Below, piece by piece: positions 1 to 36,936 of a stretch of DNA of 36,936 nucleotides. The translations under genes were made by a program, and so were the position numbers. The notes under the pieces were generated by a model, which was given only the letters and a program-made list of their open reading frames with translations, did not search any database and was not told the DNA's origin. Positions within the stretch are counted from its first letter, which is position 1. Each line of letters starts with the position of its first letter. The DNA is from Alphaproteobacteria bacterium (GTDB lineage Bacteria; Pseudomonadota; Alphaproteobacteria; Micropepsales; Micropepsaceae), in assembly GCA_016792565.1 (NCBI GenBank), contig JAEUMK010000029.1:1-36936 (forward strand), written 5' to 3'.

Positions 1-738
1 GCAGAGCTTCTCGCCGGGCCGGAGGCGGATCGCCTCGCCGACGAAGAAGCCGTTGTTGAGGATGTTGTGGTGCGAGAGCGTCGCGCCCTTGGGAAAGCCG
101 GTGGTGCCGCTGGTGAACTGGATGTTGATGGGGTCGTCGAATTGGAGCGCGTCCGCGAGTTCGGCGAGCCGCGCCGCCTCGGCCGGACCGCCCAGCGCCA
201 CGACATCGGCGAAGGCGTGGCAGCCGGGCGCCTCCTCCGTTCCGATGAGGATGACGGTCTTCAGATGCGGCAGCCGCGCCGCATCGAGCGCGCCCGGCCG
301 GGCGGCGTCCAGCTCCGGCGCGAGGTCGCGCAGCATGTCGAGATAGAGGCTGGTCTTGTGGGCGCGGGCGAGCACCAGCGCCCGGCAGCCGACCTTGTTG
401 AGGGCGTAGTCCAGTTCGCTGACCCGGTAAGCCGGGTTGATGTTGACGAGGATGAGACCCGCCTTCGCGGTGGCGAACTGGGTCAGCGTCCACTCGGCGC
501 AATTGGGCGCCCAGATGCCGATGCGCTCGCCCGGCCGAAGCCCGAGCGCCACGAAGCCCGCCGCCAGCGCATCGACGCGCGCTTTCAGCTCGCCATAGGT
601 CCAGCGGATGTCCTGATGGCGGACGATCAGCGCCAGCCGCTCCGCATGAGCCGCGGCGGCCTCGTCGAAGAACGCGCCGATGGTGCGCCCGATCAGCGGC
701 GGCCCGCCCGCCCCGTGCGCATAGCTGAGATCGCTCAC
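1..738 (-). CDS. Acyl-CoA synthetase / AMP-dependent ligase, N-terminal part (cut by window start)
   Basis: This is the first 246 codons of an adenylate-forming enzyme that activates a carboxylic acid, probably a fatty acid, as acyl-AMP and then acyl-CoA. The reading frame runs open to base 1, so the C-terminal part lies outside the window. The clearest sign is the AMP-binding phosphate loop at residues 208-217 (FTSGTTGFPK), followed by ATLSHHN. I place the start at a GTG at 736-738, which has a GGGGAGAG ribosome site just upstream and begins VSDLSYAHG. The long-chain/medium-chain fatty-acyl-CoA synthetase subfamily fits best. The substrate cannot be told without the C-terminal region. An acyl-CoA dehydrogenase (6131-7267) and an enoyl-CoA hydratase-like gene (24657-25406) elsewhere in the window would suit fatty acid breakdown, but they are not in one operon. 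Confidence 0.85.
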   Translation of the reverse strand, partial: MSDLSYAHGAGGPPLIGRTIGAFFDEAAAAHAERLALIVRHQDIRWTYGELKARVDALAAGFVALGLRPGERIGIWAPNCAEWTLTQFATAKAGLILVNINPAYRVSELDYALNKVGCRALVLARAHKTSLYLDMLRDLAPELDAARPGALDAARLPHLKTVILIGTEEAPGCHAFADVVALGGPAEAARLAELADALQFDDPINIQFTSGTTGFPKGATLSHHNILNNGFFVGEAIRLRPGEKLC

Positions 739-817
739 GCCGTTTCTCTCCCCGCCGTCTTGTTGCGGGGAGGCTAGCGCGCCTTTGCGGCGGGGGGAAC
801 TCGTGGGGCGGCGCGGA

Positions 818-1768
818 CTACTCCTTGCGTTCGTAGCCGCCGTACTCGCCCTTCACATAGGTGACGCCGTCGAAGGAGAGATCGCGATAGCCGTTGGTCG
901 AGGTGTCGAGCAGCGCGACCCCCTTGGCATAGGGATAGCCAAGCGAATCCCAGCCGCCGCTGAGCTCGGACTGCAGCACCCAGATACGGCAGGCATCCAT
1001 GCCGCCGGAACACCAGTACATGTGGGTGATCTTGACCAGCGCCTCGTCGGTGCCGTCGCCGTTGAGATCGATCGCCGCCGACTCGATGCGTGCATCGGCC
1101 GGCGCGCCGGCGGTCTTCACCGCTTCGATCGCCCCCGCGATGCTGGCGGGCACGGTCTCGGACAGGGTCACCGGGCCGGCGGACGGCGCGGCAGGCGGCA
1201 CGGCGGGTGCAGCTTCAGGAGTCGTGCCGGGAGTCGGTTCGGCAGAAGCGGCAGGCGTCGGCTCGGGTGCGGCGGAAGGCGTTGGCGCCGCGCCGCCGCG
1301 CGTCATGGATATCGCAAGCCGCTCGCCCTCGGTTGGCGAGCGGAGAATGCCCTTGCCGGCATCGCGACCCTGGAACTCGACATCCAGATAGATGTCGTCG
1401 GCGGGATCGGCATCGAGCTCCTTCTCGTCGAGCAGGATGCTGGCGGACGCGGCGGTTGCGGCCGTCACGAGCCACGTGCCCGTCTCGGCGTCGCTCTCGT
1501 CGGAGAAGCCGATGGTCAGCACCCCGCCCGGGGCGAAGAGGATATTGACCGACTGCGCATCCGCCTCCTGGCCGTCCGGCGGCGTCATGGTCAGCGTCCA
1601 TTCGCCCTGGATCCAGTCCTTGGCGGCCGCCGCATCCGGCCCCACGGCCTCGGCGGGCGGCGCGGACGGCACGGCGGGCGGAGCGGCGGCGTCCTGCGCG
1701 CGGGTCGTCGAGAGCGAGGCCAGCATCAGAGCGGCGGCCAGTCCGGCAGTCAGGTTGCGCAGAGCCAC
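818..1768 (-). CDS. Secreted protein of unknown function with Ala/Pro-rich linker and C-terminal DxNxDG domain
   Basis: I do not recognise the family. A hydrophobic signal segment (residues 1-25, ending near TTRAQ) points to export. An N-terminal domain (about 45-155, with WIQGEWTLTM near its start) is followed by a long Ala/Pro/Glu linker (about 160-215). The C-terminal domain starts with DLNGDGTDEALVKI, a calcium-loop-like motif seen in FG-GAP/VCBS-like and EF-hand-like segments, and has a CSGGMDAC pair that could form a disulfide. I chose the GTG at 1768 because GGAG lies about 9 bases upstream; an in-frame GTG at 1795 has no such site. The gene is divergent from the Gly-Trp repeat gene at 1958, with about 190 bp between them. 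Calcium binding is only an inference. Confidence 0.7.
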   Translation of the reverse strand: MALRNLTAGLAAALMLASLSTTRAQDAAAPPAVPSAPPAEAVGPDAAAAKDWIQGEWTLTMTPPDGQEADAQSVNILFAPGGVLTIGFSDESDAETGTWLVTAATAASASILLDEKELDADPADDIYLDVEFQGRDAGKGILRSPTEGERLAISMTRGGAAPTPSAAPEPTPAASAEPTPGTTPEAAPAVPPAAPSAGPVTLSETVPASIAGAIEAVKTAGAPADARIESAAIDLNGDGTDEALVKITHMYWCSGGMDACRIWVLQSELSGGWDSLGYPYAKGVALLDTSTNGYRDLSFDGVTYVKGEYGGYERKE

Positions 1769-1875
1769 GAGTTCGTTCTCCAGCTTTCGGGCCACGGCGG
1801 CCGCAGATAAGAATTCTACGATGCGGCGCTCGATCCTCCTTGACCTTCGTCAACGGCCGCGAGCGCGCCGATTGT

Positions 1876-1915
1876 CTTTGATCAATGCCCGCCCCGCAGC
1901 GGCAGGCGATCAAAG
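1876..1915. promoter_or_regulatory. 8-bp inverted repeat in the divergent intergenic region
   Basis: CTTTGATC at 1876-1883 is matched by its exact reverse complement GATCAAAG at 1908-1915, with 24 bases between; inner TGCC and GGCA can also pair. It lies about 43 bp before the Gly-Trp repeat gene and about 108 bp before the opposing gene. It could be an operator for the divergent pair or a leader hairpin. No known regulator can be assigned. Confidence 0.35.
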
Positions 1916-1957
1916 GCTGCGCGCCGCCTGCCGAACCGGCGCGCCGGAGATTCGACG

Positions 1958-3340
1958 ATGCGTATGCGACTGACCTTGCTGGCAGCCTCTACGGCGGCGC
2001 TGCTCAACACCGCCGGTGCGGTTACGGTGGAGGAGATCGTCCGGCCGCAGCGCGATGCCATCGCGCATTGCGAGGATGCGCGAGCGGAGCTGGCGCGGCA
2101 GGGCGCCCTGCGGATGAAGCAACTGGAGGAGGTGAAGGCCTGGCACCAGAGCCTTGAGCAGGCGCTGGCCGACCTGATCGCCTTCCAGGAGCAGGAGTAC
2201 GAACGCGCCAAGGCCGCCGAGGCGCTGTTCGTCTCGCGCGCCGCGTCGCTGGTGGTCGAGCCGGGCGAACAGTCATGGGTGCCGCATATCGGCTGGGGCA
2301 TCTTCGGCTACTTCGAGAAGCGCCGCGACGACACCAACAAGGCGATCGCCGAGGCGGAAGGCGCGATCGAGCGCGGCGAAACCCAGTTCAACGTGCAGGG
2401 CGTCGGCTGGCTGTCCGGCAAGGCGCTGAAGGACTTGCTGGCCGCCGACGCCAAGGCGATGGCCGACCTGCAGACCGCGCTCGACACCGGCGTCTGGCAG
2501 ATCAGCTATCCCGGCCTCGGCTGGGTCAGCGGCCAGTCGCTGGCCGCCTGCAGGGCCGACAACGAGAAGCGCATCAAGGCGCTGCAGGAGCAGGTGACCA
2601 AGGGCGAGTTCCAGATCCATGTCGTGAATCTTGGATGGGTGACGCGCAATTCGCTGCAGGCCATGATCGACGGCGAGGAGAAGCGGCTGAAGCAACTCGA
2701 CGCCGACGTCGCCGCGATGACGCTGCAGATCAACCGCGCCTTTTTCGGTTGGCAGACGCTGGCCGGCGTCCACAGTCACATGGACAAGGCAAAGAAGGAC
2801 AAGGCGGCCTACGAGGCCGCGGCGGCCGCGACGATCAGCTACAACGTGCCGTCGATCGGCTGGACGACAGGCAACGATCTGGATGTGGCCATCGCCCGGG
2901 CGGAGAAGGAGGTAGCGGGCGTCCTGCAGACGGCGGGCGAGGGCAAGTATGCCGTGCCCACCGGCGTCGGCTGGCTAGACATGAACGCCATTCAGGCGGC
3001 GCTCGCCCTGCCCGATTGCCGGCCGAAGGACTCGCCCTCGCCCTGCCTGCCGCCGGAACACCGGCCGATCCTGCAGGACGGCGCGGCGCGCGTGCCGATC
3101 GCCGTTGATACCGACGTCGCCTTCCGGCAGCAGCGCATCGACCTCTTGAAGACCTATCGCGCCGAAATCGCAACGCTCGCGCAGCCGCGCATCGCGCTGT
3201 TCGATCTCGACCTTCACCAGTGGGGCCGCATGCAGGACGAGTTCACGGCCGAGGCCGGCGAGCATCGCAAGGTGATCGAGCGGAAGATCAAATGGCTGAA
3301 GGAAATCATGCAGACCGAGATACCGGGAGCAGGCGCATGA
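1958..3340 (+). CDS. Exported protein with seven Gly-Trp repeats, unknown function
   Basis: This 460-residue protein has a probable signal peptide (residues 1-21, ending NTAGA). A helical segment rich in Ala, Glu, Gln and Lys follows (about 25-95). Then come seven copies of a motif built as hydrophobic-x-[I/V]-x-x-x-hydrophobic-Gly-Trp-x-[S/T]-x-x-x-Leu, each followed by about 20 residues of likely helix. The Trp residues are at 113, 151, 189, 227, 265, 302 and 339, a spacing of 38, 38, 38, 38, 37 and 37. A C-terminal helical region (about 350-460) has two Cys near its start (354 and 363). The ATG follows CCGGAGA at good spacing. The stop overlaps the start of the DUF4424 gene, so the two are probably co-translated. 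I do not recognise the repeat. A periplasmic scaffold role is a guess from the repeat form alone. Confidence 0.8.
   Translation: MRMRLTLLAASTAALLNTAGAVTVEEIVRPQRDAIAHCEDARAELARQGALRMKQLEEVKAWHQSLEQALADLIAFQEQEYERAKAAEALFVSRAASLVVEPGEQSWVPHIGWGIFGYFEKRRDDTNKAIAEAEGAIERGETQFNVQGVGWLSGKALKDLLAADAKAMADLQTALDTGVWQISYPGLGWVSGQSLAACRADNEKRIKALQEQVTKGEFQIHVVNLGWVTRNSLQAMIDGEEKRLKQLDADVAAMTLQINRAFFGWQTLAGVHSHMDKAKKDKAAYEAAAAATISYNVPSIGWTTGNDLDVAIARAEKEVAGVLQTAGEGKYAVPTGVGWLDMNAIQAALALPDCRPKDSPSPCLPPEHRPILQDGAARVPIAVDTDVAFRQQRIDLLKTYRAEIATLAQPRIALFDLDLHQWGRMQDEFTAEAGEHRKVIERKIKWLKEIMQTEIPGAGA
2273..2986 (+). repeat. Tandem 38-residue protein repeat region (seven copies)
   Basis: The repeats span about residues 106-343 of the protein encoded at 1958-3340. 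Cores are VPHIGWGIFGYF, FNVQGVGWLSGKAL, ISYPGLGWVSGQSL, IHVVNLGWVTRNSL, INRAFFGWQTLAGV, YNVPSIGWTTGNDL and VPTGVGWLDMNAI. The DNA itself is well diverged between copies, so the array is old and kept by selection on the protein. Confidence 0.75.
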
Positions 3341-4347
3341 TGCGCGGCGTACAGGCGGCGTGGCCGCACATCGGGGCGCTTCTTGCGATTGGCGCCGTGT
3401 TCGCCGGTGCGGCGGTCGCCAATGACGGCTATGCCGGGCTGGGCGCCGGGGGCATCGAATTCGAGAAAAGCGAGACCATCGAGATGGCGGAGGAAGACCT
3501 CTATCTCAGCCGCTCGGCGGTCCGGGTCGACTATGTCTTCCGCAATACCGGCGAGGACGACGAGGACGCTTTCGTCGCCTTCCAATTGCCGCCGCTGGCG
3601 CCGATCTACGCCGAGCTGGACTACGCCCTGCCGGACGAGATGCGCAACGCGGGCCAGCTCAACTACATGCGCTTCAAGGCCTGGGCGGAAGGCGAGCCGG
3701 TCGAACTGAGCCAGGAGGTCCGCTACTACCGGCTCTGCGCCGACTGCGACGACACCGGCTGGGGCCTCGGCTTCCTGGAGCGCGACGACGAGGAGCTGAC
3801 GCAGCGCCTGACCGCGCTCGGCGTGCCCGAAAGCTACGACCTCGGCACGATCCGCGACTGGTTCGCCGGCCTGCCGCGCGCCGAACAGGCCAAGCTGAAG
3901 CGCGAGGGCATCTTCATCGACGGCGAGGCGGGGCCGGCGCCGATGTACTGGATGAGCGTGCGCTACTACTGGCAGCAGATCTTCCCCGCCGGCGAAGACG
4001 TGAGGATCTCGCACAGCTATCGCCCGGTTCTGGGCGCCAGCGTGCCGGCGATCGACGACGACATCGTGGCCGCCCACTGCATCGACGCCGGTACGATGCG
4101 GGCGATCAAGAAGGCAGGATCGCGCGTCGAGGGCCAGACCTATCTCGACTATGTGCTGACGACCGCCGGGACATGGAAGGGGCCGATCGGGACTTTCCGG
4201 ATGACGATCGACAAGGAAGAGGCGAAGGACATCGTGTCGCTGTGCGCCGAGGGCGTGCGCAAGACCGGGCCGACCACCTTCGTCGTAGAGAAGTCGGACT
4301 ATCGGCCGCGCGAGGACATCCGCATCATGTTCGTCGACGTCCGCTGA
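3337..4347 (+). CDS. DUF4424 family secreted protein
   Basis: This 336-residue protein has a signal peptide (about 1-28) and a mature N-terminus beginning NDGYAGLGAGGIEF. The segment ETIEMAEEDLYLS then AVRVDYVFRNTG is typical of DUF4424, a family of exported proteobacterial proteins whose role is not established. A CxxC pair sits at residues 134-137 (LCADC), with two further Cys in the C-terminal half. The ATG at 3337 overlaps the stop of the preceding repeat-protein gene (ATGA), with GGGAGC upstream, so it is probably translated by coupling. The next gene begins 13 bases after its stop. The tight arrangement suggests that the three secreted proteins act together, but nothing in the sequence shows a reaction. 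Confidence 0.8.
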   Translation: MMRGVQAAWPHIGALLAIGAVFAGAAVANDGYAGLGAGGIEFEKSETIEMAEEDLYLSRSAVRVDYVFRNTGEDDEDAFVAFQLPPLAPIYAELDYALPDEMRNAGQLNYMRFKAWAEGEPVELSQEVRYYRLCADCDDTGWGLGFLERDDEELTQRLTALGVPESYDLGTIRDWFAGLPRAEQAKLKREGIFIDGEAGPAPMYWMSVRYYWQQIFPAGEDVRISHSYRPVLGASVPAIDDDIVAAHCIDAGTMRAIKKAGSRVEGQTYLDYVLTTAGTWKGPIGTFRMTIDKEEAKDIVSLCAEGVRKTGPTTFVVEKSDYRPREDIRIMFVDVR

Positions 4348-4360
4348 AGGGAAATGAGTC

Positions 4361-4873
4361 ATGACAACGCATGCCATGGTCGCGCGCGCGGCCTTTGCGG
4401 CCGGCGCCTTCGCGATGGCGGGGGCGGCAACGGCGGGCGAGTGGAGCCCCTACGTCAATCCGCGCTTCGGCGCGGCGGCGGAGATTCCCGCCCGCGGCTT
4501 CACCGCCGATCCGCCGCCCGAGAACGGCGACGGCCAGCGCTGGACCTCGGACGAGGACGGCGGGACGATCGCCATCTACGGCGCCTATCAGGTGCTGGCC
4601 GACGACTTCGACGGCTACCGCACCTTCGCGCTGGAGAGCGCGCGCGAGAGCGGCGTCGAGATCAGCTATGAGCGGCGCGGCCCGGGCTGGTTCGTCTATT
4701 CCGGCATCGCGGGCGACACCATCGTCTACGAGCGGGTCGAGGAAGCCTGCGGCGGCGACACCATCGTCGCCATCCGCTTCGACTATCCCAAGAGCGCCAA
4801 GCGCCGCTGGGACCCCATCGTCAAGCACGGCGCGGCGAGCCTTGAGGCGCGGCCGTCCGAGGCGTGCCGCTAG
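4361..4873 (+). CDS. Small secreted protein of unknown function
   Basis: This 170-residue protein has a clear signal peptide (residues 1-25, ending AGAATA) followed by GEWSPYVNPRFGAAAEIP. The body reads like a conserved proteobacterial periplasmic protein with an NPRFG segment and a short Gly/Asp-rich stretch (ENGDGQRWTS) around residue 55. Two Cys in the C-terminal half (in EEACGG and SEACR) could form a disulfide. The start ATG follows AAGGGAAATGAG, and the gene is only 13 bases behind the DUF4424 gene. It is therefore the third member of the likely 1958-4873 operon. I do not know its function. Confidence 0.75.
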   Translation: MTTHAMVARAAFAAGAFAMAGAATAGEWSPYVNPRFGAAAEIPARGFTADPPPENGDGQRWTSDEDGGTIAIYGAYQVLADDFDGYRTFALESARESGVEISYERRGPGWFVYSGIAGDTIVYERVEEACGGDTIVAIRFDYPKSAKRRWDPIVKHGAASLEARPSEACR

Positions 4874-4925
4874 GCGGCGTCCGGGTTAGGCTGGAGCAGC
4901 GGCGCCGTGCCGCGAGGGGGATCCA

Positions 4926-5300
4926 ATGACGAACGACAACGAACGGATCGTGCGGGACTTCATTGCGGCGTGGTCGTCGCTGGATGTCGAGAGACTGCTC
5001 GGCTTCTTCGCCGAGGACGGCGTCTATCACAACATGCCGATCGCCCCGGTCGCGGGCCATGCGAGCCTGAGGGGTTTCATCGGCGCCTTCCTGAAGGACT
5101 GGACGCGGACCGAGTGGGAGATCCTGCACCTCGTCTCGGCCGGCGAGGTGGTGATCGCCGAGCGTATCGACCGCACCTGGATCGGCGAGAAGGCGGTGGT
5201 CCTGCCCTGCTGCGGCGTGTTCGAGATGGAGGCCGGCAAGATCAAGGTCTGGCGCGACTATTTCGACATGACGACCTTCATCAAGGCGGCGACCGGCTGA
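4926..5300 (+). CDS. Limonene-1,2-epoxide hydrolase-like (NTF2-fold) protein
   Basis: This 124-residue protein has the size and motifs of the limonene-epoxide hydrolase family, which adds water to an epoxide to give a diol. The residues that form the active site in the Rhodococcus enzyme (Tyr53, Asn55, Arg99, Asp101, Asp132) have counterparts here: Tyr34 and Asn36 in YHNMP, Arg80 and Asp82 in ERIDR, and Asp111 in WRDYFD. The spacing from Asn36 to Arg80 is 44 residues, as in that enzyme. There is no signal peptide, so it should be cytoplasmic, unlike the three upstream genes. GAGGGGGAT precedes the ATG. Because the full set of catalytic residues is present, real epoxide hydrolase activity is plausible. 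Many relatives are SnoaL-like proteins of unknown role, and the substrate cannot be predicted. Confidence 0.8.
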   Translation: MTNDNERIVRDFIAAWSSLDVERLLGFFAEDGVYHNMPIAPVAGHASLRGFIGAFLKDWTRTEWEILHLVSAGEVVIAERIDRTWIGEKAVVLPCCGVFEMEAGKIKVWRDYFDMTTFIKAATG

Positions 5301-5324
5301 GGCCGGCGGCACGCAGCCCGGCCG

Positions 5325-5774
5325 TCATTCCCCGCACACGAAGGGAATCTCGGCCGAGGCCTTGGACTCGCCGATCGCCGCCTCGATGCGAAAGGCGCGA
5401 CAGGTGGAATCCGGCACGAAGACGGCGCGCGTCACCGAGCCCAGCGCCGACAGCAGCAATCCTTCGATCTTGCGCTCGGCAAGAACGCTGCCGTCGTCGA
5501 TGGCGACGACCCTGATCGTCAGCGGTGTTTCGACGAACGAGCCCGCCTCGCCCGCGACGGTGACGGCGACGAGGACGTCGCCGGCCGGCTCCTCAGCCCC
5601 GCCCTCGCCGATGACCGTGTTGAACAGCGCGATTTCGGCCGGCGGCGCGATGTTGTCGGAGAGCCGCCCGCTCGCCTCGTAGAAGAGCCGGGCCTCGATC
5701 TTGCCGATCGCAGGTTCGGCCGCCGCTGCGGCGGGGATGGCGAGGAGGGCGGCAAGGACGGCGAGAGCGCGCAT
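5325..5774 (-). CDS. Small secreted protein of unknown function
   Basis: This 149-residue protein begins MRALAVLAALLAIPAAAAA, a standard signal peptide, and the mature chain would start near EPAIGKIEARLFY. The body alternates hydrophobic and polar residues as in a beta-sandwich. It ends with two Cys (DSTCRAF and PFVCGE) that could be bridged. The reading frame stays open upstream of the chosen ATG, but that upstream part lacks a signal peptide and covers the 40-bp repeats, so I regard it as non-coding. The gene converges on the epoxide-hydrolase-like gene, with 24 bp between the stops. No family is recognised. Confidence 0.65.
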   Translation of the reverse strand: MRALAVLAALLAIPAAAAAEPAIGKIEARLFYEASGRLSDNIAPPAEIALFNTVIGEGGAEEPAGDVLVAVTVAGEAGSFVETPLTIRVVAIDDGSVLAERKIEGLLLSALGSVTRAVFVPDSTCRAFRIEAAIGESKASAEIPFVCGE

Positions 5775-5858
5775 GGGGGTTTGATCCGGGTTTGAAGATG
5801 CGCCGCCAAGCTCGGGCGACGTCTGGAGGTTGTCAACGCGGCGCGCGCCCGCAGGCCG

Positions 5859-5898
5859 GCATTCGAACGTCGCGATCCGGCGATTGTTCAGCTTCGCC
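5859..5898. repeat. 40-bp direct repeat, copy 1
   Basis: This copy matches the one at 5967-6006 at 38 of 40 positions, starting GCATTCGAACGTCGCGATC. Each unit is itself an imperfect palindrome: on the minus strand, GAAC-AA-TCGC pairs with GCGA-C-GTTC around a six-base loop. It lies in the 356-bp gap between the secreted protein (start 5774) and the acyl-CoA dehydrogenase (end 6131). It looks like a dispersed REP-type element or a paired protein-binding site. Confidence 0.7.
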
Positions 5899-5966
5899 GT
5901 CCGGCCGGCGACGGACCCGCGGCAGGACCCAAGGCCGCGAAAAAGCAGCGGAAATCCGCCTTTACC

Positions 5967-6006
5967 GCATTCGAACGTCGCGATCTGGCGATTGTTCATC
6001 TTCGCC
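5967..6006. repeat. 40-bp direct repeat, copy 2
   Basis: This is the second copy, 108 bp after the first, with two substitutions (C/T in the loop, G/T near the end). The 68-bp spacer contains a small hairpin GCGGA-AA-TCCGC. I see nothing else in the 5775-6130 gap apart from these repeats; no convincing small gene is present. Confidence 0.7.
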
Positions 6007-6130
6007 CCCTGCCCTTCCCCGGGCCTGCCCGGCCACACCATCCGCCCACGCGCCGCACCCCCGCCCGGCGGGCAGGCGCGCATCGCATATAGGAATGTTG
6101 TCAGAATCGTTCAAGGGCGGCCGAGGCCCG

Positions 6131-7267
6131 TCAGAGCGTGCGGGCGATCAGGTCGAGCATGGTCTCGTTCGAGCCGCCGGCGATGCGCGAGAAGCGGCTG
6201 TCGGCATAGGCGCGGCAGATCGGGTATTCCCACATATAGCCGTAGCCGCCGTGGATCTGGACGCAGTCGTCGAGCGTCTGCATGAGCATCTCGGTGGTCT
6301 GGCGCTTGGCGACGGCCGCGACGGTGGCGTCGAGTTCGCCCTTCATCATCAGCTCCAGGCAACGGTCGACGAAGACCCGCGCCATCGCGATGCGCGCCTT
6401 GTGCTCGGCGAGCTTGAAGCGCGTGTGCTGCATGTCGATGAGCGGCGCGCCGAACATTTTGCGGTCGCGCGCATGGGCGCTGGTCCAGCCGAGCGCCGCC
6501 TTAGCGAGCGCGACCGAGCGCACGGCGATCATCGTCCGCTCCCAGGCGAGTTCCTTCATCAGAACGTAGAAGCCGCGATTCTCGGCCCCGACGAGATTGG
6601 AGGCCGGCACGCGGACATCGTCGAAGAAGAGTTCGGAGGTGTCCTGGGCATGGGCGCCGAGCTTCTTCAGGTTCCGTCCCCGCCGGAAGCCGGGGCGGTC
6701 GCCCTCGACGATGATGAGGCTGACGCCGCGCGACCCGGCGGCGGGGTCGGTCTTCGCGGCGACGACGACAAGGTCGGCGAGCTGGCCGTTCGAGATGAAG
6801 GTCTTCTGGCCGTTGATGACATAGTCGTCGCCGTCGCGCCGCGCGGTCGTCCGCATCGACTGGAGGTCGGAGCCGCCGCCCGGTTCCGTCATGGCGATCG
6901 CGCCGATCGTCTCGCCGCGCGCCATGCGGGGCAGCCACGTCGATTTCTGCGCCTCGGTGCCGTGATTGAGGATGTAGGGCGCGACGATCTCGGAATGGAG
7001 GTGGAAGAACGGGCCGCTGAGATTGAGCCGCGCCAGCTCCTCGATCAGCACCACCGAGAAGAGCCGGTCGAGCCCCTGGCCGCCATAGGCGGCGGGCGTC
7101 GACATCAGCAGGATGCCCTCGCGCCCGGCCTTCTCCCACGCCTCGCGCGCGACGATGCCGTCTTCCTCCCACTGGGCATGGTGCGGGGCGATCTCGCGCT
7201 CCAGGAACTTGCGCAGCGAGTCGCGGAACATCTCGTGCTCGGGCGTGAAGATCGTACGGGGGATCAT
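6131..7267 (-). CDS. Acyl-CoA dehydrogenase
   Basis: This FAD enzyme makes the first double bond in beta-oxidation, passing electrons to electron-transfer flavoprotein. The chain has the usual N-terminal helical domain (from MIPRTIFTPEHEMFRDS), the flavin-binding signature AMTEPGGGSDLQ and the C-terminal signature HGGYGYMWEYPICR. At the place where medium-chain enzymes carry their catalytic Glu (YEGT) this protein has AGGS. A Glu in LAWERTMIA matches the alternative position used by long-chain and isovaleryl-CoA dehydrogenases. I chose the ATG at 7267, which gives the family's usual start and has GGA seven bases upstream; an ATG four codons earlier (7279) is possible. The C-terminus ends normally at RTL. 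The 5' end is duplicated in part at 8361-8491. Confidence 0.9.
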   Translation of the reverse strand: MIPRTIFTPEHEMFRDSLRKFLEREIAPHHAQWEEDGIVAREAWEKAGREGILLMSTPAAYGGQGLDRLFSVVLIEELARLNLSGPFFHLHSEIVAPYILNHGTEAQKSTWLPRMARGETIGAIAMTEPGGGSDLQSMRTTARRDGDDYVINGQKTFISNGQLADLVVVAAKTDPAAGSRGVSLIIVEGDRPGFRRGRNLKKLGAHAQDTSELFFDDVRVPASNLVGAENRGFYVLMKELAWERTMIAVRSVALAKAALGWTSAHARDRKMFGAPLIDMQHTRFKLAEHKARIAMARVFVDRCLELMMKGELDATVAAVAKRQTTEMLMQTLDDCVQIHGGYGYMWEYPICRAYADSRFSRIAGGSNETMLDLIARTL

Positions 7268-7391
7268 GCAGGCGTCCATGGCTCAAGTTCGTCAGGCAGT
7301 GATGCGTTCAGGGCGACTATGGCCGCCGGGAATCGGCAGCGATAGACGCAAGCCGCGCAGCGGACGGCGAAAATGCCGGACAAACGGCCAG
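7251..7391. repeat. Duplicated segment, copy A (5' end and upstream region of the acyl-CoA dehydrogenase gene)
   Basis: The segment aligns with 8361-8491. The core 7259-7285 matches 8369-8395 at 26 of 27 bases, and weaker similarity runs to a shared CGGCCAG at the far end. Copy A covers the first codons and the upstream region of the dehydrogenase gene. The FkbM gene lies between the two copies. Confidence 0.65.
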
Positions 7392-7448
7392 AGCGGCCGG
7401 CTCCCCGGAGACCGGAGCCCCGCCGAGCGCGGCGGCCGCCCGGCGCGG

Positions 7449-8297
7449 CTAGTCTGCCGGAACGAAAACGGCGTTGTGCGCGATCTGCGCCATGGGAACG
7501 CCGGCGGCCTTGCGCTTCATGCCGATCGCGGTCAGATGCCGATGGTCCAGCCTGTAGCCATAGCTCGCCATCAGGCCTTCGATCGCCTCGTGCTCGCCGA
7601 CATTGAGTTCGACCTGGACGCTGCGCGGACGCCGCGCGGCGGTCAGAAGCCTGGCCATGCCCTGCAGGATCTTGTGCTCGATGCCGTCGACGTCGATCTT
7701 GACGAGGTCGGGCGGCTGGATCGCTGCGCTGTCCAGAAGCTCGTCCACGCTGACGCCGAGGCAAAGCTCGCTGGCCACGGGAACGAAGGACTGGCCCTGC
7801 CCGTCGCGGACGGTCGAACCGAACTGGCTGCCGCTGTCCGACGCTTTCAGGCTGGTGTAGTTGAAGACCGCGATTTCCCGGGCATCGGTCAACGGGATCG
7901 CGATGACGTCGATGCGATCCTGAAAGCCGTTGGCCGCGACATTCTGCATCAGAACGACCGCATTGGGCTTGTTGGGCTCGACGGCATAGACCCGGCCCTG
8001 CGGGCCCACGCGATGCGCCGCCGCCAGCGTGTAGATGCCGATATTCGCCCCGACGTCGAGAAACCTGTCGCCCGGGCGCAATTGTCCGTCGAGCCACGCC
8101 ATCGTCCCTTCTTCCTTGGTCCACAGGGAGACGGCGCGATAGGCGGCCTGGGCGTTCTCGCACACGAAGCGCGTCGAATACTGCCGGTCCTGAACGACGA
8201 CGTCGGGCGTGGCGATCCGGCGGAGCCAGGCGACGATTCCGAACCAGCCCCGCTCCAGCGAAGACAGCGTTCGAGCGCCGTTCGATCGAATGGCCAC
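7449..8297 (-). CDS. FkbM family methyltransferase
   Basis: This 282-residue protein is an S-adenosylmethionine-dependent methyltransferase of the FkbM type, usually an O-methyltransferase acting on sugars, polysaccharides or secondary metabolites. The cofactor-binding motif I is at residues 79-91 (FLDVGANIGIYTL), and the acidic residue ending strand 2 is Glu107 in AVEPN. The FkbM signature LVKIDVDGIEHKILQG is at about 198-213. The start is a GTG at 8297 that shares one base with the stop of an upstream 30-codon reading frame (TAGTG). It stands alone between two diverged copies of one non-coding segment and next to tRNA-Ser, which suggests arrival by insertion or duplication. There are no neighbouring polysaccharide genes to hint at a substrate. 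Confidence 0.85.
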   Translation of the reverse strand: MAIRSNGARTLSSLERGWFGIVAWLRRIATPDVVVQDRQYSTRFVCENAQAAYRAVSLWTKEEGTMAWLDGQLRPGDRFLDVGANIGIYTLAAAHRVGPQGRVYAVEPNKPNAVVLMQNVAANGFQDRIDVIAIPLTDAREIAVFNYTSLKASDSGSQFGSTVRDGQGQSFVPVASELCLGVSVDELLDSAAIQPPDLVKIDVDGIEHKILQGMARLLTAARRPRSVQVELNVGEHEAIEGLMASYGYRLDHRHLTAIGMKRKAAGVPMAQIAHNAVFVPAD

Positions 8298-8389
8298 TAC
8301 GCCCGCCCTAAAGTGGCGATTGCCGGCGTCCTGAAGTCCGGCGCGCCTTCGGCCGCAGAGGTCGTGCAGGGGATCGTGCAGGCGTCCAT
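8297..8389 (-). CDS. Possible 30-codon leader reading frame overlapping the FkbM start
   Basis: An ATG at 8389 opens a 30-codon frame starting MDACTIP. Its TAG stop (8299-8297) overlaps the GTG of the FkbM gene by one base. The first codons copy the start of the acyl-CoA dehydrogenase gene (MDACMIP at 7279), because this is duplicated segment B. It may be a leader peptide coupled to the methyltransferase or simply a leftover fragment of the dehydrogenase gene. There is no proof that it is translated. Confidence 0.3.
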   Translation of the reverse strand: MDACTIPCTTSAAEGAPDFRTPAIATLGRA

Positions 8390-8491
8390 GGCTCAGGCTC
8401 CTTCAGGCTGCGGCGCGTTCGCCGGCAAGGCGGCCGGCGGGGATAGATGCAGGCGGTGCAGCCGGCGCCGGTGTGAGGGACTACCGGCCAG
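8361..8491. repeat. Duplicated segment, copy B (upstream of the FkbM gene)
   Basis: This is the diverged copy of 7251-7391, starting in the possible leader frame and running upstream on the minus strand. It would supply the FkbM gene with the same leader and perhaps the same promoter region as the acyl-CoA dehydrogenase gene. Nothing else is seen between 8390 and the tRNA at 8551. Confidence 0.65.
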
Positions 8492-8550
8492 ATCGACAGG
8501 GTGGAGCCGCGTACGCGGAAGCGGGGATCAGGAGAGCGACCGGAAGGAAG

Positions 8551-8640
8551 TGGCGGACAGGGTGAGATTCGAACTCACGGAGAGCGTTAACCCTCGCCGC
8601 ATTTCGAGTGCGGTACCTTAAACCACTCGGCCACCTGTCC
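8551..8640 (-). tRNA. tRNA-Ser, anticodon CGA
   Basis: Read on the minus strand, a 90-base gene begins GGACAGG and closes with CCTGTCC, a G discriminator base and an encoded CCA. The anticodon stem is CCGCA/TGCGG with loop CTCGAAA, giving anticodon CGA, which reads UCG. A long variable arm and the GTTCGAAT T-loop fit a class II serine tRNA. UCG is expected to be a common serine codon in so GC-rich a genome. Confidence 0.95.
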
Positions 8641-8747
8641 GCGCCCCGCCGGGGCCGGGACCCCGCGAGAAGGGGGCGACATAGCCGATGCGCCGCCGCG
8701 AGACAAGCGCCCCTTCCGGGCGATCGCCGAAGGCGCCGCGCGGCCTC

Positions 8748-9587
8748 CTAGGCGCCCGCGATGCGCCGCGCCGCGCCCTTCGCGCCCGGCCCCTGCGCCA
8801 GCGTGCGGGCGAGGAAGGGCAGCGCCTCGGCCATCGCCGCATCGAGCGCGGCGGCGCCGTTGATGGCGAGGAGCCCCGAACCCGTCATGCCGCCGCCGGC
8901 GACCGGGGCGCGGACATAAAGCTCGTAGGCGGTGGCGTCGCGCACCCCGCCTTCGGCCACGCTTGCCAGGAACGCATCGGCCGCCGCGCGGTCCTTCAGC
9001 GGATACCAGACGAGATAGACGCCCTGGGGCCAGCGGGCCGAGGCAGCGAGCAGGGCCTTCGCGAGGGTCTGGAACTCGTCCGGCTTCTCGAAGGGCGGGT
9101 CGATCAGCACGAGGCCGCGCTTCTCCGGCGGCGGCAGCGTCGCCTTCAGCGCGCCGTAGCCGTCGCGCGTCTCGACCCGCGCCCGCCGCCAGGGCTTGAG
9201 CGCGGCGGCGAGCGCCGCCGACTCGGCCGGGTGCAGCTCGCAGGCGAGAAGACGGTCCGCCGGGCGCAGCGCACCGGCGATGAGCAGCGGCGAGCCGGGA
9301 TAGACCATCAGCGCGCCGGGCGGGTTCGCCGCCCGGACGGCGGCCAGATAGGGCGCCAGCGACGCCGGGACATCGCGGGCGGTCAGGAGGCGGGCGATCC
9401 CGTGGCGGAACTCGCCGGCGCGCAGGGCCTCGGCGGAGGCGAGGTCGTAGCTGCCCCGCCCGCCATGGGTATCGAGCACGGCAAAGGGCTGCGCCTGCGC
9501 CCTGAGATGCGCCAGGAGCAGCATCAGGGCCGCGTGCTTGAGCACGTCGGCGTGGTTCCCGGCATGGAAGCCGTGGCGATAATTCAT
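8748..9587 (-). CDS. rlmJ: 23S rRNA (adenine-2030-N6)-methyltransferase RlmJ
   Basis: This 279-residue enzyme methylates N6 of adenine 2030 in 23S rRNA using S-adenosylmethionine. The N-terminus MNYRHGFHAGNHADVLKH is diagnostic of the family. The cofactor site includes LDTHGGRGSYD (residues 38-48), and the catalytic N6-adenine motif is DPPF at 163-166. The length matches the E. coli protein (about 280). An in-frame extension back to 9689 would add 34 residues with no family match, so the ATG at 9587 is preferred. It is monocistronic and faces away from rplU across a non-coding gap of 494 bp. Confidence 0.93.
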   Translation of the reverse strand: MNYRHGFHAGNHADVLKHAALMLLLAHLRAQAQPFAVLDTHGGRGSYDLASAEALRAGEFRHGIARLLTARDVPASLAPYLAAVRAANPPGALMVYPGSPLLIAGALRPADRLLACELHPAESAALAAALKPWRRARVETRDGYGALKATLPPPEKRGLVLIDPPFEKPDEFQTLAKALLAASARWPQGVYLVWYPLKDRAAADAFLASVAEGGVRDATAYELYVRAPVAGGGMTGSGLLAINGAAALDAAMAEALPFLARTLAQGPGAKGAARRIAGA

Positions 9588-9682
9588 GATGAAAAGGCCG
9601 GATTTGCGCGGATCACAAAAGTATGAAGGGGAATTAATCGTCGCGCCACTTTGAAGCAATGAAGGCCGCCCTATCTTCTTAG

Positions 9683-9857
9683 GTGTCACGGCGCATCAAG
9701 CGCCGGACGGCAGACCACGCGGCCCAGCACCGCTCGCACATAGGGAGCCCCGACCCTCGCGAGCTCACCAGGCCGCCATTGGCTCCCCCCGCCAAGGTCT
9801 GTCAAATGAACGCGGGGCCGGCGCCACCCCCCTCGTGCGCCGGCCCCGTTTCATTTT
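9683..9857 (+). ncRNA. Candidate small RNA with intrinsic terminator
   Basis: The gap 9588-10081 has no convincing gene, but 9683-9857 can fold into an ordered RNA. There is a 5' hairpin (9689-9694 with 9700-9705) and a closing stem of eight pairs (9709-9716 with 9796-9803, one G-U). Inside are a second stem (9719-9724 with 9771-9776), an apical stem (9732-9737 with 9759-9764, plus AGGG/CCCT) and a small C-loop hairpin (9779-9783 with 9791-9795). A strong terminator follows. A weak promoter (TTGAAG at 9651, CTATCT at 9671) lies just before. I cannot match it to a known family; the length and small side hairpin recall 6S RNA only loosely. Confidence 0.4.
9804..9857 (+). terminator. Strong intrinsic terminator ahead of the rplU promoter
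   Basis: GGGGCCGGCGC at 9814-9824 pairs perfectly with 9837-9847 around a 12-base loop and is followed by GTTTCATTTT. The outer AAATGAA (9804-9810) and TTCATTT (9850-9856) extend the stem. No protein gene ends here on the plus strand, so it either ends the candidate small RNA or insulates the rplU promoter that follows. Confidence 0.65.
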
Positions 9858-9937
9858 GCGCCCCGCCCGTTCCGTTTCGAACTGGGCCCGGCGGCGCGAC
9901 CGGGGCCGGGGTCTGCGGCGCTTTCGACTCTGTTTTC

Positions 9938-9967
9938 CTTGACAGCGCCCGGCCGCCGCGTCTATTT
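9938..9967 (+). promoter_or_regulatory. Promoter of rplU-rpmA
   Basis: CTTGAC(A) at 9938-9944 and CTATTT at 9962-9967 match the alphaproteobacterial housekeeping promoter pattern, with 18 bases between CTTGAC and CTATTT. Transcription would start near 9973, leaving a leader of about 108 bases before rplU. Confidence 0.6.
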
Positions 9968-10000
9968 CCGCGCCTTCCTGACGGGACCGGCCTTGCGGCC

Positions 10001-10060
10001 GCGCGCATGCGCGCCCCGTCGCGCTTTTTTTTCCTTCGCGCCGGCCACCGGGCCGGGCGC
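10001..10060 (+). promoter_or_regulatory. Structured rplU leader with terminator-like hairpin
   Basis: Inside the predicted rplU leader a GCGCG (10009-10013) / CGCGC (10020-10024) hairpin is followed at once by eight T residues (10025-10032), which is the form of an intrinsic terminator. A palindrome GCGCGCATGCGCGC (10001-10014) overlaps its left arm and could form an alternative fold. A second hairpin, 10038-10046 with 10051-10060, precedes the ribosome site. This is the layout of an attenuator, possibly controlled by L21 itself. Confidence 0.45.
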
Positions 10061-10081
10061 GGAACAAGGTCGGTGAACGCG

Positions 10082-10396
10082 ATGTATGCGGTGATCAAGA
10101 CGGGCGGCAAGCAGTACAAGGTCGCCGTCGACCAGGTCGTTGAGATCGAGAAGCTCGAAGGCGACGCCGGGACCAAGGTGTCGTTCGGGGAAGTGCTGCT
10201 GTTCGGCAATGGCGAAGGCGTCTCGAAGGTGGGCGTGCCCTTCCTCGCCGGCGCGACCGTCGAAGGCGAGATCCTCGCCCAGGGCAAGGCCGACAAGATC
10301 CTGGTCGTGAAGAAGAAGCGCCGCCAGAACTATCGCCGCAAGAACGGCCACCGCCAGCCGTTCACGCGCGTGAAGATCACCTCGATCGCGGCCTAA
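10082..10396 (+). CDS. rplU: Ribosomal protein L21
   Basis: This 104-residue protein of the large ribosomal subunit binds 23S rRNA and contacts L20. The N-terminus [20 protein letters not shown] and the Lys/Arg-rich C-terminal stretch ([16 protein letters not shown]) are typical, and the length is normal. The open frame extends far upstream without an L21 match, so the ATG at 10082 is used. It is 27 bases from rpmA, the standard rplU-rpmA operon, and has its own promoter candidate and structured leader. Confidence 0.97.
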
Positions 10397-10423
10397 GAGC
10401 AGACAAGAGTTCAGGAGACCACC

Positions 10424-10699
10424 ATGGCACACAAGAAAGCCGGCGGCTCATCGCGCAACGGTCGCGATTCGGAAGCCAAGCGCCTCGGCGTGAAACTGTT
10501 CGGCGGCCAGAAGGCCGTCCCGGGCAACGTGATCCTGCGTCAGCGCGGCACGCGCTGGCATGCCGGCAAGAATGTCGGCATCGGCCGCGATCACACGCTC
10601 TTCGCGCTGACCGAGGGCCGCGTGACGTTCAAGAAGGGCTGGAAAGACCGCCAGTTCGTCTCGATCACGCCGGAAGCTACCGCCGAAGCCGCGGAATAA
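10424..10699 (+). CDS. rpmA: Ribosomal protein L27
   Basis: This 91-residue protein sits close to the peptidyl-transferase centre of the large subunit. It begins [16 protein letters not shown], the conserved flexible N-terminal tail, and continues [10 protein letters not shown] and [16 protein letters not shown]. There is no N-terminal propeptide of the type found in Firmicutes. AGGAGACCACC lies before the ATG. Transcription probably ends at the terminator 10748-10778. Confidence 0.97.
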
Positions 10700-10747
10700 G
10701 GCGCGTTCCATATAGGGGCCGCCGGACTAAGGCGGCCCACCTGACGA

Positions 10748-10778
10748 GGGAGGTGGCATCGCCGCCTCCCTTTTCGTT
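10748..10778 (+). terminator. Intrinsic terminator after rpmA
   Basis: GGGAGGTGGC (10748-10757) pairs with GCCGCCTCCC (10761-10770) with one G-T and a three-base loop, followed by TTTTCGTTT. Confidence 0.85.
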
Positions 10779-10816
10779 TGCCCTCGCCGGATCCGATGTC
10801 GCCTGGGAGGGAAGAC

Positions 10817-11417
10817 ATGAGCGCCCAAGCCCTGAAGCCCGTGCCCGCCTATGAGGACGGGACGCTGCGCCTGGCCGACGGGCGCGTGACGCTGCGCCGG
10901 CCGCTGGCCGAGGACGCGGCCGCCGTCGCCGGCCACATGAACGACTTCGACGTGGTGAAGAATCTCAGCCGCGCGCCCTGGCCCTATACCCGCGCCGACG
11001 CCGAGAGCTGGCTTGCCGGCATCGCCGCCGAAGCCGGCCCGCGCGGCGCCTACCCTTTCGCCATTGTAACGGGCGGCGCGCTGGCCGGGGTGGTAGGGAT
11101 CTCCACCAACCCGGCCAACCCCGGCGAGGTGGAGCTCGGCTACTGGCTGGGCAGGCCGTTCTGGGGCCAGGGCTATGCGACGCAGGCGGCGCGCCTGGCG
11201 GTCCGTTTCGCCTTCGAGACGCTGGACCTCGCGGTTCTGGAGGCCGGTCACTTCGCCGACAACCCCGCTTCGGGCCGCGTGCTGCAGAAGCTGGGTTTCA
11301 CATACGCCCAAGATGTCGCAAGGTTCTCAAAAGCCCGCGATTGCGACGTCGCCTGCAGAATGATGACTCTGGACCGCGCGCGATTCGCGAGCCGGAGCGA
11401 ACAGGGAGGAGCGAGCC

Positions 11418-11428
<11 letters not shown>
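10817..11428 (+). CDS. GNAT acetyltransferase (RimJ/RimL-like), first of a tandem pair
   Basis: This 203-residue protein transfers an acetyl group from acetyl-CoA to an amine and belongs to the RimJ/RimL-type branch of GNATs. Family signs are TLRRPLAEDAAAVA near the N-terminus, LGYWLGRPFWGQGYATQAA (acetyl-CoA-binding motif A) in the middle and ADNPASGRVLQKLGF towards the C-terminus. GGGAGGGAAG precedes the ATG. It overlaps the next gene by 11 bases, and the two are paralogues sharing several motifs, so they probably arose by tandem duplication. The target, a ribosomal protein N-terminus or a small molecule, cannot be predicted. Confidence 0.85.
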
Positions 11429-14195
<2,767 letters not shown>

Positions 14196-14204
14196 GAAGT
14201 GAGC

Positions 14205-15479
14205 ATGAGCGCGATCGCAGCCAAGCACGATACCGCCGCCCTGATGGCCGCGATGGGCCGCAAGGCGCGCGCCGCCGCGGCCCTGCTGGCCGGTTCGACG
14301 GCGGCCGCGCGCACGCGGGCGCTGGAGCTGGCCGCGGCGGCGATCCGCGCCCATGCGCCTGCGATTCTCGCCGCCAATGCCGCGGACATGGCGAAAGCGA
14401 CGGCGCTGTCGGCCGCGATGCGCGACCGGCTGATGCTGGATGCGAAGCGCATCGAGGCGATCGCCGACGGCGTCGCGCTGGTCGCCGCGCTGCCCGACCC
14501 GCTGGGCGAGGTCATCAAGGACTGGTCGCAGCCCAACGGCCTGCATTTCCAGCGCGTGCGCGTACCGATCGGCGTCATCGGCATCGTCTATGAGAGCCGG
14601 CCCAACGTCACCGCCGACGCGGCCGCGCTGTGCGTGCGCTCGGGCAACGCGGCGATCCTGCGCGGCGGTTCGGAGAGCCTCGCCTCGTCGCGCGCCCTGC
14701 ACGCGGCGATGGTCGAGGGCCTCGCCGCCGCCGGACTGCCGGCGGACGCGATCCAGCTGGTGCCGGTCGCCGACCGCGCCGCCGTGGGCGCGATGCTGGC
14801 CGGTCTCGACGGAGCGCTGGACCTGATGATCCCGCGCGGCGGCAAGAGCCTCGTCGCCCGCGTACAGGCCGAGGCGCGCGTGCCGGTGCTGGGGCATCTG
14901 GAAGGGCTCAACCACACCTATGTCCATGGCGCGGCCGATCCGGCCAAGGCGCGGGCCATCGTGCTCAACGCCAAGATGCGCCGCACCGGCGTCTGCGGCG
15001 CGACCGAGACGGTGCTGATCGACCGCGCCGTGCTGGAGACGCTGGGCCGCGCCATCGCCGGCGACCTCATCGCCGCGGGCTGCGCCATCCGGGGCGATGC
15101 GGCGGTCGCTGCGCTCGACCCGCGCATCGCCGCGGCAAGCGACGAGGACTGGCGCACCGAGCATCTCGACGCGATCGTCAACATGAAGGCGGTGGCCGGG
15201 CCGGACGAGGCGATCGCCCATATCGCGCAGTACGGCACCCAGCACACCGACGCCATCGTCACCGAGGATGCGGCGGCGGCAGAGGCGTTCCTCGCCCGCG
15301 TCGACAGCGCCATCGTGCTGTGGAACGCCTCGACCCAGTTCTCGGACGGCGGCGAGTTCGGCTTCGGCGCCGAGATCGGGATCGCCACCGGCAAGCTGCA
15401 CGCCCGCGGCCCGGTCGGCGCGGCGGAGCTGACGGCCTACAAGACGATCGTGCGCGGCGCCGGCCAGACGCGGCCCTGA
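14205..15479 (+). CDS. proA: Gamma-glutamyl phosphate reductase
   Basis: ProA reduces gamma-glutamyl phosphate to glutamate-5-semialdehyde with NADPH, the second step of proline synthesis. The 424-residue chain belongs to the aldehyde dehydrogenase superfamily. Recognisable segments are [36 protein letters not shown] and the catalytic-Cys region [14 protein letters not shown] chose the ATG at 14205 because AGGAAG ends five bases before it; the GTG six bases upstream is too close to that site. It forms a chain with proB. The next genes are two opposed small lipoprotein genes, so the plus-strand operon is interrupted here. Confidence 0.96.
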
Positions 15480-15486
15480 ACGCCGC

Positions 15487-15756
15487 TCAGTCGCCGGCGC
15501 CGGGACCGCACTCGGCGGCGATGCGATCCGCCAGAGGCAAGGGCGGCGGACCGTCAGGGTTCGAGGGTTCGCTCAGCGACTGCTCGATGAGGCGCGCGGT
15601 ACAGTCGCAATCGACGCGGCCGATGTCCGGGATGCGCCCGCCGCGCCGTTCGCACATCGAAGCGATGGTGGTCTCGCGCTCCGACGGGCCGCAGCCGGCG
15701 AGGAGCGTCAGCAGCGCCGCGAGCGCCAGGCGGGACGTGCGGGAGCGGTCTCGCAT
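15487..15756 (-). CDS. Small lipoprotein with C...DCxC motif (first of a pair)
   Basis: This 89-residue protein has a lipoprotein signal (LTLLAGC, lipid-bearing Cys22). It also has four further Cys: Cys35 in MCERR, Cys50 and Cys52 in DCDC, and Cys83. The same layout of MCE, then DCxC, then a late Cys occurs in the next lipoprotein gene (15828-16178), so the two look like diverged paralogues. GGGAGGGTG lies upstream of the ATG. The family is not recognised. The paired Cys could form disulfides or bind metal. It lies on the opposite strand from proA and nadD, with its stop 8 bases from the proA stop. Confidence 0.7.
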   Translation of the reverse strand: MRDRSRTSRLALAALLTLLAGCGPSERETTIASMCERRGGRIPDIGRVDCDCTARLIEQSLSEPSNPDGPPPLPLADRIAAECGPGAGD

Positions 15757-15779
15757 GAAGGGCACCCTCCCAGCGAAGA

Positions 15780-15801
15780 GGCCGCTGGTTTCCCAGCGGC
15801 C
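15780..15801 (-). promoter_or_regulatory. Hairpin between the two lipoprotein genes
   Basis: GGCCGCTGG (15780-15788) and CCAGCGGCC (15793-15801) are perfect inverted repeats with a four-base loop. On the minus strand the hairpin is followed by TCTTCG, so it may be a weak terminator or an mRNA-processing/stability element that lowers expression of the downstream 89-residue lipoprotein. Confidence 0.45.
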
Positions 15802-15827
15802 CCGGAACTCTCGCGGTGCGTGAAGTC

Positions 15828-16178
15828 TTACGACTTCTTTTTGCACTCTTTCTCGACCTTTTCCATGATCGGCATGACCGCCGGAATGATCGCCATCACG
15901 TCTTCTTCCTTGAGACCGGCCGCTTCCAGAGCCGCCTTGGCCTTGGCTTCGTCCTTCTGAAGCTCCGGATCCGACATGATCAGGAAGATCTTCTTGGTCT
16001 TGTCGTCGAGTTCCTTGTCCATGATCTCGACCGCGCAGGCGCAATCCTGCGTCTTGGCGTCCGGCGACTTCTCGCACATCTCGAGCGCCTTGGTCTTGAA
16101 CTCCGAAGACCCGCCGCAGGCGCTGAGGCCGGCCGCGAGCAGAATGGCCGCCAGAGCGGTCCCGGTACGCTTCAACAT
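15828..16178 (-). CDS. Small lipoprotein with C...DCxC motif (second of a pair)
   Basis: This 116-residue protein has a lipobox LSAC (Cys21). Beyond it are Cys35 (MCEK), Cys46 and Cys48 (DCAC) and Cys112 near the C-terminus (KECKKKS). Between the motifs it is helical and highly charged with Lys, Glu and Asp (DKELDDKTKK, DEAKAKAALEAAG). GGGGAG precedes the ATG. The first three non-lipid Cys line up with those of the neighbouring 89-residue lipoprotein, and the spacing from Cys35 to the CxC is 11 versus 15 residues. The function is unknown; an envelope Cys-motif protein is all that can be claimed. Its start faces the nadD gene across about 160 bp. Confidence 0.75.
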   Translation of the reverse strand: MLKRTGTALAAILLAAGLSACGGSSEFKTKALEMCEKSPDAKTQDCACAVEIMDKELDDKTKKIFLIMSDPELQKDEAKAKAALEAAGLKEEDVMAIIPAVMPIMEKVEKECKKKS

Positions 16179-16342
16179 CTTTGGAATCTCCCCGATTGAC
16201 GTTGGCCTTTATGGCTGCTTCGCCGCGGTTTGTCATGCCGCAAAGCGTCGGCCCGCTGCTGCGGCCGCCGTTTGACATTCCGATGAATGTCGTCCACCCC
16301 TATGCGGGTAATCTCCATTTCGAGCATAAAGCGCCGCCGCTC

Positions 16343-16966
16343 ATGTCCCGCCTCGTTTCGCGCGCCCTGGCGCCGCCGACGCGGTTGCGGGTGGGGCTGT
16401 TCGGAGGGTCCTTCAATCCGCCGCACCAGGGCCATCGCCATGCGAGCCTGGTGGCGCTGCGGCGGCTGCAGCTCGACGCGGTGTGGTGGCTGGTGACCCC
16501 CGGCAATCCGTTGAAGGAGGCGCGCGATCTCGCCCCGCTCGACCAGCGCCTGAAGGCGGCGGTCGATCTGGAGAACCATCCGCGCATTCACGTCACGACC
16601 CTGGAATCGAACCTCGGCACCCGCTACACCGCGGACACGCTGGCGGCGATCAAGCGGCACTTCCCGGCGGTCAATTTCGTCTGGATCATGGGCGCCGACA
16701 ATCTGGCGACGATCCATCGCTGGCGGAACTGGCAGGGCATCTTCACGACGATGCCGGTCGCGGTCGTCGCCCGGCCGGGCTATGCCTTGAAGGCCCTCGC
16801 CTCGCCGGCCGCGCGGCGGTTCAGCGACAGCCGCATCGACCCCGACGATGCCGCGCTGCTGCCCTTCCTGCGCCCTCCGGCCTGGACCTATCTCGACGAC
16901 CGGCTCGATCCCGCCTCCTCGACCGCGATCCGGGCCCGCGGCCTATGGCCGGTCGGGCCGGCGTGA
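16343..16966 (+). CDS. nadD: Nicotinate-nucleotide adenylyltransferase
   Basis: NadD joins AMP from ATP to nicotinate mononucleotide, making deamido-NAD. The 207-residue chain has the nucleotidyl-transferase signature GGSFNPPHQGH at residues 21-31, the segment LVTPGNPLK, MGADNL and a C-terminal SSTAIRARG corresponding to the usual ISSTxIR motif. The frame is open upstream to 16181, but only the ATG at 16343 gives the usual distance to the signature. This start lacks a strong ribosome site, so an ATG at 16283 is a possible alternative. It heads the nadD-rsfS-rlmH run common in alphaproteobacteria. Confidence 0.93.
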   Translation: MSRLVSRALAPPTRLRVGLFGGSFNPPHQGHRHASLVALRRLQLDAVWWLVTPGNPLKEARDLAPLDQRLKAAVDLENHPRIHVTTLESNLGTRYTADTLAAIKRHFPAVNFVWIMGADNLATIHRWRNWQGIFTTMPVAVVARPGYALKALASPAARRFSDSRIDPDDAALLPFLRPPAWTYLDDRLDPASSTAIRARGLWPVGPA

Positions 16967-17006
16967 TAAGAAGACGTCCAATCGTCCCGAACGGAGCCCG
17001 AGTCCC

Positions 17007-17570
17007 CTGCCTGCCAAGACCCCCAAGACGGCCAAGACGCCCGCGAAGGCGAAGCCCGCCAAGTCCAAATCCTCTTCCGCGAAATCTTCATCGGCCAAGC
17101 CGGCGGTGACCAAGACCGCCGAGCGCAAGGCCAAACGCGCCGCCAAGGCCGTCGCCGCCCCGCCGGCCGCCGCGCCCGCGCCGAAGAAAGCCGTCAAGGC
17201 GAAAGCTGCCAGGACGGCGTCGCGCGGCTTCGAGCCGCTGCTGAAGTCGGTGCTCGCCCAGCTCGAAGACGACAAGACCGAGAACGTGGTGACGATCGAC
17301 CTGGAAGGCCGCGCCTCGTTCGCCGACGTGATGGTGATCGCCAGCGGCCGCTCGGCCCGCCACGTCGCCTCGTGCGCCGATCACCTGGCCGCGCGGGTCA
17401 AGGCCGACGGCTTCGGCCGCGCGGTTGTGGAAGGCGAGAAGACCGGCGACTGGGCGATCGTCGATTGCGGCGACGTGGTGGTCCATCTGTTCCGCCCCGA
17501 GGTGCGCGAGTTCTACGATCTCGAATCGATGTGGTCGGCCGCCGAAGGCGTGCGCGCCGCCAATTCGTGA
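17007..17570 (+). CDS. rsfS: Ribosomal silencing factor RsfS with Lys/Ala-rich N-terminal tail; start uncertain
   Basis: RsfS binds L14 and keeps the ribosomal subunits apart when nutrients are short. The conserved domain runs from LLKSVLAQLEDDKTENVV through FADVMVIASGRSARHVAS to FYDLESMWS. Ahead of it is a long tail of Lys, Ala, Pro and Ser (for example KTPKTAKTPAKAKPAKSK). No ATG exists in the frame near the beginning. A CTG at 17007 has GGAG ten bases upstream and would include the whole tail; a GTG at 17106 has no ribosome site and would drop the first third of it. The uniform composition across 17106 argues for the upstream start, but the choice is open. The stop overlaps the rlmH start. 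Confidence 0.85.
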   Translation: MPAKTPKTAKTPAKAKPAKSKSSSAKSSSAKPAVTKTAERKAKRAAKAVAAPPAAAPAPKKAVKAKAARTASRGFEPLLKSVLAQLEDDKTENVVTIDLEGRASFADVMVIASGRSARHVASCADHLAARVKADGFGRAVVEGEKTGDWAIVDCGDVVVHLFRPEVREFYDLESMWSAAEGVRAANS

Positions 17571-18013
17571 AGCTGCTGCTTCTGGCCGGCGGCCGTGCCG
17601 CCGCCGCGCCGGAAACCCGCGAGGCCGAGGCCTATCTCAAGCGCGCCGCCGCCGCCGGACGGCGGATCGGCCTGAAGGCCGCCGAACTGGTCGAAATCGA
17701 CGAACGCAAGGCCAACTGGCTGGAGGCCGTGCCCAAGGGCGGTGTCCTGCTGGCGCTGGACGAGCGCGGCGACAATCTGTCGAGCCCGGAACTCGCCGCC
17801 CTGCTGCGCCGTCACCTGGAAGGCGGCGTTTCCGCCTTCTGCTGGGCCATCGGCGCGGCCGACGGCCTGCCCCCTTCGGTGCGCCAGGCGGCCCGCCACA
17901 CCATCGCCTTCGGCCGGGCGACCTGGCCGCACATGCTGGTGCGGGTGATGGCGGCCGAGCAGGTTTACCGCGCGGTCACACTCCTCACCGACCATCCGTA
18001 TCACCGGGCCTGA
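17567..18013 (+). CDS. rlmH: 23S rRNA (pseudouridine-1915-N3)-methyltransferase RlmH
   Basis: RlmH methylates pseudouridine 1915 in helix 69 of 23S rRNA, acting on assembled 70S ribosomes. The 148-residue SPOUT-fold protein ends in the characteristic VYRAVTLLTDHPYHRA and has GVLLALDERGDNLSS in the middle. The glycine-rich cofactor loop (FCWAIGAADGLP) is a little different from the usual F-x-IGG-x-x-G but keeps its form. The GTG start at 17567 overlaps the rsfS stop (GTGA), so translation is coupled. It is slightly shorter than the E. coli protein (155). Confidence 0.93.
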   Translation: MKLLLLAGGRAAAAPETREAEAYLKRAAAAGRRIGLKAAELVEIDERKANWLEAVPKGGVLLALDERGDNLSSPELAALLRRHLEGGVSAFCWAIGAADGLPPSVRQAARHTIAFGRATWPHMLVRVMAAEQVYRAVTLLTDHPYHRA

Positions 18014-18097
18014 CCGCCCGGATGGCGGCAGCGGGACGATGACATGGTGCCGCCCCATTCCTATGTTCCCGTCAGTGCCATCGTGAACGGACCCGAT

Positions 18098-19678
18098 ATG
18101 ACTGCCGCCCGCCCGCGCCCCATCGTGCTCTGCATTCTCGACGGCTGGGGCTACCGCAAGGAGCGCGAGGCGAACGCCATCGCCCAGGCCCGCCTGCCGG
18201 TCTGGCGGGCGATGATGGCGCACGGCCCGGTCAGCTTCCTCAAGACCTCCGGTCCCGCGGTCGGCCTGCCCGAGGGGCAGATGGGCAATTCCGAGGTCGG
18301 GCACATGAACATCGGCGGCGGCCGCGTTCTGATCCAGGATCTCGACCGGGTCGGCAACGCCATCGCCGACGGCTCGCTCGCCACCAATCCGGTGCTGACG
18401 AACGTCATCACAAAGACCAAGGCGGCCGGTGGGACGCTGCACATTCTGGGGCTGCTCTCGCCCGGCGGCGTCCACAGCCATCAGGAGCACATCGCGGCGC
18501 TGGCGAAGATCGCGGCCGGGCAAGGGCTTACGGTTTATGTCCATCCCTTCTTCGACGGCCGCGACGTGCCGCCCAAGAGTGCGCTGGGCTATCTCGGCGA
18601 CTTCCAGGCGCTGATCGCCGGCGTCCCCGGCATCGATATCGGCACGGCGGGCGGACGCTTCTACGCCATGGACCGCGACCAGCGCTGGGAGCGCGTCGCC
18701 CCCGCCTACGAGGCGATGGTCGCGGCGGCCGGGCCGCGGGTCGAGAGCGCCGCGGCGGCGGTCGAGGACGCCTATGCCAGGGACGTCACCGACGAGTTCG
18801 TCGAGCCGGCGGTCGTCGGCGCCTACCCGGGCATGCGCGACGGCGACGGCGTGATCATGGCGAATTTCCGCGCCGACCGGGCGCGCGAGATCATGCTCGC
18901 CCTTCTCGACCCGGCCTTTGCCGGATTCGCCCGCAGCCGCGTCGTGCGCTTCGCCGCCGCCGCCGGGATGTCGGAGTATTCCAAGCAGATCGCCGCGCTG
19001 ATGCCCTCGCTGTTCCCGGCCCAGGACGTGCCGAATGCGCTGGGCGAGGTGCTGGCCAAGGCCGGTCTGAAGCAGCTGCGCATCGCCGAAACCGAGAAAT
19101 ACGCGCACGTCACCTTCTTCTTCAACGGCGGGCGGGAGCTCGTGTTCGACGGCGAGGAGCGCATCCTCATCCCCTCGCCCAAGGTGCGCACCTACGACCT
19201 GAAGCCCGAGATGTCGGCGCTCGAAGTGACCGATGCGCTGGTCGCGGCGATCGACGCCGGCACGTTCGACGTCATCGTCGTCAACTACGCCAATGCCGAC
19301 CAGGTGGGCCATACCGGCGACCTCGGCGCGGCGATCGCCGCCGTCGAGGCGGTCGATGCCTGCCTCGCCCGCGTCCAGGCGGCGGTCGAGCGGGCCGGCG
19401 GCGTGATGCTGGTGACCGCCGATCACGGCAATGCCGAGATGATGGTCGACCCGGTGACCGGGGCGCCGCACACCGCGCACACCGTGCTGGACGTGCCGCT
19501 GATCCTCGTCAACGGCGCAGTGCTGGGGCGCCCCGTCGCGCTGAAGGACGGCAAGCTCGCCGACCTCGCGCCGACCATCCTGGAGATCGCCGGGCTTCCG
19601 GTGCCGGCCGAGATGACAGGAGTTGCGCTGCTGATCGAGGATGCGGCGCAGAAAGAGGTGCGGCGTGGCGCGGCCTAG
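18098..19678 (+). CDS. gpmI: 2,3-bisphosphoglycerate-independent phosphoglycerate mutase
   Basis: GpmI interconverts 3- and 2-phosphoglycerate in glycolysis through a phosphoserine, using two metal ions. The 526-residue chain belongs to the alkaline-phosphatase superfamily. Asp15 in LDGWG and the catalytic Ser65 in GQMGNSEVGHMNIG are present, as are FFDGRDVPP, MDRDQRW, NFRADRARE, NYANADQVGHTG and VTADHGNAEMM. The ATG at 18098 gives the normal start; an in-frame ATG at 18044 is possible but adds 18 unconserved residues. The 3' end overlaps the start of the next gene by 14 bases. Confidence 0.95.
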   Translation: MTAARPRPIVLCILDGWGYRKEREANAIAQARLPVWRAMMAHGPVSFLKTSGPAVGLPEGQMGNSEVGHMNIGGGRVLIQDLDRVGNAIADGSLATNPVLTNVITKTKAAGGTLHILGLLSPGGVHSHQEHIAALAKIAAGQGLTVYVHPFFDGRDVPPKSALGYLGDFQALIAGVPGIDIGTAGGRFYAMDRDQRWERVAPAYEAMVAAAGPRVESAAAAVEDAYARDVTDEFVEPAVVGAYPGMRDGDGVIMANFRADRAREIMLALLDPAFAGFARSRVVRFAAAAGMSEYSKQIAALMPSLFPAQDVPNALGEVLAKAGLKQLRIAETEKYAHVTFFFNGGRELVFDGEERILIPSPKVRTYDLKPEMSALEVTDALVAAIDAGTFDVIVVNYANADQVGHTGDLGAAIAAVEAVDACLARVQAAVERAGGVMLVTADHGNAEMMVDPVTGAPHTAHTVLDVPLILVNGAVLGRPVALKDGKLADLAPTILEIAGLPVPAEMTGVALLIEDAAQKEVRRGAA

Positions 19679-20867
19679 CGCGGCCCTTCTCCTCGCGCTG
19701 GCGCTCGCCGGCCTTGCGCGTGCGGCGGAACCGTCGCCCGCGCCGGCCCGCACCCCCGAAGAGCTGGAGCGGCTGAACGAGGAGATCGCGCGCACCGAGG
19801 CACAGCGCGCCGCCGACGAGGCCGAGCGCGCCAGCCTGACGGCCGATCTGGAGAGCCTCCAGGCCGAGGCAGCCGCCAGCGCCGCCGAAGTGCAGAAACT
19901 GGAACGCGCCCTGTCGCGGGCCGAAGCCCGCATCGGGGAACTCGCCGGACGCGATGCCGAGCTGAGCGGCGCACTCGAGCAGCGGCGGGAGCGCATCGGG
20001 CCGCTGCTGGGCGCCTTGCAGCGCCTGCGCCGCGACCCGCCGCCGGCCCTCGCCGTATCGCCGGACGACGCCATCGGCGCGGCCCGCGGCGCGATGCTGA
20101 TCGCCTCCATCGCCGCGCGGCTGGAGGGCGAGGCGCGCGCGCTGGCCGCCGATCTGGAGGCGCTCGGCCGCAACCGGGCGGCGCTGGTCGCCGAACGCGA
20201 CACGGCCAGGGCCCGCGCCGTCGAGATCGCCGACCGCCGCGTCGAGCTCGCTGCCCTGATCGCGCGCCGCCAGGCCGCCGTGGCGCAACTGAACGAGGGC
20301 GTCGCCGGGGCGGAAGCGGACATCGCGGCGCTCCGGGCCCGCGCCGCCGACATGACCGAACTGATGGCCTGGCTGGAAGAGGACGGCGCCGCGACCCCGG
20401 CGCCCGCCGCAGAAGCGGCGCGCAAGCCCGTCATCGTTGCCCGCCGGGGCGCCAAGACCTCGTTCGCGGCACGCAAGGGCGAGGTCCTGTGGCCGGCTGC
20501 CGGGATCGTCGCGGGCCGCTTCGGCGAGCCCGGACCGGGTGGCGGGGCGGCGCTCGGCCTCACCATCCGGACCCGCGCCGAAGCGCAGGTCACCGCGCCT
20601 GCCGATGGCGAAATCGTGTTTGCCGGTCCGTTCGAGGGCTATGGCCGCCTATTGATCCTCTCTCCCGGCGAGGGCTACTTTATTCTGATCGGCGGCTTCG
20701 GCCGGCTCGATGCGGTCGAAGGCCAGCATGTGCTGGCCGGCGAGCCGCTTGGAACGATGGCCGGAACGGGCGCCGCCGGCGAGGCCTTGATGTATCTTGA
20801 GTTGCGCCGCGACGGCGCGCCGATCGACCCTCTGCCGTGGCTGGCCCCGGACGAGGCGAGCGGATGA
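19665..20867 (+). CDS. EnvC-like murein hydrolase activator (coiled coil plus degenerate LytM domain)
   Basis: This 400-residue protein has a signal peptide (1-21, ending ARAAE after the GTG start). Two coiled-coil stretches follow (about 30-115 and 150-245, rich in Glu, Ala, Arg and Leu), then a C-terminal peptidase-M23/LytM domain (about 275-395). Of that domain, the fold motifs ADGEIVFAGPFEGYGRLLIL and GEPLGTMAGTG remain. The zinc ligands are missing: the usual H-x-G-x-D is LGLTIRT, and the usual H-x-H is YLEL. Loss of the zinc site is the hallmark of EnvC/NlpD-type proteins, which activate septal amidases rather than cut peptidoglycan. The position between gpmI and ctpA is standard in Rhizobiales. 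GAGGT precedes the GTG. Confidence 0.85.
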   Translation: MARPSAALLLALALAGLARAAEPSPAPARTPEELERLNEEIARTEAQRAADEAERASLTADLESLQAEAAASAAEVQKLERALSRAEARIGELAGRDAELSGALEQRRERIGPLLGALQRLRRDPPPALAVSPDDAIGAARGAMLIASIAARLEGEARALAADLEALGRNRAALVAERDTARARAVEIADRRVELAALIARRQAAVAQLNEGVAGAEADIAALRARAADMTELMAWLEEDGAATPAPAAEAARKPVIVARRGAKTSFAARKGEVLWPAAGIVAGRFGEPGPGGGAALGLTIRTRAEAQVTAPADGEIVFAGPFEGYGRLLILSPGEGYFILIGGFGRLDAVEGQHVLAGEPLGTMAGTGAAGEALMYLELRRDGAPIDPLPWLAPDEASG

Positions 20868-20958
20868 GGGATCCGATACCGATGGCCTGCGTTGAAGGCC
20901 GGAGCAGACGACCAGTGGCCCCGACAGGCCGATCGAGTAAGGACGAGGCGCGAACCAG

Positions 20959-22338
20959 ATGAAGCAGACCTTTCTTGCCGGATTGGCCGGCCTGACCGCG
21001 GGCGTCGCGGCGACCGCGCTGCTCGTGAATTTCGGTCATGTCGAAGCCAGCTCGGAAACCTATCGCCAGCTCAACCTGTTCGGCGACGTGTTCGAGCGGG
21101 TCCGCGCCAACTACGTCCGCGAGGTCGACGACGCCCACCTGGTCAAGTTCGCCATCAACGGCATGCTGACCTCGCTCGACCCGCACTCCAGCTACATGGA
21201 CGCCAAGGACTTCACCGACATGCAGGTGCAGACCCGCGGCGAGTTCGGCGGGCTCGGCCTCGAGGTCACGCTGGAGAACGACTACGTCAAGGTGATCTCG
21301 CCGATCGACGACACCCCGGCCTCGCGCGCCGGTATCCAGGCGGGCGACTTCATCACCCATATCGACGGCGTCCAGATCCGCGGCCTGCCGCTCACCGAGG
21401 CGGTGGAGAAGATGCGCGGCCCGATCGGCACGCCGGTCACCATCACCGTCGTGCGCCCCGGCCTCGACAAGCCCAAGGACTACACGCTCAACCGCGCGCT
21501 GGTCCGGGTCGACAGCGTGAAGTACCGGATGGAAGCCGATATCGGCTATATCCGCATCTCCTCGTTCAACGAGCAGACCGAGGCGGGCGTGGCCGCGGCC
21601 TTCGCGGCGCTCGAGAAGCAGGGCGGCGCCAACCTGAAGGGCTACGTGCTCGACCTGCGCAACAATCCCGGCGGCCTGCTCGACCAGTCGATCTCGGTCT
21701 CGGACGCCTTCCTGGAGCGCGGCGAGATCGTCTCGACGCGCGGCCGCGATCCCCAGGACATCCAGCGCTATACCGCCCGCTCGGGCGACGAGACGAGCGG
21801 CAAGCCGGTCGTCGTGCTGGTCAACGGAGGCTCTGCCTCGGCCAGCGAGATCGTCGCCGGCGCGCTGCAGGATCAGGGCCGCGCCGTGGTCATCGGCACG
21901 CTGAGCTTCGGCAAGGGTTCGGTCCAGACCATCATTCCGCTGGGCTCGGGCGAGGGCGCGCTGCGCCTGACGACGGCGCGCTACTACACGCCGTCGGGCC
22001 GCTCGATCCAGGCGCACGGCATCGAGCCGGACTGGGAGGTCCACGCCAAGCCGAAGGACTCCGACGAGGAGAAGGAACTGGAGAGCCGGCGCCGCTCGGA
22101 AGCGGCCCTGCCCGGCCATCTCAACGGCGAGGACGACGACGATGGTCCGGCCGAGCCGAAGACCAAGGGCGTCGTCTATCCCGCGGCCGGCGACAAGACG
22201 GAGGACTTCCAGCTCGACTACGCGCTGAAGTTCATCCGCAACGGCATGAAGCCGCTGGGCATCGAGCAGAAGAAGGTGGCGGTTTCGTCCGCCGCGGAGG
22301 ACGCCGGACCGATCCCGGCCCCGGCCACGCCGCAGTAA
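20959..22338 (+). CDS. ctpA: Carboxy-terminal processing protease (S41 family)
   Basis: This is an exported serine protease that trims or degrades envelope proteins from their C-termini. The 459-residue chain has an N-terminal membrane or signal segment (4-30), a PDZ domain (about 95-170, with GLGLEVTLENDYVKVISP) and an S41 catalytic domain. Catalytic residues are the Ser in GGSASASEIVAGAL (292-294) and Lys319 in SFGKGSVQ. LRNNPGGLLDQ is also typical. The C-terminal tail is acidic (EDDDDGPAE) and then Pro/Ala-rich. A GAGG lies upstream of the ATG. EnvC-like proteins and CtpA enzymes act on the same cell-wall hydrolase network in other bacteria, which suits their adjacency. Confidence 0.93.
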   Translation: MKQTFLAGLAGLTAGVAATALLVNFGHVEASSETYRQLNLFGDVFERVRANYVREVDDAHLVKFAINGMLTSLDPHSSYMDAKDFTDMQVQTRGEFGGLGLEVTLENDYVKVISPIDDTPASRAGIQAGDFITHIDGVQIRGLPLTEAVEKMRGPIGTPVTITVVRPGLDKPKDYTLNRALVRVDSVKYRMEADIGYIRISSFNEQTEAGVAAAFAALEKQGGANLKGYVLDLRNNPGGLLDQSISVSDAFLERGEIVSTRGRDPQDIQRYTARSGDETSGKPVVVLVNGGSASASEIVAGALQDQGRAVVIGTLSFGKGSVQTIIPLGSGEGALRLTTARYYTPSGRSIQAHGIEPDWEVHAKPKDSDEEKELESRRRSEAALPGHLNGEDDDDGPAEPKTKGVVYPAAGDKTEDFQLDYALKFIRNGMKPLGIEQKKVAVSSAAEDAGPIPAPATPQ

Positions 22339-22383
22339 CGCCGACCGCCGGCGTTAATCTCCGTAAAGCTCCTCTTAACCCTC

Positions 22384-22412
22384 GCGCGGCCATCGTCAGA
22401 CGATGGCCGCGC
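22384..22412 (+). promoter_or_regulatory. Perfect 12-bp hairpin containing the start codon of the next gene
   Basis: Twelve bases (22384-22395) pair exactly with 22401-22412 around loop TCAGA. The ATG at 22403 lies inside the right arm and no Shine-Dalgarno sequence precedes it. TTTCGATT follows, so it could also act as a terminator after ctpA. Confidence 0.6.
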
Positions 22413-23341
22413 TTTCGATTCCCGACCTCTGGACGCCGCTGCGCCGGACGCTCCTGCCGAGCGTCCGCCCGCCCGGCCGTCTCGCCGTGGTCGCCTGGGC
22501 GATCGCGCTGGCTGCGGCGGCCGGCACGGCGGCGCCGTTCCTGACCGGCACAGGGTCAGGCGCGCATGCGATCGTCGCCAGTTCCGGACCGGCTCCGGTC
22601 GCGCCGCTCGCGGCCGGCGAACCCGCGACATCGGAGATCGCCGATCCGGCCCAGTACCGCCGCGCCGCACCGCTCGCCGACGGCCGTCCGCGCATCGCGA
22701 TCATCGTCCGCGGCCTCGGCCTGTCGGACGCCCTGACCGCCGCGGCGATCGCCCGGCTGCCGCCCGACATCTCGCTCGGCATCAGCCCCTATGGCCGCAC
22801 ACCGCAGAAGACGGTCGATACCGCGCGGGCGAGCGGCCACGAAGTCTTCCTCGACATGCCGGTCGAACCGCCCGGCTATCCCTCCAACGATGCCGGTCCC
22901 AAGGCCATCGTCGCGTCGCTGGAGGCGGCGGAAAACGCCGAGCGCCTGGCCTGGAGCCTTGGCCGCGCCAACGGCTTTCCCGGACTCGTCTTCGCGCCGG
23001 GCAGCCCGGCGCTCGAGGACAAGGCGGCGATCGGACCGCTGCTCGCCGACCGGCGCTTTTCCGGCCTGGTCTGGGCGGCGCCCAAGGTGCGCGGGCTCGA
23101 CGGCGCCGCCGTGCCGCGCGCAACGGTCGATCTGGTGATCGACGCCGCCGCGACCCCGCGCGACGTCGATGCGGCGCTGGAACGGCTGGAGGCGCTGGCC
23201 CGGCGCAACGGGTCGGCGCTCGGCCTCGCGGGCGCCTATCCGGTCACGATCGAGCGCCTGGCGGCGTGGAGCGCCGAGCTGGAAGCGCGCGGCCTGCAGC
23301 TCGTCCCGGCCTCCGCGCTTTCGGTTTCGCCCGCCTCCTGA
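22403..23341 (+). CDS. Divergent polysaccharide deacetylase family protein
   Basis: This 312-residue protein has a membrane anchor or signal region (about 25-52) and a single polysaccharide-deacetylase-2 (YibQ-like) domain (about 95-305). The domain starts at RIAIIVRGLGLSDALTAAAI and includes LGISPYGRTPQKTV, GHEVFLDMPVEPPGYP and PVTIERLAAW. Many relatives carry Asp-Asp where this protein has Arg-Gly (IIVRGLG), so the first catalytic/metal Asp is absent and the enzyme may be inactive or changed. It follows ctpA by 64 bases and precedes rppH by 13. The start ATG lies inside a perfect hairpin; a downstream GTG (in LAVVAWAIAL) could be the real start, though it would trim the segment before the anchor. 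Confidence 0.85.
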   Translation: MAALSIPDLWTPLRRTLLPSVRPPGRLAVVAWAIALAAAAGTAAPFLTGTGSGAHAIVASSGPAPVAPLAAGEPATSEIADPAQYRRAAPLADGRPRIAIIVRGLGLSDALTAAAIARLPPDISLGISPYGRTPQKTVDTARASGHEVFLDMPVEPPGYPSNDAGPKAIVASLEAAENAERLAWSLGRANGFPGLVFAPGSPALEDKAAIGPLLADRRFSGLVWAAPKVRGLDGAAVPRATVDLVIDAAATPRDVDAALERLEALARRNGSALGLAGAYPVTIERLAAWSAELEARGLQLVPASALSVSPAS

Positions 23342-23354
23342 TAGATCGCGGCGC

Positions 23355-23864
23355 ATGACAGCGCGCGCCGAAGACCTGCCCTATCGTCCCTGTGTCGGGG
23401 TCATGCTGCTGAACCCGAGGGGCGAGGCCTTTGTCGGCCGCCGCATCGACCGCGACAGCGATCGCGAGGGCGGCGAGGCCTGGCAGATGCCGCAGGGCGG
23501 CGTCGATCCGGGCGAAGACCTGGCGACGGCCGCCTTGCGCGAGCTACACGAGGAAACCGGCGTCGAGGCGGCCGAGATCCTGGCCGAGGCCGGCGACTGG
23601 CTGACCTACGACCTGCCGGGCCACCTGATCGGCGTCGCGCTGAAGGGGAAGTATCGCGGGCAGCGCCAGAAATGGTTCGCCGCCCGCTTCACCGGAACCG
23701 ACGCCGACATCCGCCTCGATGCCCACGAGCCGGAATTCGACGCCTGGAAATGGGCCCCCGTCGAGGACCTGCCCGGCCTCATCGTGCCCTTCAAGCGCGG
23801 CATCTACACCGAACTCGTCCGCCTGTTCGCCGACGTGGCGCGGCAGGTCCGCACCGGCGGCTGA
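23355..23864 (+). CDS. rppH: RNA 5'-pyrophosphohydrolase (Nudix)
   Basis: RppH removes pyrophosphate from the 5' end of triphosphorylated mRNA, triggering decay by RNase E. It is also the family of the IalA invasion proteins, which cleave diadenosine polyphosphates. The 169-residue chain begins YRPCVGVMLLN. It has a complete Nudix box, Gly48-x5-Glu54-x7-Arg62-Glu63-Leu-x-Glu66-Glu67-x-Gly69, and the family motifs WQMPQGG and QKWFAARFTG. The ATG at 23355 is the normal start. It ends the long plus-strand run and converges on the minus-strand gene that follows, with only 4 bases between the stops. Confidence 0.93.
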   Translation: MTARAEDLPYRPCVGVMLLNPRGEAFVGRRIDRDSDREGGEAWQMPQGGVDPGEDLATAALRELHEETGVEAAEILAEAGDWLTYDLPGHLIGVALKGKYRGQRQKWFAARFTGTDADIRLDAHEPEFDAWKWAPVEDLPGLIVPFKRGIYTELVRLFADVARQVRTGG

Positions 23865-23868
23865 CACC

Positions 23869-24561
23869 CTAATCCGCCGGGCGCGCGAACAGCGCGTCGG
23901 GGAGCGCCGGACTGACGCTGAGCGCCTGGATCGCGGCGCGCCAGGTGCCGTCCGGGCTGGAAACCCAGGCCGGATGCCGGAGGCCGCCGGCTTCGAAGGT
24001 CCAGGGGCCGCAGATCGAACCGGTTTCGTCGTCCCACTGGCCGAACGCGTAGGGCTCGCCGCGCGCATCGAGACGCAGCCAGATCAGCCGGACGCCGTCC
24101 TCCAGCACCTCGAGCCGGCCATCCGCGCCGAGCCGGTAGGCCAGCGCCGGATCGCGCGCCGCGATGCGGTGCAGCGAGCGATAGAGATGGGCGCCGTACC
24201 AGCGCATCTCCTCGGCATAGAAATCCGCCGGCAGGTCCTCGATCAACCCGGCCGAGGTCCGCCGCCAGCTGCGTTCGCCATCGACGACGCGTTCGGAGAA
24301 GAAGCCCGGCGCGCGGTTCTCGATGCGGAAGCGCGGGCGCGTGAAGTCCATCGTGATCACCGAACGGAGCTCGGCGGGCTCGCCGGTGCGGTTCTGCTGC
24401 GAGTCGTTGATCGTGCCGCTCGCCCCGGCCCAGGCGGCGCGGCCGCCGAGCGCTTCGAGCATCCGTTCGGTGAGCGCCTCGGCGGACCCGGCCTCCGGCG
24501 GCTCCGCCGCCGCGGCCGGGAGCAGGGCCAGCGCCGCGACGAGAAGAAGGAGACGCATCAT
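23869..24561 (-). CDS. Secreted protein of unknown function, possibly LolA/LolB-like fold
   Basis: This 230-residue protein has a signal peptide (MMRLLLLVAALALLPAAAA). The mature chain begins with a short helix (ALTERMLEALGGRAAWAGA) followed by many alternating strand-like segments (RSVITMDFTRPRFRIENRA, RLEVLEDGVRLIWLRLD). Small helix then half-barrel is the pattern of outer-membrane lipoprotein-sorting (LolA-like) proteins, but no sequence motif confirms it. One Cys (GSICGPW). GGAGGG precedes the first of two adjacent ATG codons. It is followed after about 95 bases by an enoyl-CoA hydratase-like gene on the same strand, whose start is far upstream, so they may not be co-transcribed. Confidence 0.7.
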   Translation of the reverse strand: MMRLLLLVAALALLPAAAAEPPEAGSAEALTERMLEALGGRAAWAGASGTINDSQQNRTGEPAELRSVITMDFTRPRFRIENRAPGFFSERVVDGERSWRRTSAGLIEDLPADFYAEEMRWYGAHLYRSLHRIAARDPALAYRLGADGRLEVLEDGVRLIWLRLDARGEPYAFGQWDDETGSICGPWTFEAGGLRHPAWVSSPDGTWRAAIQALSVSPALPDALFARPAD

Positions 24562-24656
24562 CGCCAAACCCTCCGGATCGTTCGCGCGCAGCGTCGCGCA
24601 GCCATGCGCGGCGCGACAGTCAACTCGGCGTGAAGATCGCCCGGGGAGGTGCGCGG

Positions 24657-25406
24657 CTAGCGCCGCGGCCGGCTGGCGAAGGCGGCGATGCGGGCCTCCA
24701 TGTCGGGGCCACGGCCCTCGCCGCGATAGACCTCGTGGGCGAGGCCCGCGGGAAGCGCCAGGCCGTCGGTTTCGCGCAGCAGGCGCTTGTTGGCGGCGTG
24801 GCTGAACGGCGAGTTCGCCGCGATCTCGGCCGTCAGCGCCGCCAGCGCGGCCTCGAAATCCTCGTCCGCGACGCAGGCATTGGCGAGCCCCATCGCCGCC
24901 GCCTCGGTCCCCGAATAGGTCCGGCAGGTGAACATCATCTCGCGCGCCTTGTAGGTGCCGATCCGGCGCGGCAGGCGCTGGCTCAGCCCCCAGACCGGGG
25001 TCAGGGCCCAGCGGGCGTGGGTGTCGGCGAATTTCGCACTGGCCGAGGCGAGGATGATGTCGCCGGCGAGCGCCAGCTCGAGCGCCCCGGTGTAGCAATG
25101 GCCGTGCACGGCGCTGATGACGGGCAGCGGCAGATCGGCCAGGCGCTCGATGACGTTCGACTGGAAGTGCGGCTCGGGAAGCTTTTCGCCGGCCGCGATG
25201 TCGCCAAGGTCGTGTCCGGCCGAGAAGCAGCGTCCCGCCCCGCGCAGGACGACGGCGGCGATGCCTTCGGGCCGCGCCGCGAGGGCGCGCACATGCGCGT
25301 CCAGCGCCTTGAACAGATCGACGGTGAGGGCGTTCAGCTTGTCCGGCCGGTTGAGCGTCAGCGTCGCGACGCCGTTCGCATCGGCGCGCAGCACCAGATC
25401 GGACAT
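24657..25406 (-). CDS. Enoyl-CoA hydratase/isomerase family protein
   Basis: This 249-residue crotonase-fold protein has the N-terminal VATLTLNRPDKLNALT and the oxyanion-hole segments FSAGHDLGDIA and HGHCYTGALELALAGDI. Of the two catalytic Glu of true hydratases, the first has a counterpart in ALELAL. The second lies where this protein reads FADTHARWALTP and is not a Glu, as in several crotonase subgroups that are isomerases, hydrolases or unassigned. It should be cytoplasmic. The gene is 20 bases behind the ferritin-like gene on the same strand, so they are probably one operon. The exact reaction is uncertain. Confidence 0.85.
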   Translation of the reverse strand: MSDLVLRADANGVATLTLNRPDKLNALTVDLFKALDAHVRALAARPEGIAAVVLRGAGRCFSAGHDLGDIAAGEKLPEPHFQSNVIERLADLPLPVISAVHGHCYTGALELALAGDIILASASAKFADTHARWALTPVWGLSQRLPRRIGTYKAREMMFTCRTYSGTEAAAMGLANACVADEDFEAALAALTAEIAANSPFSHAANKRLLRETDGLALPAGLAHEVYRGEGRGPDMEARIAAFASRPRR

Positions 25407-25426
25407 CGCCGGCGCCCCGCGCCGCG

Positions 25427-26293
25427 TCAGGCGGCGCGGGCGAGGCGCAGATCGCGCGCCTCGGCCTTCAGCGCGCCGCGGTTCTTGAAGCGCACCGCCG
25501 CCCAGATGAGCCGCGAGGCGCTGCGCGCGACGAGGCCGCGCGGCCGCATGCCGACCGCCGCCGCAATCATGCCGACCGCCCGGTCGAGATGCTTGGGCCG
25601 CCACAGCCGCAGTACCCGCGTCTCGTAGGCCTTCACGCAGGCCTTGCGGTCGTAGGGCTCGATGCCGATGCGGCCGGGCGGCGTATTGGCGCAATAATAG
25701 GCGTAGGCGAGCTCGTCGTCCTCGGCTTCGCTGAGACGGCCGACCGCAATGCGCAGCTTCTTCCAGAATTTCAGCTCGGGCTCGGCCTGCGCCTGCTGCA
25801 GATCGTAGAACAGCCGCCAGTGGCGCATTTCGTCGCCGGCGATGTGGGCGGCGATCTGCTTCAGAACCGGCTCGTCGGTCGCGTCGCGCATCGCCGAGTA
25901 ATAGGAGGTCGTGCCCGACTCCACGACGCAGCGGGCGATCAGCTCGCCGCGCCGGGAGCCGCGCACCGAGCCGTCGGCCTCCTCGAAATGCGGCGGGGTA
26001 TAACCCTCGCGGAAGGCCTCGAACGTGGCGTCGAAGTCGAAATCGGGATCGGCCAGCTTGACCCAGCGGCCGAGCGCCATGCCGTGCTGGGCCTCCTCGC
26101 GGCCCCACTGCTCGAACGTCGCGTGCAGCGCCGCGTCCTCAGGGAACACCGCCTTCAGATAGCCGACATAGTCGGAGGCGTTGTACTCGACCACCGAGGC
26201 GGCCTTCACCGCCATCAGGAGGTCCTGGTCAACCTTGCTCGGATCGAATCGCTCCCACGCGATATCGTCGAGCGTCCAGCCCGGCTTCGTCAT
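25427..26293 (-). CDS. Ferritin-like di-iron protein
   Basis: This 288-residue protein carries a complete di-iron carboxylate site: Glu36 (VVEYN), Glu67 and His70 (EEAQHG), Glu125 (VVESGTT), and Glu155 and His158 (GDEMRHW). That two-fold E...ExxH pattern is the rubrerythrin/ferritin-like four-helix bundle used for oxygen activation or iron handling. A basic C-terminal extension of about 100 residues (RRPRGLVARSAS-like composition with RFKNRGALKAEARDL) follows the bundle and is not part of the usual fold. It is upstream of the crotonase-type gene in the same direction, so a lipid-related oxygenase or desaturase-like role is possible. No signal peptide is present. The exact family and reaction are not known to me. 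Confidence 0.75.
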   Translation of the reverse strand: MTKPGWTLDDIAWERFDPSKVDQDLLMAVKAASVVEYNASDYVGYLKAVFPEDAALHATFEQWGREEAQHGMALGRWVKLADPDFDFDATFEAFREGYTPPHFEEADGSVRGSRRGELIARCVVESGTTSYYSAMRDATDEPVLKQIAAHIAGDEMRHWRLFYDLQQAQAEPELKFWKKLRIAVGRLSEAEDDELAYAYYCANTPPGRIGIEPYDRKACVKAYETRVLRLWRPKHLDRAVGMIAAAVGMRPRGLVARSASRLIWAAVRFKNRGALKAEARDLRLARAA

Positions 26294-26452
26294 GGTTCAA
26301 ACCCTTGCGCCGCGCGTTGGCGGCTTCCCCTTGGGCAGAACCATGACACACCGCAAGCCGCTTTTGAAGCGCCCAATCGTTAACATGCACCGCAATTCCC
26401 CTTTAGAGGGAAGGGCTTAGAGGTTAACGCGGGAGCTGGCGTCAAGCCTGCG

Positions 26453-26481
26453 AAAAAGGGCTCCGCAGCGCTGCGGAGCCC
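26453..26481 (-). terminator. Intrinsic terminator of the atp operon
   Basis: A perfect 24-base palindrome (26458-26481, GGGCTCCGCAGC and its complement) is followed on the minus strand by TTTTT, 25 bases beyond the atpC stop. The rest of the 26294-26505 gap shows only the presumed upstream region of the ferritin-like gene. Confidence 0.9.
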
Positions 26482-26505
26482 CGGAAATCCGCCGTTCGGC
26501 CGATC

Positions 26506-26910
26506 CTAGTTGAGCAGCGCCCGCACTTGGCGGAGCTGGTCCAGCGCCTCGCCGGCCTTGCGCCGGGCGCGCTCGTCGGTCGCGTCGGCGACGTCCTCTT
26601 CCAGATCCTTGATGCGGGCGTCGAGGTCGGCCGCCTTGAGGTCCTCGAACGGCATCGCCTCGTCGGCGAGCACGGTGAGGCCGGCCGGCGTCACCTCGGC
26701 GAGGCCGCCGCGCACGAAGATCTTCAGATCGGCGCCGTCCTCGCTGCCCTTCACGTCGATGACGCCCGTGCGGACGATCGAGATCAGCGGCGCGTGGCCG
26801 GCCAGCACGCCGAAATCGCCCTCCGACCCCGGCACCACCACCATGTCGGCGGTGGCGGAGTAGAGCAGCTTCTCGGGGCTGACGAGATCGAAGTGCAGTT
26901 TTTCGGCCAT
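26506..26910 (-). CDS. atpC: ATP synthase F1 subunit epsilon
   Basis: Epsilon is a central-stalk subunit that couples rotation to catalysis and can inhibit ATP hydrolysis. The 134-residue chain has the N-terminal beta-barrel (FDLVSPEKLLYSATADMVVVPGS, with GDFGVLAGHAPLI) and a C-terminal helical hairpin (about 90-134, rich in Ala, Glu, Asp and Arg). It is the last gene of the atpHAGDC operon, 10 bases after atpD, and is followed by a clear terminator. Confidence 0.96.
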   Translation of the reverse strand: MAEKLHFDLVSPEKLLYSATADMVVVPGSEGDFGVLAGHAPLISIVRTGVIDVKGSEDGADLKIFVRGGLAEVTPAGLTVLADEAMPFEDLKAADLDARIKDLEEDVADATDERARRKAGEALDQLRQVRALLN

Positions 26911-26920
26911 CTGGGAATCC

Positions 26921-28363
<1,443 letters not shown>

Positions 28364-29251
28364 CTAGAGCGCTTCCGCGCCCGAGATAATCTCGATCAGT
28401 TCCTTGGTGATCATCGCCTGACGCGAGCGGTTGTACTGGATCGTCAGCTTGTCGATCACCTCGCCCGCATTGCGCGTGGCGTTGTCCATCGCCGACATCT
28501 GCGCGCCGAAGAACGAAGCGGCGTTCTCGAGCAGTGCGCGGAAGACCTGCACCGCGACGTTGCGGGGCAGGAGGTCGGCCAGAATTTCGCTTTCGTCGGG
28601 TTCGTAGGCGTAGATCGCTCCGCCGAGATCGACCTTGGGCGCCGCTGCGCTCGCCGCGACTTCGGCCGGGATCAGCCGCTGCTCGGTCGGCACCTGCGAG
28701 ATCACCGATTTGAAGTGCGAGTAGAAGAGCGTCGCGACGTCGAACTCGCCCGCCTCGTACATGTCGAGCACGCGCGAGGCGATCGACTGCGCGAGGCCGA
28801 AGCCGACCTGCTTCACGCCGCCCAGTTCGATCGTGTCGACGATCAGCCGCGCATAGTCGCGGCGCAGCTGGTCGCGGCCCTTGCGGCCGACGGCGAGGAT
28901 CTTGACCTGCTTGCCGGCGGCCACAAGCTTGCCGATGTGCTGGCGCGCCAGCTTGACGATGTTCGAATTGAAGCCGCCCGCGAGGCCGCGGTCGCCGGTC
29001 GCCACGATCACGAGGTGGACATCGTCGCGCCCGGTGCCGGCCAGCAGCTTCGGCGCGCCGGGATTGTCCTTCATCGAGGCGCCGAGATTGGACAGGACCA
29101 GTTCCATGCGCTGGGCATAGGGCCTGGCCGCCTCGGCGGCGGCCTGGGCGCGGCGCAGCTTCGCCGCCGCGACCATCTGCATGGCCTTGGTGATCTTGCG
29201 GGTGGACTTCACCGAAGCGATGCGCACCCGGAAGGATTTCAAGCTCGGCAT
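28364..29251 (-). CDS. atpG: ATP synthase F1 subunit gamma
   Basis: Gamma is the rotating central shaft of F1. The 295-residue protein has the conserved N-terminal helix ([20 protein letters not shown]) and the C-terminal helix ([20 protein letters not shown], then [15 protein letters not shown]) that insert into the alpha-beta ring. The inner part ([18 protein letters not shown]-like region around 200-225) is normal for alphaproteobacteria. It is co-directional with atpA upstream and atpD downstream. Confidence 0.97.
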
Positions 29252-29278
29252 GGCCGATCAGCCCTCTTCCCTAACGGT

Positions 29279-30808
<1,530 letters not shown>

Positions 30809-30813
30809 GGGTC

Positions 30814-31368
30814 TCAGGCCTCGGTCAGAACGGTCTTGAGGTTGGCGAGTTTCGTCTTGAGCGACGAGTCGATCATCTTGGAGCCGACCTGGACGACGAG
30901 GCCGGCGATCAGCGACGGATCGACCGTCACCGACAACTGCGGCTCCTTGCCGTAGGCGGCCTTCAGCGTCGCCTTGAGGTCGGCGAGCTGGGCATCGCTG
31001 AGCGCGTGGGCGGACTTCACGTCGGCCGCGATCTCGCCGCGATGCGCGGCGAGCAGCCTGGCGAAGGCGCGGCCGATCTGCGGCAGCATGAACAGGCGGC
31101 GGTTTTCGGCGACGAGGCCGATGAACTTCTGGGTCAGCGGCGCGGCGCCGGCGACGCGGAGGATTTCGGCCATCGCGGCGCCCTGCTGGGCACGCGAGAA
31201 GGTGGGCGAAGCGACGAGGCGGGCGAGATCGGCATTGGCGGCGATCATCCCGGACAGTTCGGCGAGATCCGCAGCGACGGCATCGAGGCCGTTCTCTTCG
31301 TTCGCCAGCTCGAACAGGGCCTGCGCGTAGCGGTCCGCGGCGAGGCTTGAGGCGGCTGAAGCGGCCAA
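30814..31368 (-). CDS. atpH: ATP synthase F1 subunit delta
   Basis: Delta (OSCP) joins the F1 head to the peripheral stalk. The 184-residue protein has the helical N-terminal domain ([18 protein letters not shown]) and the conserved C-terminal segment [21 protein letters not shown]. The start is a TTG at 31368 with GGAGAG six bases upstream, and no ATG is available in frame. As first gene of the operon its leader carries the promoter candidate at 31524-31551. The F0 genes are absent, as expected for Rhizobiales. Confidence 0.95.
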
Positions 31369-31523
31369 GCTGAACTCTCCTCAATGCGCGCTTTTGCGCG
31401 GGTTTCTGGCGCGGCGCGCCGGGGCGGCGCGGCCGGGTACTGACGGGATCGGCGGCTGAAGGCTGCGTCCGGCGCGCACAGGGAGGAAAAATCGTCGCAC
31501 CCGCCCCCGCAGCGCGCGCGAGC

Positions 31524-31551
31524 CTCTAGCACGCGAGTTTCGCGGGCGCAA
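31524..31551 (-). promoter_or_regulatory. Candidate promoter of the atp operon
   Basis: On the minus strand TTGCGC (31551-31546) and CTAGAG (31529-31524) are separated by 16 bases, with a TG just before the second element. The transcript would have a leader of about 150 bases before atpH. A second possible -10 (TTATAC) lies further upstream. The remaining 31385-31664 stretch holds no gene. Confidence 0.4.
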
Positions 31552-31664
31552 CAACCGCCTAAGCGGCTGAGGTATAAGAGTATTTTTGACGGCGAGCGGG
31601 TGGGAAGCCGCCGATCCCGCACGCGCCGCGGGAGGGATTCCCGGCCGGGCGGCGGATGACCGCC

Positions 31665-31790
31665 TCAGGCGTCGCGGCGCCGGGCGGCGCGGCGGGCGGG
31701 CGCGCGTTCGGCAGGGTCATCGTCCGCGAGGGCTGACAGGGCATAGGTCAGCGCCGCAATGGCGACGGCACCGGCAACGAGCAGTGTCAT
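31665..31790 (-). CDS. 41-residue membrane peptide
   Basis: MTLLVAGAVAIAALTYALSA forms a single membrane helix at the N-terminus. It is followed by an acidic patch (DDDPAE) and a basic tail (RAPARRAARRRDA). GAGGAGG stands before the ATG at good spacing, which supports translation. It lies downstream of priA on the same strand, about 120 bp after the priA stop. No family is known to me. The charged tail beyond a single helix would place positive charge in the cytoplasm if the N-terminus is outside. Confidence 0.5.
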   Translation of the reverse strand: MTLLVAGAVAIAALTYALSALADDDPAERAPARRAARRRDA

Positions 31791-31911
31791 GGCAGCCTCC
31801 TCATTCAACGCGGCCATGATCGACGGGCGCGCCTGAACGGCGGCTGAATTCAGCCTTCGGCATTTGAATCGAGCAGGACCGATCTGGGAGCCGCAAGGCG
31901 GCCGGAGGACG

Positions 31912-34086
31912 CTAGAGGAAGCTCTGCGGGTCGATGTCGACCGAGAGGCGCACCTTGCCCGGCGGCGGGCAGGCGGCAAGCCAGGAGCGGACGAAGTCCT
32001 GGATGCGGAAATTGCGCACCGTCTTGACGAGAAAGCGCAGCCGCGTGCGGCCTCTCAGCCGCGCCATCAGCGCCGGCGCCGGCCCCCAGACGCTGGCCCC
32101 ATCGGCCTGCGGCGCGGCGGCGGCGAGATCGCGCGCATAGGCATCGACCAGTCCCTCGTCCGCGCTGGAGAGGATGAGCGCGGCGAAGCGGCCGAAGGGC
32201 GGGAAGCCGAGGCGCTCGCGATCCTCCATCTCGGCGGCGAGGAAGCGGTCGCGGTCGCCCGCCGCGATCGCCTGCATCAGACGGTCGTCGGGCTGGTGGG
32301 TCTGCAGCAGGGCGCGGCCCGGCTTGTCGGCCCGCCCGGCGCGGCCCGCCACCTGGTGCAGCAACTGGAAGGTCCGCTCGCGGGCCCGCGGGTCGCCGCC
32401 CGAGAGGCCGAGATCGGCATCGACTACGCCGACCAGCGTGAGGTTCGGGAAATTGTGGCCCTTGGCGACGATCTGCGTGCCGATGAGGATGTCGATCTGG
32501 CCGGCCGCCATGCGCTCCAGCGCGTCCTGCGTCTGGCGCGGCCCGTGCAGCACGTCGGACGAGGCGATGGCGGTGCGCGCCTCGGGCCACAGATGCGCCA
32601 CCTCCTCGGCGATGCGCTCGACGCCGGGGCCGGACGAGGCGATCGAATTCTCCGCGCCGCATTGCGGGCAGGCATGCGGCTTCGCCCGCTCGTAGCCGCA
32701 ATGATGGCAGGCGAGCTTCATGCGGAAGCGGTGCTCGACCAGCCAGGACGAGCAGTTCGGACACTCGATGCGGTGGCCGCAGGCCTGGCAGATGTTGAGC
32801 GGCGCATAGCCGCGCCGGTTGAGGAAGAGCAGCGACTGCTCGCCGCGCGACAGCGCCGTCTCGATCGCCTCCTCCAGCGGCGGGCTGAGAAAGCGCCCCG
32901 AGGGCGGGCGCTGGCGGCGCAGGTCGATGAGCGCGATCGCCGGCATCACCGCGACGCCGAAGCGCGCCGGGAGCGAGAGGTGGCGGTAGCGCCCCTGCGC
33001 CGCATTCACCCAGCTCTCCAGCGAGGGCGTCGCCGAAGCGAGGACGATCGGGAAGCCGCCGAGCCGGGCCCGCATCACCGCCATGTCGCGGGCGTGATAG
33101 ACGACGCCCTCCTCCTGCTTGAAGGCGCTGTCGTGCTCCTCGTCGACGATGACGAGACGCAGGTCGGGAAAGGGCAGGAACAGCGCCGAGCGCGCGCCGA
33201 CGACGATGCGCGCCTCGCCCTCGGCCACCTGCCGCCAGGTCCGGCTGCGCTCCGACGACTTGACGTCGGAATGCCATTCGGACGGGCGGCAGCCGAAGCG
33301 CGCCTCGAAGCGCTCCATGAACTGATGCGTCAGCGCGATTTCGGGCAGCAGGATCAGCGCCTGACCGCCGCGCTTCAGGCACGCGGCGACCGCCTCGAAA
33401 TAGGTTTCGGTCTTGCCCGAACCGGTGACGCCGTCGAGCAAGGTCGCCGAGAAGCCGCCGTCCAGCGCCGCGATGAGGGCCTCGGCCGCCGCGCGCTGGG
33501 CGGGCGAAAGATCGACGCCGGCGTGATCGGGATCGGGCGAGGGCGGCGGCGAAAAGGCCGGAACCTCGACGCCTTCCAGCGCGCCGGCGTCGATCAGGCC
33601 CTTCACCGTCGCAACGCCGACATGGGCGAGCTCGGCCCAGTCGGCGGGCGTGCGCGCGAGGCCGTCGGCCGCCAGATCGATCACGCGCTGGCGCTGCGGC
33701 GTCAGGCGGGCGGGTTCGAGCGGACCGCGGCGGTAGAGCGTCTTCAGCTTCGGCGGGGCGAGCGCCTCGCCCGAACGCAGCGCGAGCGCCAGTACGGCGC
33801 CCGGCGGGGCGACGACGTAGCCGGCCATCCAGTCGACGAGGTCGCAGAGCACGGCGGGCAGCGGCGGCGCATCGAATCGCGCGGCGACCGGCTTCAGCTT
33901 CTCCCGCGGCACTTCCCCGGTGCCAGGCCCCCAGACGACGCCGAGCGCCGCGCGGCGGCCGAGCGGCACCTCGACGATGTCGCCGCGCTTGAGGTCGAGG
34001 CCGCCCTTCGCGTAATCGAAGGGGCCCGGCGCGCCGCCGGGCAGCAGCACGCTGACGCTGTCCGCCGTCGCCGGGATGTCGTCCAT
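31912..34086 (-). CDS. priA: Primosomal protein N' (replication restart helicase PriA)
   Basis: PriA recognises stalled forks and reloads the replicative helicase. The 724-residue chain has the N-terminal DNA-binding domain (start MDDIPATADSVSVLLPGG), the Walker A LLDGVTGSGKTETYFEA, the DEEH box (VIVDEEHDSAFKQEE) and helicase motif LASATPSLES. A zinc-binding region carries eight Cys in pairs (CQACGHRIECPNC, CHHCG, CPQCG). The motif GTQIVAKGHNFPNLTLVGV is intact. The ATG at 34086 gives the normal start; the frame is open further upstream but has no family match. It is head-to-head with the transaldolase gene, with only 45 bp between the start codons. Confidence 0.95.
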   Translation of the reverse strand: MDDIPATADSVSVLLPGGAPGPFDYAKGGLDLKRGDIVEVPLGRRAALGVVWGPGTGEVPREKLKPVAARFDAPPLPAVLCDLVDWMAGYVVAPPGAVLALALRSGEALAPPKLKTLYRRGPLEPARLTPQRQRVIDLAADGLARTPADWAELAHVGVATVKGLIDAGALEGVEVPAFSPPPSPDPDHAGVDLSPAQRAAAEALIAALDGGFSATLLDGVTGSGKTETYFEAVAACLKRGGQALILLPEIALTHQFMERFEARFGCRPSEWHSDVKSSERSRTWRQVAEGEARIVVGARSALFLPFPDLRLVIVDEEHDSAFKQEEGVVYHARDMAVMRARLGGFPIVLASATPSLESWVNAAQGRYRHLSLPARFGVAVMPAIALIDLRRQRPPSGRFLSPPLEEAIETALSRGEQSLLFLNRRGYAPLNICQACGHRIECPNCSSWLVEHRFRMKLACHHCGYERAKPHACPQCGAENSIASSGPGVERIAEEVAHLWPEARTAIASSDVLHGPRQTQDALERMAAGQIDILIGTQIVAKGHNFPNLTLVGVVDADLGLSGGDPRARERTFQLLHQVAGRAGRADKPGRALLQTHQPDDRLMQAIAAGDRDRFLAAEMEDRERLGFPPFGRFAALILSSADEGLVDAYARDLAAAAPQADGASVWGPAPALMARLRGRTRLRFLVKTVRNFRIQDFVRSWLAACPPPGKVRLSVDIDPQSFL

Positions 34087-34131
34087 GTCCGGCAAAATCG
34101 CGGCCTGAGCGCCGGGAAGCAAGGGTGAGCC

Positions 34132-34788
34132 ATGAAGTTCTTTGTCGATACCGCCGATGTCGCCGAGATCGCCGACCTGGCCGCGACCGGGCTGCTGGAC
34201 GGGGTGACGACCAATCCCTCGCTGATCGCCAAGTCGGGCCGCAAGTTCCTGGACGTCATCGCCGAGATCTGCGCCCTCGTGCCCGGTCCGGTGAGCGCCG
34301 AGGTAACGGCGACGGACACCGCAACGATGCTGAAGGAGGCCGCCGTGCTGCGGAAGATCGCCGCCAATGTGGCGATCAAGCTGCCGCTGACCTGGGACGG
34401 GCTGAAGGCCTGCAAGGCGCTGAGCGACGACGGCGCGACGGTCAACGTGACGCTGTGCTTTTCGGCCAACCAGGCGCTGCTCGCCGCCAAGGCGGGCGCC
34501 GCCTATGTCTCGCCCTTTATCGGCCGGCTCGACGATCAGGGCCAGGACGGGATGGAGCTGATCCAGGAGATCAAGGACATCTACGACAACTACCCGGACC
34601 TGGAGACCGAGATCCTCGCCGCCTCGATCCGCCACCCGATCCATGTGATGCAAGCGGCGTTGATCGGCGCGGACGTCGCGACCGTGCCGCCCGCCGTGCT
34701 GCGCCAGCTGGTGAAGCATCCGCTGACCGACAAGGGACTGGAGGCCTTCCTCGCCGACTGGAAGAAGACCGGCCAGTCGATTCTCTAG
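34132..34788 (+). CDS. fsa: Transaldolase, small FSA/TalC type
   Basis: This 218-residue enzyme belongs to the short transaldolase group, including fructose-6-phosphate aldolase-like enzymes, and takes part in the non-oxidative pentose phosphate pathway or aldol cleavage of sugar phosphates. The Schiff-base Lys83 is in [23 protein letters not shown] at the N-terminus and [13 protein letters not shown] are diagnostic. The C-terminal [15 protein letters not shown] is also typical. The length equals that of the family's small enzymes. In Rhizobiales this gene commonly lies between priA and xerC, as here. GCAAGGGTGAG stands before the ATG. Whether it acts as transaldolase or aldolase cannot be told by eye. 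Confidence 0.9.
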
Positions 34789-34843
34789 GCCGCAGCGCCG
34801 GGCTTCAGGCCGCCTTAACCCGGCGGGCCGCACCCTGCGGCGG

Positions 34844-35758
34844 ATGAGCGCCGCTGCCCTCCACGCGCAATGGCTGACCTATCTCGCCAGCGAAAAGCGG
34901 GCGAGCAAACTGACCGTGCGCGCCTATGGCGACGACGTGGAGCGCTACCTGGACTTCCTCGGCCGCCATCGCGGCGGCGCGCCGGACGGCGCGGCGCTGG
35001 CGAGCCTCGGCGCCGGCGACGTGCGCGCCTTCCTTGCGGCGCGGCGGGCCGAAGGCCTTGCGGCGCGCTCGCTCGCCCGCACGCTCGCCTCCGTGAGAGC
35101 CTTTCACCGCTTCCTGGAGCGCCGCGCCGGACTGGCCAATGCGGCGGTGATGAGCGTCGCGGCGCCGCGGCAGCCAAGGACCCTGCCGCGCCCGCTCGCC
35201 GCGGCCGATGCGCTGCGGACGCTGGAGGAGGCCGGCGCGACCGGACGGGGCCTCGCGGGTCCGGCCTGGGAACGGGCGCGCGACGAGGCGGTTCTGACGC
35301 TGCTCTATGGCGCGGGCCTGCGCATTTCGGAGGCCCTCGCCCTCACCGGCGCGGACGTCCGGCCTCAGCCCACGCTCGCCGTACGCGGCAAGGGCGGGCG
35401 GACGCGCATCGTGCCGCTGTTGCCGGCGATCGCCGCGGCGATCGCCCGCTATGCCGATCTCTGCCCCTATCCGCTCGCCGCCGACGGGCCGCTCTTCCTG
35501 TCGACGACCGGGCGGCCGCTGGGAGCGCGCCACATCCAGAAAATCATGGAGACGCTGCGCATCCAGCTTGGCCTGGGGCCGCGGGCGACGCCGCATGCGC
35601 TGCGGCACTCCTTCGCGACCCATCTGCTGCAGAACGGCGGCGATCTGCGCGCCATCCAGGACCTGCTCGGCCACGCCTCGCTGTCGACGACGCAGCGCTA
35701 CACCGCCGTCGACGAAGCGAAGCTGATGGCCGTCTACGACGCCGCGCGGGCGCGCTGA
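34844..35758 (+). CDS. xerC: Tyrosine recombinase XerC
   Basis: XerC resolves chromosome dimers together with XerD at the dif site. The 304-residue chain has the SAM-like core-binding domain (about 5-95) and the catalytic domain with all six residues: Arg160 (GAGLRISE), Lys183 (RGKGGRTR), His251 and Arg254 (HALRHSF), His277 (LLGHASL) and Tyr286 (TTQRYTAV). Its place beside the transaldolase gene and priA is the usual one for chromosomal XerC in Rhizobiales, so it is not an integron or phage integrase. The ribosome site is weak. Confidence 0.93.
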   Translation: MSAAALHAQWLTYLASEKRASKLTVRAYGDDVERYLDFLGRHRGGAPDGAALASLGAGDVRAFLAARRAEGLAARSLARTLASVRAFHRFLERRAGLANAAVMSVAAPRQPRTLPRPLAAADALRTLEEAGATGRGLAGPAWERARDEAVLTLLYGAGLRISEALALTGADVRPQPTLAVRGKGGRTRIVPLLPAIAAAIARYADLCPYPLAADGPLFLSTTGRPLGARHIQKIMETLRIQLGLGPRATPHALRHSFATHLLQNGGDLRAIQDLLGHASLSTTQRYTAVDEAKLMAVYDAARAR

Positions 35759-35762
35759 AGGG

Positions 35763-35948
35763 TCAGGGAATCTTGCGGGTCGCCCAGATCATCGCCATGG
35801 CGGTGAAGCCGAGGCAGACAAAGGTCATGAGCTGCGCCAGGAGAGGCGAGCGCATCTGGATGAGGAACGAGTGGTAGCCCTTGGTCATCAGCAGATAGCC
35901 GACCATGATGATGATCGCGAAGGCGGCTATGTGGGCCAATGCACGCAT
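35763..35948 (-). CDS. 61-residue membrane protein of unknown function
   Basis: The chain MRALAHIAAFAIIIMVGYLL then SPLLAQLMTFVCLGFTAMAM has two membrane-spanning segments separated by a short Lys/His-containing loop (MTKGYHSFLIQMRS). It ends in a basic tail (ATRKIP). The gene converges on xerC with its stop just 4 bases beyond. I do not recognise the family. Hydrophobicity and the absence of other genes on this strand support it as real, but the reading frame is short. Confidence 0.6.
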   Translation of the reverse strand: MRALAHIAAFAIIIMVGYLLMTKGYHSFLIQMRSPLLAQLMTFVCLGFTAMAMIWATRKIP

Positions 35949-36007
35949 GACGCGAACCTAACGCAGCGGCAGTAACCAAAGTCTGAAGATCGGCGCCGGG
36001 ATTTGAA

Positions 36008-36936
<929 letters not shown>

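Follow-up and report, generated by a model that had tools for sequence, protein, structure and literature searches.

A forward-strand gene (1958–3340; ATG at 1958, stop at 3338–3340) in the window, which is the whole 36,936-nucleotide stretch of alphaproteobacterial DNA analysed here, encodes a 460-residue protein carrying seven Gly-Trp repeat units. The repeats are real, ancient and diverged, and the protein and its known relatives make up a new, rare orphan family of secreted proteins, the architecture of which may be unusual. The best reading of its function, held at roughly balanced confidence, is that of a structural rod, spacer or scaffold in the periplasm.

The reality of the repeats follows from their in-register identity, from the divergence of their DNA and from an independent profile. 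The Trp residues lie exactly at 113, 151, 189, 227, 265, 302 and 339, spaced by 38, 38, 38, 38, 37 and 37 residues as given in the initial annotation, and each is directly preceded by Gly. Mean unit-unit identity within the protein is 21% in register vs 5% out of register, and the DNA of the units averages 43% identity. When a unit HMM was trained on five distant relatives alone, leaving out the window protein and the relative that is 68% identical to it, it recovered seven in-register units at residues 103–355 with a total of 164.8 bits, compared with 13.1 for the best of 2,000 shuffles; the domain scores of units 1 to 7 were 24.0, 26.5, 34.2, 38.6, 5.5, 26.1 and 15.9 bits. The claim that such regularity exceeds chance thus holds, as the HMM finds all seven units and the count of seven GW dipeptides was reached in 0/20,000 composition-preserving shuffles. 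Selection on a protein with diverged DNA, which had also been proposed, is borne out by a dN/dS of ~0.27 (dS 0.88) between the window protein and its 68%-identical relative, the two closest members, which indicates purifying selection.

The units are flanked by two long helices predicted by AlphaFold (AF2), the N-terminal one spanning residues 24–98 (2027–2251) and including Cys38, and the C-terminal one residues 368–454 (3059–3319). Between them, unit 1 (W113; 2258–2371) consists of a predicted hairpin at 105–115 and a helix at 116–138, unit 2 (W151; 2372–2485) of a hairpin at 143–153 and a helix at 154–177, unit 3 (W189; 2486–2599) of a hairpin at 181–191 and a helix at 192–214 that includes Cys198, and unit 4 (W227; 2600–2713) of a weakly predicted hairpin and a helix at 230–252, the unit as a whole covering about 221–252. 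Unit 5 (W265; 2714–2824) has its hairpin at 257–267 and its helix at 268–288, unit 6 (W302; 2825–2935) at 295–303 and 305–327, and unit 7 (W339; 2936–3049) at 333–340 and 342–349, the latter helix being shortened to about eight residues and followed by a loop with Cys354 and Cys363. All seven units are placed by repeat analysis, AF2 and the unit HMM; units 1 and 7 are divergent. Relative to the Trp position, the core of the motif consists of Gly at -1 and one of T, S, D or N at +2. The most conserved position is this Gly, which is near-invariant, rather than the Trp, which relatives replace with Y, H, P, R, E or Q, a refinement of the Gly-Trp core initially described.

A secreted, periplasmic location, as initially annotated, agrees with the signal-peptide-like N-termini of all seven family members and with the lack of any further strongly hydrophobic stretch. 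In the window protein, the predicted signal peptide (residues 1–21; 1958–2020) comprises MRMR, a hydrophobic stretch and AGA, with a cut predicted from sequence and hydropathy before V22, and the highest 19-residue hydropathy beyond it is 0.99, below membrane level. The predicted cut site, AGA|VT, has no Cys and hence no bacterial lipoprotein lipobox, and nothing was found that would anchor the protein to peptidoglycan or to one of the two membranes, which weighs against the rod or scaffold reading.

Seven family members were identified in six alphaproteobacterial genomes, and the gene is missing from most relatives searched. The closest relative is encoded on contig 50 of genome G012 (68% identity), which also carries a paralogue on contig 9 (24%). 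The Rhodobacteraceae MAG PRO13 (G835) has a member with 40% identity, and three further genomes of the same family, G899, G946 and G879, have members with 37%, 20% and 21% identity, respectively. Two well-separated clades appear in the tree: clade A, with the window protein, the G012 contig 50 copy, PRO13 and G899, and clade B, with the G012 contig 9 paralogue, G946 and G879. Clear members occur in 2/96 genomes of the order and 4/248 of PRO13's family, and in 1/385 and 1/398 genomes of the class and phylum samples, the match being the source genome itself in each case. This sparse, scattered occurrence suggests that loss or horizontal transfer has shaped the distribution. No match to the repeat protein was obtained by tblastn in plasmid and phage collections, and no relative was found among viral contigs with the family profile. 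A single-unit profile searched against the 398 genomes of the phylum found no protein other than the window protein; a weak unit match on contig 100 of the source genome covers 18 residues (E 0.0035). A candidate member in genome G048 (E 7.6e-4 over 68 residues) involved the N-terminal coiled coil alone, disappeared with the unit profile and was rejected as chance.

Changes in copy number among relatives, a point raised by the initial annotation, were not seen in any of the seven members. All align over seven unit positions, so that the copy number looks fixed, with unit 7 degenerate in two members of clade B. Unit-by-unit orthology could not be assigned from identity by itself, as same-position identity across the clades (0.24) equals that of different positions (0.23–0.25).

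The absence of a named repeat family, as first supposed, was upheld in Pfam, NCBIfam, PHROGs and PDB sequences. In none of the three family libraries did the window protein come near a curated cut-off. Searching all seven members against Pfam and NCBIfam gave scattered weak matches, most of them to coiled-coil families and each limited to one or two of the proteins. No PDB sequence was matched below E 0.4 by phmmer and profile searches, and searches of the open-access literature turned up no account of such a unit. With the AF2 model, Foldseek returned nothing at E 0.001 or better (best E 0.09) and no match among predicted viral structures. VIA-align with the better model gave Z of at most 7.4 to generic helical bundles, a value that may reflect no more than a common arrangement of long helices.

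AlphaFold reached a pLDDT of 77.7 with four sequences, and 86.2 with a pTM of 0.77 with seven. The seven-sequence model shows units of a beta-hairpin and a helix of ~23 residues between the two long helices; strands were detected for hairpins 1–3 and 5–7, and confidence is low in the signal peptide and at residues 210–226, which are likely to form a joint between two halves. The strand-turn followed by a helix, repeated seven times, that was first envisaged is thus supported by the prediction, but its solenoid or filament-like assembly is not, as nothing shows lateral stacking or polymerisation. Residues 227–460 of the model match the chemoreceptor 3g6b, a helical hairpin, across 200 residues (7.3 Å), and residues 22–212 match the chemoreceptor 2ch7 across 162 residues (5.7 Å). 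This suggests that both halves of the protein resemble extended antiparallel helical hairpins, with the unit helices in line and a terminal helix running back along them. The predicted lengths agree, at 112 Å for the N-terminal helix vs 105 Å for units 1–3, and 130 Å for the C-terminal helix vs 112 Å for units 4–7. Together with the cysteines, the match ranges and these lengths favour a model in which the unit helices lie end to end and are closed by the two long terminal helices.

The protein would thus be a Sec-exported, soluble periplasmic structural protein in which the hairpins serve as joints and point sideways, and successive helices continue in roughly one direction as a segmented rod. 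The N-terminal helix would fold back along units 1–3 and the C-terminal helix along units 4–7, so that two antiparallel helical hairpins, each roughly 11–13 nm long, would meet at the flexible residues 210–226. Within a unit, Gly at -11 would end the preceding helix, Pro-Gly at -4/-3 would form the hairpin turn, Gly-Trp at -1/0 would pack the hairpin against the helix junction, Thr, Ser or Asp at +2 would cap the next helix, and Leu or Ile at +6, +10 and +17 would form the helix face. The conserved Gly at -1 and -11, the Pro-Gly and the N-cap residue are probably best explained as determinants of the fold.

Two putative disulphides may staple this rod, Cys38–Cys198 bridging the N-terminal helix and unit 3, and Cys354–Cys363 within the turn. 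Cys38 lies 90 Å from the end of the N-terminal helix, and reaching Cys198 along the chain of units takes 81 Å of helix and two joints, which would place them at similar heights, a near match, in the end-to-end model. Cysteines in pairs are also in keeping with an oxidising compartment. Cys38 and Cys198 are jointly present in five members and jointly absent in two sister members (L005 and L044). As G879 of the same clade retains both, one joint loss is implied, and this apparent single evolutionary event counts against the support that their co-occurrence would lend to a disulphide. Cys354 and Cys363 are both confined to clade A.

If straight, the unit helices alone, with 145 residues at 1.5 Å each, would measure about 22 nm. 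This is close to the typical width of the periplasm, and a role as a ruler or spacer of the envelope is therefore possible. That the protein has a previously undescribed architecture of this kind, a disulphide-stapled segmented rod in the periplasm with hairpin joints between coaxial helices and a fixed set of seven units, is offered here as a tentative and rather unlikely proposal.

The neighbourhoods of the family members share no recurring gene, so a conserved neighbourhood was rejected, which also weighs against the rod or scaffold reading. The closest relative is flanked by genes for exonuclease VII, a MARVEL-like protein and purD, the PRO13 member by mutS and argG, the G899 member by genes for a glutamate-type dehydrogenase and DUF6151/GFA, and the G879 member by those for YebC and a GST. 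The G946 member (L049, 8502–9923) lies in the dcw (division/cell-wall) cluster, in the order mraY, repeat gene, murD, GFA, ftsW, murG. Such a position is unusual for an additional secreted protein, but the cluster also carries an unrelated GFA gene between murD and ftsW, so that this location is weak evidence. The G012 contig 9 paralogue (L018, 8460–9863) is flanked by alpha-2-macroglobulin/PBP1C and topoisomerase IB genes and is divergent to the first two, whose products are a proposed pair in envelope defence and repair (PMC4498604).

Repeated Gly-Trp hairpin-like motifs, as in the repeat protein, also occur in cell-wall-binding Trp/Gly repeats such as the choline-binding and ChW types. It is fairly unlikely, though credible, that the Gly-Trp hairpins are binding modules for peptidoglycan, a polysaccharide or a similar repeating polymer of the envelope, with the helices as mere spacers, a reading in line with seven regularly spaced aromatic hairpins and with the clade B members next to mraY and murD or to the alpha-2-macroglobulin and PBP1C genes. 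However, the frequent substitution of the Trp argues against a strict ligand site, and the better retention of Gly and turn residues suits a structural role. Moreover, the remaining neighbourhoods have no wall theme, and the known wall-binding repeats in Pfam are unmatched: no choline-binding or ChW profile matched at E 1 or better, and each hairpin of the repeat protein, unlike those repeats, precedes a 23-residue helix.

The repeat gene probably belongs to the same operon as a DUF4424 gene (PF14415, E 5e-64; 3337–4347, +), the start of which overlaps its stop by 4 bp (ATGA). A gene for a 170-residue secreted-looking protein without a family (4361–4873, +) begins 13 bases after the DUF4424 gene and is the probable third gene. 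DUF4424 has a 19-stranded beta-sandwich fold and has been proposed to act in multi-component complexes (PMC3848476); like the repeat protein it is secreted, but the folds differ and the two are unrelated. The source genome has three DUF4424 genes, compared with two in each of four congeners, and as a tandem pair is present elsewhere in it (contig 28, 2524–4604), as in the congeners, the window gene is an extra copy. The gene overlap, this extra copy beside the repeat gene and the proposed complexes would fit a role for the repeat protein as a subunit devoted to a DUF4424 complex, in which it would be the helical arm that presents DUF4424 to a target. This reading is nevertheless improbable, as the 68% relative sits among other genes with both DUF4424 genes of its genome on another contig, and no DUF4424 gene is among the identified neighbours of the remaining members. 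Under the preferred reading of an envelope spacer or scaffold, which the overlap with a gene for a secreted protein favours, DUF4424 would be a possible partner in the source organism.

The arrangement of the units has also been considered as a lateral solenoid, in which they would stack side by side. Tandem homologous units of similar alpha/beta form and constant length, seven by the independent profile, are indeed present, but end-to-end helices better accommodate the great length of both terminal helices and the distance between Cys38 and Cys198, and the structures matched are long bundles or hairpins of helices rather than solenoids, which makes side-by-side stacking quite doubtful. A relationship to alpha-helical pore-forming proteins, whose AhlB, PaxB/XaxB and MakA types head the Foldseek list and account for several top structural matches, is highly implausible given the poor Foldseek E and Z values, the 9–10 Å rmsd and the absence, after the signal peptide, of any hydrophobic segment that could insert into a membrane.

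The predicted segmented rod resembles the alpha/beta coiled coils known as beta-layers, in which a three-residue beta element with hexad or nonad spacing interrupts helices of trimeric chains (eLife 2016, PMC4786415), in that regular short beta interruptions of helices give a fibrous alpha/beta rod. It differs in that predicted two-stranded hairpins of about 11–14 residues (such as strands 143–146 and 150–153 in AF2) take the place of the three-residue element, and in that the closing helices would lie within the same chain. The cytoplasmic chemoreceptor hairpins 3g6b and 2ch7 are alike in that the two halves of the model align along their length, but these have continuous helices without hairpin joints, are cytoplasmic and bear no sequence relation.

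If the rod geometry is true, the protein would show that coaxial helices jointed by hairpins occur in nature and would be a candidate periplasmic spacer of fixed length, useful to both envelope biology and protein design; if it is false, an orphan secreted family still deserves a name. In either case, a type of repeat with no counterpart in the libraries searched comes as a small testable system with seven diverse members, a fixed copy number and predicted disulphides.

Two further features of the window were noted. The divergent gene upstream (821–1795, -) encodes a 325-residue Pro/Ala-rich protein with a sub-threshold match to LtfC (E 0.014). Downstream, between a gene for a small secreted protein and one for an acyl-CoA dehydrogenase, two copies of an element (5859–5920 and 5967–6028) with 81% identity over 62 nt lie 108 bases apart, and both begin with GCATTCGAACGTCGCGATC[C/T]GGCGATTGTTCA.
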